A stretch of DNA of 64,000 nt from Arcticibacter eurypsychrophilus (lineage in GTDB: Bacteria > Bacteroidota > Bacteroidia > Sphingobacteriales > Sphingobacteriaceae): assembly GCF_001730525.1 (NCBI RefSeq), contig NZ_MDFN01000005.1:1-64000 (forward strand), in the 5' to 3' direction. This document shows positions 1-64,000 of this stretch, piece after piece. How positions within the stretch are numbered: position 1 is the stretch's first letter; every line of letters begins with the position of its first letter. The translations under genes were made by a program, and so were the position numbers. Under the pieces are notes generated by a model, which saw only the letters and a program-made list of their open reading frames with translations, searched no databases and had not been told where the DNA came from.

Positions 1-103
1 TTAGTCCGTTTATTTTTATCGGACAACAATGTATCGATATAATATATTGATATGAATTTCTTCATTAGAGACCACCGTGTTTTGGTGTTGGTAGTTCGGG
101 AAT

Positions 104-141
104 GGGCCTGTATCATTGACAAAATGGTACAGGCCCTTTTT
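104..141 (+). terminator. Intrinsic terminator of an unseen upstream transcript
   Basis: Bases 104-117 pair with 123-136 (core arms 104-112 and 128-136 are perfect, extended by one G-U wobble) and a T-run follows from 137. This is a good rho-independent terminator for + strand transcription. No gene ends just before it inside the window, so it may end a gene left of the window or a small RNA starting within bases 1-100, where there is a further short hairpin (4-8 with 20-24). Confidence 0.7.
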
Positions 142-526
142 ATTTACGTTCATTTTTGGAATGTGAGTTGCCAGATTGAATTCAAAACATTACTACTGAT
201 ATTTCAAAGCAAATTCAGGCTGAAGTGGCAAAATGCTGTGGTAATTTAGGTTACATTCTATGGAAAGAGCCGGAGCTGTAGAAAGTTACATCAACTGTAT
301 GGACACTAGCCATCAAAAGCTTAAAAGAAATTTAAAGAAGATTTTATACCTGTTTTATCAACAGGAAACCCAATGAAGTGTAAGATAACTTTATCTATAT
401 TTGTTTAAACGTTAGCGCTACAATTATAACCAAATCCGTCAATTCCCTGAGTTGTCATAACGAGCAACGTTGAAGTAAACTTTGCTATCTGAGAATTGGT
501 AATTTGAAATTAACCTATACTATCTT
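142..526. other. Intergenic region upstream of the GH2 gene
   Basis: No supported gene lies here. A possible sigma-ABfr -7 element (TATATTTG, 396-403) is present but without a matching TTG 19-20 bases upstream. Just downstream, 411-420 contains the 8-base palindrome TAGCGCTA, placed about where a transcript would start, so it could be an operator for the GH2 gene. Both calls are tentative. Confidence 0.35.
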
Positions 527-2944
527 ATGATTAAATGTCTTTCAGTACTTGTTGCTACCCTACTTTCCTTTGTATGTTATCTTATTGGCAATGCCCAGGA
601 TGCGTTAACCACTGAGCGGCGACAGCTTTTCGATTACAACTGGAAGTTTGCTCAGGGAGATTTTCCGGAGGCAAGTGCGACGGCTTTTAACGATAAAAGC
701 TGGAGATCGCTTGATCTTCCGCACGACTGGAGCATAGAAGGTCAGATAGATCCTAAAAATCCAATGGGTAATGATGGGGGATATTTTCCGGCAGGAACAG
801 GATGGTACCGTAAAAGGTTTGTCGCCCCTTCTATCTGGAAGAGCAGGCATGTTTCCATATATTTCGAAGGCGCGTATATGAACGCTGAAGTCTTCATTAA
901 TGGTAAGCTTTTAGGCATACGTCCGTATGGATATTCCTCATTTGAATATGATCTTACGCCTTACCTGCTTTATGGAAAAGAAAATGTTATATCTGTTCGT
1001 GTTGATAATTCGCAGCAAAAGAATAGCAGATGGTATAGTGGCTCTGGGATTTACAGGCATGTGTGGATCAATGCAACTGCCCCCTTACATATTGACCATT
1101 GGGGTGTAACCATTACGACTCCTGATGTGACTGAAGAAACTGCAACTGTTCAGGTGAAAACACGCATAAAAAATGAGGAAAAGTCAACACAGCGGTTTAA
1201 AGTGTCAACACAACTTATGGATAGCGGTAATAAAAACGCTGGCTTTGATAATGTCGAGGTTGAAGTCCCTGCAAATGCGGTAAAGGAAATTGTTCAGGAT
1301 ATAAAAGTGAATAAACCGCTGCTTTGGTCTCACGGGTCGCCTAATCTCTATCAGGCTCAAATTAAATTGACTAGCAAAGGTAAAACTATTGATAAAGTTG
1401 TGAATGCTTTTGGAATCCGTAGCCTGAAATTCAGTACCGAAAATGGGTTCCAGCTAAATGGTCGCAAAGTGATTCTTAATGGAGGCTGTGCACATCATGA
1501 CAATGGAGCCTTAGGTGCAGCAGCATATGACAGAGCTGAAATCAGGAAGGTGGAATTACTGAAGTCAGCTGGCTTTAATGCGGTTCGAACATCACATAAC
1601 CCTCCATCAGAGGCATTTTTAGATGCATGCGACAGGCTGGGACTTTTAGTGATCGACGAGTCATTTGACGGATGGAGGACGGCTAAGACACCATATGATT
1701 ACGCTAGTTATTTTGATAAGTGGTGGCAGCAGGATGTTGAGGACATGGTACAACGTGACAGAAATCATCCTTCAATTATTATGTGGAGTACAGGTAATGA
1801 AATAATTGAAAGGAAGGCGCCAGAAGCGATTGAAACTGCCAAAAAGCTTGCTGGTTTGATTCGGGAAAATGATCCCACACGTCCGGTAACTTCGGCTATG
1901 ACTACATGGGATAAAGACTGGGCGATATTTGACCCCCTCTTTGCGGTACACGATATTGCAGGATATAATTATCAGTTACACAGAGCGGCATCTGATCATG
2001 TACGTGTCCCGTCCCGTATCATTGTCCAAACAGAATCATATTCACGTGATGCATTTGCAAATTGGAAACTTGTACAGGAAAATGAATATATAATAGGGGA
2101 TTTCGTTTGGACAGCAATGGACTATTTGGGCGAGTCAGGTATTGGCCGCTACTACTATCCGGGCGATCTGGAAGGAGAACATTGGGAAAAGAATTTCTAT
2201 CCATGGCATGGAGCTTATTGCGGAGACATAGATTTGATTGGCTGGAGAAAACCCATATCACACTATAGAGATATGCTGTACAATGGCCATGAAAAGCTTT
2301 ATATGGCTGTAAGAGAACCAAATCCGGCTAATGGTAAAATTAAAGAAACGATGTGGTCGGTATGGCCTACCTGGGAAAGCTGGACCTGGACTGGGTATGA
2401 AGGGAAAGATATTCAAGTTGAAGTGTATTCCCGTTATCCGAAAGTTCGGCTTTACCTGAATGATAAGCTCATTGGAGAGCGGCAGACAACTAAAGAACAG
2501 GAATTTAAAGCAACGTTTACATTGCCTTATACCGCAGGGACGCTAAGGGCAGTAGGTGTTGAGGAAGACAAGGAGGTTGGGCCAAGGGTGTTAATAACTG
2601 CAGGAAAAGCTGCTAGGATAAAAATAGTTGCAGACCGGACAACAATCAAGGCAAGCGGACAAGACTTATCGTATGTTACAGTTGAGATAACCGATCAGAA
2701 TGGAAATGTCCAGACAAACGCAGATAATCAATTGTTGTTTACCTTAAAAGGTCCGGGCGTTATTGCTGCTGTTGATAATGCAAGCTTAAAAGACGTTGAT
2801 CCTTATGTAGCTAATCAGCGCAAAACATGGCATGGCCGTGCCCTTGTTATAATAAAGAGTACCCGGAATATAGGAGATATTAATCTTACGGTTAGTTCGC
2901 CTGGATTATCTGAGGCAAGTGCCGAGATCAAAGCAAAGGATTAA
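527..2944 (+). CDS. Secreted glycoside hydrolase family 2 (beta-galactosidase-like)
   Basis: An 805-residue secreted enzyme that should hydrolyse a beta-linked sugar (galactoside, glucuronide or mannoside) in the periplasm or at the cell surface. Residues 1-23 form a signal peptide ending NAQ. A sugar-binding jelly roll (about 30-190) and an immunoglobulin-like domain (about 190-300) precede the TIM barrel (about 300-590). The acid/base is Glu425 in STGNEI and the likely nucleophile is Glu503 in QTES. C-terminal beta domains of the DUF4982 type follow, as is usual in Bacteroidota GH2 proteins. It stands alone upstream of two GH43 genes, suggesting a shared plant polysaccharide target, but no SusC/SusD pair is in the window. 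The exact substrate cannot be read from the sequence. Confidence 0.93.
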   Translation: MIKCLSVLVATLLSFVCYLIGNAQDALTTERRQLFDYNWKFAQGDFPEASATAFNDKSWRSLDLPHDWSIEGQIDPKNPMGNDGGYFPAGTGWYRKRFVAPSIWKSRHVSIYFEGAYMNAEVFINGKLLGIRPYGYSSFEYDLTPYLLYGKENVISVRVDNSQQKNSRWYSGSGIYRHVWINATAPLHIDHWGVTITTPDVTEETATVQVKTRIKNEEKSTQRFKVSTQLMDSGNKNAGFDNVEVEVPANAVKEIVQDIKVNKPLLWSHGSPNLYQAQIKLTSKGKTIDKVVNAFGIRSLKFSTENGFQLNGRKVILNGGCAHHDNGALGAAAYDRAEIRKVELLKSAGFNAVRTSHNPPSEAFLDACDRLGLLVIDESFDGWRTAKTPYDYASYFDKWWQQDVEDMVQRDRNHPSIIMWSTGNEIIERKAPEAIETAKKLAGLIRENDPTRPVTSAMTTWDKDWAIFDPLFAVHDIAGYNYQLHRAASDHVRVPSRIIVQTESYSRDAFANWKLVQENEYIIGDFVWTAMDYLGESGIGRYYYPGDLEGEHWEKNFYPWHGAYCGDIDLIGWRKPISHYRDMLYNGHEKLYMAVREPNPANGKIKETMWSVWPTWESWTWTGYEGKDIQVEVYSRYPKVRLYLNDKLIGERQTTKEQEFKATFTLPYTAGTLRAVGVEEDKEVGPRVLITAGKAARIKIVADRTTIKASGQDLSYVTVEITDQNGNVQTNADNQLLFTLKGPGVIAAVDNASLKDVDPYVANQRKTWHGRALVIIKSTRNIGDINLTVSSPGLSEASAEIKAKD

Positions 2945-3028
2945 CCAGTGTCAATTAATGAGCTTTTGCGTTTTATCGTGATGCTGATTATAGAAATTAT
3001 TTTGTACGGAGTATGAATATAATACGTT

Positions 3029-3051
3029 TGGGCAATTTCGAATTGCCCAAG
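3029..3051. terminator. Hairpin downstream of the GH2 gene
   Basis: A perfect 10-bp stem (3029-3038 with 3042-3051) closed by a TCG loop lies 85 bases past the GH2 stop. It has no T-run on either side, so it may be a factor-assisted end or an mRNA 3' stabilising structure rather than a classical terminator. Confidence 0.4.
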
Positions 3052-3189
3052 CCAGCTTGTGTATTTAATGTGCAATGAAAGTCTTATATCAGTTAAAAGT
3101 AAACATCACGTTGAAGAAGCAAGTAATACTTAATGTTTAATAGATTTGCAAGTAGTGCTTAAATTAATTAGCAATTTAAATTGATAAAT

Positions 3190-3870
3190 ATGAATGTAGG
3201 AATTATTGGATCTGGTAATATTGGTAGTGCGCTTGCCCGGTATCTAAAAAATCTTGGACATCACGTTATTATTGCAAACTCACGAGGTCCTGAAACTTTA
3301 AGTGAAGTTGCTAGCGAAACAGGTGCAACTCCAGTGACAGCAGAAGAAGCCGCAGGCGCTGAAGATCTCGTCATCATTTCTGTCCCTGAAAAGGCGGTAG
3401 TTAACCTTCCGATATCTATTCTTGCTGCTTCTAAGGCCGTCATTGTTGATACGGGTAATTTCTACCCATCTCGAGATGGCAAGATCGCTGATATTGAGGG
3501 TGGATTAACTGATAGCGAATGGGTAGCTAAAGTAATTGGCCATCCGGTGATCAAGGCTTTTAACAACATTTATGCCGCAAGTCTAGCATCGAAAGCTGTT
3601 CCAGTAGGAACGCCAACTCGAATTGCTTTATCAGTGGCTGGTAATGATGAGCAAGAAAAGCAAACTGTATTAGAACTTATTGATAAAATAGGCTTTGACG
3701 CAATTGACGCCGGCTTACTGTCTGAGTCTTGGAGACAGCAACCAGGTACTCCCTCATATTGTCAGGATCTTGATATAGATGCGTTGAAATCTGCGTTGCA
3801 AAAAGCAGATTTAAGTGAGCGTGCGGCTAACCTTGAGAAAGCCGATGAACAGTTACGCCCATATCTTTAG
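3190..3870 (+). CDS. NAD(P)-binding reductase, F420-dependent NADP reductase-like family
   Basis: A 226-residue cytoplasmic protein with an N-terminal Rossmann fold; the dinucleotide loop is GSGNIGSA at residues 7-14. The following strand ends in ANSRGP, a pattern seen in the family of coenzyme F420-dependent NADP oxidoreductases whose non-archaeal members mostly use NAD(P)H alone. The ATG at 3190 is preferred because the upstream in-frame TTG at 3181 adds only three residues ahead of the Rossmann strand. It is a single gene followed by a strong terminator. The substrate is unknown. Confidence 0.8.
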   Translation: MNVGIIGSGNIGSALARYLKNLGHHVIIANSRGPETLSEVASETGATPVTAEEAAGAEDLVIISVPEKAVVNLPISILAASKAVIVDTGNFYPSRDGKIADIEGGLTDSEWVAKVIGHPVIKAFNNIYAASLASKAVPVGTPTRIALSVAGNDEQEKQTVLELIDKIGFDAIDAGLLSESWRQQPGTPSYCQDLDIDALKSALQKADLSERAANLEKADEQLRPYL

Positions 3871-3955
3871 AGCCTGGAAAGAATACTAAACTGTTAAGAA
3901 ATTGGCAGTATGGAGCATTGAAATTTGATGTTGAATCCTTTGATTGGTTCGATTT

Positions 3956-3987
3956 AAAAGCCCTTTTCCAAAAGAAAAGGGCTTTTT
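3956..3987. terminator. Strong intrinsic terminator after the reductase gene
   Basis: A perfect 12-bp inverted repeat (3956-3967 with 3975-3986) has a GC-rich centre and A/T ends, so it can act on either strand. It ends the reductase transcript. A 66-codon open frame overlapping it is not considered a gene. Confidence 0.85.
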
Positions 3988-4331
3988 CTATGCCTTTGAG
4001 AGTAGGTTTCTAGAAGAATCATCTAATCGTCGTTACATGCTGACTGAACTAGATAACTGGATGCTTAGTTTCCGCATTCACAAACTGCGTATTCCCGATT
4101 CGTATGCTTCAGATTTGTTTTACACATTATTGCATCTTTTTTAGACATACCTGCTACCTCCCTTTACCTTTTTATGATAAATTTGATCCATAATGGGAGC
4201 AAGGTAGAACCCATTTTATCCGATGTATAAACTAAATAAACCAAGGGCAGAATAATGTTTGGCTTGTATTATATTTTAAAGTTATGCCTTTTTTATGCTC
4301 CAATATTTTTTAATCACAGAGCCCCTAACAA
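3988..4331. other. Intergenic region upstream of the GH43 pair
   Basis: AT-rich stretch with no supported gene. It presumably carries the promoter of the GH43 operon, but no convincing TTTG-N19-TAnnTTTG match was found by eye. Confidence 0.4.
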
Positions 4332-6116
4332 ATGAATAATATAATAAGAGTAAGAATTCAAGCCGTGATGTTGCTTTTTTTAACGACCATAATAGGTGCG
4401 GGGAAGGTAAATGCACAAAATCCAATTATTCAAACCATTTATACTACCGACCCGGCCGCACTGGTATATAAAGACACTTTGTTTCTATATACCGGGCATG
4501 ACGAAGAAAATTCAACCTGGTTTACGATGAAAGATTGGCATGCATATTCAACAACCGATATGGTTAACTGGGTTGATCGTGGCAGTCCATTATCGCTTGA
4601 AACTTTCAAATGGGCGGAGAAAGACGCCTGGGCTTCTCAATGTATCGAACGGAACGGAAAGTTCTACTGGTATGTTTGCGCAAATGATAAAAATTCCCAT
4701 GGAATGGCTATTGGTGTTGCCGTATCCGACAAACCAACAGGCCCTTTTAAGGATGCCATTGGAAAGCCGCTTATTTCAGGCGGTTGGGGGTACATAGATC
4801 CATCCGTGTTTATTGATGACGATGGACAGGCTTATCTATATTGGGGCAACCCTCATTTGTACTATGTTAAGCTCAATAGTGATATGGTTTCCTATGATCC
4901 AAGCGCGGGTCCTGTAAAAGTTTCTTTAACGGAGGAGGGCTTCAAACTTCGGATCTTAAATGCAAACAACACATTTGCATGGGCGAAATCAATTAATGGA
5001 CTTGAATCACACACCGTTAAGAGTAAGACGGACGATAAATATTATTGGTATGTGAGCGCAACCGACAAAATTACCAACAGAAAAGTTATAGGTGTCGCCG
5101 TAAGTGATAAAGCAATTGGCCCTTTCAAAGATGTCCTTGGTAAACCACTGATCACTGAAGATCTTGAAAAAGGGAATATCAATCCAACAGTCATTTGGGA
5201 TGAGTCAAAGCAACCTTGGCTTACCTGGGGTACATCCGAACTCCGGTATGCAAAACTCGATAAAGATATGCTCTCGTATGACCAGCAGTCAGGGTTGCAG
5301 AGAATTCCGGCTGATAAGCAAGAATGGTTTAGTAATCAGATCAAAGGAACCTTAAATAGTACAGAAAAAAGATTTACTACTTTCGAAGAAGGCCCATGGA
5401 TTTATAAACGCAATAAACTTTACTATCTCTTTTATCCTGCTGGAGGCGTGCCTGAGCACCTGGCGTATTCTACAAGCCAGAGTCTTTCAAATCCGCATTG
5501 GGCTTACGGCGATACGGTGATGGCCGTGATTGATAATAGAGGTGCATTTACTAACCATCCCGGCGTGGTTGACTATAAAGGTAAAACCTACTTGTTTTAT
5601 CACAATGGAGCATTACCGGGCGGCGGTGGTTTTAACCGTTCTGTTTGCGTGGATGAGTTAAGCTTTAATGCAGACGGGTCCGTTCGCGAAGTTGCTCCAA
5701 CTGCAGGTATTAAAAAAGCTGCAGGCAGTATTAATCCCTTTATGCGTGTGGAAGCTGAAACCATTGCCTGGGAAGTAGGTGTCGAAACGGCCGGCGATCC
5801 CGTTAAAGGAGTTTATGTGACGGAAATAGATCATGGCGATTACATTAAAGTGCGCAACGTAGATTTTGGGAATGGTGCGAAAACGTTTGAAGCAAGTGTC
5901 GCTGTCGACTTAGGAGGGAAGATTGAAATAAGGCTTGACAGTCTGAACGGAAAGGTCGCTGGCATTTGTGTGGTAAAAAATAGTGGTGGTTTACAGAATT
6001 GGAATACAAGGACTTCGCGTGTTACCGGTATAAGCGGGATACACGACGTATATTTTGTTTTTAAGGGGGGCGAAGGACAGCTTTTTGACTTTGACTGGTG
6101 GAGGTTTAAAAAATGA
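4332..6116 (+). CDS. Secreted GH43 glycosidase with internal duplication and C-terminal CBM6
   Basis: A 594-residue secreted enzyme of the GH43 five-bladed propeller family (arabinan, arabinoxylan or galactan side-chain hydrolysis). The signal peptide spans 1-29. The expected catalytic residues are Asp40 (TTDPAA), Asp156 (YIDPSV) and Glu353 (FEEGPW). A CBM6-like carbohydrate-binding domain fills about 470-594, ending DFDWWRF. Residues 111-193 are repeated at 237-321 (shared words include IGVAVSDK and GPFKD), making this enzyme about 140 residues longer than its neighbour. In the second copy the Asp of YIDPSV is Asn284 (NINPTV), so that copy is probably structural only. The stop overlaps the next GH43 start by ATGA, so the two are translationally coupled. 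Confidence 0.92.
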   Translation: MNNIIRVRIQAVMLLFLTTIIGAGKVNAQNPIIQTIYTTDPAALVYKDTLFLYTGHDEENSTWFTMKDWHAYSTTDMVNWVDRGSPLSLETFKWAEKDAWASQCIERNGKFYWYVCANDKNSHGMAIGVAVSDKPTGPFKDAIGKPLISGGWGYIDPSVFIDDDGQAYLYWGNPHLYYVKLNSDMVSYDPSAGPVKVSLTEEGFKLRILNANNTFAWAKSINGLESHTVKSKTDDKYYWYVSATDKITNRKVIGVAVSDKAIGPFKDVLGKPLITEDLEKGNINPTVIWDESKQPWLTWGTSELRYAKLDKDMLSYDQQSGLQRIPADKQEWFSNQIKGTLNSTEKRFTTFEEGPWIYKRNKLYYLFYPAGGVPEHLAYSTSQSLSNPHWAYGDTVMAVIDNRGAFTNHPGVVDYKGKTYLFYHNGALPGGGGFNRSVCVDELSFNADGSVREVAPTAGIKKAAGSINPFMRVEAETIAWEVGVETAGDPVKGVYVTEIDHGDYIKVRNVDFGNGAKTFEASVAVDLGGKIEIRLDSLNGKVAGICVVKNSGGLQNWNTRTSRVTGISGIHDVYFVFKGGEGQLFDFDWWRFKK

Positions 6117-7480
6117 AGAACTTATTTTTATTGGCAATAAGCCTAAATTTATGTGCCATTTGTTTGGCTCAAAATCCAATTATTCAAAACAAATTTACCG
6201 CAGATCCTGCTCCATTTGTTTATCATGATACTGTTTTTCTTTATACAAGTCATGATGAAGATGATGCGCCCGTAGGCATGGGAGGATTCAGAATGAAGGA
6301 CTGGTTGTGTTATACCTCAACCGATATGGTAAACTGGACGGACCATGGTCGTATTGCATCTCTAAAAAACTTCAAGTGGGCTGATAAGACTAAAAGTGGA
6401 TGGGGTGGTATGGACAACGGAGCCTGGGCCCCTCAATGTATTGAACGTAATGGGAAATTTTACCTGTATTGCCCGGTTCAGGGAAGAGGTATTGGAGTGC
6501 TTGTAGCCGACAATCCTTTAGGTCCTTTTACAGACCCTCTTGGCAAGCCCATAATTGGAGATAAGTACGACAGCATTGACCCGACTGTTTTTATTGACGA
6601 CGGGCAAGCTTATTTATACTGGGGGAATCCTAACCTGTGGTATGTAAAACTTAATGAGGATATGATGTCCTATACCGGAGAACCCATTAAAGACAAATCT
6701 TTCGCCAAAGTTAAGGACCGTGATGATCCATATCATTATCAGGAAGGACCGTGGGCTTATAAAAGAAATGGTCATTACTATATGGCATACGCATCTACCT
6801 GTTGTCCGGAAGGGATAGGTTATGCAATGAGCAACAGCCCTGAAGGACCCTGGGAATACAAAGGATATATTATGAGGCCAAATAGTAAATCGTCTGGTAA
6901 TCATCCGGGTATTATCGATTATAAAGGGAAATCATATGTTTTCGGTTTTAATTACCGACTCAACTTTATGCTGACGGACAAACATCATGAAAGACGTTCA
7001 GTCTGTGTGGAGGAGTTTCAATACAATGCTGATGGAACTATTCCAGAATTGCCCTGGTGGCGGGAAGAAGGGATTACTCAAGTTGCCAGCTTGAATCCTT
7101 ATATTCGAACTGAAGCTGAGACTATTGCATGGTCATCTGGTGTTGAAACAGTCAGGGATAGTTCTACCGGAGGCATTTATGTAACGGATATTAGCAATGG
7201 CGATTATATTAAAGTCAAAGGGGCTGATTTTGGCAAAGGAGCAATTTCTTTTGAGGCACAGATTGCGAGTGTTAATGGAGGAGCAATGGAAGTACGTCTG
7301 GATAGTCTGAATGGACCTCTGGCCGGCTCCCTGTCAATTAAAAGTACTGGGAAAGCAACTAGCTGGAAAGCATATTCTGCTAAATTGCGAAAGATTGATG
7401 GTGTACATGATATATTCTTTGTTTTTAAGGGGAAACAAGATGAGTTGTTCAATTTTGACTGGTGGAAATTCACCCATTAG
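6113..7480 (+). CDS. Secreted GH43 glycosidase with C-terminal CBM6
   Basis: A 455-residue secreted GH43 enzyme, second in a two-gene operon. The signal peptide is 1-20. Catalytic residues expected for GH43 are all present: Asp31 (TADPAP), Asp155 (SIDPTV) and Glu210 (YQEGPW). A CBM6-like module occupies about 335-455 and resembles that of the preceding enzyme closely, including the terminal FNFDWW pattern. The propeller has the ordinary length and lacks the duplication of its neighbour. Family members of this type act as arabinofuranosidases, xylosidases or galactanases; which one applies cannot be decided here. A long hairpin terminates the operon. Confidence 0.93.
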   Translation: MKNLFLLAISLNLCAICLAQNPIIQNKFTADPAPFVYHDTVFLYTSHDEDDAPVGMGGFRMKDWLCYTSTDMVNWTDHGRIASLKNFKWADKTKSGWGGMDNGAWAPQCIERNGKFYLYCPVQGRGIGVLVADNPLGPFTDPLGKPIIGDKYDSIDPTVFIDDGQAYLYWGNPNLWYVKLNEDMMSYTGEPIKDKSFAKVKDRDDPYHYQEGPWAYKRNGHYYMAYASTCCPEGIGYAMSNSPEGPWEYKGYIMRPNSKSSGNHPGIIDYKGKSYVFGFNYRLNFMLTDKHHERRSVCVEEFQYNADGTIPELPWWREEGITQVASLNPYIRTEAETIAWSSGVETVRDSSTGGIYVTDISNGDYIKVKGADFGKGAISFEAQIASVNGGAMEVRLDSLNGPLAGSLSIKSTGKATSWKAYSAKLRKIDGVHDIFFVFKGKQDELFNFDWWKFTH

Positions 7481-7522
7481 AATGATTGTAGAAAGCCAGA
7501 TTTTTGCTCATTTAAATGGACA

Positions 7523-7589
7523 AAAAACCATAGGAGGCAAAATAGACAATTACTAATAGCATTTGTCTACTTTGCCTCCTATGGTTTTT
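7523..7589. terminator. Long bidirectional terminator hairpin
   Basis: Bases 7523-7549 pair with 7563-7589 in 26 of 27 positions around a 13-base loop. The arms begin with A5 and end with T5, so termination can work on both strands: it ends the GH43 operon and would also end the decayed catalase gene on the opposite strand. Confidence 0.85.
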
Positions 7590-7618
7590 ACCTATCTTAA
7601 GCATAAAACAGCAATGGC

Positions 7619-7890
7619 TTAACTACTTTTCTTTACCGTCTCTAGGGTTTCAGGCGCTCCATCCAATAATCTGGAAATTGTTTTGGTAATTAATTCCACA
7701 TGGCTTATTTCTTCAATTCCGGCACCCTGAATCAAATCCAGGTAGGGAATCCCGTCCCCACAGAAACTGGAACTTTGAAAAAGGTATTGCATCATAGTAC
7801 GCATTTCTCCAAATTGACCGCCTAGTCCTTCTTGAAGTGTATTTGCTGCTGATGAATCTGGTTGATCAAATTCTGAACATGATAAAACAT
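7619..7890 (-). pseudogene. Manganese catalase remnant, N-terminal part only
   Basis: On the minus strand an ATG at 7890 opens with MFYHVQNLI, the typical start of a manganese (non-haem) catalase. The frame must then shift near 7860 to continue with the family signature LGGQFGEMRTMMQYLFQ and then EEISHVELI, which carries metal-binding Glu and His positions. The reading ends at 7619 after roughly 90 residues, whereas intact members have about 290. With a frameshift and loss of the C-terminal two-thirds this cannot be functional. It abuts a decayed kinase fragment, marking a zone of gene loss. Assignment is from remembered family motifs. Confidence 0.8.
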
Positions 7891-7897
7891 ATTACTT

Positions 7898-8092
7898 AAT
7901 TTTAAAGGTATCGAGGAAGAAAGTTTAGCTTATCTATCTGGCCGATTTTATCGTACCAATACCAATAAAAACAAATATTAAGGCTTAGGACTGATATTGT
8001 ATATTTTTTCTAAAATCGTTAAAAAGGATGTTGGTGAAATGGGGTTTAAAAGCACGATAAGCAAGGGAGCAACATTCTGGTTTACTATATGA
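7898..8092 (+). pseudogene. Histidine kinase remnant (end of HATPase domain)
   Basis: Read in one frame from 7898, the DNA gives the last part of a histidine-kinase ATPase domain: a G1-box-like KGIEEESLAY, the F-box-like GRFYRTNTNKNKY, a TAA stop at 7979-7981, then GLGLILYI (the G2 box) and the usual C-terminal STISKGATFWFTI ending at TGA 8090-8092. The N-terminal sensor and dimerisation domains are absent. An in-frame stop and loss of the rest show it is a dead fragment. No response regulator is adjacent. Confidence 0.78.
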
Positions 8093-8242
8093 GATGCCGA
8101 AGTTTTGGACTAAAATTACATTGATCTAAGATGAAGCCCATCAGGCAATGTAATCTTCTTAATACAAACTGATTAATTTTTATATTGTTGATTTAATTAG
8201 CTAATAAGTCCTTAATTTAATGATGTAGTCTAAACTAATTCG

Positions 8243-9031
8243 ATGAATCAAGAAAATGAAAATCCAGACTTGACAGAAGACGAAAAGAAATTGTTTAAGG
8301 ATCTCATGCCCGAAGATCTTAAAGAGATCATGGATACAGGTTTTAGTAGAAGACACTTTCTTAAACTCATCAGTATAGCGGGGACTGGCGTATTGGCCTC
8401 ACATCTTCTAGGTGCAGAGCAGCTATTGGCGAGACCATTGGCGCAACCTAGTTTAAACGAATTAACAACTGCACAAGTTGAAAATGGAGTTAGAGTATCT
8501 TTTAAGGTGAATGGATTTAATAAAAATTTATTGGTTGATTCCCGAATGACTCTTTTGGATACTGTTAGGGAAAGAATGGAGTTGACGGGTGCAAAGAAAG
8601 GGTGTGATCATGGCCAGTGTGGCGCTTGTACCATGATCGTGGATGGAAAGCGGATCTTATCTTGTCTCACCTTAGCTGCCAGTTGCGAAGGCAAGTCAGT
8701 AACCACGATTGAAGGAATTGCTAATGGCACTGATCTTCATCCGATACAGGCTGCATTTATCAAACATGACAGCTTTCAGTGTGGCTATTGTACACCGGGA
8801 CAGATTTGTTCGGCGGTCGCGTTATTAGCTGAAGCTAAAAATGGCGAAGTTAGCTACGTTACCGATCAGGTAAATGTCCCCAAAAAGCCTCTTCAGCTGT
8901 CCGAAAATGAGATCAGAGAACGTATGTCTGGAAACATTTGCCGTTGCGGTGCCTACCCCAATATTGTAGCCGCAATACGTGAAGTTCAATCGGGCAAATC
9001 AGTAGAGCAGAAGTGGAATTTCGCAGGTTAA
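8243..9031 (+). CDS. Molybdenum hydroxylase 2Fe-2S subunit, Tat-exported (PaoA/YagT-like)
   Basis: A 262-residue electron-transfer subunit of a xanthine-oxidase-family enzyme. A twin-arginine motif, SRRHFLK at 35-41, followed by a hydrophobic stretch points to folded export to the periplasm, as in E. coli PaoABC. The plant-type cluster ligands are Cys121, 126, 129 and 141; the second cluster uses Cys180, 183, 233 and 235. About 30 extra residues (195-222) separate the two halves of the second cluster and are missing in the paralogue at 42025-42663. It is first of a three-gene operon. The enzyme probably oxidises aldehydes or N-heterocycles; the substrate is not deducible. Confidence 0.93.
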   Translation: MNQENENPDLTEDEKKLFKDLMPEDLKEIMDTGFSRRHFLKLISIAGTGVLASHLLGAEQLLARPLAQPSLNELTTAQVENGVRVSFKVNGFNKNLLVDSRMTLLDTVRERMELTGAKKGCDHGQCGACTMIVDGKRILSCLTLAASCEGKSVTTIEGIANGTDLHPIQAAFIKHDSFQCGYCTPGQICSAVALLAEAKNGEVSYVTDQVNVPKKPLQLSENEIRERMSGNICRCGAYPNIVAAIREVQSGKSVEQKWNFAG

Positions 9032-9060
9032 TATACAGGTACACCATATAAAATAGTATC

Positions 9061-10068
9061 ATGAGGCCATTTAAGTACACCCATGTAAATACAGTTCAAT
9101 CAGCAACACAACTTGTTAGCACGCATTCAAACGCGAAGTTCCTTGCTGGAGGTACCAATATCTTAGATTTGATGAAAGAGGATGTTGAACGGCCGGATGA
9201 GCTGCTTGATATCACCTTTTTGAAAGTAGCAGACATAAAAATGATTACTGAGGGACCCAATAAAGGCGGTGTATCTTTAGGAGCGCTTTCCAACAATACG
9301 GAAACTGCCAATCATGAACTTATTCGTCTCAACCATCCATTACTTACCCAGGCTATCCTTGCAGGTGCTTCAGCGCAAATCAGAAACATGGCAACCAATG
9401 GGGGAAATTTAATGCAAAGAACCCGTTGCCCGTATTTTTATGATGTGGATATGCCTTGCAACAAACGTGTGCCTGGGTCAGGTTGCGGCGCTATGGAAGG
9501 CATTAACCGGATGCACGCCATTTTCGGATGGTCATCAAAATGCATTGCTGTTTATCCATCAGATATGGCTGTTGCACTGGCAGTATTAGATGCAACAGTT
9601 CAGGTTGCAAATTCAAAGGGCCAACAGCGGCGTATCGCTTTTACTGATTTCCACCGTTTACCGGGAGAGAACCCTGAAAAGGACAACAATTTGCTGCCCG
9701 GCGAACTAATCACAGCCATAGAGCTACCTCCAAATAAGTTTGCAAGTCATTCATATTACCTCAAAGTGCGCGACCGTGCCTCTTATGCTTTCGCACTGGT
9801 ATCTGTAGCGGCAGGTCTCGAACTCAATGGCAACAATATCGTGCAGGCGAAAATTGCTTTAGGTGGTGTGGCCCATAAACCCTGGCGTGCGCTCAGGGCC
9901 GAGGAATTGCTAAAAGGAAAGGAAGCCACAGAAGCCAATTTTCAAGCAGCTGCAGAAGCTGAAATGAATCAGGCAAAACCTTTAGAGTATAACAGATTTA
10001 AAGTTGAACTGGGTAAGCGGGCAATTGTCCGTGCGCTTGATATGGCAATGAATAATGGAAGCAAATAA
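9061..10068 (+). CDS. Molybdenum hydroxylase FAD subunit (PaoB/YagS-like)
   Basis: A 335-residue FAD-binding subunit that passes electrons between the 2Fe-2S subunit and the acceptor. The FAD loops are visible as LAGGTNILDLM (about 29-39) and NMATNGGN. Between them and the C-terminal CO-dehydrogenase flavoprotein domain is a cysteine-rich insert (CPYF, MPCNKR, GSGCGA and a later SSKC), matching the extra 4Fe-4S cluster known in the PaoB branch. It follows the 2Fe-2S gene by 29 bases and overlaps the Mo-subunit gene by 14 bases, so the three are one operon. Confidence 0.92.
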   Translation: MRPFKYTHVNTVQSATQLVSTHSNAKFLAGGTNILDLMKEDVERPDELLDITFLKVADIKMITEGPNKGGVSLGALSNNTETANHELIRLNHPLLTQAILAGASAQIRNMATNGGNLMQRTRCPYFYDVDMPCNKRVPGSGCGAMEGINRMHAIFGWSSKCIAVYPSDMAVALAVLDATVQVANSKGQQRRIAFTDFHRLPGENPEKDNNLLPGELITAIELPPNKFASHSYYLKVRDRASYAFALVSVAAGLELNGNNIVQAKIALGGVAHKPWRALRAEELLKGKEATEANFQAAAEAEMNQAKPLEYNRFKVELGKRAIVRALDMAMNNGSK

Positions 10069-12169
10069 ATTAACCGGAACGCCTGTAGATCGGATCGACG
10101 GGCTCCTGAAAGTAACAGGAAAAGCAACTTATGCCACCGATTATCCGGTGAAGAATATGGCTTATGCCTATTTGTTTAAAAGCACTATTGCTGCAGGAAC
10201 TATCACTAAAATAGACTCAACTGAAGCTTTAAAAGTTCCCGGAGTTTTATCTGTCATTACGCATCTAAATGCACCCAAACTTAATGAAAAAGGTGGATTG
10301 CGCGGTGGAGCATTATTACAGGGACCTGATATTGAATTTTACGGTCAGCATATCGGTATCGTGGTAGCAGAAACCTTTGAACAGGCCCGTCATGCATCCC
10401 GATTGGTAAAAGTTGAATACCATAAATCCGAGGCAAAAGTAGATTTTGAAAAATTAAAGAAAGATGCCGTTCCTTCAAAGAATGAAGATTTAAAGAGGGG
10501 AGATGTAGACGCAGTATTTAATCAGGCAGATTTTGCAATTGATGAGTTGTATGCAACACCTATCGAACATCACCACCCGATGGAACCGCATGCAACCATA
10601 GCAGTATGGGAAGGCGAAAAAGTGACGCTTTACAATGGCTCTCAAATAATAAATGGAGCGCAGTCTTCGGCTGCTAATACGTTAAATATCAAGTCGGAAA
10701 ATGTACGTATTGTATCCCCTCATATTGGAGGAGGTTTCGGATCTAAAGGAGGACAATGGGCCAACTTAGTGCTTGCCGCAGTTGCTGCAAAAATGATAAG
10801 CCGGCCAGTTCATCTTGCGTTGAGCAGACAACAAATGTTTAATTCAGTAGGGTTGCGCCAGCATAACGACCAAAGAATCAGGCTTGCGGCCGACAAAGAT
10901 GGAAAGCTGTTGGCCCTTGCACACCAAACAACCACGCATTGCGCAATAAACGATGAATTTGTTGAGCCTTGTGGCGATTGTTCAAAGGTTATGTATGAGG
11001 TTCCGAATTCACTGATCAGCTATCGTGTGATACCCATGAACATCATTATCCCTACATACACCCGTGGCCCTGGAAAATCTACCGGAAGCTTTGCATTAGA
11101 ATCAGCAATCGATGAACTTGCTTTTAAGCTAAAAATGGATCCTATTGATTTTAGACTAAAAAATGAACCCGCAAAAGATCCTTCAAACGGTAAACCCTGG
11201 TCATCACGCAAACTAGTAGAATGCCTTAAAGAAGGTGCCAAAGCCTTTGGTTGGGATAAACGGAGTGCCCAACCGGGAGTAACGCAGCTAGGTGATTATC
11301 TTATTGGTTATGGTGTAGCTTGTGGAACTTATCCTGCCAGACAGCGCGATAGCTCTGCCATCATTAAGCTGATAAGAACAGGAAACAAAGTGAAGGCTAT
11401 TGTGGAACAGGCAGCAGCGGATCTGGGTACAGGTACCTATACCATTCTGACCCAAACGGCAGCTGATGGATTAGGTCTGCCCATCAGTCAGGTTCAAGTT
11501 ACCATAGGCGATTCCGATTTACCCCCAGCTGCAGGTTCTGTTGGCTCGGTTGGCGCAGCCAGTTATGCAAATGCAGTGAATGAAGCTTGCGAAAAAATCA
11601 CGAATGAGTTGTTGGCAAAATCAGGAAAACAGTTTTTTGTCCGGCCAACTGCCGCTCAGCTCATGCTGTCTGAAGGAATAGACGCCTTTCAAACAAGAAT
11701 GGACGCGAAGTCTCCTGAAGGAGCAGATGCCTATTCTGCACATAGCTTCAATGCCAACTTTGCCGAAGTATGGGTAAACCGCTCAACTGGAATGACAACA
11801 GTTAAGCGGTTTCTCGCTGTCACCGCAGCAGGTAAAATCTTAAATCCAAAAACCGCAAGGTCTCAGATTATAGGTGGAAACATTTGGGGAATAGGTATGG
11901 CCCTTACCGAAGAGTCTATCATCGACCCGCGCTGGGGTAATTTCATCACCCGTTCTCTTGCTGATTACCATGTTCCTGCAAATCTTGATATTGGTGATAT
12001 GGAGACCATTTTTATCCGGGAAAATGATATTATCCCGAATAAGATGGGCATAAAAGGTATTGGCGAGGTTGGTATTGTGGGCGTCGCAGCCGCTGTGGCC
12101 AATGCTATTTTCAATGCCACAGGAAAGCGGATCCGTCACTTACCAATTACACCGGATAAACTAATCTAA
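10055..12169 (+). CDS. Molybdenum hydroxylase Mo-cofactor subunit (PaoC/YagR-like)
   Basis: A 704-residue catalytic subunit carrying the molybdopterin cofactor (cytosine dinucleotide form in the PaoC branch). Cofactor-binding glycine-rich segments include GGGFGSKGG (about 225-233) and GSVGSVGAAS. The conserved active-site Glu lies in KGIGEVG near the C-terminus. The start overlaps the FAD gene by 14 bases. Like PaoC it has no signal of its own and would be carried out with the Tat-tagged small subunit. The XdhC/PaoD-type maturation chaperone normally needed is not in this operon, nor elsewhere in the window. It ends two bases before the convergent efflux gene. Confidence 0.93.
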   Translation: MEANKLTGTPVDRIDGLLKVTGKATYATDYPVKNMAYAYLFKSTIAAGTITKIDSTEALKVPGVLSVITHLNAPKLNEKGGLRGGALLQGPDIEFYGQHIGIVVAETFEQARHASRLVKVEYHKSEAKVDFEKLKKDAVPSKNEDLKRGDVDAVFNQADFAIDELYATPIEHHHPMEPHATIAVWEGEKVTLYNGSQIINGAQSSAANTLNIKSENVRIVSPHIGGGFGSKGGQWANLVLAAVAAKMISRPVHLALSRQQMFNSVGLRQHNDQRIRLAADKDGKLLALAHQTTTHCAINDEFVEPCGDCSKVMYEVPNSLISYRVIPMNIIIPTYTRGPGKSTGSFALESAIDELAFKLKMDPIDFRLKNEPAKDPSNGKPWSSRKLVECLKEGAKAFGWDKRSAQPGVTQLGDYLIGYGVACGTYPARQRDSSAIIKLIRTGNKVKAIVEQAAADLGTGTYTILTQTAADGLGLPISQVQVTIGDSDLPPAAGSVGSVGAASYANAVNEACEKITNELLAKSGKQFFVRPTAAQLMLSEGIDAFQTRMDAKSPEGADAYSAHSFNANFAEVWVNRSTGMTTVKRFLAVTAAGKILNPKTARSQIIGGNIWGIGMALTEESIIDPRWGNFITRSLADYHVPANLDIGDMETIFIRENDIIPNKMGIKGIGEVGIVGVAAAVANAIFNATGKRIRHLPITPDKLI

Positions 12170-12171
12170 CA

Positions 12172-13593
12172 TCAGTTCCATCCGCCCCCTAAAGCTCTAT
12201 AAAGCGCAACCCCTGCATTCAGTTGCGCATTTTTAACTTCAGCAAGATCCAGTTCACTTTGCAGTGCATTACTTTGCGCTGTAATTACTTCCAGATAATT
12301 AGCCATACCACTGCTGAATAGTAGGTTAGCGTTCTTCAGTCCACTCTGAACAACTTTAACCCTTTGCTCGGCAAAAGCATACCGCTCCTTTAACTTCTCA
12401 ATCTTAACTAGTTCATCAGAAACTTCAGCAACGGCATTCAAAACAGTTGACCTGAATGCAAGAACAGTCCGGTCACGGTCAATCATAGCCACCTGATACT
12501 GTGTTCTTAGTTGTTTACGCTGCAAAAGAGGTTGTGCTATCCCGGCTCCAACCACTCCAAATAAGGAAGCGGGGATAGTAAACCAGTTGCTTGCTGTGAA
12601 TGTATTGAGACCGCTAGTTGCTGTAATAACCAATGAAGGGTACATACTCGCCTTAGCAATACCTGTTCTGGCATTTGCCTTAACCAATTCCAGTTCAGCA
12701 ATCCGCACATCCGGCCGAAGACTAAGCATTTCGGCCGGAACCCCTGTATTGATCTCCGAAGGAAGAATCATATCATTTAATTTCCCTTTACGTAAGATCT
12801 GTTGAGGAAAAGATCCGCTGAGAACGCTCAATGCGTTCTCTTCTAAAATGATGTTTTGCTGCAATTGTGTAACTATGCCGGCAGCTAATAATTGCTGTGC
12901 TTCAGCTTGTTGGACCGCTAAAGAGGTCACTTGTCCGGCATTAAACTGCAGCTTGATTATATTCAGTGTACTATCATTTAAGGCCAGGTTTTTCTGGGCA
13001 ATTTCAATTTGCGTGTCCAGCATCACCAATCTGTAAAACCCCTGTGCGATATTAGAGGCTAACCTGGTTTTTACAGCTTTGCGGGCCTCTGTGCTTTGCA
13101 GATAAGAAGCGCCTGCCAGATTCCGCTGATTGGCAATCTTCTTCCAGATATCGGCTTCCCAGCTTAAACCCAACGATGCAGTATAGTCCTCAATATGTTT
13201 GGCATTCGAAAACTGACCAATCGTTAATCCATTCAAGCTATTATCAGAGGGCCTGTTGGAATTAGCAGTTATCCGTAGATTAACCTCAGGAACATTACCC
13301 CATTTTGATTGTCTAAGAATCAATGATGCTGATTCTATATTTTTCAATGCAATCTGCATATCATAATTTTTCACCAGCGCTGTATCAATCAGCTCTTTAA
13401 TCATAGGCTCCCTGAAAAAATCTTTATAGGGCCTGTTTGCAATACGTGATGTATCTGCATTTGTGGCCAAGCCATTCCTGTAACCCTGAGGCAACATATT
13501 GGAAGGCCTTGCTACATTTTGAGAGACCGTACAGCCGCTTGCTGTTAGAAGCAGGGCTATAACGGCAAGCGATATATTTCTAAACGATATCAT
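12172..13593 (-). CDS. Outer-membrane efflux lipoprotein, TolC/NodT family
   Basis: A 473-residue outer-membrane channel of the OprM/NodT type, completing a tripartite RND pump. The ATG at 13593 gives a clean lipoprotein signal peptide with Cys21 in TASGC; the in-frame TTG at 13620 would add nine residues before it. Two homologous TolC-type halves are seen, with long helices and the family words GLSWEADIWKK and LSLRPDVRIAE. It overlaps the pump gene end by 14 bases and is the last gene of the operon. Confidence 0.93.
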   Translation of the reverse strand: MISFRNISLAVIALLLTASGCTVSQNVARPSNMLPQGYRNGLATNADTSRIANRPYKDFFREPMIKELIDTALVKNYDMQIALKNIESASLILRQSKWGNVPEVNLRITANSNRPSDNSLNGLTIGQFSNAKHIEDYTASLGLSWEADIWKKIANQRNLAGASYLQSTEARKAVKTRLASNIAQGFYRLVMLDTQIEIAQKNLALNDSTLNIIKLQFNAGQVTSLAVQQAEAQQLLAAGIVTQLQQNIILEENALSVLSGSFPQQILRKGKLNDMILPSEINTGVPAEMLSLRPDVRIAELELVKANARTGIAKASMYPSLVITATSGLNTFTASNWFTIPASLFGVVGAGIAQPLLQRKQLRTQYQVAMIDRDRTVLAFRSTVLNAVAEVSDELVKIEKLKERYAFAEQRVKVVQSGLKNANLLFSSGMANYLEVITAQSNALQSELDLAEVKNAQLNAGVALYRALGGGWN

Positions 13594-16500
13594 ATTCTTT
13601 AATGCTATTTGTTGTTTCAATGGATCCTAAGTGTTCCTTAGTGATCTTGTGTGCTGGATTACCAGTGATTTTTTCTTGTAGATATTGGAAGATGACAAAG
13701 AGCACCGGGATAATGAAAAGACCAAGAATAACTCCTGTGATCATTCCTCCTGCAGCACCAATACTTATGGAATGGTTACCCAGTGCAGAAGGTCCGGTTG
13801 CACGCATCATCGGTATTAGTCCTACCACAAATGCCAGTGAAGTCATAATAATCGGGCGTAATCTTAATTTCGCAGCTTCCAATGATGAGGCAACAAGTGA
13901 CTTACCTGCTCTTCTTCGCTGGACAGCGAACTCCACAATCAGAATGGCATTTTTAGCCAGCAGGCCGATCAGCATGACCAATGCGACCTGAACATAAATA
14001 TTGTTTTCAATCCCGGTTAAGCTTATTGCTATGAATACACCAAAGATACCTGTAGGGATAGAAAGGATCACGGCTAATGGAAGTATATAACTTTCATATT
14101 GAGCCGCTAAAAGGAAATACACAAATACAAGACACAGTAGGAAAATGATAACCGACTGACCTCCTGATGTAATTTCTTCCTTAGTAATTCCGGAGAATTC
14201 ATGAGAGAATCCAGACGGCAATTGCTGTGCAGCCACTTCATCTACTGCCCGGATCGCATCACCAGAACTGAATCCAGGTTTTGGTATTGCGTTGACGCCT
14301 ATTGAATTAAACAGGTTGTAACGTGACGCTGTTTCTGTGCCATATACACGTTTAAGTTTAATTAAAGTGTTTATGGGTACATTTTCGCCATCCTTATTTT
14401 TAACGAAAACACCATCCATAGAAGAAGGATCAGCACGATTATCTATATCAGCCTGTACCATCACCCTATAGTACTTCCCAAATCTGTTAAAATCAGATGC
14501 CTGGGCACTTCCAAAATAACCCTGCAAAGTTTGCAGTATATCTTTTGTCGACACCCCCAGCTGTTCTGCTTTGTTATCGTCCAGTTCCATTTCCAGTTGC
14601 GGGTAGTCCGCTTTAAAGGAAGTAAAAGCCACTGCTATTTCTGGACGCTTCATCAGTTCTGCGATAAAGTTATTAGCGATGCCGCTGAAACGGTCTAGTT
14701 TACCACTTGTTTTATCCTGCAATACAAGGTCTAGTCCGTCGATATTACTAAAGCCCGGCACAGTAGGGAAGGTAAAGACAAAGAAATTAGCACCTTTAAT
14801 CGTAGCCAGCTTTCCCCTTACTATGTTCATAATGGCTGTAATATCTTTAACATCACCACGTTCCTTTGCAGGCTTAAGCAAAATAAATAAACTTCCTGCT
14901 GAAGGACTTGTAGATGAAGTAAGGAGACTAAAACCGGATAACCCGTTGAATACCTTAGTAAAAGGTAATGGTCTTAGCAAGTCTTCCGCTTTCTTCACTA
15001 CTTCTGTACTTCTTTCCAATGAAGCACCGGCAGGTGTTGACATGGCAATAGCTATGAAGCCTTGATCTTCTGAAGGAATAAATCCTGTTGGCGTTTTCTT
15101 TACCATCCATACGGTTGCAAGCACAACGATAGCCAAACCCGCCAGTCCAATCCATTTAGAACGGATCAGGAACCGTAAGCTGCCTACATATCTTTGAGTC
15201 AGTGAATCAAAACTTTTGTTAAATCCTGCGAAGAACTTTTCTTTAAAGTTTCTTTTGACTGTGCTGGAGGAGTCTGTAGAAGGAACCTCTTTCAAAAATA
15301 AGGCGCATAAGGCAGGACTTAATGTCAATGCATTAACTGCTGAGATTACAATCGCTATGGCCAGTGTAAAGGCGAATTGTCTATAGAATACACCAGTTGA
15401 ACCTTCCATGAAACCTACAGGTAAAAATACCGCACTCATAACCAACGTAATGGAGATGATTGCACCTGTAATCTCATGCATTGCAGCTGCTGTAGCTGGT
15501 TTTGGCGCCAAATTCTTATGATGCATCTTGGAATGCACGGCCTCCACAACCACAATGGCATCATCGACCACAATTCCAATGGCTAATACCAGTGCAAACA
15601 ACGTCAATAGATTAATAGAAAACCCGAAAAGGTTCATGAAGAAAAACGTCCCCAGTATAGCTACCGGAACCGCAATGGCAGGGATAAGTGTGGACCTGAA
15701 ATCTTGTAGAAAGATGAATACAACAAGAAATACCAATATAAAAGCCTCAATCAATGTATGAATAACTTGTTCGATAGACTGATCCAGAGAGACTTTAGTA
15801 CTGTAAAGAACTATATACTTAACGCCTTTTGGAAAGTCTTTTTCAGCTTTCTGCATAAACTTTTCAACCGCAATCTGAATTTCATTCGCGTTTGAGCCAC
15901 TTAGCTGCTGTACAGCTATATTCAACCCTGCCTTACCATCAATACGAGTTAAACTCGAATACGTATAAGACCCAAACTCGATTCTAGCTACATCTTTAAG
16001 TCGCAAAAATGAGCCATCCGAGTTAGAACGAATAATGATGTTTTCATATTCAGCCGGTTTAGTCAACTTACCCTTGTATTTCAACACATATTGAAAAGCA
16101 TTCTTGCTGCCTTCTCCAAACATACCTGGAGCTGCTTCCAGATTCTTATCTTTTATTTTTGAGATCACATCATTTGGGACCAGATTATAAGTAGCCATCT
16201 GAGCCGGGTTAAGCCAAACACGCATGGAGTAATCTTTACTCCCACCGAAAATAACAGCCTGACCAACACCCTGAATACGTTTAATTTCAGGAATAAGGTT
16301 GATTGCCGCATAGTTAGCCATAAAAGTCTGGTCATAGCTCTTCTCATCGTCTGTGAACATACTCAGCACCATGATTAGACTATTCTGCTGTTTAGCCGTG
16401 GTAACCCCTGCTTGAATAACCTCTGCAGGAAGTTGACTTGTTGCCTGAGATACACGGTTTTGAACATTTACGGCTGCCTGATCGGGATCCGTTCCCAACT

Positions 16501-16783
16501 TAAAATACACCGTGATCACTAAAGAACCATCGTTACTGGCAGTAGAGCTCATGTAACTCATGTCTTCTACCCCGTTAATCGATTCTTCCAAAGATGGCGC
16601 TACTGAACGTAAAACTGTTTCTGCATTTGCACCAGGATATAGAGCCGTTACCTGAACCGCAGGAGGTGCAATATCCGGGAATTGTTGTAAAGGCAACTTC
16701 AGTAATCCAAGTACGCCAAGTATCACCAGTAAAATGGAGATGACTGTTGCTAAGACGGGTCTGTCTATAAATTTTTTAAACAT
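13580..16783 (-). CDS. RND multidrug efflux transporter, HAE1 (AcrB-like) inner-membrane pump
   Basis: A 1067-residue proton-driven exporter with twelve predicted membrane segments and two large periplasmic loops. The N-terminus FKKFIDRPVLATVIS is typical of AcrB-type pumps. The proton-relay Asp pair is in GIVVDDAIVVVEA in membrane helix 4, and the second half carries GLLAKNAILIVEFA. Full length, no interruptions. It lies 12 bases after the fusion-protein gene and overlaps the channel gene, giving the order adaptor-pump-channel under a TetR regulator. The exported compounds are unknown. Confidence 0.96.
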   Translation of the reverse strand: MFKKFIDRPVLATVISILLVILGVLGLLKLPLQQFPDIAPPAVQVTALYPGANAETVLRSVAPSLEESINGVEDMSYMSSTASNDGSLVITVYFKLGTDPDQAAVNVQNRVSQATSQLPAEVIQAGVTTAKQQNSLIMVLSMFTDDEKSYDQTFMANYAAINLIPEIKRIQGVGQAVIFGGSKDYSMRVWLNPAQMATYNLVPNDVISKIKDKNLEAAPGMFGEGSKNAFQYVLKYKGKLTKPAEYENIIIRSNSDGSFLRLKDVARIEFGSYTYSSLTRIDGKAGLNIAVQQLSGSNANEIQIAVEKFMQKAEKDFPKGVKYIVLYSTKVSLDQSIEQVIHTLIEAFILVFLVVFIFLQDFRSTLIPAIAVPVAILGTFFFMNLFGFSINLLTLFALVLAIGIVVDDAIVVVEAVHSKMHHKNLAPKPATAAAMHEITGAIISITLVMSAVFLPVGFMEGSTGVFYRQFAFTLAIAIVISAVNALTLSPALCALFLKEVPSTDSSSTVKRNFKEKFFAGFNKSFDSLTQRYVGSLRFLIRSKWIGLAGLAIVVLATVWMVKKTPTGFIPSEDQGFIAIAMSTPAGASLERSTEVVKKAEDLLRPLPFTKVFNGLSGFSLLTSSTSPSAGSLFILLKPAKERGDVKDITAIMNIVRGKLATIKGANFFVFTFPTVPGFSNIDGLDLVLQDKTSGKLDRFSGIANNFIAELMKRPEIAVAFTSFKADYPQLEMELDDNKAEQLGVSTKDILQTLQGYFGSAQASDFNRFGKYYRVMVQADIDNRADPSSMDGVFVKNKDGENVPINTLIKLKRVYGTETASRYNLFNSIGVNAIPKPGFSSGDAIRAVDEVAAQQLPSGFSHEFSGITKEEITSGGQSVIIFLLCLVFVYFLLAAQYESYILPLAVILSIPTGIFGVFIAISLTGIENNIYVQVALVMLIGLLAKNAILIVEFAVQRRRAGKSLVASSLEAAKLRLRPIIMTSLAFVVGLIPMMRATGPSALGNHSISIGAAGGMITGVILGLFIIPVLFVIFQYLQEKITGNPAHKITKEHLGSIETTNSIKEYDIV

Positions 16784-16795
16784 GATGTTGGTATA

Positions 16796-17926
16796 TTATC
16801 TTGATGCAGTTTTGTTATTTTCTGCTGTAAATACTTGCGGTTGGATGATATCTCCTTCTTTTATTTTGTCTATTCCATCTACGACAATCCTATCACCGGA
16901 AGCTAATCCGTTATTTACCAGATAGTTTGTGCCGCTAGTGCCTGAAACAGTTATAGGTCGCTTACTTACTTTATTGGACTTGTCAACGGTAAAGACAAAC
17001 ATCTTATCCTGTACTTCTACAGTCGATGCCTGTGGTATCAGCAACGTATTCTGATGTTGCAGACTAAGTCTGATTTTACCCGTATTACCAGATCTTAACA
17101 AACCTTGTTGATTAGCGAAAGTAGCTCTCAGTAGAATAGAACCGGTTTGCTTATCAAACTGTCCGTCCACCATGTCGATTTTTCCTTCTTGTGGATATAC
17201 ACTATTATTCGATAAAACAAGAGATACACCAGGTAGTCCCTTCAATTTTTCGGCTAACGTTCCCCCGGGGTGTTCTGTATTAAAGTCTGCAAAATCATCT
17301 TCTCCCAATGAAAAGTAAACATGTACCTCATGCACATCGGAAAGCTGCGTTAATGGTAGAGGATCTGTAGTAGATACTAAACTTCCTTGTTTTTTGGGCA
17401 ACAGACCTACATAGCCGTTAACCGGCGCTTTGATGAGTGTATAATCTAAATTGATGTTTGCTGCCGCAACCTCAGCTCTAGCTTGTTTTACTCTGGCTTG
17501 TGCCGATTCATAAGTCGCCTGTGCACTTCTTAGCTGGAAATCTGAAACAACTTTGTTTTTCACTAAAGGGGTTAACTTGTCAATTTCAATTCGGGCATTC
17601 GTCACTGATGCCTGAGCTGCAAGCAATGAAGCCTGAGCATTATTTAATGCTTCTTTAAAAGAAAGCCCATTTAATTTAAAAAGTGGATCTCCTTTTTTAA
17701 CTAAAGCGCCTTCATTTACATAGATCTTATCCAGTACGCCTGATACTTGTGGACGTATTTCCAGATCTACAGCTCCTTGTATTGCAGCCGGATATTCAGT
17801 ATAAGTAGTCTCCGTACTGCTTTTGATTGATACTACAGGAAGGGACTGCGGTGCAGGTGCCTCAACTTGCGGGGTTTTGCCAGCACAGCCGGCTAAAAAT
17901 AGGGATAGGAGGATTGTAGTTTTCAT
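16796..17926 (-). CDS. RND efflux periplasmic adaptor (membrane fusion protein)
   Basis: A 376-residue lipoprotein adaptor of the AcrA/MexA family linking pump and outer-membrane channel. The ATG at 17926 places the lipobox LAGC with Cys14; the alternative TTG at 17938 adds four residues and almost touches the operator at 17943-17955. The coiled-coil hairpin (rich in Ala, Gln and Asn, about 75-165) is flanked by lipoyl-like halves (KGDPLFKLN and APVNGYVG). It is the first gene of the efflux operon and its upstream region carries three copies of the palindromic operator. Confidence 0.94.
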   Translation of the reverse strand: MKTTILLSLFLAGCAGKTPQVEAPAPQSLPVVSIKSSTETTYTEYPAAIQGAVDLEIRPQVSGVLDKIYVNEGALVKKGDPLFKLNGLSFKEALNNAQASLLAAQASVTNARIEIDKLTPLVKNKVVSDFQLRSAQATYESAQARVKQARAEVAAANINLDYTLIKAPVNGYVGLLPKKQGSLVSTTDPLPLTQLSDVHEVHVYFSLGEDDFADFNTEHPGGTLAEKLKGLPGVSLVLSNNSVYPQEGKIDMVDGQFDKQTGSILLRATFANQQGLLRSGNTGKIRLSLQHQNTLLIPQASTVEVQDKMFVFTVDKSNKVSKRPITVSGTSGTNYLVNNGLASGDRIVVDGIDKIKEGDIIQPQVFTAENNKTASR

Positions 17927-17942
17927 AACGATATTCAATTGT

Positions 17943-17955
17943 TTAACAGTGTTAA
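17943..17955. promoter_or_regulatory. Operator 1, TTAACA-N-TGTTAA palindrome
   Basis: A perfect 6-bp inverted repeat with one central base, 17 bases upstream of the adaptor ATG. It matches three other copies between here and the TetR gene start, so it is probably bound by that regulator to repress the efflux operon. Confidence 0.8.
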
Positions 17956-18028
17956 GGGGTTTAGTAAATTTTTTTAATTATTGATGCTTACTTGATGGAA
18001 GAGAGTTTCTTAACGTGTGTATAACTAC

Positions 18029-18041
18029 TTAACACTGTTAA
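18029..18041. promoter_or_regulatory. Operator 2, TTAACA-N-TGTTAA palindrome
   Basis: Same palindrome; here the dyad extends one more base on each side (C and G), giving 7-bp perfect arms at 18028-18042. Lies in the middle of the gap between the TetR gene and the efflux operon. Confidence 0.8.
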
Positions 18042-18115
18042 GTGATGATGCAAAAAAAGGTTTATTGAATGGGAAACTCTTCTTCTTGAGTTTGAACTTA
18101 TAGTGAATAGATAAT

Positions 18116-18128
18116 TTAACAGTGTTAA
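18116..18128. promoter_or_regulatory. Operator 3, TTAACA-N-TGTTAA palindrome
   Basis: Third perfect copy, 20 bases past the TetR gene stop and about 190 bases upstream of the adaptor gene. Operators 1-3 have centres 86 and 87 bases apart, close to eight helical turns, which would suit cooperative or looping binding. Confidence 0.78.
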
Positions 18129-18147
18129 GTACTCCATAAAAAAAATA

Positions 18148-18747
18148 TTAGTCGTTTATTGATTTAATAATGCCCTTAATTGCATCTTTTAAAATGTGTT
18201 GATTCATTTCTTCGTTTGTCCCTTTTTGTACTAAATTAATTGAGATTAATCCATGAATGATAGACCAGAATGTATAGTATTTTCTGCATATTACTTCTTC
18301 AGATGGTGGATTTGAAGTCATTATCTCTGCGATTGAATCTTGAACCAGTTTCCTGATTTCTACAACCTCAGCTAGCATCGTCTTTGTTTCGCAACAGTTA
18401 GTATCCACACCAAACATCAACTTATATAATTGTTGATTTGTAAATGCGAAATTCCAGTAAGCGATCCACATTGCTTCAAGCTGTTTTTCTGCGGAGTTAT
18501 GTTGAGCCTTTGCCGCTTTGAATTCCTGTAACAGTATTATATTCCCTTTGCGTGTCAACTCTAATAAAATACCTTCTTTATTGGAGAAGTATTCATAAAT
18601 GATGGGAGCAGTGTATTCAATCTTATCTGCAATCTTTCGCATGCTCAAAGCTTGCCATCCGTCTTCATTTACAATTTCTAAGGCAGCTTCAAGAATATTG
18701 CATCGGGTGTCTTCCTTAAGTCTTTGAATTCTATCTTTACTAGCCAT
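18148..18747 (-). CDS. TetR/AcrR-family repressor of the efflux operon
   Basis: A 199-residue one-component regulator. The N-terminal helix-turn-helix is at about 15-60 (ILEAALEIV, then MRKIADKIEY and IYEYFSNKEGIL), followed by a variable helical ligand-binding and dimerisation domain. The ATG at 18747 is preferred to an in-frame TTG at 18786, which would place the operator at 18770-18782 inside the coding region. It is transcribed in the same direction as the pump genes. The shared palindrome before its own start and before the adaptor gene indicates repression of both, relieved by an unknown inducer. The DNA partner is inferred from position only. Confidence 0.9.
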   Translation of the reverse strand: MASKDRIQRLKEDTRCNILEAALEIVNEDGWQALSMRKIADKIEYTAPIIYEYFSNKEGILLELTRKGNIILLQEFKAAKAQHNSAEKQLEAMWIAYWNFAFTNQQLYKLMFGVDTNCCETKTMLAEVVEIRKLVQDSIAEIMTSNPPSEEVICRKYYTFWSIIHGLISINLVQKGTNEEMNQHILKDAIKGIIKSIND

Positions 18748-18769
18748 TTGAATGTACAGTGTAAATAAT

Positions 18770-18782
18770 CTAACAGTGTTAA
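18770..18782. promoter_or_regulatory. Operator 4, upstream of the TetR gene
   Basis: CTAACAGTGTTAA, one base different from the other three copies, 22 bases upstream of the TetR ATG. Its position points to autoregulation; the single mismatch may weaken binding. Confidence 0.72.
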
Positions 18783-19005
18783 GCAAAAGTATTACTACAT
18801 TTTGATATATCCATCAAAGTAATGTCAGTATTCGCATTTATTCAAAAGTAGAGGTATATTGAATAATCAACTTGACACGCAGCTCAGAATGCCTGTACAC
18901 AGTTTTGTTTTTAATAAAACATTTTTATTAAATAGCTCTTTACATTTCGCAGGACATTCCTTTTAAAATGTGTCCAACCCTATTTAAAACTTAAACATTA
19001 AAAAC

Positions 19006-19653
19006 ATGGCAGAACTGAATGTTCAACCCAAGCGATCAAATTCAAGCTGGATCTGGATTGTACTTGCTCTGATTGCTTTGGCAATCTTATTCTTCTTCTT
19101 CAAAGGATGTGACAAGGAAAATGTGAAAGTCGGCCCTGGAGACTCTACTGCAATTACCAGTATGAATGACGCAAATGTATTGGCTACTACAGAACCCGAT
19201 TGGGGCAGTGTGGACTTCAACGCACCTAAATCGTCTTATGATGAGGTAACCGACCAGGACATTTCAGTAAGTGGGAACGATGCATACACCATTTACACAC
19301 TAGGGGAAAATGTTCTTTTTGCGACAGACCAGAATGCATTACAGGAAAGCGCGACCGCTAAGTTGAAACAAATAACGGCATCATTAGACAAACGCTTTAA
19401 AGGCGCGGCTATAGGGATTTATGGAAGCACAGATTCAACCGGAACGGCTGGACATAATAAGCAACTTGGAGCCGAAAGGGCAGAAGCAGTAAAGAGCTGG
19501 ATGATAAAAAATGCTTCTATTCCGGAAGATAAAATATCAGTTCATTCTTTAGGCGAATCTAGACCAGTGAGCGACAATGCAAGCGCATTAGGAAGAAAAC
19601 AAAATAGAAGTGTACAAATTGTAGTATTCGCGGGAAAGGCCGTAAATCAATAA
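19006..19653 (+). CDS. OmpA-domain envelope protein with N-terminal membrane anchor
   Basis: A 215-residue protein with one membrane segment (about 14-33, rich in Ile, Leu and Phe) followed by a periplasmic linker and a C-terminal OmpA-like peptidoglycan-binding domain (about 95-210). The domain shows GSTDSTG and the conserved LGAERAEAV...SLGESRP...NRSVQI pattern. It is probably anchored in the inner membrane and contacts the cell wall. A gene for a PRC-barrel protein follows 31 bases downstream, suggesting one transcription unit connected with envelope or stress state, but the specific role is not known. Confidence 0.85.
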   Translation: MAELNVQPKRSNSSWIWIVLALIALAILFFFFKGCDKENVKVGPGDSTAITSMNDANVLATTEPDWGSVDFNAPKSSYDEVTDQDISVSGNDAYTIYTLGENVLFATDQNALQESATAKLKQITASLDKRFKGAAIGIYGSTDSTGTAGHNKQLGAERAEAVKSWMIKNASIPEDKISVHSLGESRPVSDNASALGRKQNRSVQIVVFAGKAVNQ

Positions 19654-19684
19654 ATACGAATTATTAATACTCTAAAAAATAGAA

Positions 19685-20509
19685 ATGATGGCTTTAGATG
19701 ATCAAATAAATGGAAATAAGCATCTGATTGAATTGGGTGGAAGTGATTTTGAAATTGTAGACGGACAGCCTAATGTAATAAGCTGGAATGTGGTTAATGA
19801 ACAAGGACAGAAGATTGGTGAGGTAGAGGAATTGCTCTTTGATCCGGAATCACGCAAAGTACGCTATCTGGTTGTAAATCTTGATGATCCAGGATCAAGT
19901 CTGCTTGACACTAAACCTGATGCGAAAAACGAAGGTCCTGTTTTAATTCCAATAGGACTTGCAGAGCTGCATGAACAGGATGACGAGGTAGTTTTGCCTC
20001 ATGTCACTACAGACCAAATTTTTGCACTCCCTGCATATGAAAAGGGGAATGTGACGCCAATCACAGAATCGCTTATCAGAAGTATTCTGGCAGGAACGGC
20101 GGTTGGTGATGCATTGGCCTACAATGCAACCGACTTCTATACGCACGACCATTTCAACGAAGAAAATTTCTATGGCAACCGCAGGGTTCCTCAAGATAAG
20201 GAGACGATCCCTCTGGCACAAAGTTTTGACGACGAAGCCATCTCTTCAGAAAGAGGTTTTACCGAAACGCCAAGATCCAGTGATGCACTAGTAGATTCGG
20301 ATTTTCAAGAAGGGGATATCAATAAAGAAACAATTGGAGATACATGGCAAACAGCAGATGAAAACCTGCTTAATGAAGATCCTTATAAAAATAAAACCAT
20401 GTTTGGCACCATCAATGAGGATGAAGAGCAATCAAACCCTGATGATATCCGGTTAGATGATACAAAAAGAAGTGATAAAGATTCAAATCCGAAGATAGAT
20501 CCCTTTTAA
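19685..20509 (+). CDS. PRC-barrel domain protein
   Basis: A 274-residue soluble protein. Residues about 30-110 form a PRC-barrel-like beta domain (SWNVVNEQGQKIGEVEELL and VRYLVVNL). The remainder is acidic and of low complexity, rich in Asp, Glu, Asn and Ser, with a short FYTHDHFNEENFYG patch. Related Bacteroidota proteins are often linked with stress-induced genes. Either of two adjacent ATG codons could start it. It is probably co-transcribed with the OmpA-domain gene and is followed by a terminator. Function unknown. Confidence 0.78.
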   Translation: MMALDDQINGNKHLIELGGSDFEIVDGQPNVISWNVVNEQGQKIGEVEELLFDPESRKVRYLVVNLDDPGSSLLDTKPDAKNEGPVLIPIGLAELHEQDDEVVLPHVTTDQIFALPAYEKGNVTPITESLIRSILAGTAVGDALAYNATDFYTHDHFNEENFYGNRRVPQDKETIPLAQSFDDEAISSERGFTETPRSSDALVDSDFQEGDINKETIGDTWQTADENLLNEDPYKNKTMFGTINEDEEQSNPDDIRLDDTKRSDKDSNPKIDPF

Positions 20510-20535
20510 TCATTTATTCTTTATGTAAAGTATAT

Positions 20536-20564
20536 AGGCTGACCTGATAAGATCGGCTTTTTTT
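20536..20564 (+). terminator. Intrinsic terminator after the PRC-barrel gene
   Basis: Bases 20536-20545 can pair with 20550-20559 (two G-U wobbles, one mismatch) around a GATA loop, followed directly by a run of T to 20564. Confidence 0.65.
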
Positions 20565-20736
20565 GTTTAATACTGACTTGATTCAATCGAAAACTTTAAA
20601 ACGGTATATTTATTTTAGAATTTTATGGTTTGAATCTTTAAAATTCATTAAAATTATACTTTGAAATGTATTTGTGATTTAGCAACCTGGGTTTCCCTCT
20701 ATAATTCAAATAACACTATACTAAATTTTATCTCTC

Positions 20737-23595
20737 ATGCTTAAACGTTATAAATTAGCCTTATGTTTCCTCAGCATATTAACCTGTCAATCTCAGGTTC
20801 AAGCACAAAAGACACCGGCAAAAACTAAACTGGTCGAAAAGGTAGTTCGGAAAGGCGATGAACTGGTTATCCCATACGAGAAGTACCTCCTTCCCAATGG
20901 TCTAACCGTAGTCGTTCATGAAGATCATTCTGACCCCATCGTACATGTGGACGTAACCTATCATGTAGGCTCAGCACGTGAGGAAGTTGGAAAGTCAGGT
21001 TTTGCGCATTTTTTCGAACATATGATGTTTCAGGGATCAGATAACGTAGCGGACGAAGAACATTTTAAAATCGTTTCTGAAGCCGGTGGTGACTTAAATG
21101 GATCAACAAATCGCGACCGCACGAATTATTTTGAGACATTGCCAAGTAACCAACTCGAAACCGCTTTATGGTTAGAAGCAGACCGTATGGGCTTTTTAAT
21201 GAATGCCGTTACCCAAAAGAAGTTTGAAATACAACGTGCTACAGTTAAAAACGAGCGTGGTCAAAACTACGACAACCGTCCCTACGGATTAGTATTTGAA
21301 AAAAACTCAGCAGCTTTATATCCTTACGGTCATCCATATTCCTGGACCACCATTGGCTATTTGAGAGACTTGAATCGCGGAAACGTACAAGACCTGAAAA
21401 ACTTTTTCTTACGCTGGTACGGTCCTAATAACGCTACATTAACTGTTGGCGGGGACGTTACCCCAGCTCAGGTTGTCAAATTAGCAGAGAAATACTTCGG
21501 CCCCATCAATAAGGGCGTAGAAGTTAAAGATATGGAATTACCCGCTCCTGTATTAACTCAGGATAAGTATATTTCTTATGAAGACAATATCCGTTTTCCA
21601 TTACTTCAAATGACCTTCCCTACGGTGCCAAACTTTCATCCTGATGAAGTTCCCTTAGATTTGTTGGCCGAAATACTAGGACAGGGTAAAAATTCAATCT
21701 TGTACAAAAATTTAGTGAAAAGCCAAAAAGCAGTTCAAGCCGGATCACAACACCCATGCACTGAATTGGCAGGTGAATTTAGCATTTCGGCCTTGCCGTT
21801 CCCTGGTCAGACCCTTGCTGAGATGGAGAAAATAATAAGAGAATCCTTACTTGAATTCGAAAAGACAGGTGTCTCAGAGGATGCGCTTACCCGTTTTAAG
21901 GTGTCTTATGAAGCCAATGAAATTAACCAGTTATCCAGTGTAGATGGTAAAACCTCTATTCTTGCCAATTACCAGGTTTTTACTGGCAACCCTAATTTCT
22001 TACCGAATGATCTGAAGCGTTATAAAGCGGTAACGCGCGAAGATGTGATGCGTGTTTATGCCAAATATATTAAAGGTAAACACGCTGTAATTTTAAGTGT
22101 AGTACCTAAAGGTAAATCTGCAGATGTTGCACATGCAGATAACTTCCAGGTCGATTCTTCCGGTTATACTCCTCCGAAGGATCAATATGCAGGTTTGAAA
22201 TATGTAAAAGCGACTGATACATTCGACCGCAAGAAACGCCCTGGATCTGGTGCAAACCCCGTCATCAAAGTGCCTCCTTTCTGGAATGATAAGGCCGGAA
22301 ATGGAATCAAAGTTATTGGTACTAAAAATGATGAAGTTCCAACGGTATCTATGCTGTTTTTAGTTAAAGGAGGTCATAAACTAGAAGCTAAAAACCCAGG
22401 TAAGGCAGGTATCGCCATGCTTACAGCTTCTATGTTGAATGAATCATCAAAAAAATACAGCTCCGAAGAATTGAGCAGCCAGTTGGATAAACTGGGTTCT
22501 TCTATTAATTTTAGTGCTGGTGCTGATCAGATGACCGTATCCATGCAGTCGCTAACCAAAAACCTGGATGCTACCCTTGCCCTGCTAGAGGAGCGGATGC
22601 TAAATCCACGGTTCGATTCAACAGATTTTGACCGATTGAAAAAGCAAACATTAGAGTCAATTGCCAACCAAAGCACTCAAGCATCGGTTGTAGCCGCCAA
22701 TGTGTACAATAAAACAGTTTACGGTAATGACAATATTCTTTCTATCCCGGTTATTGGTACAACGGCAAGCGTAAGTACCCTAACATTGGATGATGTAAAG
22801 AACTTCTATCGCGACAACTTTTCACCCACTGTTACGAACCTCGTCATTGTAGGTGATATTGACCAAAGTACAATTATGCCAAAGTTAGGTTTCCTTTCAA
22901 AATGGGAAGCCAAACCGGTAGAAATGCCTGCAACACCGAAAGTAGCAAGTATTGAAAAAACAAAAATCTTTTTGGTGAACAAAGACAAAGCAGCACAATC
23001 TGAAATAAGGATCGGATACATCGCTTTACCTTTTGATGCAACAGGAGAATTCTATCGGGTAAATATCATGAACTACATCCTTGGAGGAGCCTTCAACAGC
23101 CGTATTAACCTGAACCTTCGCGAAGATAAGGGCTACACGTATGGTGCCGGTTCTTATTTCTCAGGCTCTGAATCTGCTGGTCCATATACCGCCTATGCCG
23201 GAGTTCGTTCTGATGTAACCGACAGCTCGATAGTCGAGTTCATGAAAGAAATTAAAAGTTTTGAAGAAACGGGCATCACCGATCAGGAATTAGCATTTGT
23301 AAAAAGTGCAATGGGTCAAAGTGATGCGCGTAAATATGAAACCGCATTTCAGAAAGCTGCATTTCTGAATAATATTATCAGGTATAACTTAGACCCTGGA
23401 TTTGTGTCTCAGCAGAGTATCATTTTGCAGAGCATTACGAAGGATGAAGTGAATGCCTTATCCAAAAAATACCTTCCCATAGATAAAATGAGTATTGTCG
23501 TGGTGGGAGATAAAGCAACTATTAAACCGGGTTTAGAAAAACTAGGTTACGAAATAGTGGAGCTTGACTCTGATGGAAATTCGGTTAAAATTTAA
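20737..23595 (+). CDS. Secreted M16-family zinc metallopeptidase (pitrilysin/insulinase-like)
   Basis: A 952-residue exported peptidase with signal peptide 1-23. The N-terminal half has the inverted zinc motif HFFEH at 91-95 and the distal Glu ligand at Glu173 in KNERGQ, so it should be catalytically active. The C-terminal half repeats the fold (from about 520) without the zinc motif, as usual for the inactive partner domain, and contains the RxxYxYG-like ...DKGYTYGAG pattern involved in substrate binding. A Bacteroidota form with both halves in one chain, degrading peptides in the periplasm. Monocistronic, ended by a strong terminator. Confidence 0.95.
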   Translation: MLKRYKLALCFLSILTCQSQVQAQKTPAKTKLVEKVVRKGDELVIPYEKYLLPNGLTVVVHEDHSDPIVHVDVTYHVGSAREEVGKSGFAHFFEHMMFQGSDNVADEEHFKIVSEAGGDLNGSTNRDRTNYFETLPSNQLETALWLEADRMGFLMNAVTQKKFEIQRATVKNERGQNYDNRPYGLVFEKNSAALYPYGHPYSWTTIGYLRDLNRGNVQDLKNFFLRWYGPNNATLTVGGDVTPAQVVKLAEKYFGPINKGVEVKDMELPAPVLTQDKYISYEDNIRFPLLQMTFPTVPNFHPDEVPLDLLAEILGQGKNSILYKNLVKSQKAVQAGSQHPCTELAGEFSISALPFPGQTLAEMEKIIRESLLEFEKTGVSEDALTRFKVSYEANEINQLSSVDGKTSILANYQVFTGNPNFLPNDLKRYKAVTREDVMRVYAKYIKGKHAVILSVVPKGKSADVAHADNFQVDSSGYTPPKDQYAGLKYVKATDTFDRKKRPGSGANPVIKVPPFWNDKAGNGIKVIGTKNDEVPTVSMLFLVKGGHKLEAKNPGKAGIAMLTASMLNESSKKYSSEELSSQLDKLGSSINFSAGADQMTVSMQSLTKNLDATLALLEERMLNPRFDSTDFDRLKKQTLESIANQSTQASVVAANVYNKTVYGNDNILSIPVIGTTASVSTLTLDDVKNFYRDNFSPTVTNLVIVGDIDQSTIMPKLGFLSKWEAKPVEMPATPKVASIEKTKIFLVNKDKAAQSEIRIGYIALPFDATGEFYRVNIMNYILGGAFNSRINLNLREDKGYTYGAGSYFSGSESAGPYTAYAGVRSDVTDSSIVEFMKEIKSFEETGITDQELAFVKSAMGQSDARKYETAFQKAAFLNNIIRYNLDPGFVSQQSIILQSITKDEVNALSKKYLPIDKMSIVVVGDKATIKPGLEKLGYEIVELDSDGNSVKI

Positions 23596-23633
23596 AAAAA
23601 TCCCCTCATTATAGTATGAGGGGATTTTTTTTT
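23594..23633. terminator. Strong terminator after the M16 peptidase gene
   Basis: A 16-bp perfect inverted repeat (23594-23609 with 23616-23631) with a GC-rich core and long A and T flanks, starting within the stop codon. Confidence 0.9.
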
Positions 23634-23820
23634 ACTTCATGCCTAGGACAACATATTATAGTATATTGAAAACATGGTATAGCAATACCGGTTGCCGTTG
23701 CATTATCTTTGATCTGATCAATTAGTAACCTGAAATTTTTTCCTGAGTAAGTATGAGCAGGTTGATTTTGCTCAAAGCAGGAAAGTGGGAAAGGATGAAC
23801 CCGGACCAATTATACAGATA

Positions 23821-24540
23821 ATGATGAAAAGAACAATGCAAGTACAAATTCTTGGTATGGCTATTCTGGCTGTTACCCTATTTTCCTTTAATGCGCAAAG
23901 CCAGTCGGCTCCAGCCCAACAGACCACGATGACTGCTGATATACGTGCTAAATCAGATTTAGATCAGGAAAAGAAAGCTGCAGAATGGATTGCCGGCTTA
24001 GATTTAAATGATGCGGCAAAAGGAGCTCGACTAAAGGCAGCAGTGGTTGATCATTTGAAAACTATCCGCGATTGGCATAATGAACACCCATACACAACCG
24101 TTCCTGCAGGAATAAATCCGGCAACAGGTAATAAGCTTTCTGACCTCGATAGACAAGTAATTGCTAACTCAGTTATGCCAGTAACCGTTCATGAAAAGTT
24201 GATGAGTAGTCTACGTAAGGAATTAAGCGAAACGCAGGTTGAAGCCGTTATGGATCGGTTTACAGTCGGAAAAGTAGCTTTTACAATGGCCGGGTATAAA
24301 GCTATTGTTCCCAATTTAACTGCTGCAGAAGAGTATACAATTTTGAATTTCTTGAAACAGGCTCGCGAACAAGCTCTCGATTATAAGAATATGAATCAAA
24401 TTTCAGCCATATTTGAGATCTATAAGACCAAGGCTGAACTATACCTTAATTCGAATGGTCGAAGCTGGAAACAGATGTATAAAGACTATACTAATAAGAT
24501 TAAAGCCAAGAAAGCCGAAGAAGCTAAAAAGAGAGATTAG
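23821..24540 (+). CDS. Secreted DUF3826 family protein
   Basis: A 239-residue secreted protein with signal peptide (about 1-28, ending FNAQSQ). The rest is helical, with conserved-looking segments KKAAEWIAGLDL, IRDWHNEH, LSETQVEAVMDRFT and the basic C-terminus KAKKAEEAKKR. This pattern fits DUF3826, a Bacteroidota family often encoded with polysaccharide-degrading enzymes but without a known activity. The ATG at 23821 is chosen; a GTG at 23785 would precede the signal peptide by 12 residues. No close operon partner. Confidence 0.8.
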   Translation: MMKRTMQVQILGMAILAVTLFSFNAQSQSAPAQQTTMTADIRAKSDLDQEKKAAEWIAGLDLNDAAKGARLKAAVVDHLKTIRDWHNEHPYTTVPAGINPATGNKLSDLDRQVIANSVMPVTVHEKLMSSLRKELSETQVEAVMDRFTVGKVAFTMAGYKAIVPNLTAAEEYTILNFLKQAREQALDYKNMNQISAIFEIYKTKAELYLNSNGRSWKQMYKDYTNKIKAKKAEEAKKRD

Positions 24541-25055
24541 TTTCATTATACGATCAGTATATTCGTTTAGCTTGAGATGGAACTATACGTTCCTCATATT
24601 GCATTCTGAACAAGGGTAGTGAGTAGGCTAAATGTAGACAAATGTTTAATGATAGCAGTAAAAATGCAATATGAATCCAGTTTAAGTCCGACTTAAAGGT
24701 CATAAAGTGGGACTTAAGCTAGATTCATATTGCTTTCATTATACGTTCAATCACATGCAGGTCATAAAGAAAGCTGTGTCATTATGTCTACTTTTACGGC
24801 TTTTTACGAGTAAGAAATTAATTAATTTATGGTTTGTTGATTTTAAGATTTTGATTTTAAGATGATTAGATAATTTTAGGAACTACGAGCAGGAACTTAT
24901 CATAAACCAAATTGGAATTTTTTGATAATGGAATACGTTTTACATGACGAACATCATCATTTCTCGCTTAACTAAAAGTATATCTTTGTTTTGGCTGATT
25001 TAATCGTCGTAATTTATATACTTCATATCATCCATTAGAATCTGAAAATAAATTT
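24541..25055. other. Intergenic region with a long inverted repeat
   Basis: 515 bases without a supported gene. The main feature is the 29-bp imperfect inverted repeat at 24666-24733. A possible -7 element for the downstream cysteine synthase gene (TATCTTTG, 24981-24988) lacks a clear TTG partner at -33. Confidence 0.5.
24666..24733. repeat. 29-bp imperfect inverted repeat (hairpin)
   Basis: Bases 24666-24694 are the reverse complement of 24705-24733 except at three positions, with a 10-base loop. There is no T-run, so it is not a typical terminator. It could be a small palindromic repeat element, a structured RNA or a protein-binding site. Confidence 0.75.
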
Positions 25056-25967
25056 ATGAAACATCAAAATATTTTAACCACAATAGGCAATACCCCTCAT
25101 GTTCGCTTGAACAAACTTTTTGGAGGTACACAGCAAGTTTGGATCAAACTTGAAAAAAGCAATCCTGGTGGAAGTTTAAAGGACCGGATTGGATTGGCAA
25201 TGATCGAAGACGCTGAAGAAAGAGGTATCCTTACCGAGGGAAGTGTTATCATTGAACCCACTTCAGGAAATACAGGGCTTGGCTTGGCTTTGGTAGCAGC
25301 AGTGAAAGGGTATAAATTGATCCTGGTTATGCCTGATTCAATGAGTGTTGAGCGTCGCAAACTGATGCAGGCTTATGGTGCAGAGTTTGTACTTACTCCT
25401 CGTGAAAAAGGAATGAAAGGTGCAATAGAAAAAGCAACAGAACTGGCTGCCTCAATTAAGGGTGCTTTTATCCCTCAGCAATTCCAAAATCCGGCTAACG
25501 TATCGGTACATAGCAGAACTACAGCTCAGGAAATAGTGACTGACTTTCCCGATGGTATTGATTATCTGATTACGGGTGTTGGTACTGGTGGACATATTAC
25601 AGGTGTGGCCGAAGTATTAAAAGCTCATTTCCCTGCCATAAAAGTGTATGCAGTTGAACCAGTTCTTTCACCGGTATTAAGTGGTGGAAATTCAGGCCCC
25701 CATCCGCTACAGGGTATTGGAGCTGGCTTTATTCCCTCTATTATGAATATGGATATTCTTGATGGAGTGATTCAGGTGAATAAAGAAGAGGCATATGAGT
25801 ACACACGTAGATTGGCCAAAGAAGAAGGAATTCTATCCGGTATTAGTACGGGCGCATCATTAGCGGCAGTTGCTAAAAAATCTGTTGAATTTCCAGAAGG
25901 AAGTATCATATTGACTTTTAACTATGATACGGGTGAACGTTATTTGTCTGTAGAAGATTTATTTTAA
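25056..25967 (+). CDS. cysK: Cysteine synthase (O-acetylserine sulfhydrylase)
   Basis: A 303-residue cytoplasmic PLP enzyme making cysteine from O-acetylserine and sulfide. The PLP Lys is Lys42 in GGSLKDR, the substrate loop is TSGNTG (69-74), the phosphate-binding loop is GTGGHITG, and the C-terminus TGERYLS is typical. Length fits the CysK/CysM family. It appears to be monocistronic and its last four bases overlap the convergent lrgB gene. A CysM-type isozyme cannot be excluded. Confidence 0.93.
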
Positions 25968-26671
25968 AATTTAATCCAGAAGCCCAATAATTCCAGAATA
26001 TAAGGGGTTAGGATCGCTGTAAAAATACCATTAAGAATCAGTCCCAAACTGGAGAAAGCTCCAAAAGTAGGGCTGATTTCCATAGACTTTGATGTGCCTA
26101 CGGCATGAGCAGCCGTGCCCATAGATAAACCTTGGGAAACGGGATTATTGATTCCAAATAACTTCATTATCGCATAGCCAAAGATAGATCCGAAGATTCC
26201 AACAACGATAACTACAGAAGCGGTGAGGGGTGGAATACCTCCGATTGCTTTTGAAACCTCTATTGCGATAGGCGTGGTGACGGATTTAGGTGCTAAAGAC
26301 AAGATTACTTCATGAGGAGCTCCCATTGCTTTTGCGATTAGGACTACACTCACAATACCGGCAATACAGCCTGCTAGTTGAGACACAAAGATGTGTAATG
26401 TTTGCTTTCTTATTTTCTCTAGTTGCAGGTAGAGCGGTACTCCTAGAGAGACTACAGCAGGTTTAAGGAAAAAATCAATCAGTTTGCTTCCCTCGTGATA
26501 CACTTCATAATTGATTTTCAGCAGAGATAAGAAAACAATGATGATTATGATGGAGACTAATATAGGGTTCAGTATGATCAGTTTCGTTTTCTTTTGCAGC
26601 CTTTGCGATAGGAAATAAACTAAAAAGGTAAAAGAGATGATGAATATGTGCCCTTCTAAGAATGCTTTCAT
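25964..26671 (-). CDS. lrgB: LrgB family membrane protein
   Basis: A 235-residue inner-membrane protein with about seven or eight hydrophobic segments and the family signature ...[20 protein letters not shown]... and [12 protein letters not shown]. LrgB (YohK) acts with LrgA; in other bacteria the pair has been linked to murein hydrolase control, autolysis and glycolate or pyruvate transport. It overlaps lrgA by four bases (ATGA), so the two are coupled. Confidence 0.93.
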
Positions 26672-27006
26672 AGCTTTTTACGAATAATCTGATGAACCCA
26701 GCCGGTTACAGCCAGAATAATGATAGTACTTCCGAAAGCGGCAACTACTATAGGAAGGAAGGAATCCCGGATTACATCGAGATAGAGCATGATTGCAACG
26801 CCTGAGGGTACGAAAAAGAAAGCAAGATTAGAGGATAAAAAGTCTGAAATTCCCTTTACCCACTTAATTTTTACCCAACCAATCTTCAGGAAGACTGTCA
26901 GTAAAATTAAACCAATAATGCTCGAGGGGAGTTTCAATCCGGTGACACTTACAATTAATTCGCCCAATGCCAGACAGCCGAATATTATTACGCATTGAAT
27001 GATCAT
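26668..27006 (-). CDS. lrgA: LrgA/CidA family membrane protein
   Basis: A 112-residue protein with four hydrophobic segments typical of holin-like LrgA/CidA (YohJ): GELIVSVTGLKLPSSIIGLIL near the start, then FFVPSGVAIM. It is first in the lrgAB operon. In a Gram-negative host a transport role is as likely as a holin role. No LytTR or LytSR regulator is adjacent. Confidence 0.92.
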   Translation of the reverse strand: MIIQCVIIFGCLALGELIVSVTGLKLPSSIIGLILLTVFLKIGWVKIKWVKGISDFLSSNLAFFFVPSGVAIMLYLDVIRDSFLPIVVAAFGSTIIILAVTGWVHQIIRKKL

Positions 27007-27053
27007 ATCTATTTATTGAAGTTAAATTATAAAAGAAATTAAAGATCATTAAT

Positions 27054-27074
27054 CCCTCATAATAATTATGAGGG
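27054..27074. other. Small perfect hairpin upstream of lrgA
   Basis: A 9-bp perfect stem (27054-27062 with 27066-27074) and a TAA loop, 48 bases upstream of the lrgA ATG. It could be a regulator site or an mRNA leader hairpin of lrgAB; it has no T-run. Confidence 0.45.
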
Positions 27075-27216
27075 TTGAAATAGGAGATTTTTCTTGTATT
27101 GGGTCAAAGTTACAACGTGGTTTACCTAAAAACAAGCTTTAATAAGTGATTCTAATCAAATATGATTTTTATTCCATTTAGTCAGAGGAGTACTAAATGG
27201 TCTGAGGATTTAAGTT

Positions 27217-27249
27217 AAAAAAAAACTATCCTGGTTGATTAGGATAGTT
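27217..27249 (-). terminator. Intrinsic terminator after the outer-membrane protein gene
   Basis: A 9-bp perfect stem (27224-27232 with 27241-27249) is flanked on its left by nine A residues, which form the T-run on the minus strand. It ends the gene stopping at 27302. Confidence 0.8.
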
Positions 27250-27301
27250 GAGGTTCTGAATGGTATCTTTTAGAAGTATTCCACGGTAAAAATTAAGGAT
27301 G

Positions 27302-28189
27302 CTAATTTTTCTTTTTGTTGAGCAAAAGACCAACTTTTAAGCCTCCAGTGAATCCTATTCCGCTATCACCGGCGATATTTAATCCGAAATGATTGCCGTT
27401 GTAGCTATCATACGTGCTGTTATCTTCATTGTCTGCGCCATAGCCTATCCCTCCGTAAAGGTCTAAAAGAAAAGATTCCCCCAGGATCCATTGTTTACCC
27501 AGGTTAATAATAAATGCTCCGAATAATACCGTTTCCTTTTCCACAATCCTATTATTTGATTGGTCATAAAAGGAATTTTCTGCAGGAACTTGTGAATATC
27601 CTCCTAAAATAAGTTCTGGTTTTGCATAGGCGCCTTGTAGGATATGGCTATATTTATCTCCGTTTCGCACAAAGTTAGGGAGTTTAATAAACTTATAACC
27701 TGCACCAAGAAAAACACCTGCAGCTTTTCTGTAATACGTGTTTGATGTGGATATGCCATCCGAGTAATAGTTGTACTCTTCTGTTTTTTGACGTTTGCCA
27801 AGTCCGATAATTCCCATAGTGAGCTCATAGCTCCGTCCAGGCTTTAAATTCTGTTCATAGCTAAGTTGTGTGTACCCTATTAAAGGAGATAGGAAGTTCA
27901 ACTTAATCGCTTTTTTAGCCTGACCCGTATAAAGAGAGGTGTCTTTTAAGCTATTTTGATAGGTCTCCTCTCTGCCATTGTGGTAAATTATTTTGGAAAT
28001 CCGGTCTTTATCTACTGAATAAATAGGCCCATCCTGATCGGTAAATACTTTATACTTGATCTCAGACTCAGCAATTTCAATGACTTTTGCTTCCACTATA
28101 TCTCCATTTTTCTTGTAAATTTTGTCCTGTGAAAAAGCATGAAAGGAGAACAGAAGACTAATAGTTAATAGGTAAATCGTTTTCTTCAT
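27302..28189 (-). CDS. Secreted protein, probable outer-membrane beta-barrel, function unknown
   Basis: A 295-residue exported protein with signal peptide 1-20 (ends AFSQ). Residues 21-80 form a small beta-rich domain (KIYKKNGDIVEAKVIEI then ISKIIYHNGREE) found at the start of many Bacteroidota surface proteins. The rest alternates hydrophobic and polar residues and is rich in Gly, Tyr and Asn, as in eight- to ten-stranded porin-like barrels. No enzyme motif was recognised. It stands alone with its own terminator. Confidence 0.7.
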   Translation of the reverse strand: MKKTIYLLTISLLFSFHAFSQDKIYKKNGDIVEAKVIEIAESEIKYKVFTDQDGPIYSVDKDRISKIIYHNGREETYQNSLKDTSLYTGQAKKAIKLNFLSPLIGYTQLSYEQNLKPGRSYELTMGIIGLGKRQKTEEYNYYSDGISTSNTYYRKAAGVFLGAGYKFIKLPNFVRNGDKYSHILQGAYAKPELILGGYSQVPAENSFYDQSNNRIVEKETVLFGAFIINLGKQWILGESFLLDLYGGIGYGADNEDNSTYDSYNGNHFGLNIAGDSGIGFTGGLKVGLLLNKKKN

Positions 28190-28632
28190 ATCTAATTGGT
28201 TAGGTTCGAATTTAAAATTGTATTCATACCGTTGAAGGTCTTGCGTGTGTTAAATTTCATGCTAAAGCTAAGGTAAAATAGAGAAATAATCCTATTCATT
28301 ATAGAATTGAATTAAATAATGAAAGAGTATCTGTTATTGCCCGATCATGAGTATAAAATAAAAACAAGTACACTTCGAAGATTTTTCACCATTGAGGGAG
28401 GGATATTTCGTTTTCAGGTCAGCCTGGTCGTGGCAGGAAATAAGGGATTTTAAAGTCTTTCAGCTCAAGAGCATGCCTTAACTGCTCTGTAAGAATTCAT
28501 TTCTATAAAAGTATGCGATTTCAAGATGTTTGCTTTAATTCATATGCACTCAAAATTGTGGCTGAAATAAATGCGGATAATTAAATAAAGTTCTTAATTT
28601 GCGAAACTATTTAATCGTTTTAGCAAACTAAC
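28190..28632. other. Intergenic region between divergent genes
   Basis: 443 bases between the divergent outer-membrane protein gene and the glutaminase-family gene. No convincing open frame or recognisable remnant was found in any frame. Promoters for both genes should lie here. Confidence 0.4.
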
Positions 28633-31083
28633 ATGAAAAGAATTATATTCCTAATTTGCTTTAGTTTTTCAGCTGTTTTCGGCCAGCAGCGTATGGCTCC
28701 CGCTTACCCATTGGTGGCGCATGATCCATATTTTAGCATTTGGTCGTCATCAGACAGCCTAAATACAGGTACTACAAAACACTGGACTGGTGCTAACCAG
28801 TCATTAACAGGTTTAATAGGTGTAGATGGGAAAATATACAGCTTTTTAGGAAAAACTGAAAAAGTATATAATTCTATTTTGCCCACTACGGATGAGCTTA
28901 CACTTCCTTTAAGTTTTACAGAAGCTAAACCGGCGGATGGTTGGATGAAACCTGACTTTAACGATAAAGGATGGAAAACAGGAGCAGGATCTTTAGGCAG
29001 TGTGCCGGGGCAGGCTATAAGCTTGTGGCGCGGTGATGAAGTATGGATAAGAAGAACGTTTGTACTGGATCAGATTAGCAATAACCCACTATATCTTAAA
29101 ATTCAGCATGATGATAATGCTACTGTATACCTGAATGGAAAAGAGATATACCATGTAAAGAAACTAGAAGAAAAATTTGTTTATATACCTCTTGACGAAG
29201 CCATAAGGAAGACCTTAAAAAAAGGAAAGAATGTATTGGCCGTTTATGCGGTGAATACTGGTGGTCCTTCCTATTTAGATGCAGGATTGGTTCAAGAGTC
29301 AGTAGGTAAAGATGTTTTTACGATTGTTGATGCACGACAAACAAGTATTAAGTTCAATGCTACTCAAACCATCTATCAGTTTACCTGTGGAAAGGTAGAT
29401 TTAACCGTCACCTTTACTTCTCCTTTGTTAATGGATGATCTGGATTTACTTTCCAGACCTGTTTCCTATTTATCAACGAAAGTTGTAGCAAATGATGGTG
29501 GTATGCATGATGTCAAGTTATACTTTGGAGCTTCATCAACTATTGCTACACACAATGCTTTTCAACAGGTTGATGCTACGCATTATAGTGCAGACGAACT
29601 TTCGGTTTTAAAAGCAGGTACGGTTGACCAGCCTATGCTCATCAGAAAGGGGGATGATGTAAGGATTGACTGGGGTTATATGTATCTGGCTGTTCCTTCA
29701 CAATATAAAAGTGTTCAAACAATTTCTGCATCTGCTGATGCCTTATATTCTGTATTTAATAAAACGTCGAATACTCCATCAGCAGTGAAAGGCAAAAAGC
29801 TGATGTTGAATACCATGATCCCTTTAGGCAAGGTTGGGAGTACAGCTAAAGAACAATTTATCATGCTGGGTTATGATGATTTGTATTCGGTTCAATACTT
29901 TAAAAATAATTTAAGGCCTTGGTGGCATACGGGTAATGAAACTATAGAACACCAATTGAGTTTAGCTGCGGATGAGTATCAATCGGTAATGCAAAAGTGC
30001 GCTGATTTTGATTTGAAACTATACGCTGATGCCCTGAAGAGTGGTGGTGATGCTTACGCGCAAATTTGTGTATTGGCTTATCGTCAAGCGATATCTGCTC
30101 ATAAACTAGTAAAAAGTCCAGAGGGAGAAATATTATTTCTTTCAAAAGAGAATTTTAGTAATGGCTCAATTGGCACAGTAGATATTACGTATCCATCAGC
30201 ACCCTTGTTCCTGATCTATAATCCTGATCTGGTAAAAGGAATGATGAATGGCATATTCTATTATAGTGAAAGCGGAAAGTGGACTAAACCTTATTCGTCG
30301 CACGATTTAGGTACTTATCCTTTAGCTAATGGGCAGGCGTATGGTGAAGATATGCCTATTGAGGAATCAGGCAATATGATCATTCTTGCTGCTGCAATTG
30401 CGCGCGTGGAAGGGAATGCTGATTATGCTAAGAAGCATTGGAAAACGCTTACGATCTGGGCGGAATATCTTAGTAAAGAAGGGTTTGATCCGGCTAATCA
30501 ATTATCTACAGATGATTTTGCAGGTCACCTTGCAAGGAATGCAAATCTTTCTATTAAGGCAATTGTGGCTTTAGGTGGTTATGGTATGATGGCCAATATG
30601 TTGGGTGACCAGGCTACGGGAGCAAAGTATACGGTTATGGCTAAAGAGATGGCTAATAAATGGGTGCTATTGGCAGATGCAGGCGACCATTATGCCTTGA
30701 CATTTGATGATAAAGATACCTGGAGTCAGAAATATAATATGGTATGGGACAAGGTGCTTATCCTTGGCCTTTTCCCTCATGAAGTGTATGATAAGGAGAT
30801 CAAATTTTACTTAACGAAACAGTTGGAATATGGGCTTCCCTTAGATAGTCGTAAAACCTATACTAAATCGGATTGGATTACCTGGACGGCTACGCTTGCT
30901 TCTGATCAAAAGGACTTTGAAGCATTGATTGCACCTGTTTACAAGTATGTATTGGAGACGCCTGATCGTGTCCCTATGAGTGATTGGCATGAAACTACGA
31001 ATGCCCTGCGTTTAAATTTTACAGCACGGAGTGTTGTGGGTGGATTTTATATAAAGATGCTGAATGATAAATTAAAGAAGTAG
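28633..31083 (+). CDS. Secreted glutaminase A-family protein (DUF4964/DUF5127/DUF4965/DUF1793)
   Basis: An 816-residue secreted protein with signal peptide 1-18. It matches the GtaA-like layout common in Bacteroidota and fungi: an N-terminal domain beginning PAYPLVAHDPYFSIWS, a long beta region with a lectin-like insert (about 85-225, DDNATVYLNGKEIYHV), then a helical barrel-like C-terminal half (from about 440) with SHDLGTYPLANG, MPIEESGNMI and MSDWHETT. Fungal members hydrolyse glutamine, but Bacteroidota members sit among glycoside hydrolases and may act on carbohydrate. Its neighbours are a GH3 remnant and GH88, which favours a glycan role. The family call is firm; the activity is not. 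Confidence 0.88.
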   Translation: MKRIIFLICFSFSAVFGQQRMAPAYPLVAHDPYFSIWSSSDSLNTGTTKHWTGANQSLTGLIGVDGKIYSFLGKTEKVYNSILPTTDELTLPLSFTEAKPADGWMKPDFNDKGWKTGAGSLGSVPGQAISLWRGDEVWIRRTFVLDQISNNPLYLKIQHDDNATVYLNGKEIYHVKKLEEKFVYIPLDEAIRKTLKKGKNVLAVYAVNTGGPSYLDAGLVQESVGKDVFTIVDARQTSIKFNATQTIYQFTCGKVDLTVTFTSPLLMDDLDLLSRPVSYLSTKVVANDGGMHDVKLYFGASSTIATHNAFQQVDATHYSADELSVLKAGTVDQPMLIRKGDDVRIDWGYMYLAVPSQYKSVQTISASADALYSVFNKTSNTPSAVKGKKLMLNTMIPLGKVGSTAKEQFIMLGYDDLYSVQYFKNNLRPWWHTGNETIEHQLSLAADEYQSVMQKCADFDLKLYADALKSGGDAYAQICVLAYRQAISAHKLVKSPEGEILFLSKENFSNGSIGTVDITYPSAPLFLIYNPDLVKGMMNGIFYYSESGKWTKPYSSHDLGTYPLANGQAYGEDMPIEESGNMIILAAAIARVEGNADYAKKHWKTLTIWAEYLSKEGFDPANQLSTDDFAGHLARNANLSIKAIVALGGYGMMANMLGDQATGAKYTVMAKEMANKWVLLADAGDHYALTFDDKDTWSQKYNMVWDKVLILGLFPHEVYDKEIKFYLTKQLEYGLPLDSRKTYTKSDWITWTATLASDQKDFEALIAPVYKYVLETPDRVPMSDWHETTNALRLNFTARSVVGGFYIKMLNDKLKK

Positions 31084-31133
31084 ATAATATGAAGATGTTT
31101 AAATGCAAATTAAAGGATAGATGATCGTGTTAA

Positions 31134-31421
31134 TTTCCAATTCCTCCTGCAGAAGCGTCGAGCTGGGATTTGAAAGCAATTGAGCAATCGGCAAGGGTTG
31201 TAGCAACAAAAGCTGCCGCATCGGGAAGAGTCATGGAAGGCGCAGGAGAAGATACCTACCTGTGATCTTTAATTGCCGGAGCCAGAGTAAGAGGCTTTCA
31301 AGGTAAAGGATTGGGTAATCTAGATGCAGTTATCGCTTGTGCTAAACATTTTTCAGCATATGGTGCTGCTACAGTTGCTGCCGCAATAAAAGATTTAAAA
31401 ACCGTATTTTTAGACTTATAA
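31134..31421 (+). pseudogene. GH3 beta-glucosidase remnant
   Basis: One frame gives PPAEASSWDLKAIEQSARV, then RVMEGAGEDTYL, a TGA stop, and SLIAGARVRGFQGKGLG followed by ACAKHFSAYGA. These are successive conserved segments of the GH3 N-terminal barrel, including the KHF motif. The expected segment between the first two (the one carrying the WTFAPMVD motif) is missing, there is an in-frame stop, and both the N-terminus and everything beyond the KHF region, including the catalytic nucleophile region, are gone. It fills the gap between the glutaminase-family and GH88 genes and shows that this cluster once had a GH3 enzyme. Confidence 0.85.
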
Positions 31422-31432
31422 ACCCTTTAATT

Positions 31433-32596
31433 ATGAAATACCCAATAGGCTTGCTACTGTTTCTTTTTGTTAATACTATTTATGCACAAAAAGTAAACGT
31501 TAAAAAGGAGTTCGTTTTTGCACAAAGGCAAACGGACTATATGCTGCAAGAGATTAAAAAAGCGGACCTGAAACCTGATCAGGTATCCCCACGCACATTT
31601 GCAGACGGTAAGTTGAAATTAGTCAACTCAAGAGATTGGACAAGTGGATTCTTTCCAGGCGAGCTCTGGTATCTGTATGAATATACAGGTGATAAGAAGT
31701 GGCTGGATAACGCTAAAGAATATACGCTAAAACTAGCTAAGGAGCAGTTTAATACCACCACCCACGATTTAGGTTTCATGATGTATTGCAGTTATGGGAA
31801 TGGCTACCGTTTAACTCAGGATGAAGCATATAAAGATGTCATTATCCAGTCCGCCAAGTCATTATCCACCCGTTTTAACCCTAAAGTAGGTTTAATTCGT
31901 TCCTGGGATCAGCATAGCAATCAGTGGAAATATCCAGTTATTATTGATAACATGATGAATCTGGAACTTTTGTTTGAAGTAACCAAACTCACCGGAGACT
32001 CTTCTTTTTATAAATTAGCGGTTACTCATGCAAACACCACGATTAAAAATCATTTTAGGGCCGATTATAGCTCTTATCATGTAGTTGATTATGATCCTGA
32101 AACTGGTGAAGTACGTAAAAAGATGACCCATCAGGGTTACGCAGATGAATCTGCATGGGCTAGAGGACAAGCATGGGCTTTGTACGGATTTACATTATGT
32201 TTTAGGGAAACTGGAGACACTCTTTACTTGAATCAGGCCAAAAATATTGCAAACTTCATTCTGAATAATCCAAATCTTCCTAAAGACCTTGTGCCATATT
32301 GGGATTACAATGACCCTGCCATACCCAATACCTCTCGGGATGTATCAGCCGCGGCTATTACAGCCTCAGCTCTTTATGAATTAGCTGGTTATGCTAAGTT
32401 GCCGCTCTACAAAAAGAAAGCAGATATTATTTTAAGCAGCTTAAGTAAATCATACCATGCACCAGTTAATGGAAAAGGTGGTTTTATTCTGGATCATAGT
32501 ACCGGACACCGTCCAGCCAAAAGTGAAATTGATGTGCCTATCAATTATGCCGATTATTACTACCTGGAAGCACTTTTAAGAAGTAAGAAAAAGTAA
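31433..32596 (+). CDS. Secreted GH88 unsaturated glucuronyl hydrolase
   Basis: A 387-residue secreted enzyme (signal peptide 1-19) with an (alpha/alpha)6 barrel. It should hydrate the unsaturated uronic acid left at the non-reducing end after polysaccharide lyase action. The two conserved acidic residues fit Asp112 (HDLGFM) and Asp172 (IDNMMN), 60 residues apart as in characterised GH88 enzymes. Also visible are SGFFPGELW and ESAWARGQAW. Its natural partners, polysaccharide lyases, are not in the window. The substrate could be a glycosaminoglycan, xanthan/gellan-like or ulvan/pectin-derived sugar. Confidence 0.92.
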   Translation: MKYPIGLLLFLFVNTIYAQKVNVKKEFVFAQRQTDYMLQEIKKADLKPDQVSPRTFADGKLKLVNSRDWTSGFFPGELWYLYEYTGDKKWLDNAKEYTLKLAKEQFNTTTHDLGFMMYCSYGNGYRLTQDEAYKDVIIQSAKSLSTRFNPKVGLIRSWDQHSNQWKYPVIIDNMMNLELLFEVTKLTGDSSFYKLAVTHANTTIKNHFRADYSSYHVVDYDPETGEVRKKMTHQGYADESAWARGQAWALYGFTLCFRETGDTLYLNQAKNIANFILNNPNLPKDLVPYWDYNDPAIPNTSRDVSAAAITASALYELAGYAKLPLYKKKADIILSSLSKSYHAPVNGKGGFILDHSTGHRPAKSEIDVPINYADYYYLEALLRSKKK

Positions 32597-32606
32597 TTAA
32601 ATGTGT

Positions 32607-32640
32607 CAACCATGCCCTCAAACACTTGATGGCATGGTTG
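32607..32640. terminator. Hairpin between convergent GH88 and metQ genes
   Basis: A 10-bp perfect stem (32607-32616 with 32631-32640) with an inner 4-bp stem in the loop. There is no long T-run, but its place between two convergent genes suits a shared transcript end. Confidence 0.6.
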
Positions 32641-32699
32641 GATTTGCTATCCTTTAATAGCACTGATCTTTGTACAACTATATAGAACTTTAGGTAAAC

Positions 32700-33524
32700 C
32701 TACCAACCTTTAATAGCGCCCCCTTTAAAAGCTTTTTCCGCAGCCTTTTCAACTTCTACAGACTGATAAGCCTTTACGAAATTCTTCACTTTTTCTTGAT
32801 CCTTGTTATCTTCTCTGGAAACGATAATGTTGACATGAGGCGAATTTTTATCCTCTACAAACAACCCATCCCTATTAGCAACCAATCCCATTGGAGCTGC
32901 AAAAGTATTGTTGATCACCGCAATCGTCACATTCTGATCATCCAAAGCCCTTGGTAGTTGAGGTGCTTCCAACTCCAGAATCTTCAAATTCTTAGGGTTC
33001 TCAACAATGTCACTTACTGTCGTTAACAGATCCGCACCAGTCTTCAGCTTAATTAAGCCCGCCTTTTGCAACAAAAGCAATGCCCTTCCGCCATTTGTGG
33101 GGTCATTTGGAATAATGATCGTATTACCATCTTTAAGCTCGCTTACATTTTTAATCTTTTTAGAATAGCCAGCTAAGGGATAAACAAAAGTATTACCAAC
33201 AATAACAAACTTATATCCCCGTTGTTTAGATTGAACATCCAGATAAGGCTTGGTTTGAAAAGCATTCACATCCAGATCACCTTGATGAAGCGCTTCGTTT
33301 GGCATCACATAGTCATTGAACTGGATCAATTCCACCTCTAAGCCAAACTTCTCTTTCGCCACTTTTTGTGCAGCCTGTGCAACCGTAAATTCTGGTCCTG
33401 ATTCAACCCCCACCTTAATGTGGTTAGGGTCATTGGTTTTAGATCCACCACCACACCCAGTTACACTACCTAAACCAAAAGCGATTGAAAAAGCCGCTAG
33501 TATAACTTTAAATTTCTTTATCAT
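32700..33524 (-). CDS. metQ: Methionine ABC transporter substrate-binding lipoprotein
   Basis: A 274-residue periplasmic lipoprotein of the NlpA/MetQ family. The lipobox is VTGC with Cys24. Family features include the FNDYVMPNEALHQGDLDVNAFQ segment and IIIPNDPTNGGRALLLLQ, which form the methionine pocket. It is third in the metN-metI-metQ operon, 13 bases after metI. It delivers D- or L-methionine, or related sulfur compounds, to the permease. Confidence 0.95.
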   Translation of the reverse strand: MIKKFKVILAAFSIAFGLGSVTGCGGGSKTNDPNHIKVGVESGPEFTVAQAAQKVAKEKFGLEVELIQFNDYVMPNEALHQGDLDVNAFQTKPYLDVQSKQRGYKFVIVGNTFVYPLAGYSKKIKNVSELKDGNTIIIPNDPTNGGRALLLLQKAGLIKLKTGADLLTTVSDIVENPKNLKILELEAPQLPRALDDQNVTIAVINNTFAAPMGLVANRDGLFVEDKNSPHVNIIVSREDNKDQEKVKNFVKAYQSVEVEKAAEKAFKGGAIKGW

Positions 33525-33537
33525 AATTTCTTAAATT

Positions 33538-34194
33538 TTACTTTCTATGATCAACCTTCTTAGCAGACCATTCCCCTGCCTGTTGAATCAGAATAACCAA
33601 TGTCACCAGCAAAACCAATACTGTATTCATCACCATTACATCATAACCCACATACCCGTATTGATAACCTATTTGTCCCAATCCACCAGCACCAACTGCA
33701 CCGCCCATAGCAGAATACCCCACTAGCGTAATTAAAGTAATCGATGCACTATTAATGATAGAGGGAAGTGCTTCAGGCAATAAAACCTTCATTACGATCT
33801 GTTTTGGTGTAGCCCCCATTGCTCTGGCAGCCTCAATTAGTCCATGAGGAACTTCAATTAAACTATTCTCAATCATCCTGGCAATAAATGGAGCAGCCCC
33901 AATACTTAAGGGAACCAACGCAGCCAAAACCCCTATAGACGTTCCAACCAGCATTCGTGTGAACGGGATCATCCACACAATTAAAATTATAAAAGGAATG
34001 GACCTGAAGATATTGACGATAACAGATAAGGTACGGTTGACCGAACGATTTTCCAATACCTGATCCTTCCGGGTCATGAAAAGTAAAACCCCTGTAGGCA
34101 GGCCAATTACAAATCCAAAGAAACCGGATACCAAAGTCATCACAATCGTCTCTAATGTTCCTTTAATGATAATCATGATCATTGCTTCAGACAT
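33538..34194 (-). CDS. metI: Methionine ABC transporter permease
   Basis: A 218-residue inner-membrane permease with five to six membrane segments and the ABC-permease coupling motif [13 protein letters not shown]...LLPEALP. It overlaps metN by eight bases and precedes metQ, so all three are one operon. Confidence 0.95.
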
Positions 34195-35218
34195 ATCCCA
34201 GCACCTCCGCCTTAATGTGATGCATTATATAATAATCAGTAGCCTTTTTAATGTTTTGCTCCGATCCTGAAAGTTCAATTAACATTACGCCAAACCTTAT
34301 TCCTCCTACATAATCCATCTGTGCGCTAACAATGTTATTGCTCACATCAAAAAGTCGTGTAACTTCTGATAAAGCAGGCAATGAGGTTGATTCTCCTGTA
34401 AATTCAAGCTTCAACAAGGGCCGATTCGACCCGTCGGAAGATGCACTTAAACGCTTCTGATATTCCGCCGGTATAGCAAAATGAATGGAGGAGGCAATGA
34501 ACTGCCGCGTTAAGTCTGTTTTAGGATGAGAGAAAATCTCTCCAACCGTACCTTGCTCAATCAGTTTACCCTCACTTATAACGGCAACTTCGTCACAAAT
34601 AGATTTCACTACATTCATTTCATGTGTAATCAGCAAAATCGTCATGTTGAAACGCTGATTGATATCTTTCAGTAAAGCCAAAATAGACTGTGTTGTTGCC
34701 GGATCTAGTGCACTTGTTGCTTCATCGCATAAAAGTACTTTGGGGTTGCTCGCCAGTGTGCGGGCAATAGCAACACGTTGCTTTTGTCCGCCGGATAAGT
34801 TTGCCGGATATTCATTTAACTTATCATCCAAACCCACTAAACTGAGCAGATCGGTTACTCTTTTTTTAATCTCCTCTTTTGGCGTATTACTCAGCTCCAG
34901 CGTGAAGGCTACATTTTCAAATACCGTTCTTGACGATAATAAATTAAAGTGTTGGAAAATCATGCCAATATTCCTTCTGGCTTGAGTAAGCTGTGCAGGC
35001 AGTAAATCCGTCAAGTTTTCTCCATCCACAATGACCTGACCTGATGTAGGTTGTTCGAGTAAATTGACACAGCGAATCAGCGTACTTTTTCCCGCACCTG
35101 AAGCACCTATTACCCCGAAGATTTTCCCTTCCGGTACATGCAGCGAAATATCGGATAAAGCCCTGATCGCATTATTTTTCTTATAAAAAACTTTAGTAAT
35201 ATTTTTTAACTCAATCAT
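34187..35218 (-). CDS. metN: Methionine ABC transporter ATPase with NIL domain
   Basis: A 343-residue ATPase powering methionine import. Walker A is GASGAGKST (38-46), the ABC signature is LSGGQKQR, and Walker B is [15 protein letters not shown]-terminal NIL domain (about 265-343) is the regulatory methionine-binding domain that gives transinhibition in E. coli MetN. The start codon overlaps the stop of a 22-codon upstream frame (TAATG), so its translation may depend on that leader. Confidence 0.95.
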
Positions 35219-35286
35219 TAGACGTAGAGAAGATTATAAGACCAAACTTCATGATGATGATTGGTTTGGGAAATGAGTTTTATCAT
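35218..35286 (-). CDS. Possible 22-residue leader peptide coupled to metN
   Basis: The frame from ATG 35286 to TAA 35218-35220 encodes [20 protein letters not shown] plus two residues. Its stop overlaps the metN ATG by one base. Three consecutive His codons sit inside the loop of a hairpin whose 6-bp arms are 35242-35247 and 35264-35269. An even shorter frame (35283-35324, 13 residues) ends on its start by ATGA. A possible -7 element (TACTTTTG on the minus strand, 35330-35337) would start transcription just upstream. A role in attenuation or coupled translation is inferred; no terminator or known riboswitch was seen. Confidence 0.4.
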
Positions 35287-35439
35287 GTGGTTAAAGGTGT
35301 AGAATACAACAGGGACGTCTTCATTAGTGCAAAAGTAAATATTTTTTCAATACTCTATAGTTTTGATAGGTTTAATTAATGTCATAACATGTCTGTTTTT
35401 AATAGAAAACAACGGTTTAAACCTTATTCGATATAAGTA

Positions 35440-35658
35440 TCAGATCACTTCCGCAATATGTTTGAAGTTCGATTTGATAATTGCAATCACCTCATCCACT
35501 TCTCCATTAAACATCATTTTCGTCATTGAGGTAGCAAAACCTTTCATCTGTGTAAAATCAGTTTTTGGAGGCATCGCTAAGGCATTCGGATCTGTCAGGA
35601 TATTTACTAAAGCAGGTCCTTCAGTAATCTTATCCGTAGGTAATAAATTTCCATTCAT
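35440..35658 (-). pseudogene. Pyruvate oxidase (PoxB-like) C-terminal remnant
   Basis: The 72 residues include GPALVNILTDPNALAMPP and then MKGFATSMTKMMFNGEVDEVIAIIKSN, closely matching the C-terminal end of ubiquinone-dependent pyruvate oxidase (PoxB) and related thiamine-diphosphate enzymes of nearly 600 residues. Everything upstream is missing: the homology breaks at about 35635, exactly where a thioredoxin-like fragment begins on the other strand. It is a deletion remnant, not a gene. Confidence 0.82.
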
Positions 35659-36046
35659 GGAACTGTTGGATATTGACGGAAATAAAACTTCTGGGATTCA
35701 GGTTAAAAATAGCAAGTACACATTGATAGATTTCTGGTATACTAACTGTGGCCAATGTATTGCAAAATTCCCGGCTTTATCTACTGTATATGAAACCTAT
35801 CACACTCAAGGATTTGAGATAGTAGGTATAGCTACTGATGCATTAAAATACAAAAAGGACCTTCCAATAACTATTGAAAAACATAAGCTTAAATGGTTGC
35901 AGTACTGGGATTTGAACGGTAAAGGTGCTACTGCATTATCTATACTAGCATTTCCTACCAATTATTTACTTAATGCTGAAGGCTATATTCTTGAAAAGAA
36001 CATCAGTGCTGCTGAGTTAAATCTGTTTTTAAATAAAAATCTTTAA
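35635..36046 (+). pseudogene. N-terminally truncated TlpA/ResA-like thioredoxin-fold protein
   Basis: From GTA 35635 the frame reads VGNKFPFMELLDIDG, the usual start of the AhpC/TSA-type thioredoxin domain in Bacteroidota TlpA-like proteins, then FWYTNCGQC with the redox Cys pair, and FPTNYLL with the cis-Pro. The complete domain could start at ATG 35657 (129 residues), but the signal peptide and DUF4369-type N-terminal domain usual for this family are absent. The cut coincides with the broken pyruvate oxidase. It is most likely a remnant of a longer exported gene, although expression of a bare cytosolic domain cannot be excluded. Confidence 0.7.
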
Positions 36047-36184
36047 TATCACATTCATTCATGGTAGTAGTATCAAATCAGATAGAACATGGAAATTTTC
36101 GAGTAGTTGTAGTGGAATTAGCATTCAGCCAGATAACTGAATGTTAGCTATTTTTTGCAAATTGCGATTTTTACAAACCATTAC

Positions 36185-37300
36185 ATGAGAACTGACCTAA
36201 ATACTGAGCTGGCCACCAAGCCACACTACCCCATATTAGACGGCCTTCGCGGTGTCGCAGCCATAATTGTTGTAACATTTCACTTGGCAGAGCCATTAGC
36301 TACCGGTCATTTAGATATTCTTGTCAATCACGGTTATCTGGCCGTAGACTTTTTCTTTATATTGTCCGGCTTTGTGATCGGCTACGCCTATGACGACAGA
36401 TGGCATAAAATGACGGTCGGCAATTTTTTCAAACGCCGTATCGAACGTCTTCAACCAATGGTGGTTTTGGGGATGACCCTTGGCGCTATCGGATTCTATT
36501 TTACGGATTCTACGCTATGGCCGCTCATTCATACTATTCCTATCTGTAAGATGCTGTTGGTGATGCTGATCGGTTATACTATTCTACCTGTACCATTATC
36601 GCTTGATATACGTGGCTGGGAAGAGATGCACCCCCTGAATAGCGTGGGATGGTCATTGTTCTTTGAATACATTGCCAACATTCTTTATGCGATCTGGATC
36701 AGGAAATTTTCCAAAACGGCATTAAGTATCTTAGTAGGCATCGCTGCTATCGCACTTGCACACCTGGCAATCACAAACGGCGATGTCAGTGGCGGCTGGA
36801 CACTGAATGTGGAACAAGTACGCATTGGGCTAACCCGTACCATGTACCCTTTCTTTGCCGGTCTGTTACTTTCACGTATAGCGAAGCCGACACGAATTAA
36901 AAATGCCTTTCTATGGTGCAGCCTTTTAGTAGCTATGGTGCTTTATATGCCGCGCATTGGCGGCGCTGAGCATATTTGGATGAACGGGATCTATGAATCT
37001 GTTTGCATTATCATCGTTTTCCCGCTTATAGTATACCTTGGCGCCAGTGGCGTGATGCAAACTCAAAGAGAGACCAGGATATGCAAATTCTTAGGTGATA
37101 TATCCTATCCGCTTTACCTGGTACATTACCCGCTGGTCTATTTTTACGTTGCCTGGATCGGCAATCACAAAGAGGTAACGATCGTACAGGCGTGGCCCTA
37201 TGCGTTACTCATTTTAATAGGTGGGATCGTTTTGGCCTATGCCTCATTGAAATGGTATGATGAGCCGGTTCGTAAATGGTTACGGAAAAAGTTTGCGTAG
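36185..37300 (+). CDS. Membrane acyltransferase, acyltransferase-3 (OafA-like) family
   Basis: A 371-residue multi-pass inner-membrane protein of the family that transfers acetyl or other acyl groups to sugars of surface polysaccharide or antibiotics. It shows the N-terminal YPILDGLRGVAA and conserved FHLAEP with the catalytic His, followed by FFFILSGFVI and RIERLQP. About ten membrane helices are predicted by eye. The ATG at 36185 is used; a TTG at 36155 adds ten residues. The gene stands alone and its acceptor is unknown. Confidence 0.9.
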   Translation: MRTDLNTELATKPHYPILDGLRGVAAIIVVTFHLAEPLATGHLDILVNHGYLAVDFFFILSGFVIGYAYDDRWHKMTVGNFFKRRIERLQPMVVLGMTLGAIGFYFTDSTLWPLIHTIPICKMLLVMLIGYTILPVPLSLDIRGWEEMHPLNSVGWSLFFEYIANILYAIWIRKFSKTALSILVGIAAIALAHLAITNGDVSGGWTLNVEQVRIGLTRTMYPFFAGLLLSRIAKPTRIKNAFLWCSLLVAMVLYMPRIGGAEHIWMNGIYESVCIIIVFPLIVYLGASGVMQTQRETRICKFLGDISYPLYLVHYPLVYFYVAWIGNHKEVTIVQAWPYALLILIGGIVLAYASLKWYDEPVRKWLRKKFA

Positions 37301-37339
37301 GATCAGAATACGTCAATATGGTAGCCGAAAAGTAACTAT

Positions 37340-37380
37340 TGGTATCCATTCAAAGTTCTTTTAGGATGGATACCATTTTT
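37340..37380 (+). terminator. Intrinsic terminator after the acyltransferase gene
   Basis: A 10-bp perfect stem (37340-37349 with 37366-37375) followed by T5. The remaining bases up to 37625 hold no recognisable gene. Confidence 0.8.
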
Positions 37381-37625
37381 GACAATTTTTAGCGATCCAA
37401 GTAGACGAGCGATTCACGATTTGGTTTCAAGAAGTGTAATCATAAAATTATAGTATACAGGGGATAAGCATTAAATTAGACAATACTTGCTCGTCAGCGG
37501 AAACTCTAAAACACCTTTAAACTTATAATAACGAAGGTTAACCACAGTATTGACAAATAACTGGTGAGTATAGATTGAGGTAAAATATAGAATTTAGAAG
37601 CGACTAAGCAGAAATCTATGGTTCA

Positions 37626-38609
37626 CTACTTTGACCTATCCATCTTTATTATATAGTCAATAGTTTGGTTAAGCCAGTTATCTGACTTAAGAAGTATATC
37701 TGGTTGAACACCCACACCTTCAATTGAGCGTCCGGCTTTTGTTGTGATTTGACAATTTGGTATAAACATCCAGAAAGCGGTACTGGAATCAGGAGATCGT
37801 TGGTCTGTAAATCTACCAGGGTTGCCAGCGCCAGCTGTTATTTTTCCTAAAATGGTTGCCCTTTTCATTTCGTTTGCTGTAAAGGCAAAATATTCGGCTG
37901 CTGAAAAGGTATTATCAGAAACCATAATATAAATAGGGATGTGGAAAAAAGTAGGGCCTTCAGTGTAATCAAAGACGACCTCGCTTTGATGCCAATTGGC
38001 TTCACCCGTACATTTTTTGATAAGAAGGGTTTGATAATCCTTTGATTCGTATAAAAATTGGTTGATAAAAGCGCTGCTAGCTCCATCTCCACCCGGGTTT
38101 TCAGTAATATCAATAATTAATTGCTTACAATCTGCTACTGAATCCAATGCAGCTCTAATTTTCTTAAACGCTTCTTCCCCTGCAATACAAGCATCCCACT
38201 TTAAATAGCCAATATTATTTTTCAGTATCATTATGCGGCTGATGCCTCCTGTAAATGGCAAAGGTTGCAAGGCTTCCTGATCACTTTCTGGTTTAATTTG
38301 GTAAGAAATAACGTTAAAATGTTTGTCGTGTGTTTCTTTTCTAAGCATTGTGGTAATCATCTGAGCCGCAACCTCAGCTGAAACGCCCTCAAATAGTTTT
38401 TCGCGTTCCATAATCCTTAGCTTTTCTGATAGGAAATGAGCTTTAATTTTAGCAAAATATTGCTGCTCTAAATTATTTCGCACTGCATTAATAAGCAGTG
38501 TAATATCCTGTTCTGTCGAATTTTCTTGATTTTTACTTGATGTGCAGGATGGTATACTAGTTATGATGACAAAGAGTAAGATAAGAATCGGTTTAATTTT
38601 ATAGCGCAT
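37626..38609 (-). CDS. S41-family peptidase lipoprotein
   Basis: A 327-residue lipoprotein (Cys22 in SIPSCTS) with a C-terminal-processing-protease/IRBP-type core. The conserved features are the IIDITENPGGDGASSA loop, the nucleophile region SDNTFSAAEYFA with likely Ser237, and GKITAGAGNPGRF. A helical region precedes the core; no PDZ domain is obvious. The ATG at 38609 is chosen because it starts the lipoprotein signal; an upstream TTG would add 22 residues. Monocistronic; the natural substrate is unknown. Confidence 0.85.
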   Translation of the reverse strand: MRYKIKPILILLFVIITSIPSCTSSKNQENSTEQDITLLINAVRNNLEQQYFAKIKAHFLSEKLRIMEREKLFEGVSAEVAAQMITTMLRKETHDKHFNVISYQIKPESDQEALQPLPFTGGISRIMILKNNIGYLKWDACIAGEEAFKKIRAALDSVADCKQLIIDITENPGGDGASSAFINQFLYESKDYQTLLIKKCTGEANWHQSEVVFDYTEGPTFFHIPIYIMVSDNTFSAAEYFAFTANEMKRATILGKITAGAGNPGRFTDQRSPDSSTAFWMFIPNCQITTKAGRSIEGVGVQPDILLKSDNWLNQTIDYIIKMDRSK

Positions 38610-38883
38610 TAGTACGGAAATTGTATAAGGACATCTGATAATGAAAACTAAATAAAAATAATAATTATGCAACATTTTATCAATTTTTGACAGATAAGGT
38701 TACTTTTTATATTCAGTAAATCAGATATCTAAACAAAAGGTGAAAATCAAACTGTTTTTTTTAATGTAATTGCAATAACACATATGCAAGTACTAGGAAA
38801 CCACTGTAAAATAGGAGCGATGGGGTACACAGAAATAGCCCCTGCTTAACTCTAAATAACTTTACACCAGAGACAAATTAATA

Positions 38884-41016
38884 TCAAATCAGTTTATCAG
38901 GCGTAATAGGCAACTCCCGTATCCTTTTTCCTGTTGCATTATAAACCGCATTCGCTATAGCAGGAGCAACACCGATCAGGGAGATTTCTCCAATACCTTT
39001 TGTTCCCAGTGGATTGGTATGCATATCAGGTTTATTAATAAAAATGGCTTCGATTTGAGGAATATCCGCATTTACAGGTACGTGGTAATCTGCCAAGTTA
39101 CCGTTTACCAGGCGGCCAAATCGGTCATCTATAATGGCTTCTTCCGTCATAGCCATTCCTATACCACCTACAGCTCCACCAATCATTTGACTACTTGCGG
39201 TTTTATTGTTCACAATTTTTCCGGCATCTACTACAGCGACCACCTTTTTAATTCGCCATGCACCGGTTAAAGCATGTACATGTACCTGTACGAAATGTGC
39301 AGAGAAGGAATACATCGAATAGTTTTTAGCTTCATCAGTACCTTCTGACCCTTGCGTTAACTCGATGAAAGGTAAGTTTTGCTGTTTTAAGATCTTGGCA
39401 TAATCAAGGTCTTCGTTATTTTCCGGTTTCCCGGTAAGGGTATTCAGCTTCTTTTTCAAAGCTATGCAAACATCATGTACTGCAGATCCGACAGATGACA
39501 CTGTAGCTGAACCACCTTGTGTGGGAGCCTCAGGGAGTGAAGAATCACCGAGGTCAAAAGTTATTTTTTCAGCAGATATTTTCAATATGTCAGCCGCAAT
39601 CAGCACCATGGAAGTACCAGTTCCGGGACCGATATCACTGGTAGCACTTTTAATATTGACCGATCCGTCAGCCAATAATTTAATATATGCCTGGGCTTTA
39701 TTGCGATAGGCCCCAAATGCACCACAACCAATACCGTATCCCACTAGCCAGTCGCCTTCGCGGTTAGTACCTGGTTTAGAAGAACGCTTTTCCCATCCTA
39801 TTTTATCAGCACCTTTTTGATAACATTCCTTGAGGTATTTGCTTGACCAGGGCAGGTTCTTTTCAGGGTCGGCATCTGCATAGTTTTTTAACCTTAATGC
39901 GATGGGATCCATATTTAGGGCATAAGCCAATTCATCAAGGGCACATTCTAATGCAAAGGCGCCGGTAGCTTCACCTGGTCCGCGCATAGGGGCTGGTACC
40001 CCAACATGTAAAGGCACTACTTTATAACGGGTGTTGGCATTTGGACTGGCGTATAAAAAACGGGAAACATTCACCGAACGCTCTGTGAATTCTTCATATA
40101 CTGCTGATTGTGAAAGTGATTCGTGTGTGATACCTACAAGCTGACCGTCTGGAGTAGCACCTATACCCATTTTTTGAATGGTTTGTGGCCTATATCCTAC
40201 CAGTGTAAACATTTGTTCCCTGGTTAATGTAAGTTTGACTGGCCGGTTAAGCATTTTAGCAGCTTGTGCAGCTGCAATTTCATGTGGCCAGGTACGAAGT
40301 GAAGAACCAAATGCTCCTCCAACAAAACGGGAGTTAATCTGTACGGTACTCTGCTCAATTTTAAATGCATTAGCAAAAGCTTTTTGAGAGCTGATAACAC
40401 CTTGTGATTTGGTGAATACCGTTAACTTTCCATCTGTGTTCCAAAATGCGGTGGTGACATGCAATTCCATTGGATTATGAATTTCGGAAGGTAACAAATA
40501 AGCTTGTTCTATTTTAACAGGGGCATTTTTATAGGCATCCGCTTCACCGCGGATGTAGTCTTTATAATTACCACCTTGTGGAACCATGCTATTGTCTATG
40601 TTCTGGTGGAAGTTCGTTTTGAACGGCTCTTTCTGGTAAGTGGCTTTAATTAAGGATGCTGCGTAAGTGGCGCGCTCAAAAGTATCTGCTATGACAAGAG
40701 CGATTGGTTGCTGATTGAAATGGATCTTATTGTCGTTAAATAGCTTAAGTCCTTTAGAGGCGGGCTTTGACTCATCGGGTTGATATCCGGGTACTTTAGT
40801 CGCATTTAGGTAAGTTATTACTTTTAAAACACCAGGTGCCCGTTCTGCTGCTTTTGTATCAATACTGGTTATGGTTCCATTCGTAATTGTAGCAGGTACT
40901 AAAACGCCGTAGGTTAGACCAGTGATTTTAAACTCTCCGGAATATTTTGCTCCACCTGTAACTTTTAGTCTTCCATCTACACGGCTTAACGAATCGCCTA
41001 TTGCATCTTTTTTCAT
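38884..41016 (-). CDS. Molybdenum hydroxylase Mo-cofactor subunit, second copy
   Basis: A 710-residue catalytic subunit paralogous to the one at 10055-12169, sharing the opening pattern GDSLSRVDGRLKVTGGAKY, GGAFGSSLRTW at the cofactor site, RGPGEATGAFA, and active-site Glu in KGIGEISLIG. The end ...GKRIRELPITPDKLI is almost the same as in the first copy. At the first glycine-rich loop it has GGAFGSS where the other has GGGFGSKG, which may alter the substrate or cofactor environment. Last gene of its operon, 25 bases after the FAD subunit. Confidence 0.93.
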   Translation of the reverse strand: MKKDAIGDSLSRVDGRLKVTGGAKYSGEFKITGLTYGVLVPATITNGTITSIDTKAAERAPGVLKVITYLNATKVPGYQPDESKPASKGLKLFNDNKIHFNQQPIALVIADTFERATYAASLIKATYQKEPFKTNFHQNIDNSMVPQGGNYKDYIRGEADAYKNAPVKIEQAYLLPSEIHNPMELHVTTAFWNTDGKLTVFTKSQGVISSQKAFANAFKIEQSTVQINSRFVGGAFGSSLRTWPHEIAAAQAAKMLNRPVKLTLTREQMFTLVGYRPQTIQKMGIGATPDGQLVGITHESLSQSAVYEEFTERSVNVSRFLYASPNANTRYKVVPLHVGVPAPMRGPGEATGAFALECALDELAYALNMDPIALRLKNYADADPEKNLPWSSKYLKECYQKGADKIGWEKRSSKPGTNREGDWLVGYGIGCGAFGAYRNKAQAYIKLLADGSVNIKSATSDIGPGTGTSMVLIAADILKISAEKITFDLGDSSLPEAPTQGGSATVSSVGSAVHDVCIALKKKLNTLTGKPENNEDLDYAKILKQQNLPFIELTQGSEGTDEAKNYSMYSFSAHFVQVHVHALTGAWRIKKVVAVVDAGKIVNNKTASSQMIGGAVGGIGMAMTEEAIIDDRFGRLVNGNLADYHVPVNADIPQIEAIFINKPDMHTNPLGTKGIGEISLIGVAPAIANAVYNATGKRIRELPITPDKLI

Positions 41017-41041
41017 GCTGTCTATTAATTACGGTTTACAC

Positions 41042-42028
41042 TTATGCTTTTAAGCCTGATGCTGTTTTTAATGCTTGCAATAATGCATTGGGAGCTAGTT
41101 TTAACTTGAACTTGTTGTGCTCATAAGCTTTAGCACCTTCCATGGCTATCTGTGCTGCTTGTTTAAAAGTTTCTTCACTTACTGTTTTGCCTTTAAGAAA
41201 GGTTTCGGTAGCAATAAGACGCCATGGTTTATGTGCCACGCCGCCCATGGCTAAACGTACATCTTGGATGGTATTATTCTCAATATTTAAGGCCACAGCT
41301 GCTGATACCAGGGCAAAAGCGTAAGATGAACGATCGCGGACTTTTAGATAATATACATTCTTGGTAAAAGGAACGGTGGGAATATCTACAGAAGTGATTA
41401 ATTCTCCTTTTTGTAAGGTAGTATCCAGTTCAGGATGGTCACCCGGCAGGCGGTGAAAGTCTGCAAATGGTATCGTGCGTGCAGCTTTGGGACCACTTAC
41501 ATGAACCAGCGCATTCAATGCGGTAAGCGCTACGTTCATATCGCTGGGATTAACCGCAATACATTTATCGCTTGCACCAAATATAGCATGCATGCGGTTA
41601 TATCCTTCTAATGCACCACAACCACTTCCGGGTACTCGTTTATTACAAGGCATTGTGGTATCGAAAAAGTAAGGACAACGGGTCCGCTGCAGTAAATTCC
41701 CTCCTGTAGTAGCCATATTTCTTAACTGCGGAGAGGCACCTGCATTGATAGCCATGGACAACAGGGGAAAGTTTTCCTTGATAAACTGATTTTCTGCGAC
41801 TTGGGTATTGGTAACCAGTGTGCCTATGCGTAGGTGACCCGGAATATTTTCTATAGTTTTTAAGGGTAGATTGTTAATATCCACAAGCCTTTCGGGCGCA
41901 ATAATCCCCATCTTCATTAAGTCAATGAGATTGGTGCCGCCAGCAAGGAAATGGGCATTGGTATCCAAGGCGATAGATTTGATTGCACCTGATGTTTCAG
42001 CAGGTCTTACATATTGAAACTGATTCAT
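41042..42028 (-). CDS. Molybdenum hydroxylase FAD subunit, second copy
   Basis: A 328-residue FAD subunit resembling the one at 9061-10068. It shows LAGGTNLIDLM, NMATTGGN and the same Cys-rich insert (RTRCPYF, MPCNKR, GSGCGA and DKC) that holds a 4Fe-4S cluster in the PaoB branch. It overlaps the 2Fe-2S gene by ATGA, and the Mo-subunit gene follows. Confidence 0.92.
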   Translation of the reverse strand: MNQFQYVRPAETSGAIKSIALDTNAHFLAGGTNLIDLMKMGIIAPERLVDINNLPLKTIENIPGHLRIGTLVTNTQVAENQFIKENFPLLSMAINAGASPQLRNMATTGGNLLQRTRCPYFFDTTMPCNKRVPGSGCGALEGYNRMHAIFGASDKCIAVNPSDMNVALTALNALVHVSGPKAARTIPFADFHRLPGDHPELDTTLQKGELITSVDIPTVPFTKNVYYLKVRDRSSYAFALVSAAVALNIENNTIQDVRLAMGGVAHKPWRLIATETFLKGKTVSEETFKQAAQIAMEGAKAYEHNKFKLKLAPNALLQALKTASGLKA

Positions 42029-42663
42029 GATAATCCTCCCGTTTTAACTTCCTGTATGGCATTTACAATGTTGGGATAGGCACCACATCTGCAGATATTA
42101 CCACTCATGTATTCTCTGATCTCCATTTCGGAACCGGCATGTCCTTCTTTTATTAATGCGACGGCTGACATGATCTGTCCCGGCGTGCAGTAGCCACATT
42201 GAAATCCGTCATGTTTGATAAAGGCTTCCTGCATGGGGTGAAGTTCCTGGCCTTTAGAAAGGCCTTCAATGGTAGTGATCTTTTTACCTTCGTTTGTTAC
42301 GGCCAGACTGAGACATGAATTTATCCTCATGCCATCTGCATGAACGGTACATGCACCGCATTGGCCTCTGTCGCAACCTTTTTTAGTTCCTGTTAAGTTG
42401 AGCTGCTCGCGAAGCAGATCTAATAACGTCGTGCGAGGCTCAACAGATAAATTGAGGGCTAAGCCGTTTACTTCAAGATGCAAGGAAGTCTTTTCAAAAA
42501 CAGATGCTAGTTTTTCATCCCACTGATTTACTGCGGCATTTACTACGGTAACGGGCACAAAAGCTGCAGCAGTTAGGAAGGAAGACTTCTTAAGAAAGTC
42601 ACGACGGGTTTTATTGGGAACACCATCTGAGTCAGGCGGCATGCATGGCTTTTTACTTGACAT
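42025..42663 (-). CDS. Molybdenum hydroxylase 2Fe-2S subunit, Tat-exported, second copy
   Basis: A 212-residue subunit with the same design as the one at 8243-9031. The Tat motif is TRRDFLK (Arg20-Arg21). Cluster ligands are Cys97, 102, 105 and 117, and Cys156, 159, 191 and 193. It lacks the long insert of the first copy and has a shorter N-terminus. The ATG at 42663 is used rather than a TTG 24 bases upstream. First gene of its operon. Confidence 0.92.
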   Translation of the reverse strand: MSSKKPCMPPDSDGVPNKTRRDFLKKSSFLTAAAFVPVTVVNAAVNQWDEKLASVFEKTSLHLEVNGLALNLSVEPRTTLLDLLREQLNLTGTKKGCDRGQCGACTVHADGMRINSCLSLAVTNEGKKITTIEGLSKGQELHPMQEAFIKHDGFQCGYCTPGQIMSAVALIKEGHAGSEMEIREYMSGNICRCGAYPNIVNAIQEVKTGGLS

Positions 42664-42781
42664 ATAATATAAATAGGTGTAGATCAAGTATAACTATCTC
42701 CACTATAAGTTGTTTTAAAGAGAAAGCTGCAAATTGGAATTTAGTAAGATTCTAAATAAGCTTTTTCCGTGCCAAGGTTTG

Positions 42782-43072
42782 TTAATCTTGAGCTACAAGT
42801 TTATTCCATTTAGGGTGCCGCTTTAAAAATACTTGTATATAGGAACAAGAGGGCACCATTTTGAAGTGATTCTCTTCAAGGTATTGTAGCGTTTTTTCGA
42901 CAATAGCTTCTGCAATACCTTGGCCATGTTGTGATTCAGGAACTTCGGTGTGGAGAAGATTATAGGTTTCCTTTATGTGATTGTAATCAATGAAGGAACG
43001 CTTTCCGTCTACCGTTAACTCAAAACTGTGCTCCTTTTTATTATTTACTAGTTCGATATCCTGATATTTCAT
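42782..43072 (-). CDS. Small GNAT-type N-acetyltransferase (YjdJ-like)
   Basis: A 96-residue protein of the short GNAT family that has only the acetyl-CoA-binding half. The pyrophosphate-binding motif QHGQGIAEAIVEKTL (about 64-78) is clear, preceded by the beta strands FIDYNHIKETYNLLHTEVP and followed by PSCSYIQVFLKRHP. The substrate is unknown. Probably a single gene. Confidence 0.85.
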   Translation of the reverse strand: MKYQDIELVNNKKEHSFELTVDGKRSFIDYNHIKETYNLLHTEVPESQHGQGIAEAIVEKTLQYLEENHFKMVPSCSYIQVFLKRHPKWNKLVAQD

Positions 43073-43099
43073 CTTCTTAAATGAGTAGGGATAACGTAA

Positions 43100-43363
43100 T
43101 TAAGCAAAAATGTGTTTGTTTGCAAGAATAATTTCTTCCAGGGATATGGTGTGCGATCTTCCTGGGTATATTTTTAGATGTACATCAGCATTTAGCTCTT
43201 TCAAAACTTTCACCCTTTCTTCTACCCGTGTTAAGGGTACATGTACATCGGGATTTCCGGTGGTGGTCAACACTGGTGTTTGATCGAAATCACCTTCATA
43301 ATTGTTGGGGTTAAGATGTTCGCCTACTAAACCGGTAGCTAATTCAAATTGTTTGTTGATCAA
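43100..43363 (-). pseudogene. Carboxylesterase/phospholipase remnant, C-terminal part
   Basis: The frame reads LVGEHLNP, TPVLTTTGNPDVHVPLTRVEE and HLKIYPGRSHTISLEE, the last third of an alpha/beta hydrolase of the phospholipase/carboxylesterase (dienelactone hydrolase-like) family, with the acid (Asp in GNPDVHVP) and the catalytic His (GRSHTI). The N-terminal two-thirds with the nucleophile Ser is absent and the frame begins without an ATG (TTG at 43363). Intact relatives are about 210 residues. Confidence 0.78.
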
Positions 43364-43521
43364 AGATCGGAATTGTGGAAATCTTATTTCTTAACCCAGA
43401 TTAAGAAAGGAATGAAGGCAGTTGCAGGTATAAAAAAGAGGGTTTTTTTGCATAATATTATTGATGCTTTTGCTTAACCACTAATAGTTTTAGTAATTTT
43501 ACAATCAATAAAAATAAATAC

Positions 43522-44352
43522 ATGTCTGTTTCTATAGCATCAATCAATTCGGGGAGTAATGGTAATTGTTATTATGTTGGTAATCAGGAAGGTGCTGTTT
43601 TAATTGATGCTGGAATATCGTGCAAAGAGATAGAGTTGCGCATGAATAGATTGGGATTGGCAATGAAATCGGTTAAAGCCATCTTTGTATCTCATGAGCA
43701 TTCGGATCACATCAGAGGTATTGATGTGTTATCCAGAAAATATCAGATTCCTGTTTACTTGAATCTGACGATGATTCATAATGGTTGTGTGCGTGTTGAA
43801 AAGGAACTGGTGAAGGTTTATGAAGCGCATATCCCGGTTACGATCGGTAATATGCAAATTACGGCATTCCCTAAGTTCCATGATGCTTGCGATCCGCATA
43901 GTTTTATCATTCAATCGGAAAATGTAACGATTGGTGTGCTGACGGATATTGGAAAGGCTTGTGAACAGGTTATCAAGTATTTTAAGCTTTGTGATGCGGT
44001 TTTTTTGGAGGCTAACTATGATGAAGAGATGCTTCAAAAAGGGAGTTACCCGTATTATCTTAAAAATAGAATCCGGAGTGATAAGGGGCATTTGTCCAAT
44101 ACTGAAGCGCTTAACTTGTTTGTAAATCATAAATCGGCACTGTTAAGCCATTTGCTTTTGTCGCATTTGTCGAAAGATAATAATAGTCCGGATTTGGTTT
44201 CCCGATTATTTAATGTGCATGCCCAACATACAAAAGTGGTGGTTGCATCCAGGTCTGTAGAATCTGAAATTTATCAGATTTCGGGGGCTGATAGTACTTT
44301 GTTGACCGAAATAGTCGTTAAAGATAAATTAACCCAATATAGTTTGTTTTAA
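43522..44352 (+). CDS. MBL-fold metallo-hydrolase, YycJ/WalJ-like
   Basis: A 276-residue cytoplasmic metallo-beta-lactamase-fold protein. The metal motif is SHEHSDH with His58, His60, Asp62 and His63; further ligands fit FPKFHDACDP and LLLSHLSKDNN. The N-terminus SINSGSNGNCYYV is typical of the YycJ/WalJ subgroup, thought to be a 5'-3' DNA exonuclease. The gene stands alone. Confidence 0.88.
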   Translation: MSVSIASINSGSNGNCYYVGNQEGAVLIDAGISCKEIELRMNRLGLAMKSVKAIFVSHEHSDHIRGIDVLSRKYQIPVYLNLTMIHNGCVRVEKELVKVYEAHIPVTIGNMQITAFPKFHDACDPHSFIIQSENVTIGVLTDIGKACEQVIKYFKLCDAVFLEANYDEEMLQKGSYPYYLKNRIRSDKGHLSNTEALNLFVNHKSALLSHLLLSHLSKDNNSPDLVSRLFNVHAQHTKVVVASRSVESEIYQISGADSTLLTEIVVKDKLTQYSLF

Positions 44353-44514
44353 CATCGATCTTATTGTTCAAATGAAATGATTTGTCCTGTTCAGTGTTGA
44401 ATTGTTGCAAAACAATCAAAATATAGGATGGTTTTATTTATTTTATATTTGTATGTTATTGATTATTAGATTTTTATAATAAAAAAAATGTGTTATTTAA
44501 TTCACGTGAAATAT

Positions 44515-44545
44515 TTTGTAGATGCAAAGCGATTAATTATATTTG
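44515..44545 (+). promoter_or_regulatory. Sigma-ABfr-type promoter of a short transcript
   Basis: TTTG at 44515-44518, a 19-base spacer, and TATATTTG at 44538-44545 give a full match to the Bacteroidota housekeeping consensus TTTG-N19-TAnnTTTG. Transcription should start at about 44551. Confidence 0.75.
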
Positions 44546-44550
44546 TATGC

Positions 44551-44616
44551 CCTCTCAAAGGGCATGTTTTTCATAGGTAGATGTAGGGTCGAATACTTGT
44601 ATTCGACCCTTTTTTA
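44551..44616 (+). ncRNA. Small RNA candidate (about 65 nt) or ubiX leader attenuator
   Basis: Between the consensus promoter and a strong terminator lies a short region with a first 7-bp hairpin (44547-44553 with 44559-44565, which begins slightly ahead of the predicted start) and a linker. The terminator is an 11-bp perfect stem (44585-44595 with 44600-44610) plus a T-run to 44616. No open frame of use is present. It could be an independent small RNA or, because ubiX starts 38 bases later, a leader whose terminator is sometimes read through. No known RNA family was recognised. Confidence 0.55.
44585..44616 (+). terminator. Strong intrinsic terminator ahead of ubiX
   Basis: An 11-bp perfect stem with a CTTG tetraloop followed by seven T. 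It ends the small RNA candidate. Confidence 0.88.
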
Positions 44617-44653
44617 TTACAACTAATTCGTGCAGTTATTTGTTAAGTAGAAA

Positions 44654-45217
44654 ATGGGAAAAAGAAAAGTCGTTATTGCCATAACCGGAGCCAGCGGAGC
44701 AGTGTATGCAAAGGTATTATTGGATAAATTAAAGACCTTGCAGCAAGAAGATCTGGAGGTGGGTTTGATTATGTCTGATAATGCTTTAGAGGTCTGGAAA
44801 TTTGAACTAGGCAATGAATTGTATCATGATTACCCCTTCAAGCGGTATGGGAAAATGGATTTTTATGCACCTTTTGCTTCGGGTTCGGCAAAGTATGATA
44901 CAATGATTATATGTCCTTGTTCCATGGGAACGTTAGGTCGGATTGCTTCGGGTGTATCAAATGATCTGACTACCAGGGCGGCGGATGTGATTCTGAAAGA
45001 GCGTAGAAAGCTCATTGTGGTTACTAGGGATACGCCATTGAGTTTGATCCACATCAATAATATGAAGACCGTTACGGAGGCAGGGGGGATTATTTGTCCG
45101 GCAACTCCTTCGTTTTATAGCTTACCAAAGACATTTGAGGAACTAGCTGCCACGGTAGTCGACCGGGTACTTGATCTCTCCGGTTTGGAAGTTTCTTCTT
45201 ATCGCTGGGGTGCGTAA
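44654..45217 (+). CDS. ubiX: Flavin prenyltransferase UbiX
   Basis: A 187-residue flavoprotein that attaches a dimethylallyl group to FMN to make the prenylated cofactor of UbiD-type decarboxylases. Family motifs are AITGASGAVYAKVLLD at the start, CPCSMGTLGRIASG in the middle and RDTPLSLIHINNM. In Bacteroidota it serves menaquinone or aromatic-acid decarboxylation; no ubiD is in the window. It may be co-transcribed with mtaB, 32 bases downstream. Confidence 0.93.
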   Translation: MGKRKVVIAITGASGAVYAKVLLDKLKTLQQEDLEVGLIMSDNALEVWKFELGNELYHDYPFKRYGKMDFYAPFASGSAKYDTMIICPCSMGTLGRIASGVSNDLTTRAADVILKERRKLIVVTRDTPLSLIHINNMKTVTEAGGIICPATPSFYSLPKTFEELAATVVDRVLDLSGLEVSSYRWGA

Positions 45218-45249
45218 ATCGCAAATTTAACTATCTTTGGTTCTTGATT

Positions 45250-46572
45250 ATGAGTAGAAAAGTTGCCTTTTACACCTTAGGTTGTAAACTTAATTATTCT
45301 GAAACTTCTACAATAGGAAGGTTGTTCAGTGATGCGGGTTTTCAATCTGTTAATTTTACAGATACACCTGATGTGTTTCTCATCAATACGTGTTCAGTGA
45401 CTGATCATGCGGATAAAAAATGCCGTAAGGTGGTTAAGGAAGCTTTGAAACAGTCTCCAAATGCTTATATAGTGATTGTAGGGTGTTATGCGCAGTTGAA
45501 ACCTCAAGAGATTTCAGAGATCCCGGGTGTTGACCTGGTATTGGGTGCTGCAGAAAAATTCAGGATAATTGAGTATCTGACCGATTTAACGAAACAGCCC
45601 AAAACAATTATCCATAATCAGCCAATTTCGGAGGCAAACGAATTTATTCCTTCATTTTCTTATCGTGACAGAACGCGTACTTTTTTGAAAGTGCAGGACG
45701 GCTGTGACTATTCATGCACTTTTTGTACCATCCCACTGGCACGTGGAACAAGTAGAAGTGATTCTATCGAAAATGTGATGGCTCAGGCAAATGCTGTAGC
45801 GGCATCAGGAGTGAAGGAGATTGTGCTTACAGGGGTTAATATTGGCGATTTTGGTATTCGTAATGGTGTGCGTGATGGTAAGTTTTTTGATTTGGTGCAG
45901 GCACTGGATCATGTGGAAGGGATCGATAGGATTCGGATTTCGTCTGTCGAACCTAACTTGCTGACTAACGAGATCATTCATTTTGTGGCAGGTTCCAATA
46001 AATTTGTTCCTCATTTTCATATTCCTTTGCAATCGGGCAGTAACAAAATATTAGGTCTGATGCGGAGAAGATACAAACGTGAACTGTACCAGGAAAGGGT
46101 AGAAGCGATTAAAGCGATTATGCCGGATTGCTGTATTGGGGTAGATGTGATTGTTGGTTTTCCGGGTGAAACACGTGAGGACTTTCTGGATACCTGTAAC
46201 TTTATTAATTCATTAGATGTTTCGTACTTGCATGTGTTCTCCTATTCGGAAAGGGAAAATACACCGGCTGCAGAAATGACTGGCAGTGTACCAGGAGCTC
46301 AGCGGGCTGACAGAAGTAAAATGTTGCATATCCTATCTGATAAAAAGCGGAGAGCTTTTTATGGTACACAAATAGGCAAAAGCTACGACGTGCTGTTTGA
46401 GCAGGATCATAAAGATGGCTTTATGCACGGTTATACGGCTAATTATGTGAAGGTAAAAGTTAAATTTGATCCTTTATTAGTGAATGAAACGCGACATGTT
46501 TTGCTAACCGCTGTTACAGATGATGGTGATGTAGAGATAACAGAATGCAATACAGAGCTATTAATCCATTAA
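45250..46572 (+). CDS. mtaB: tRNA (ms2t6A37) methylthiotransferase MtaB
   Basis: A 440-residue radical-SAM enzyme adding a methylthio group to t6A37 of tRNA. N-terminal cluster ligands are Cys12, Cys48 and Cys79; the radical-SAM triad is Cys152, 156 and 159 (GCDYSCTFC). A TRAM-like domain closes the C-terminus. MtaB rather than MiaB is favoured by YTLGCKLNYSE, typical of MtaB. ATG 45250 is used; a TTG at 45244 adds two residues. Confidence 0.93.
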   Translation: MSRKVAFYTLGCKLNYSETSTIGRLFSDAGFQSVNFTDTPDVFLINTCSVTDHADKKCRKVVKEALKQSPNAYIVIVGCYAQLKPQEISEIPGVDLVLGAAEKFRIIEYLTDLTKQPKTIIHNQPISEANEFIPSFSYRDRTRTFLKVQDGCDYSCTFCTIPLARGTSRSDSIENVMAQANAVAASGVKEIVLTGVNIGDFGIRNGVRDGKFFDLVQALDHVEGIDRIRISSVEPNLLTNEIIHFVAGSNKFVPHFHIPLQSGSNKILGLMRRRYKRELYQERVEAIKAIMPDCCIGVDVIVGFPGETREDFLDTCNFINSLDVSYLHVFSYSERENTPAAEMTGSVPGAQRADRSKMLHILSDKKRRAFYGTQIGKSYDVLFEQDHKDGFMHGYTANYVKVKVKFDPLLVNETRHVLLTAVTDDGDVEITECNTELLIH

Positions 46573-46599
46573 AATAATATAATCACCTTAAAATCAGAC

Positions 46600-47772
46600 A
46601 TGTTTCCAAACTTATCTCATCTTATCGAATACCTTACAGGTGTCAATATTCCATTACCCATTCAAACATTTGGATTTTTTGTAGCCCTTGCTTTTGTGGC
46701 GGGTTACTGGGCTTTTAGTGAAGATCTGAAGAGAAAAGAGAAGCAGGGTTTAATTCATGCGTTTAAAACTAAGGTAACTATTGGTGAACCTGCATCTACT
46801 TCCGAAATGGTGTTTAATGGTTTTTTTGGCTTTGTACTAGGCTTTAAACTTGTTGATGCCCTATTTAATTATGCTGCTTTTGTAAATGATCCACAGAGCT
46901 TTATTTTGTCTTTGAGGGGAAGTTTTATTGGTGGTATTGTTGTCGGGATTGCGTTTGCTTTCATGGCTTTCAATGATAAAAAGAAGGCTCAACTGCCTAA
47001 ACCTCGGATTGTGGAGGAAATGGTTCATCCTTATCAGTATATGAGTACCCTGATTGTATGGGCTGCGGTATGGGGTTTTCTTGGTGCTAAAATATTTCAT
47101 AACCTGGAGTATTTTGATGATTTTTTGAGGGATCCTATTGGGGGACTGCTTAGTTTTAGTGGCCTCACGTTTTACGGTGGGCTAATTTGTGGTGGTGCTG
47201 CGGTACTATATCTCGCAAATAAAAAGGGTATAAAACCGGTACATATGCTTGATGTGGGTGGACCGGGTATGTTGCTGGCTTATGGAGTGGGTCGAATGGG
47301 ATGCCACATGTCTGGAGATGGCGATTGGGGGATTGAAAATTATAATCCTAAACCTGGTTGGTTAAGTTGGGCGCCTGATTGGGTTTGGTCTTTTAAGTTT
47401 CCGCATAACGTAATCAATGAAGGAATCCCAATTCCTGGATGTGTGGGAAGATACTGCAGTGAACTTCCGGTAGGGGTTTATCCGACTTCTTTTTATGAAT
47501 TTTTTGCTGGTGTAATTCTGTTTTTTGTACTGTGGTCACTTCGTGATAAGATTAAACCGGCGGGTATGATGTTTTCTATCTATCTGATCATCGCTGGAGT
47601 GGAACGATTCTGTTTGGAGTTGATCCGTGTGAATTCGAAGTATCATGTATTGGGATTAGGTTTTACTCAAGCTGAACTAATTTCGATCATAATGGTGATT
47701 CTGGGTATCATGGGAGCGATATGGTCTATTTATAATTATAAAAAGTCATCTCCGGAGATTACTCCTCAATAG
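46600..47772 (+). CDS. lgt: Prolipoprotein diacylglyceryl transferase
   Basis: A 390-residue inner-membrane enzyme that transfers diacylglycerol to the lipobox Cys of prolipoproteins. About seven membrane segments are seen. The essential central signature is present in its Bacteroidota form, [17 protein letters not shown], followed later by YPTSFYEF. It is about 100 residues longer than the E. coli protein, mainly by inserts in the first half. Downstream of mtaB by 27 bases, probably co-transcribed. Confidence 0.92.
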
Positions 47773-47847
47773 GATTTTGGGCTCTTTAATTAGGATCTGC
47801 TACAAATGGTCCATGGAGCTCCATTTAAGCATGTTTATTAATAAAAT

Positions 47848-48642
47848 ATGAATTTTGAAGAACTTACGGGTCAGGTTGCTGCATTAGCTAAAACGGTAGG
47901 CGCATTTATCCGTCATGAAGCATTAAGTTTTGATGCGAAAAAAATTGAATACAAAGGGCTTAATGATATGGTTTCTTATGTGGATAAAACTGCTGAAGAA
48001 AAGATTGTTGCGGGTTTAATTAAACTTTTGCCTGGTGCAGGATTTATTACCGAAGAGCAAACGGTTAATAAGGTTTCTGAGGAGTATACCTGGATCGTTG
48101 ATCCTTTGGATGGCACAACAAACTTTATTCATGGTCTGCCTTCTTTTTGTGTGAGCATTGCACTTCAGCAACGTGATGAACTGGTTCTCGGTGTGGTTTA
48201 TGAGATAAACAGGGATGAGTGTTTTTATGCCTGGAAAGATGGTGGGGCTTATTTAAATGGACAGGTCATTCATGTTACGCAGAACAAGGAATTTGCGCAG
48301 TCGCTACTGGCAACAGGTTTTCCATTTTACAACTTTGAAAAGTTAGAGTGTTACATCAATGTGTTTCGCGAGCTTACACAGGTTAGTCATGGTTTGCGAA
48401 GAGTAGGGTCTGCTGCGATGGATCTTGCCTATGTAGCTTGTGGACGGTTTGATGGTTTCTTTGAATATAATTTGAATTCGTACGATATTGCTGCAGGTGT
48501 TATTCTCGTGAGGGAAGCAGGGGGGAAAGTGGTCAACTTTAAAGGAGGGGATGAGTTATTTGACTCAAGGGAACTCATTGCCGGTAATTTATTTATTGCT
48601 CCGGAGTTGTTGCGTGTAATCAGTAAGCATTTTGGAAAGTAA
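47848..48642 (+). CDS. suhB: Inositol monophosphatase family protein (SuhB-like)
   Basis: A 264-residue Mg2+-dependent phosphatase. The metal ligands lie in ITEEQT (Glu69/Glu70), DPLDGTTNF (Asp85, Asp88) and SYDIAAGV. It dephosphorylates inositol phosphates or related sugar phosphates such as histidinol phosphate. The gene follows lgt by 75 bases and is ended by a hairpin shared with nfuA. Confidence 0.9.
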   Translation: MNFEELTGQVAALAKTVGAFIRHEALSFDAKKIEYKGLNDMVSYVDKTAEEKIVAGLIKLLPGAGFITEEQTVNKVSEEYTWIVDPLDGTTNFIHGLPSFCVSIALQQRDELVLGVVYEINRDECFYAWKDGGAYLNGQVIHVTQNKEFAQSLLATGFPFYNFEKLECYINVFRELTQVSHGLRRVGSAAMDLAYVACGRFDGFFEYNLNSYDIAAGVILVREAGGKVVNFKGGDELFDSRELIAGNLFIAPELLRVISKHFGK

Positions 48643-48756
48643 ACAGTGAGATCTTTTAAGGTTTCTGAGTTTTAAAGTATCAGTATCAGTAATTATAACT
48701 TTTGATGTGGGTGCTTTTTCATAGCCAAAGGATTACAAAGAACTTAATAAAATAAG

Positions 48757-48828
48757 TATGGCTTATATTTCAGCGTCAAATGACCAAGCCGTTTTGCTGA
48801 AATAAAAGCCATATTAACATTTTTTTAT
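48757..48828. terminator. Bidirectional terminator between suhB and nfuA
   Basis: Bases 48757-48774 pair with 48796-48813 in 17 of 18 positions; a T-rich run follows on the + side. It lies between two convergent genes. Confidence 0.75.
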
Positions 48829-48903
48829 TTCTTTTTATTCTAATTTTATTCGTCTCTTTATTAGAAAAAGATCTTAAAAATCATATAGATTCTTGTCTCT
48901 AAA

Positions 48904-49461
48904 TTAAAGGGCTTCTGAAACTACTTCTGTTACTTCAGGCACCATCCTTTTTAACAAACTTTCGATTCCTGCTTTCAGTGTATAGGTGGAGGAAGGACAT
49001 CCGCTGCAAGAGCCTCTTAGCTCAACGGTAACCACCCCTTCTTCATATGACTTGTAACTTATGGCTCCACCATCCTGCTCTACAGCAGGGCGAACATAGT
49101 CATGAAGGATTTGCTGGATCTTGATTTCGGTTTCGGATCCCTCGAAAGAGGTGGTTTCATCGGTAACAACTGTCTTGATTTGAATTTCAGATTCTGTAGC
49201 TCCTTTTACAAACTCTTTTAAAATAGGTTCGATATCAGCCCATTCTGCGTCCTCAGTTTTAGTAATGGTAACAAAATTACTAGCGAAAAATACACCGTTT
49301 ACAAAGTTGAACTTAAACAGCTCTTTTGCAAATGGAGATAATTCAGCACTTTCTTTAGTTGGATAATCACTACTTCCGTTAAGTAAAAGCTTGTTTACCA
49401 AAAACTTCATAGACGCCGGATTAGGTGTCGTTTCGGTATATACGTTTATATTTATTGCCAT
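48904..49461 (-). CDS. nfuA: NifU-like iron-sulfur carrier (Nfu)
   Basis: A 185-residue Fe-S carrier with an N-terminal Nfu_N domain (YTETTPNPASMKFLVN, about 7-90) and a C-terminal NifU domain (about 112-185) with the cluster-binding SCSGCPSS, Cys152 and Cys155. It delivers 4Fe-4S clusters to client proteins, plausibly including the complex I and molybdenum hydroxylase subunits of this genome. Single gene. Confidence 0.92.
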   Translation of the reverse strand: MAININVYTETTPNPASMKFLVNKLLLNGSSDYPTKESAELSPFAKELFKFNFVNGVFFASNFVTITKTEDAEWADIEPILKEFVKGATESEIQIKTVVTDETTSFEGSETEIKIQQILHDYVRPAVEQDGGAISYKSYEEGVVTVELRGSCSGCPSSTYTLKAGIESLLKRMVPEVTEVVSEAL

Positions 49462-49570
49462 GGGATATGTTTCTACTACAAAAATATCAAAATAACTTAT
49501 CGAATTATCATTCTGATCGCTTTTTACGTGTGGATGACCCAGATTTGCAGGGCTTTCGGACTTGTTTTAT

Positions 49571-50914
49571 TTAGATGCCGACATAGGTAAGGGGACTAAT
49601 TTTCCTGATTTCTTCTTTAACACTTTCTGAAACATTTAAAGTTGATACAAAATTAGCTATCGTATTTGCGCTTACTTTTTCGTTGGTTCGTGTTAACTCT
49701 TTTAAAGCTTCATAAGGGTTCGGGTAGCCCTCCCTTCTTAAAATAGTTTGAATGGCTTCCGCTGCAACTGCCCAGTTTTCGTTAAGATGTCTTTCGATGA
49801 CACTCTGATTTAACAATAATTTACCAAGTCCTTTGAGGGTAGATTTAATGGCAATCAAGGTATGAGCGATGGGAACTCCAACATTACGGAGCACTGTAGA
49901 ATCGGTCAGATCCCGTTGGAGTCGAGAGACTGGTAGTTTAGCTGCAAAGTGTTCAAATAATGCGTTAGCGATGCCTACGTTACCCTCAGAGTTTTCAAAA
50001 TCTATTGGGTTAACTTTATGAGGCATAGCAGACGATCCGATTTCACCGGCTTTGATCTTTTGGCCGAAATAATTCATCATGATATACATCCACATATCGC
50101 GATTTAAATCAAGTATGATATTATTAATGCGCTTAAAGGCGTCGCAGTGAGCGGCAAAATTATCGTAGTGCTCAATTTGTGTGGTGTATTGAGAGCGATT
50201 TAATTTCAACTCATCGTTAACAAAGTTATCCGCAAACTGCTTCCAATTTATTTCCGGATAAGCAACATGATGGGCATTAAAGTTACCGGTAGCTCCACCA
50301 AATTTAGCTGAAAAGGGGATATGCTTGAATTGTTTTAGCTGTGCTTCAATGCGTTCAACAAAAACATAGATTTCTTTGCCAAGACGTGTTGGAGAGGCAG
50401 CCTGTCCGTGGGTGTGAGCGAGCATAGGGATGTTCTCCCAAGTTGCAGCAAGCTCTTTAAGTTTAGCAAGCAATTCATCTACAGCCGGAAGATAGGATTG
50501 TTCTACAGCAAGTTTAAATGAGTATGGAATTGCGGTATTGTTGATGTCTTGGGATGTAAGTCCAAAGTGTATAAATTCTTTGTAAGCATGAAGATCTAGC
50601 TTGTCAAACACTTCTTTAATAAAGTATTCTACTGCTTTAACATCATGATTGGTGATGCTTTCTATATCTTTTACCCGTTGAGCATCAGCTTCAGTAAAGT
50701 TTTCGTAAATGGTTTTTAATGCGACATATTTACCGGCTGGAAAATCTTTCAGAGGAGGGAGAGGAATGGAACATAATTTTATAAAGTACTCCACTTCAAT
50801 AAATACTCTATAACGTATTAGAGCAGCTTCAGAAAAATAGGCAGAAAGTTCGCGAGTTGCTTTATTATATCGACCATCTACAGGGGAAATGGCACTTAAT
50901 GAAGTTAATATCAT
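49571..50914 (-). CDS. purB: Adenylosuccinate lyase
   Basis: A 447-residue cytoplasmic lyase in purine synthesis, releasing fumarate from SAICAR and adenylosuccinate. The superfamily signature GSSAMPHKVNPIDFEN holds the catalytic Ser loop. The N-terminus LTSLSAISPVDGRYN is typical of the longer E. coli-like form. Monocistronic. Confidence 0.96.
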   Translation of the reverse strand: MILTSLSAISPVDGRYNKATRELSAYFSEAALIRYRVFIEVEYFIKLCSIPLPPLKDFPAGKYVALKTIYENFTEADAQRVKDIESITNHDVKAVEYFIKEVFDKLDLHAYKEFIHFGLTSQDINNTAIPYSFKLAVEQSYLPAVDELLAKLKELAATWENIPMLAHTHGQAASPTRLGKEIYVFVERIEAQLKQFKHIPFSAKFGGATGNFNAHHVAYPEINWKQFADNFVNDELKLNRSQYTTQIEHYDNFAAHCDAFKRINNIILDLNRDMWMYIMMNYFGQKIKAGEIGSSAMPHKVNPIDFENSEGNVGIANALFEHFAAKLPVSRLQRDLTDSTVLRNVGVPIAHTLIAIKSTLKGLGKLLLNQSVIERHLNENWAVAAEAIQTILRREGYPNPYEALKELTRTNEKVSANTIANFVSTLNVSESVKEEIRKISPLTYVGI

Positions 50915-51204
50915 GTTTTATTTTTGGCAAAGTTAATCTTTCCGGATGAAAGCTTAAATAGTATTTGTTTATTAATGAGTATTACAAAGGTAACCTTTGG
51001 CGTATAATCCGGGGAATACTGTTGGTACTGCAACTTTAATATGTTATTAAAAATCAATAGTGTTCGGGACTTGGTAGTAAAGTTTTAAGCAGGTAAATGT
51101 ATTTTTTTTATCACTAATTTTAGAAACACCTATTAGTTCATCTTTATAGAAGTAAATGACTTGTGATGGTATGATATAATCTGTTATAGTAAATAATATA
51201 AGAC
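50915..51204. other. Intergenic region upstream of purB
   Basis: No supported gene. It contains a palindromic AAAGGTAACCTTT at 50987-50999. This resembles the -35 part of the ECF promoters further right, but without the matching GTAT at the right distance. Confidence 0.4.
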
Positions 51205-51240
51205 AAAAAAAATGCAACTAATCTGTTGATTAATTGCATT
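51205..51240 (-). terminator. Terminator after the first small lipoprotein gene
   Basis: A 12-bp stem (51211-51222 with 51229-51240), fully paired on the minus-strand RNA with one G-U pair, followed on that strand by at least six U. Confidence 0.8.
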
Positions 51241-51274
51241 ACATTGAATCTTAGAAAGACCAATAATTTAGTTC

Positions 51275-51481
51275 TTATTTAACTGAATCAACAGTAGCAT
51301 CTGCTGCAGAGTCAATAGTATCAGTTTTAGCTGTAGCGCTAGAGTCGATAGAATCAATGCTAGCTGATGCGTTAGAATCGATAGAATCAGCAGTACTGCT
51401 ATCAGTTTTAGTTGAATTACAAGCAGCTGCAGAAAGAGTAATAGCTAGAGCTAAGAAGCCGAATTTAAATAGATTTTTCAT
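51275..51481 (-). CDS. Tiny Ser/Asp/Ala-rich lipoprotein A
   Basis: A 68-residue lipoprotein. The signal peptide MKNLFKFGFLALAITLSAAAC ends in Cys21; after the Cys the mature part is only 48 residues, almost all Ser, Asp, Thr, Ala and Ile in a loose repeat of DSIDS type. Such a chain is probably disordered and acidic. It shares the signal peptide and the motif CNSTK with the neighbour at 51593-51781, so the two arose by duplication. Its promoter matches that of the divergent ECF sigma gene. Function unknown. Confidence 0.8.
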   Translation of the reverse strand: MKNLFKFGFLALAITLSAAACNSTKTDSSTADSIDSNASASIDSIDSSATAKTDTIDSAADATVDSVK

Positions 51482-51508
51482 ATTTATTTTTTTAATAGTT
51501 TATCGTTA

Positions 51509-51533
51509 ATACCAAAGTTTTCAAAAGGTAACC
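51509..51533 (-). promoter_or_regulatory. ECF-type promoter of lipoprotein A
   Basis: On the minus strand GGTTAC (51533-51528), 15 bases, then GTATTAA from 51512. Identical elements and spacing occur before lipoprotein B and before the ECF sigma gene. Confidence 0.72.
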
Positions 51534-51541
51534 TTTATAAA

Positions 51542-51578
51542 AAACAAAAACTTTGAGTATGAGTCAAAGTTTTTGTTT
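51542..51578. terminator. Terminator between the two lipoprotein genes
   Basis: A 15-bp perfect stem (51542-51556 with 51564-51578) with A- and T-rich ends, 15 bases past the stop of lipoprotein B on the minus strand. It separates the two transcripts, so each needs its own promoter. Confidence 0.8.
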
Positions 51579-51592
51579 CAAGGGTAAGTGAA

Positions 51593-51781
51593 TTACATGC
51601 CAGTTGAGTCAGCAGCTGCTGAATCAATAACTGCAGTAGTATCAGATAACATTGTAGTATCAGTTGTAGCAGAATCTACAGATGTAGAGTCAGTACCATT
51701 TTCAACTTTAGTAGAGTTACATGCAGATGCTGATAAAGTGATTGCTAATGCAATGAAACCGAATTTTACTAGATTTTTCAT
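51593..51781 (-). CDS. Tiny Ser/Thr/Asp-rich lipoprotein B
   Basis: A 62-residue lipoprotein from ATG 51781. The signal peptide MKNLVKFGFIALAITLSASAC ends in Cys21; the mature part of 42 residues is rich in Thr, Ser, Asp and Ala and likely disordered. The upstream in-frame codons are not used because the paralogue starts at the same MKNL. Divergent from the ECF sigma gene, with the same promoter elements. It may be a sensor, a protease substrate or an envelope stress product; this is inference from context. Confidence 0.8.
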   Translation of the reverse strand: MKNLVKFGFIALAITLSASACNSTKVENGTDSTSVDSATTDTTMLSDTTAVIDSAAADSTGM

Positions 51782-51819
51782 CTTGGTGATTATTATTAAT
51801 TTAAACAATTTACAGATTA

Positions 51820-51844
51820 ATACTTAAGATTGTAAAAAGTAACC
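51820..51844 (-). promoter_or_regulatory. ECF-type promoter of lipoprotein B
   Basis: On the minus strand GGTTAC (51844-51839), 15 bases, then GTATTAA from 51823. The predicted 5' leader is about 30 bases. Confidence 0.72.
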
Positions 51845-51889
51845 CATGGGATTGAATATATTTTTTATTTATTATTTCATTTATCATTG

Positions 51890-51915
51890 GGTTACAAATT
51901 TCATAATTAAGTATA
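51890..51915 (+). promoter_or_regulatory. ECF-type promoter of the sigma factor gene
   Basis: GGTTAC (51890-51895), 15 bases, then GTATA (51911-51915). This matches the two lipoprotein promoters exactly in the -35 part and spacing, which suggests autoregulation. It lies so close to the GTG start at 51920 that the mRNA may have almost no leader. Confidence 0.7.
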
Positions 51916-51919
51916 AATA

Positions 51920-52486
51920 GTGAGCAGAGAGGTAAAAAGGTTTGAACCAAGTGATAATGAGGTTATACTTGGAATTCTTAATGACTCGAAAGGCGTTCTG
52001 GATAAATTGTACGAGGCATATTTTCCAATGATTTTACAACTTGTTGTCATGAACAATGGAAATGATGATGATGCCAAAGATATATTTCAGGAGTCTGTTA
52101 TCGTTCTTTACAATAAAGTTAAAAAAGGGGACTTTGTACTGAATAGTAAATTGAAAACTTTTATTTATTCAGTTTGCAGAAGGCTTTGGTTAAAAAGGCT
52201 ATCTCAAAAGAGTCGGGTAACGGGTAATATAGTTGATTTTGAAGAGGTGCTCTCTGTAGAAGATGATATTGAGCAACATGAAGAGAGGGATAAACAGTTT
52301 GATTTAATGGAACTTGCTCTAGGTCGTCTTGGTGAACCTTGTAAAACGATTATAGAGGATTTTTATATGAATAGTAAGTCAATGCAAGATATATGTGAAA
52401 AGTTTGGTTATACCAATGCAGATAATGCAAAAAACCAAAAGTACAAATGCCTGCAACGCTTGAAAAAGTTATTTTTTCAAGCATAA
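51920..52486 (+). CDS. ECF RNA polymerase sigma factor
   Basis: A 188-residue group IV sigma factor. Region 2 is seen at about 20-95 (LDKLYEAYFPMILQL and DAKDIFQESVIVLYNKV), and region 4 at about 125-188 (CKTIIEDFYMNSKSMQDICEKFGYTNADNAKNQKYKCLQRLKK), the HTH that reads the -35 element. The GTG at 51920 is the only upstream start that keeps region 2 whole; the next ATG (52028) would cut it. It is followed after ten bases by a probable anti-sigma/protease fusion and is divergent from two small lipoproteins with the same promoter pattern. Confidence 0.88.
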   Translation: MSREVKRFEPSDNEVILGILNDSKGVLDKLYEAYFPMILQLVVMNNGNDDDAKDIFQESVIVLYNKVKKGDFVLNSKLKTFIYSVCRRLWLKRLSQKSRVTGNIVDFEEVLSVEDDIEQHEERDKQFDLMELALGRLGEPCKTIIEDFYMNSKSMQDICEKFGYTNADNAKNQKYKCLQRLKKLFFQA

Positions 52487-52496
52487 TCAATAAACA

Positions 52497-53594
52497 ATGG
52501 ACATAACTGAACAAATTGAAGCTTATTTGATGAATGAAATGTCTGATGAAGAATCAGCTGCATTTGAGCAGTCAAGGGCTATAGATCCTTCTTTAGACCG
52601 GAAGGTGGTCCTGCATGAGCAATTTATGAAGCAAATAAAAGAGTATGGGGAGCATCGAAAGTTGATTTCCGATATGAATGCAATACATGCTCGATTAGAT
52701 ATTTCTGCCATTCGCGAAGAGGTTATTCCTACATCGGTAAAAATGAAGGTATTATGGAAAAAGTATCATTCTAATGTTGCTGTAGCGGCTTCTATAGCTA
52801 TATTGGCTGTCTTAACTACTTTATTGTCTACAGGATCTTTCAATCAGGCCACTTCTATCAGATCAGATTATAATGCCTTAAGAAGAGAATGGAGCAGAGA
52901 CATCAATACGAAGGTTAAGCGCTCCCAAAATGAAATCTTACAAAATATTAATGCCTCTTCAAAAAGCCCATCTACTCCTTCTTTATTTAGTGGTACCGGG
53001 TTTGCATTAAATACAGATGGTTACGTTATAACTAACTATCACGTGGTTAAGGGTGCTGATTCTGTATATATTCAAGATAACGATGGTATTTCTTATAAAG
53101 CGACAACGGTATATATTCATCCTTCTTACGATATCGCAGTCTTAAAAGTGATTGATCCTTCTTTTAAAACATTACGATCTTTACCATATTCTTTCAAGAA
53201 ATCAGGCTCTGATCTGGGGGTTGATGTATACACACTTGGTTACCCGAAAGATGACCTTACTTATACCCGAGGTTACTTAAGTTCTATGAGCGGTTATGCT
53301 GGTGATACGATTGCTTATCAGGTAGATATTTCTGTAAATGGTGGTAATAGCGGAGGCCCTTTATTGGATAGCAAAGGAAATGTAGTTGGTATTGTTAATG
53401 CAAAACAGGACAAGACAGATGGTGCTTCATTTGCGATAAAGTCAGCGTATTTATTAGAGGCTATACAAGCTATGCCTAAAGATAGTTTAGGCAGAAAGGT
53501 TATATTGAACACTAAAAATACGCTATCTTCATTGAGTAGAGGTGATCAGATTAAAAGGATTGAGAATTATATTTACATGGTTAAGGTTTACTAG
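52497..53594 (+). CDS. Membrane-anchored trypsin/HtrA-like protease with anti-sigma-like N-terminus
   Basis: A 365-residue protein with three parts. Residues 1-90 are helical, acidic and cytoplasmic, and look like the N-terminus of Bacteroidota anti-sigma factors (DITEQIEAYLMNEMSDEE). One membrane segment lies at about 92-112. After a linker, residues 160-330 form a chymotrypsin-fold protease with an intact triad: His182 (NYHVV), Asp212 (YDIAVLK) and Ser285 (NGGNSGGPLL). No PDZ domain is present. Position directly behind the ECF sigma gene supports a role in holding that sigma factor and linking its release to a periplasmic proteolytic event. The protease call is firm; the anti-sigma part is inference. 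Confidence 0.85.
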   Translation: MDITEQIEAYLMNEMSDEESAAFEQSRAIDPSLDRKVVLHEQFMKQIKEYGEHRKLISDMNAIHARLDISAIREEVIPTSVKMKVLWKKYHSNVAVAASIAILAVLTTLLSTGSFNQATSIRSDYNALRREWSRDINTKVKRSQNEILQNINASSKSPSTPSLFSGTGFALNTDGYVITNYHVVKGADSVYIQDNDGISYKATTVYIHPSYDIAVLKVIDPSFKTLRSLPYSFKKSGSDLGVDVYTLGYPKDDLTYTRGYLSSMSGYAGDTIAYQVDISVNGGNSGGPLLDSKGNVVGIVNAKQDKTDGASFAIKSAYLLEAIQAMPKDSLGRKVILNTKNTLSSLSRGDQIKRIENYIYMVKVY

Positions 53595-53598
53595 TCCA

Positions 53599-54774
53599 TT
53601 ATCGGTCTAGTTCTCCTAAAACGATGTCTACAGAGCCAATAATAGCCACCATATCTGCAATTAATACGCCTCTGGAAATCTCTGAAATGACAGATAAGTT
53701 GCAAAAGCTGGGTGCTCTAGCTTTAACCCGCTTAGGGATTTCAGTCTTTCCATCGGTGATGAAATAAAAGCCTAATTCACCCCTTGGATTTTCTGCTCTC
53801 ACATAATAATCCTGGGCTTTAGGAATGATCTTTTTAGGTAGCTTAGCTCTCGGGTCAAAATCAGGCGTTCTTTTTAAATCGGTTTGTAAGCGCTCCAGGC
53901 ATTGACTTATTATATGTACAGATTCTTTTATTTCGTCGGTACGAACTTTGAATCTGTCCCAACAATCTCCTGTAGTACCCATTTCTCCTTTACCTACGGG
54001 GATTTCAAATTCCAGTTCCGGATATGCGGAATATTCATCAACTCTTCTAAGATCCCATTTTAAACCTGATCCACGTAACATGGGTCCTGAACATCCATAG
54101 TTTACAGCTGTTTGAAGTGGCAATATTCCTACATTTGCGGTGCGCGATATAAATATTTGATTGCCAGTAAGCAGTTCGTTTAACTCGTTCATCTTGGGTT
54201 TAAAATACGCAATAAATTCCTTGCATCTTTCTTCAAAACCAACAGGCAGATCGTAAAAAAGACCACCTACCCAGATATAGTTGTATAACATGCGGGAACC
54301 TGATGCCCACTCTAGCATATTCATAATATGTTCCCTGTCTCTAAAACACCAAAGAAAGGGAGTAAAGGCTCCTATATCAATACCATAAGTGCCTAAAGCG
54401 ATGAGATGAGAGCCAATACGGTTTAACTCGCATACCAGGACCCTGATGTATTCGATGCGCTTAGGAATGTCGCCATCTATACCCAGCATTTTTTCTACAC
54501 CCATGACCCAGGCATGACTACTATTCATCGAAGCGAGATAATCTAGCCGATCTACAAATGGAATAGTTTGTTGGTAAGTGAGATTTTCAGCATGCTTCTC
54601 AAAACAACGATGAAGATAACCTACATGTGGAATTACTTCTTTTACAATCTCTCCATCAGTAATCAGTTCTAAACGAAGTACACCATGAGTGGAGGGATGC
54701 TGAGGGCCCATATTGAGAATCATTTCTGTTGGCTCAATATTAGATATGAGTTTTTGATAGCGCGTTGATTCCAT
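53599..54774 (-). CDS. nuoD: NADH-quinone oxidoreductase subunit D
   Basis: A 391-residue 49-kDa-type subunit of complex I, in the peripheral arm by the quinone site. Family features are [13 protein letters not shown] (about 22-34) and the C-terminal [33 protein letters not shown] with the final Arg. Its start overlaps the nuoC stop by one base (TAATG). It is the last gene of pdxH-nuoC-nuoD; nuoE to nuoN are not in the window. Confidence 0.96.
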
Positions 54775-55271
54775 TAGTCGACCTTAATACCGTTGTAATA
54801 TTCTTGTACTTTATAATCTTTGCGTAAGGGGTAACCTTCCCAGTCATCAGGCAATAATATTCTTCGCAAATCAGGGTGTTTTTCAAACCTGATACCAAGC
54901 AGGTCATATGCTTCCCGTTCATGCCATTCTGCGGCTTTCCAAACATCCGTAACCGTTTGAAAAGATGGAAGTTCATCTCTGCTTCGATCATGATACTGCT
55001 TGACCTTTAAAGTAAGTGTAGTTTTGTAAGGAAGTGATGCCAGATGATAAACAATTCCGAATATATTCTCATCCACACCATAATCTATGCCGCTAAGGCA
55101 AGAAAGATAGTCAAACCAGGTCTTTTCGTTGTCTCTTAACTCTAAGCAAATCGCTGCAATAGATTTAGATGCAATAATTAAAGCCGGCTGATGTCCATTG
55201 GGCTCCTCCTGTACAATTACTTCTTGCCCAAATTTTGCTATAAGTAATTCTTTTACTTCTTCAAAAGTCAT
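54774..55271 (-). CDS. nuoC: NADH-quinone oxidoreductase subunit C
   Basis: A 165-residue 30-kDa-type complex I subunit. The signature [29 protein letters not shown] followed by GYPLRKDY is clear. It is separate from nuoD, not fused as in E. coli. It starts one base after the pdxH stop. Confidence 0.95.
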
Positions 55272-55272
55272 T

Positions 55273-55929
55273 CTAAGGTGCTAAACGTGTAATTTTCCAA
55301 TTTTGATTTCCCGCCAACTTGTAAACAATACGGTCGTGCAACCTGCCATGCCCTCCTTGCCAAAATTCAATAAGGGAAGGTTTCACAATATATCCTCCCC
55401 AATGGGGAGGTTTAGGAATTTCAGCAATGTCCTTATATTTTTCCTCCAGCAATTGGATGTTATTTAGTAAAAATTGTTTATTGTCTATTTCTCGACTTTG
55501 GGGAGATGCAAGTGCTCCAATCTGACTGGCTTTAGGGCGCGAATGAAAATAAGTTTCAGATTCCTTTTCATCTAGTTTTTCGAGAGTACCCTCAATTCGT
55601 ACCTGACGCTCAAGATCCTGCCAGAAGAAAACAAGTGCAGCCTTAGAATTTTTTGTTATTTCCTGACCTTTTCGACTCAGGTAATTGGTGTAAAATACGA
55701 AACCCTTATCATCGAATCCTTTAAGCAACATTATACGCGCAGAAGGTATTCCGTCTGCAGTAGCTGTAGCTAAAGTCATAATATTTGGTTCATGTATTTC
55801 AGAACTCATGGCATCTGAAAACCATGTTGAAAATTGGCTGATAGGATTTTTTGCAACATCTTCTTCTGAAAGTGTAGCAGCCCGGTAATCTTGCCTTAAA
55901 TTCTGGATAATTGCTTTATGTATGGTCAT
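55273..55929 (-). CDS. pdxH: Pyridoxamine 5'-phosphate oxidase
   Basis: A 218-residue FMN enzyme making pyridoxal phosphate. Motifs are ARIMLLKGFDDKGFVFYTNYLSRKG (FMN and substrate binding), FHSRPKASQIGA and the C-terminal WQGGHGRLHDRI with the conserved RLHDR. It is first in a unit with nuoC and nuoD, an unusual coupling of vitamin B6 synthesis with complex I. Confidence 0.95.
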   Translation of the reverse strand: MTIHKAIIQNLRQDYRAATLSEEDVAKNPISQFSTWFSDAMSSEIHEPNIMTLATATADGIPSARIMLLKGFDDKGFVFYTNYLSRKGQEITKNSKAALVFFWQDLERQVRIEGTLEKLDEKESETYFHSRPKASQIGALASPQSREIDNKQFLLNNIQLLEEKYKDIAEIPKPPHWGGYIVKPSLIEFWQGGHGRLHDRIVYKLAGNQNWKITRLAP

Positions 55930-56025
55930 AAGTATACAAATCTACTCATTGATTAATTTTAACTATTATATTTTTGTATAATAAGTTGTAAAAAACATAT
56001 AATAGATTGATATTGTTAGAAAAAT

Positions 56026-56589
56026 ATGTTAAATAAAGCTCAACCATTAAAAGGAAGTTTGCTTATATCCGAGCCATTTATGATGGACCCTAACTTTAAG
56101 CGTTCCGTATTATTACTTACAGAACATAATGAAGAAGGAACTATTGGTTATGTATTGAATCAAAAAAGTAGTTTTTTTTTAAATGATGTTATTCCGGATT
56201 GTCCTGATGCAGATTTTCCTATTTTCATCGGGGGGCCAGTAGGAGCAGATACACTTCATTTTCTTCATATATGTAATGATAGATTGGATGGAGGGTTAGA
56301 AATTGCCAAAGGGATATATTGGGGAGGTGATTTTGAAATGCTTATGCTTATGATTAATGCGAAACATATTGAAAAACATGAAATCAAGTTTTTTATTGGA
56401 TACTCTGGCTGGGAACCTGGTCAACTAAATAAAGAGCTTGAACAGAATTCATGGCTTGTTCAAAATACGTATAAACCAGAGATGATTACTAATAATAACA
56501 TTGATAATTTATGGAAAGAGATTGTTTCGCAACTTGGTCCCAAATATGCTCATATAGCTAATTTTCCAGAAAATCCACTTTGGAATTAA
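56026..56589 (+). CDS. YqgE/AlgH family protein
   Basis: A 187-residue cytoplasmic protein of the UPF0301 family. Typical segments are KGSLLISEPFMMDPNFKRSVLLLTEH (about 8-33), GTIGYVLNQ, FIGGPVGADTLHFLH and FFIGYSGWEPGQLNKEL. The family has been linked to alginate regulation in Pseudomonas, but its biochemical role is unknown. It is the only + strand gene within the nuo/pur block. Confidence 0.92.
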   Translation: MLNKAQPLKGSLLISEPFMMDPNFKRSVLLLTEHNEEGTIGYVLNQKSSFFLNDVIPDCPDADFPIFIGGPVGADTLHFLHICNDRLDGGLEIAKGIYWGGDFEMLMLMINAKHIEKHEIKFFIGYSGWEPGQLNKELEQNSWLVQNTYKPEMITNNNIDNLWKEIVSQLGPKYAHIANFPENPLWN

Positions 56590-56988
56590 AGAGTCTTATA
56601 GTTCAGAAAGTTGAAGATTTAATGTCATTTTAATATTTGAACTGCAAAGATCATACAAATCTGGTCTCGATATCTTTATGCTGGAGGTAGGTTGTATTGT
56701 GCAAGGATAATGCAATAGAACATTTCCCAACTAAGAAGCATTAATAACAGGACAGGATAATGCAACAGCGACATCACCAAAAAGAAAATCTATTGGATAA
56801 CGATTGTGAAAGAGATTACAATAGATAAAATAACTACGTGACAAATGTAAAAGATCAGTAAGCAAATTAAGTTTAGCAGATTGTGTGTTGGTAATAAAGC
56901 TGGATTCGCTTATAATCAAGTTGTTGCTTTCAGCAAAATAGGGAATAAACACCCACAATCCCAAATAATTCGACTTCGTAAATATTAA
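56590..56988. other. Gap between the YqgE gene and purE, no clear gene
   Basis: 399 bases. A 77-codon minus-strand frame (56731-56964) starts with TTG only and resembles nothing I know; it may be chance or a decayed gene. No terminator or promoter stands out. Confidence 0.4.
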
Positions 56989-57486
56989 CTATTTTGAATT
57001 AAAAGAAAGCTCCATTTCTCTAGCTGATTCTTCCACTTTAAGTTTTAAATCTTCTTTATAAGTTTTTAGTCGTTGAGTTAAGTCACAGTTTGAAAGGGCG
57101 AGTATTTGAGCGGCAAGAATTCCTGCATTTTTAGCAGCATTTAATGCGACAGTAGCTACGGGAATACCGTTTGGCATTTGTAAAATTGATAAAATCGAAT
57201 CCCATCCATCTATGGAGTTAGATGATTTAATTGGAACGCCTATAACAGGTAAATGCGTAATAGAGGCCACCATTCCTGGTAAATGAGCAGCACCACCAGC
57301 TCCCGCAATAATCACCCCAATACCTCTTTCTGATGCCGTTTTAGCATATTGAAACATCCTTTCAGGAGTTCTGTGAGCCGAAACTACTGTGATTTCAAAC
57401 TCAACACCTAAACTTAACAATATGTCCGCTGCATCTCGCATCACTGGTAAATCAGATTTGCTGCCCATTATTATTCCAACCTTCAT
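56989..57486 (-). CDS. purE: N5-carboxyaminoimidazole ribonucleotide mutase
   Basis: A 165-residue class I PurE converting N5-CAIR to CAIR in purine synthesis. The N-terminus [14 protein letters not shown] and [12 protein letters not shown] bind substrate, with the catalytic His in [20 protein letters not shown] follows. It is eight bases after purK and forms an operon with it. Confidence 0.96.
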
Positions 57487-57494
57487 CTTATTTG

Positions 57495-58634
57495 TTATGC
57501 TTTAACTTTAACTATTTCCTGAATCATACGGGCTTTTTCTATCGCCTTTTCCCTGATCTCATCTATAATGGTAATATGTCCCATTTTTCTGAAAGGCTTT
57601 GTAAATTTCTTTCCATATAGATGGACATATACCCCGTCCATCTTCAGGATATCGTTTAATCCTTCATATACAGCTGGTCCTTCAAAACCGGGTTCTCCCA
57701 AAAGATTAATCATCACCGCATTGCTTATCAATCTGATATCTCCTAGCGGTAAATTAAATATAGCCCTAAGGTGTTGTTCGAATTGAGAAACAAAATTCCC
57801 TTCTATAGTATGGTGTCCGCTGTTATGCGGGCGTGGCGCTAATTCGTTTACCAATATTTCTCCATCTTTAGTAAGAAACATTTCTACAGCAAGCAGCCCT
57901 GTTATCTTTAGCGCATTAGCAATTTCTAAAGCGAGAAATTCTGCTCTTTGCTGAATTTCTAATGTTAATGTAGATGGAGAAATAAGAAACTCTACGAGGT
58001 TGGCTTCACTATTGAATTCCATCTCTACACAAGGATACGCTTTTGTTTCTCCGTCATTATTTCGGGCAACAATAACTGCAATTTCGCGATCGAAATCTAT
58101 CCATTCTTCAATGATACTAGGCTCATCAAAAGCATGTTTGAAGTCCCCTTCATTATTTATTTTCTTCACTCCTTTTCCATCATAACCATCTCTCCTTAAC
58201 TTTTGAATATAAGGGAATGGGATAACAGCAGTCTTAAGAAATTCTTTGGATGTGATGAGCTGAAATGGAGCAGAAGGGATATCGTGTTGTTTGAAAAACT
58301 CTTTCTGCAGCCCCTTATCCTGAATAAGGCGGATAACACGCGGCTCTGGATAAACTAATACACCTTCTTCTTCTAACTTTTGAAGGGCATCTACGTTTAC
58401 TTTTTCGATTTCAATAGTTAACAAATCTGTATTTTTTCCAAATTCATACACGGTCTCATAATCGGTTAAAGAACCAACTACAAATTTGTTACACAAGTGC
58501 TTGCAAGATGCATCAGGGTCAGGGTCTAAAACTCGGATGTTGACATTGTAGTTTATAGCTTCCTGAATTAGCATACGGCCAAGTTGACCGCCTCCAAGAA
58601 TTCCTACACGCAAATCACCATAAAATGCTTTCAT
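57495..58634 (-). CDS. purK: N5-carboxyaminoimidazole ribonucleotide synthase
   Basis: A 379-residue ATP-grasp enzyme making N5-CAIR from AIR, ATP and bicarbonate. It has the N-terminal [12 protein letters not shown] nucleotide-like fold and the C-terminal ATP-grasp motif [18 protein letters not shown]. It is upstream of purE and 86 bases downstream of nuoB on the same strand. Confidence 0.96.
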
Positions 58635-58720
58635 TGTTGCAAGTTTAGTTTAAATCTGCGAAAAAAACTAATTTAAGTCTACTACCTGAATAGGATTTAG
58701 TATGTTCACTTGAATGTTAA

Positions 58721-59206
58721 CTAGCTGGAAGTCAAAAGACTCTCTCCCCTAATTTTTTTTTGCAATTCGATGATTCCTCCAATTAATGCTTCAGGTCGGG
58801 GCGGACATCCCTGCACATAGATATCAACTGGTATAATCCTATCAACTCCTTTCACCACATGGTAGCCATATTGCCAATAAGGCCCCCCGCAATTTGAGCA
58901 GGAGCCCATTGAAATAACATATCTGGGTTCGGGCATTTGTTCATATAATCTACGAATACGCTCAGCCATTTTAAAGGTAACCGTACCTGCGATGATGATC
59001 ACATCAGATTGGCGGGGAGTAGGACGTGGAAAAACCCCAAGCCTATCCAAATCAAAATTGGCAGAATAAGCACCCATCATCTCAATTGCACAACAAGCTA
59101 TACCGAAACTTACAGGCCATAAAGAAGAAAGTCTGGCCCAATTCAATAAATCATCCAGCTTCGTAACTATAATTCCTCCATCCTGGGACATTTTATCAAG
59201 ACTCAT
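58721..59206 (-). CDS. nuoB: NADH-quinone oxidoreductase subunit B
   Basis: A 161-residue PSST-type subunit carrying cluster N2, the last cluster before quinone. Ligands are Cys38 and Cys39 (ACCAIEMM), the Cys in GSCSNCGG and the Cys in [10 protein letters not shown]. It overlaps nuoA by four bases (ATGA). Its usual neighbour nuoC lies 3.4 kb away behind purKE, the YqgE gene and pdxH. Confidence 0.96.
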
Positions 59207-59793
59207 TTCTGTATTCTTTTAAAAGCAGGCTTAAATGCCGGCTTTACATTAGGTTGTGTAATTACATTTTCTTTTTCAGCCACTAAAGGAAAGGAATCCA
59301 TTGAAAATGATTTTACTGTATATATTTCTGAATTAATCCTATCATAAGCACTCAATGGAATGCCAGTATCAATCACAGTTAAAATAGGGTTGGGTTTGAT
59401 CCAATTCAAATCTTTACGCATCCAGACATAAACCAAACCAAGTAAAAGAACACCTACAAAAATAAACATTTCAATTAAAGTAAGCCAGCCCCATGCATGG
59501 TCTGCCAGAATAAGCTCCTTTTGACCAAAAACAGTTGACCAGGGGAAAATAAATATCATCTCTACTTCAAACAATAAAAACACCAATGCTATAACGTAAA
59601 AACGGGTATTCACCTGAATCCACGCATTACCTGTAGGTTCTTCACCACACTCATAAGAGCTTAACTTAGTTTCGTTTGGTTTGGAGGGAGCAAGAAAACC
59701 GGATAGTAATATTGTGCCAGACACGAGTAGGAGACCTGTGATGAGGATTATAAATACTTTTCCAAATTCGGTTAATTGAGATACCTCTTCCAT
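59203..59793 (-). CDS. nuoA: NADH-quinone oxidoreductase subunit A, with C-terminal extension
   Basis: A 196-residue inner-membrane subunit with three helices and the conserved [25 protein letters not shown] loop region plus [13 protein letters not shown]. Most NuoA proteins are about 120-150 residues; here a roughly 60-residue polar, basic tail (from about 140) follows the third helix, ending [13 protein letters not shown] 59793 is preferred over a TTG at 59844. Confidence 0.93.
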
Positions 59794-60088
59794 GCGCTCA
59801 AAATTACATAATAATTGCTTGAATACAGACTGGATAAAGATCAAGTTCAGAGGAGTGCTAAATTTGAATAGAATAACTAAATAACTATGAGCACATCAAA
59901 TAGTTGTGTTGTATACTTGACATACACGACATTACCAATAACTACTGAACAGATCAGGTAAAGGTCGAGTTCAAAGAAATACCAAATTGAAAATGTATGG
60001 AAAACAATGCTATTTTGAGCATTTCCAGATATAGATGATGTCCCTGGATATAAGAAATTAATAAAAACACCTTATTATTACTACAAAA
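59794..60088. other. Intergenic region between divergent nuoA and rpmH
   Basis: No supported gene. It is AT-rich and should hold the nuoA promoter; a minus-strand TAATTTTG (59806-59799) resembles a -7 element but would start transcription practically at the nuoA ATG. Confidence 0.4.
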
Positions 60089-60119
60089 TTTGACAATAAA
60101 AAAAATCTCCCTATATTTG
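60089..60119 (+). promoter_or_regulatory. Sigma-ABfr-type promoter of rpmH
   Basis: TTTG (60089-60092), a 19-base spacer and TATATTTG (60112-60119) match the Bacteroidota consensus in full. The leader before the rpmH ATG would be about 33 bases. Confidence 0.8.
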
Positions 60120-60157
60120 CGCTCTTTGTAAGAATAGAGACACATTTTATATAAGTC

Positions 60158-60316
60158 ATGAAAAGAACATTCCAGCCTTCCCAAAGGAAAAGAAGAAATA
60201 AGCACGGATTCAGAGAGCGTATGAGTACTGCCAATGGTAGAAGAATATTAGCTTCAAGAAGAGCCAAAGGTAGAAAAAGATTGACAGTATCAGACGAACG
60301 TAGTCATAAAGCATAG
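60158..60316 (+). CDS. rpmH: Ribosomal protein bL34
   Basis: A 52-residue basic protein of the large ribosomal subunit. The start [20 protein letters not shown] is canonical, followed by [23 protein letters not shown] short tail ([10 protein letters not shown]) extends beyond the common bacterial end. It directly precedes rnpA, the classic order. Confidence 0.97.
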
Positions 60317-60382
60317 TATTGATCGTAGCTATCTCCCTGCGGATCTGCAGAGTATCTGCATTTAGGCTAGCGCAATCAATAT

Positions 60383-60775
60383 ATGTACACATTTAAAAAA
60401 GAAGAACGGTTATGTAATAAAAGGCTTTTAAAAAAGCTTTTTACGAACGGTTCTTCTTTTTTAGTTTACCCGTTTCGAGTTGTTCATTTACTCGAATTAC
60501 TACCTTCCAGCTATCCTGTTCAGGTACTTGTTGCCGTTCCCAAACGCAAATTTAAGCGCGCCGCTGATCGCAATTTGCTAAAGCGAAGAGTCCGTGAGGC
60601 GTACAGATTGCATAAAGATTTGTCTTTATATTCATTTCTAAGCAAGAAAAATCAACAGATTATGCTTTCTTTACATTACATAGGCAACGAAATTGCCGAT
60701 TACAGTGTAATTGAGAAAAAGCTTTTATTGGTTTTAAAGCAATTGAATAAGGTGTATGGTGAGGAAATTAATTGA
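60383..60775 (+). CDS. rnpA: Ribonuclease P protein component
   Basis: A 130-residue basic protein that binds the RNase P RNA for tRNA 5' maturation. The RNR motif is in [18 protein letters not shown] (about 58-75), and the N-terminal [17 protein letters not shown] is typical. It overlaps yidD by 20 bases. Confidence 0.95.
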
Positions 60776-61001
60776 TGCAGTTTTATGGGTTATCGGCCTT
60801 ACATTTCTCCTGTTAATACGGTTCTACCAGTACTTTATATCACCGCTATCCGGTGCATCCTGTAGATTTACACCAACCTGTTCCCAGTATGGTGTGGAGG
60901 CAATTAAAAAGCATGGTCCCTTTAAAGGTGGTTGGCTAACGCTAAAACGAATATCCAAATGCCATCCATGGGGAAGTCATGGTCATGATCCCGTTCCTTA
61001 A
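60756..61001 (+). CDS. yidD: Membrane protein insertion efficiency factor YidD
   Basis: An 81-residue membrane-associated protein with an N-terminal hydrophobic helix and the full family signature [20 protein letters not shown] followed by [14 protein letters not shown] and CHPWG. It helps YidC-dependent insertion. It overlaps rnpA, so they are coupled; yidC itself is not next to it here. Confidence 0.95.
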
Positions 61002-61033
61002 CTTATATTATTGTCCCAATTTATCTTATTAAA

Positions 61034-61720
61034 ATGGCTTTAATTCTTCAAATTGAAACTTCAACCATCTCCTGCTCTGTAGCTCTTTCAGAAAACGGAC
61101 AAACTCTTTCATTCAAAGAGGCAGCCGAACGGAATATTCACGCTTCCAGTATCACTTTATTTATTGAAGATGTCATGAAAGTGGCAGATAAGAAATTGAC
61201 AGACCTTGATGCAGTTGCCGTAAGCATGGGACCTGGATCTTATACAGGCTTACGTATAGGCGTTTCTACGGCTAAAGGACTTTGTTATGGACTAAGTATT
61301 CCACTGATTGCTATTGATACCTTAAAAGCAATGGCTGCTAGCATAAAAATTAATTTAGGTAGTGGAGAGCATTTATATTGTCCAATGATCGATGCCAGAA
61401 GAATGGAGGTGTATTCTGCGATATACAATGCCGAATTAGTTCCGATTAGCCCTATAGCCGCAAATGTCATAGAAGAAACATCGTTCTCTTCTATTCTAGA
61501 AAAACATAAGGTTGTGTTCTTTGGAGATGGAGCAGAAAAGTGCATCGCATCACTAGGAAATCACCCTAATGCAATTTTTATTACTGACTTTACTAATTCC
61601 GCAGTTGATCATAATGCACAGGCTTATGACAAATATAATACGCAATTATTTGAAGATCTAGCCTATTTTGAGCCCTACTATTTAAAAGATTTTGTCGCGA
61701 CAACTCCTAAAGCCGTTTAA
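61034..61720 (+). CDS. tsaB: tRNA threonylcarbamoyladenosine complex protein TsaB
   Basis: A 228-residue ASKHA-fold partner of TsaD in t6A synthesis. The N-terminus LILQIETSTISCSVALSENG and MGPGSYTGLRIGVSTAKGL are diagnostic. Functionally linked with mtaB in this window, which modifies t6A further. It overlaps the convergent DUF5723 gene by four bases. Confidence 0.94.
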   Translation: MALILQIETSTISCSVALSENGQTLSFKEAAERNIHASSITLFIEDVMKVADKKLTDLDAVAVSMGPGSYTGLRIGVSTAKGLCYGLSIPLIAIDTLKAMAASIKINLGSGEHLYCPMIDARRMEVYSAIYNAELVPISPIAANVIEETSFSSILEKHKVVFFGDGAEKCIASLGNHPNAIFITDFTNSAVDHNAQAYDKYNTQLFEDLAYFEPYYLKDFVATTPKAV

Positions 61721-63147
61721 TCCCTGTTTCCAAATAGCTTACGTAAGATGCCAGTTCCTGGCATTCTATGATTAATACCCGGAATATAGTTTTCATTTTG
61801 GGGATAACTAACTACTCTTCCAAACTTTAACGCAAAGCCGATATAGGCAGATGCACCTGCAATGCCCTCATTGAAATTCTCCTTTCTGGACTCTTCATTC
61901 TGAGTTAATAATACAGTGGAATGATAAGATTGCAGAATATTATCTGATCCAATAAAAAATTCCACATTTGGCGATTTTAACATCACCTGTCCGCCCACTT
62001 GAAAATATTCATTCAAGTTATAAGCTCCAGAAACGCTTAGATTCAAAACCTTATATCGATAAGAATTCATTAATACGATATCACCACTATGATTGAAAAG
62101 GCTTTTAGAAATCAATATTGATGGTTTGAAAGCACCTATTTCTTTATTGACAAGCGCTTCAGCCTTTCCATTAATTAACGTTGTGTAACGTTGCTGGACT
62201 AATGAATTTTGTATATAATTCAGTTGGTCATTCGAATCTCCAAGAGGATCTATGACAATGCTTCCGTCGTTCCTGTACGACTTTTTCCCCCATCTTATAA
62301 ATCCTATATCTTTCAAATTGGTTAACACATATAATCCATTTTTAAGCTTAAAATTACCGCTAAGGGATACCGACATACCTGGATTTTTAAATCCAGGGTT
62401 TAAATAATCCCGATCAATATCATGATAATTATAGCTGCTCTTTAAATCGCCATCAATATTAAATGTGTTAGTTCTAGGAATTAACACCACAGATGAAACC
62501 TTTATGGAGTTTTGAGCAATTCCACTCAGATAACTTACTTTTACTCCATAACTGAACATCTTGTTATATTGCTCCTTGTATGTAAAACCGATCTGATGGT
62601 AGGATTGAGCCTCTATATTTGTTGCCGACAGTTGATCCTTACCCTTCCTATCCATGTATTGTATCACTCCATTTTCACTCGTATCTGTTCTGGTTTTAAA
62701 AACAATCAAGGCTTGATTATGCAGTTTTCCTTGCGTTTCAGCTCTTGTTTGCCAGGAGAAGCCCAGTTCACGTTGATATTTAACCGTTTTAAGAAGGCGA
62801 AACATGAGTAAATAGGTATTTGTACTGACATTAAATCTGTTAAACTTTCGGGAATCCACATCAAGGGGCGTATACGATAAACCGTTATCATAAAGTATAC
62901 TATTTTTTAGTGCTGCTTTACCAGGACCCGAAAAACTAGCATTAACCCCGCTGTTAGGAAAAAAAAAGTTAGACGCAAACTGCCTGCTATTATCAAGTTC
63001 AAAAGACTTTTGAGAAGGATTTTCAAATGAGTCCCATAACGTTCCTGTTCCGTATAGCGAAAACTTTTGTGCAGCAACAGGATGGGCCCAAGCAAATGCT
63101 AAAGTTGATAAAAGAATACACCTAGCTGATTTACAATTTATAAGCAT
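61717..63147 (-). CDS. DUF5723 family outer-membrane protein
   Basis: A 476-residue exported protein. ATG 63147 gives a good signal peptide (ending PVAAQ) and overlaps the upstream gene by 17 bases; the open frame continues upstream only through that gene. The mature part begins FSLYGTGTLWDSFENPSQ and resembles the PorV/DUF5723 type of Bacteroidota beta-barrel, with many alternating strands and GVKVSYLSGIAQNS. Function is not known; such proteins are often tied to gliding or surface-protein traits. Probably co-transcribed with the preceding propeller-like gene. Confidence 0.8.
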   Translation of the reverse strand: MLINCKSARCILLSTLAFAWAHPVAAQKFSLYGTGTLWDSFENPSQKSFELDNSRQFASNFFFPNSGVNASFSGPGKAALKNSILYDNGLSYTPLDVDSRKFNRFNVSTNTYLLMFRLLKTVKYQRELGFSWQTRAETQGKLHNQALIVFKTRTDTSENGVIQYMDRKGKDQLSATNIEAQSYHQIGFTYKEQYNKMFSYGVKVSYLSGIAQNSIKVSSVVLIPRTNTFNIDGDLKSSYNYHDIDRDYLNPGFKNPGMSVSLSGNFKLKNGLYVLTNLKDIGFIRWGKKSYRNDGSIVIDPLGDSNDQLNYIQNSLVQQRYTTLINGKAEALVNKEIGAFKPSILISKSLFNHSGDIVLMNSYRYKVLNLSVSGAYNLNEYFQVGGQVMLKSPNVEFFIGSDNILQSYHSTVLLTQNEESRKENFNEGIAGASAYIGFALKFGRVVSYPQNENYIPGINHRMPGTGILRKLFGNRD

Positions 63148-64000
63148 ACAGGTTCCCATCATTACTTCCGCAAATGAGGTAGCGTAAACCATCATTCCTG
63201 ATTGTACCCATATAGAACTCTCCCGTGCCTTTAACCGGAAAACCTTTAGAAAGATTGCCTTCATTGTCAAATAAGTATAATTCATTTTTTTGGTAAGAAG
63301 ATACAGCAATATTCCAGGTCCCTTGATCCACAGAAAAAAACTGTAGATTGTTTTTAGAAGAGTTTTCGAAATCATAACTAAAAACAGTCGTATTGTCCTT
63401 ATTTAACACAGATAAGCTATTATTGTCCAGGTAAATATACTCAGGATTACTATCACCTGTTATATTTTTATAACTAAAAATATGATTTTCATCCCACACG
63501 CCAACACTCGTACGTGTTATTGCTCCATTAAAAGGTATTTCATGCAACACCCCCGCCGTATCCGTAGTCACAATCCAGGAGTCGTTAAGATTCTCCGATA
63601 TAACAGGAAAAAGATTATTTTTAAATTCAGTGACAACCGTGTTTTCCTCTACATGATGAATTAAAGAACCATTCATAGCATTAAAAAAGAAGAATTCCCC
63701 CGATTGAGTGCCCACAATGATATAATGTAATTTCCCAATTTCTGCGTAAAGAGGAGCTGAACACAGTTTCGATGGCATGTTTTTATTCCAGCCTTCCAAC
63801 TCTTTCCCTGCTAAAGTATAGGCTAATATCTTGTTCTGAGCAGCAATTAATAGGTATGACTGAGCCGGGTCTGTTCCTGTTAGCGTTAAGCCATATACCG
63901 TTTTTTGTGGAAGAGAAAGCGGATAGCCTTCTACAGCAGTACCATCAGGATGGATTCGGTATATTTTATCTTCTGTATTAAACAAAATAGATTCATCATT
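63131..64000 (-). CDS. Beta-propeller repeat protein, N-terminus beyond the window
   Basis: At least 289 residues; the frame is open to the window edge, so the start is missing. The visible part is made of repeats of about 45 residues with patterns such as KILAYTLAGKELEGW and ELYLFDNEGNLSKGFPV, ending with DGNLYAYKL, typical of PQQ/WD-like propellers. It is upstream of and overlaps the DUF5723 gene, so both likely work together in the envelope. I cannot name the whole protein from this part. Confidence 0.7.
   Translation of the reverse strand, partial: NDESILFNTEDKIYRIHPDGTAVEGYPLSLPQKTVYGLTLTGTDPAQSYLLIAAQNKILAYTLAGKELEGWNKNMPSKLCSAPLYAEIGKLHYIIVGTQSGEFFFFNAMNGSLIHHVEENTVVTEFKNNLFPVISENLNDSWIVTTDTAGVLHEIPFNGAITRTSVGVWDENHIFSYKNITGDSNPEYIYLDNNSLSVLNKDNTTVFSYDFENSSKNNLQFFSVDQGTWNIAVSSYQKNELYLFDNEGNLSKGFPVKGTGEFYMGTIRNDGLRYLICGSNDGNLYAYKL

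Follow-up and report, generated by a model that had tools for sequence, protein, structure and literature searches.

Autoregulated ECF sigma factors with membrane-bound anti-sigma partners are a known kind of regulatory system. The RpoE (sigma E)–RseA–DegS system of Escherichia coli combines an autoregulated envelope ECF sigma factor, a membrane anti-sigma factor and a periplasmic DegS-type protease (for DegS, see the account in PMC8103513). Within the Bacteroidota, the passages of PMC9308784 on the Phocaeicola vulgatus pair M0N98_03761/03760, and on the Bacteroides fragilis pair cited there, describe a sigma factor that responds to envelope stress and has an unusual, large anti-sigma factor. 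Class I anti-sigma domains lie beside only 6% of Bacteroidetes ECF factors, according to the relevant part of a survey (PMC7406223), and two papers on the Bacteroidota BAM complex (PMC12611786, PMC12578637) hold no passage on sigma factors or envelope stress. The general O-glycosylation system of the phylum modifies exported proteins at a motif that PMC12871550 and PMC8729774 give as D-S/T with, in most cases, L, I, V, T, A, S or M in the next position.

The locus described here lies in a 64,000-nucleotide stretch of the Arcticibacter eurypsychrophilus genome (the window) and comprises an ECF sigma gene, a partner gene downstream of it and two tiny lipoprotein genes (Table 1). We consider it likely, from sequence comparison, that three promoter sites at this locus form a small autoregulated circuit in which the partner acts as the anti-sigma factor. 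Unlike RpoE–RseA–DegS, the probable anti-sigma part and the DegS-like part are in one polypeptide without a PDZ domain, and the promoter is of a GGTTAC/GTATTAA type with a predicted regulon that is very small and consists of tiny lipoproteins. The partner also differs from the P. vulgatus anti-sigma factor, which by its description in PMC9308784 ends in an outer-membrane beta-barrel, whereas the protein in the window ends in a protease. As far as a limited literature search shows, this variant of the known kind is new in three respects: its DegS-like protease is part of a fusion, its promoter has this sequence, and its output consists of mini-lipoproteins dense in sequons. The sigma factor may nevertheless belong to a group that the main ECF classification already lists.

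Table 1 Features of the sigma locus, in positions of the window
Feature	Position	Strand	Details
Tiny lipoprotein A, 68 aa	51275..51481	-	lipobox, D/S/T-rich tail, 5 sequons; NF050142 29.5 bits
Lipoprotein gene A, predicted promoter	51506..51533	-	GGTTAC (51533-51528), N15, GTATTAA (51512-51506)
Tiny lipoprotein B, 62 aa	51593..51781	-	lipobox, D/S/T-rich tail, 6 sequons; NF050142 44.7 bits
Lipoprotein gene B, predicted promoter	51817..51844	-	GGTTAC (51844-51839), N15, GTATTAA (51823-51817)
Sigma operon, predicted promoter	51889..51917	+	G-GGTTAC (-35, 51890-51895), N15, GTATAAA (-10, 51911-51917)
ECF sigma factor, 188 aa	51920..52486	+	GTG start 5 bases after GTAT; TIGR02937, Sigma70_r2
Partner, 365 aa: DegS/HtrA-like serine protease with a probable membrane anti-sigma part	52497..53594	+	
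Partner, helical domain			residues ~1-75
Partner, membrane helix	52776-52832	+	residues 94-112; hydrophobic segment
Partner, protease domain	52989-53441	+	residues ~165-315; triad H182 D212 S285

The DNA signal shared by the sigma gene and both lipoprotein genes is very likely real. A preliminary description of this DNA had proposed three correctly oriented copies of GGTTAC-N15-GTAT with differing spacers, and no other gene start in the window with a full match; this holds throughout, save that the plus-strand site ends at 51914 and not at 51915. The window contains exactly three copies (minus 51533-51509, minus 51844-51820 and plus 51890-51914), each oriented towards its start codon, with gaps from GTAT to the start codon of 27 bases for lipoprotein A (51481, minus strand), 38 for lipoprotein B (51781, minus strand) and 5 for the sigma gene (51920, plus strand). 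When up to one mismatch is allowed, the window gives six matches against a shuffle mean of 2.96, a count that is unremarkable by itself because 8 of 100 shuffles reach six. The promoter of lipoprotein A has a corresponding copy in loci L043-L045. A minus-strand GGTTACC half-site at 50989-50995, upstream of the gene at 49571-50914, was rejected as a further candidate: it has no correctly spaced -10 box and is absent in L043 and L044.

Sequence logos over relatives, with spacings of 15 or 16, extend the -10 box to GTAT[TA]AA (GTATTAA or GTATAAA) and reveal a frequent G before GGTTAC and an A/T-rich stretch after it. The logos were built from exact matches to GGTTAC and GTAT, a selection that by itself makes the six bases of the one box and the four of the other invariant; this does not apply to the AA of the -10 box or to the preceding G. 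Genome-wide, the bare GGTTAC-N15-GTAT motif has 12 matches against 11 for the reversed control, and seven of the nine matches elsewhere in the genome fall inside open frames of more than 120 codons. The preliminary description had held that a pattern both unconserved in related loci and common at random positions would speak against a promoter. The bare motif is indeed unspecific, because the reversed control is equally common; the longer form is not, as GGTTACN{15,16}GTATWAA has three matches in the whole 4.69 Mb genome, all at the sigma locus, against one for the control. The clustering is likewise specific, because the three exact copies within 406 bases compare with about 0.0008 expected from the density of the other nine matches. 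No wider regulon is seen in this genome with up to one mismatch at N15 (24 matches against 25 for the control), and none of the 21 one-mismatch N15 sites leads to a lipoprotein among frames of at least 45 aa starting within 120 bases. The regulon in A. eurypsychrophilus looks like these three promoters, with weaker sites indistinguishable from background.

For comparison with relatives, a search with the sigma protein gave 566 loci, of which the best 80, mainly from Sphingobacteriaceae, Chitinophagaceae and Cytophagales, were used. The window is closely related to Arcticibacter svalbardensis, with a sigma factor that is 96% identical.

The two tiny lipoproteins are predicted to be exported, on the basis of their lipoboxes, and carry D-S/T-hydrophobic sequons in their tails. 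In both respects they resemble substrates of the general Bacteroidota O-glycosylation system, for which the relevant parts of PMC12871550 and PMC8729774 support the sequon D-S/T-A/I/L/V/M/T; compared with that system, the density of about one sequon per ten residues stands out here, and glycosylation is a prediction. Eighty-six lipoproteins were pooled, comprising 78 of the 80 lipoproteins that the rule gave at the sigma loci (themselves the best 80 of 566; the other two lipoproteins contain unread residues), six unlinked ones and the two in the window. In their tails, D[ST][AILMTV] sequons number 410, where shuffles that preserve composition give 76 ± 7; the exact ratio is not to be leaned on because the shuffles ignore relatedness and repeats. 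Ser or Thr follows 468 of the 517 Asp residues, and K, D, E, N and G are avoided after D[ST] (K and D are seen three and two times against about 48 and 58 expected). The sequon density is 9.7 per 100 residues (first 48), against 1.56 in 20 other lipoproteins of the genome (those recovered by the rule from 28 weak PG1828-type matches) and 0.12 in six other window proteins taken as cytoplasmic.

Lys is the last residue in 55 of the 86 pooled lipoproteins, and their D[ST] pairs are mostly 5-8 residues apart; in outline, both features resemble murein lipoproteins. The two window lipoproteins also resemble the PG1828-family lipoprotein (NF050142) in small size, similar signal peptide and low-complexity tail. 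Membership in that family was rejected as unsupported, both scores being below the NF050142 cut-off of 50 bits; at E up to 1, this model has matches in 12 of 14 control genomes. The genomic setting differs too: 17 of 22 PG1828-type loci (L153-L174) lack both the sigma gene and the motif over a distance of about 1.5 kb, one has the motif only, and the four with both come from two genomes of the window's own family. A link to the Porphyromonas gingivalis sigma factor PG1827 (SigH), drawn from neighbouring locus numbers alone, was likewise rejected as unsupported.

A possible but rather unlikely reading of the D/S/T-rich tails is that they are low-complexity filler or Ala-rich helices, in which the sequons are a by-product of repeats. 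The spacing of D[ST], which is near a heptad, and the murein-lipoprotein-like terminal Lys would suit such a structure. The residues avoided after D[ST] argue the other way, since the tails as such contain many K and D residues, and this avoidance fits the published sequon. We favour the reading of the tiny lipoproteins as putative O-glycosylation substrates.

The protease part of the partner is well supported. Residues 166-299 match Trypsin_2 (E 2.1e-26), and the triad H182, D212 and S285 is present in all 79 aligned partners, from the window and 78 of the best 80 of 566 loci (in the other two, L068 and L101, the partner is cut off by the end of the record). The model of the full protein has a mean pLDDT of 81.2, and its best PDB match is DegS without its PDZ domain (2qf0_C, E 3.3e-13); the chymotrypsin-like fold with a His-Asp-Ser triad places this domain with DegS/HtrA (S1C) proteases. 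The chain continues for no more than about 50 residues past the protease domain, and Pfam at E up to 0.1 gives no PDZ domain. Near the C-terminus (53532-53591), outside the protease domain, Q351 and V362 are nearly invariant (78 of 79 and 76 of 79 partners).

An anti-sigma function of the remaining part is probable. The gene adjoins the sigma gene and its product in the window has one membrane helix, as in class I membrane anti-sigma factors. Residues 1-85, modelled alone, give a mean pLDDT of 87.9; nine of the ten PDB rows returned by Foldseek for this model are anti-sigma or sigma/anti-sigma entries, all of them weak (E 1.3 or worse), and its VIA Z of at most 6.1 is within reach of unrelated helical models that share a common helical arrangement. 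Matches to two profiles stay below the cut-offs: zf-HC2 matches 14 of 39 partner members, and an anti-sigma model from NCBI matches 7. The partner would then unite RseA-like and DegS-like functions in one chain.

Alternatively, the partner may be an envelope protease that is co-transcribed with the sigma gene, and control of the sigma factor may act mainly through its level, a view that draws on the lack of a significant anti-sigma domain match and that we regard as unlikely. Against it, 79 of the best 80 of 566 loci have a frame of at least 250 aa downstream of the sigma gene, and the predicted helical N-terminus, with its few, mostly anti-sigma, Foldseek rows, is succeeded by one hydrophobic helix. 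A helical N-terminal domain followed by one membrane helix is the usual layout of membrane anti-sigma factors.

The sigma protein scores 69 bits with TIGR02937 (cut-off 42.9; residues 27-183) and 28.3 bits with Pfam Sigma70_r2 (cut-off 24), and thus belongs to the ECF (group 4) sigma-70 factors by region 2 and by the overall ECF model; Pfam reports no region 4 in the 188-aa protein. Because its GTG lies only 5 bases past GTAT (51911-51922), the sigma mRNA would have little or no leader in the window's clade, unless translation begins at another codon. In 66 of the 78 promoter-bearing loci among the best 80 of 566, the start codon that comes first in frame past the promoter is GTG; its distance from GTAT is 5 or 6 bases in 22 of these loci and at least 12 in 44. 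Leaderless messages make up 5.5% in Flavobacterium psychrophilum (PMC9723704).

The element is conserved at orthologous sigma loci. Among the best 80 of 566 loci, 78 have it a short way before the sigma gene (59 with N15 and 19 with N16), a minus-strand copy lies within 1300 bases in 69 and leads to a small lipobox protein in 68, and reversed-motif controls, whole or box by box, give 0 of 80 on both sides; since the loci are related, these counts are inflated and do not represent independent events. In the two of the 80 that lack the full element at the sigma gene (L077 and L082), GGTTAC is present and GTAT has one mismatch, as judged by eye. Seven of the 80 have fewer than 1300 upstream bases, and the 12 without a linked lipoprotein under the rule used include one with 54 (L085). 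Across relatives the spacers diverged while both boxes stayed. GGTTAC is also kept at the corresponding place in three more distant sigma relatives from other families, which are 38, 39 and 54% identical; it is followed there by GTAT at N17, GAATTAA at N16 and GATATAA at N15 (by eye). The conservation in related loci, for which the preliminary description had called as a check, is present. In three Mucilaginibacter-type loci (L055, L056 and L057), the region upstream of the sigma gene contains a tandem array of three tiny lipoprotein genes, each with its own promoter copy.

At the level of whole genomes, the 31 of the window's own family that have a sigma orthologue contain 113 strict sites against 42 for the control, with at least two in each. 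Six own-family genomes without a close orthologue (G012, G013, G015, G027, G028 and G036, the last placed here with a sigma match of only 31%) contain five against one. Strict sites show no excess in 23 genomes of other families (13 against 17 for the control); this is so although seven of these genomes contain a sigma relative that reaches E 1e-20, and in the three of the seven inspected GGTTAC is present with no strict -10 at N15 or N16. A tighter pattern matches 188 of 201 own-family genomes, with controls mostly zero by eye.

In four genomes (G008, G021, G024 and G032) the sigma and tiny lipoprotein genes lie on separate contigs or some 1.9 Mb from each other, and both have the promoter; mere neighbourhood is therefore unlikely as the reason for its retention. 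Together with the conserved sites, these unlinked genes favour the autoregulated mini-regulon that the preliminary description had put forward on the sequence of the window. The own-family genomes have 50 sites away from the sigma locus, of which 22, mostly chosen for logo-like bases after GGTTAC, were inspected. Twenty chosen unlinked sites lead to eight tiny lipoproteins, two DUF4349 lipoproteins, three DUF4294 proteins, one other lipoprotein-like frame and, in six cases (L229, L231, L233, L237, L240 and L247), nothing evident, a target rate that is not genome-wide because the sites were mostly chosen by resemblance to the logo and 22 of the 50 were covered. Twelve further sites, ten of them taken from the tighter-pattern matches listed, lead to one tiny lipoprotein and, by eye, to three DUF4294-like, two DUF4349-like and one other membrane-like protein; five (L251, L252, L257, L258 and L259) have no convincing target, and the L259 site, which by eye precedes a glycine hydroxymethyltransferase-like frame, is probably due to chance. 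The recurrent unlinked targets in relatives are exported envelope proteins.

Away from the sigma gene, the promoter stands before DUF4294 proteins at L236, L238 and L241 (Pfam) and at L248-L250 (by eye), and before DUF4349-type lipoproteins at L235 and L239 (Pfam) and at L254 and L255 (by eye).

It is very unlikely that some other regulator, be it a further ECF sigma factor or a DNA-binding protein, reads these sites and has the sigma gene as just one of its targets. For this reading, a loose search gives 23 candidate sigma-like regions in the genome, only one of them passing E 1e-20, and the bare motif is as common as its reverse. Against it, the element tracks the sigma gene: strict sites number at least two in each of the 31 orthologue-bearing family genomes and five in total over the six that lack the orthologue. 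A sigma factor also requires just such a pair of boxes, set at a fixed spacing of 15 or 16 and facing gene starts. Other ECF factors could share this promoter type.

With the window's own sigma factor as the probable reader of the sites, we infer an envelope-sensing module of sigma factor and anti-sigma protease, with sequon-dense mini-lipoproteins as its main output. One site would drive the sigma gene together with the partner gene, and the other two would drive one tiny lipoprotein gene each. The cytosolic N-terminal helices of the partner would hold the sigma factor at the inner membrane, with the periplasmic half forming the predicted DegS-like protease. An envelope signal acting on this half may cause the partner to cut itself or a neighbouring copy and so release the sigma factor; self-cleavage has, in our estimate, somewhat less than an even chance of being correct. 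The freed sigma factor would amplify its own operon and the lipoprotein genes, and newly made anti-sigma factor would close the loop; the response would be self-limiting because sigma and anti-sigma factor share one promoter. The lipoproteins could serve as cheap membrane-anchored scaffolds, and with about one O-glycosylation sequon per ten residues the likely output would be glycan-rich envelope material. A further, quite improbable elaboration is a self-contained quality-control loop for lipoprotein export or O-glycosylation, in which the tiny lipoproteins act as sentinels: if their sequons remained unmodified, or if they were held up at the inner membrane, their tails would contact the protease half of the partner and trigger its self-cleavage, and the sigma factor thus freed would make more sentinel; if so, the product of the regulon would also be its signal.

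The control of envelope stress in the Bacteroidota is poorly mapped, and this locus represents a little-studied envelope response. It brings together a promoter, a sigma factor and a candidate anti-sigma factor that carries its own DegS-like protease, as well as a defined output, and is conserved across several families. Since all of these are found at one conserved locus, the whole pathway is testable with few constructs. The locus also suggests a job for the O-glycosylation system of the phylum, which would be served by dedicated, inducible carrier lipoproteins.
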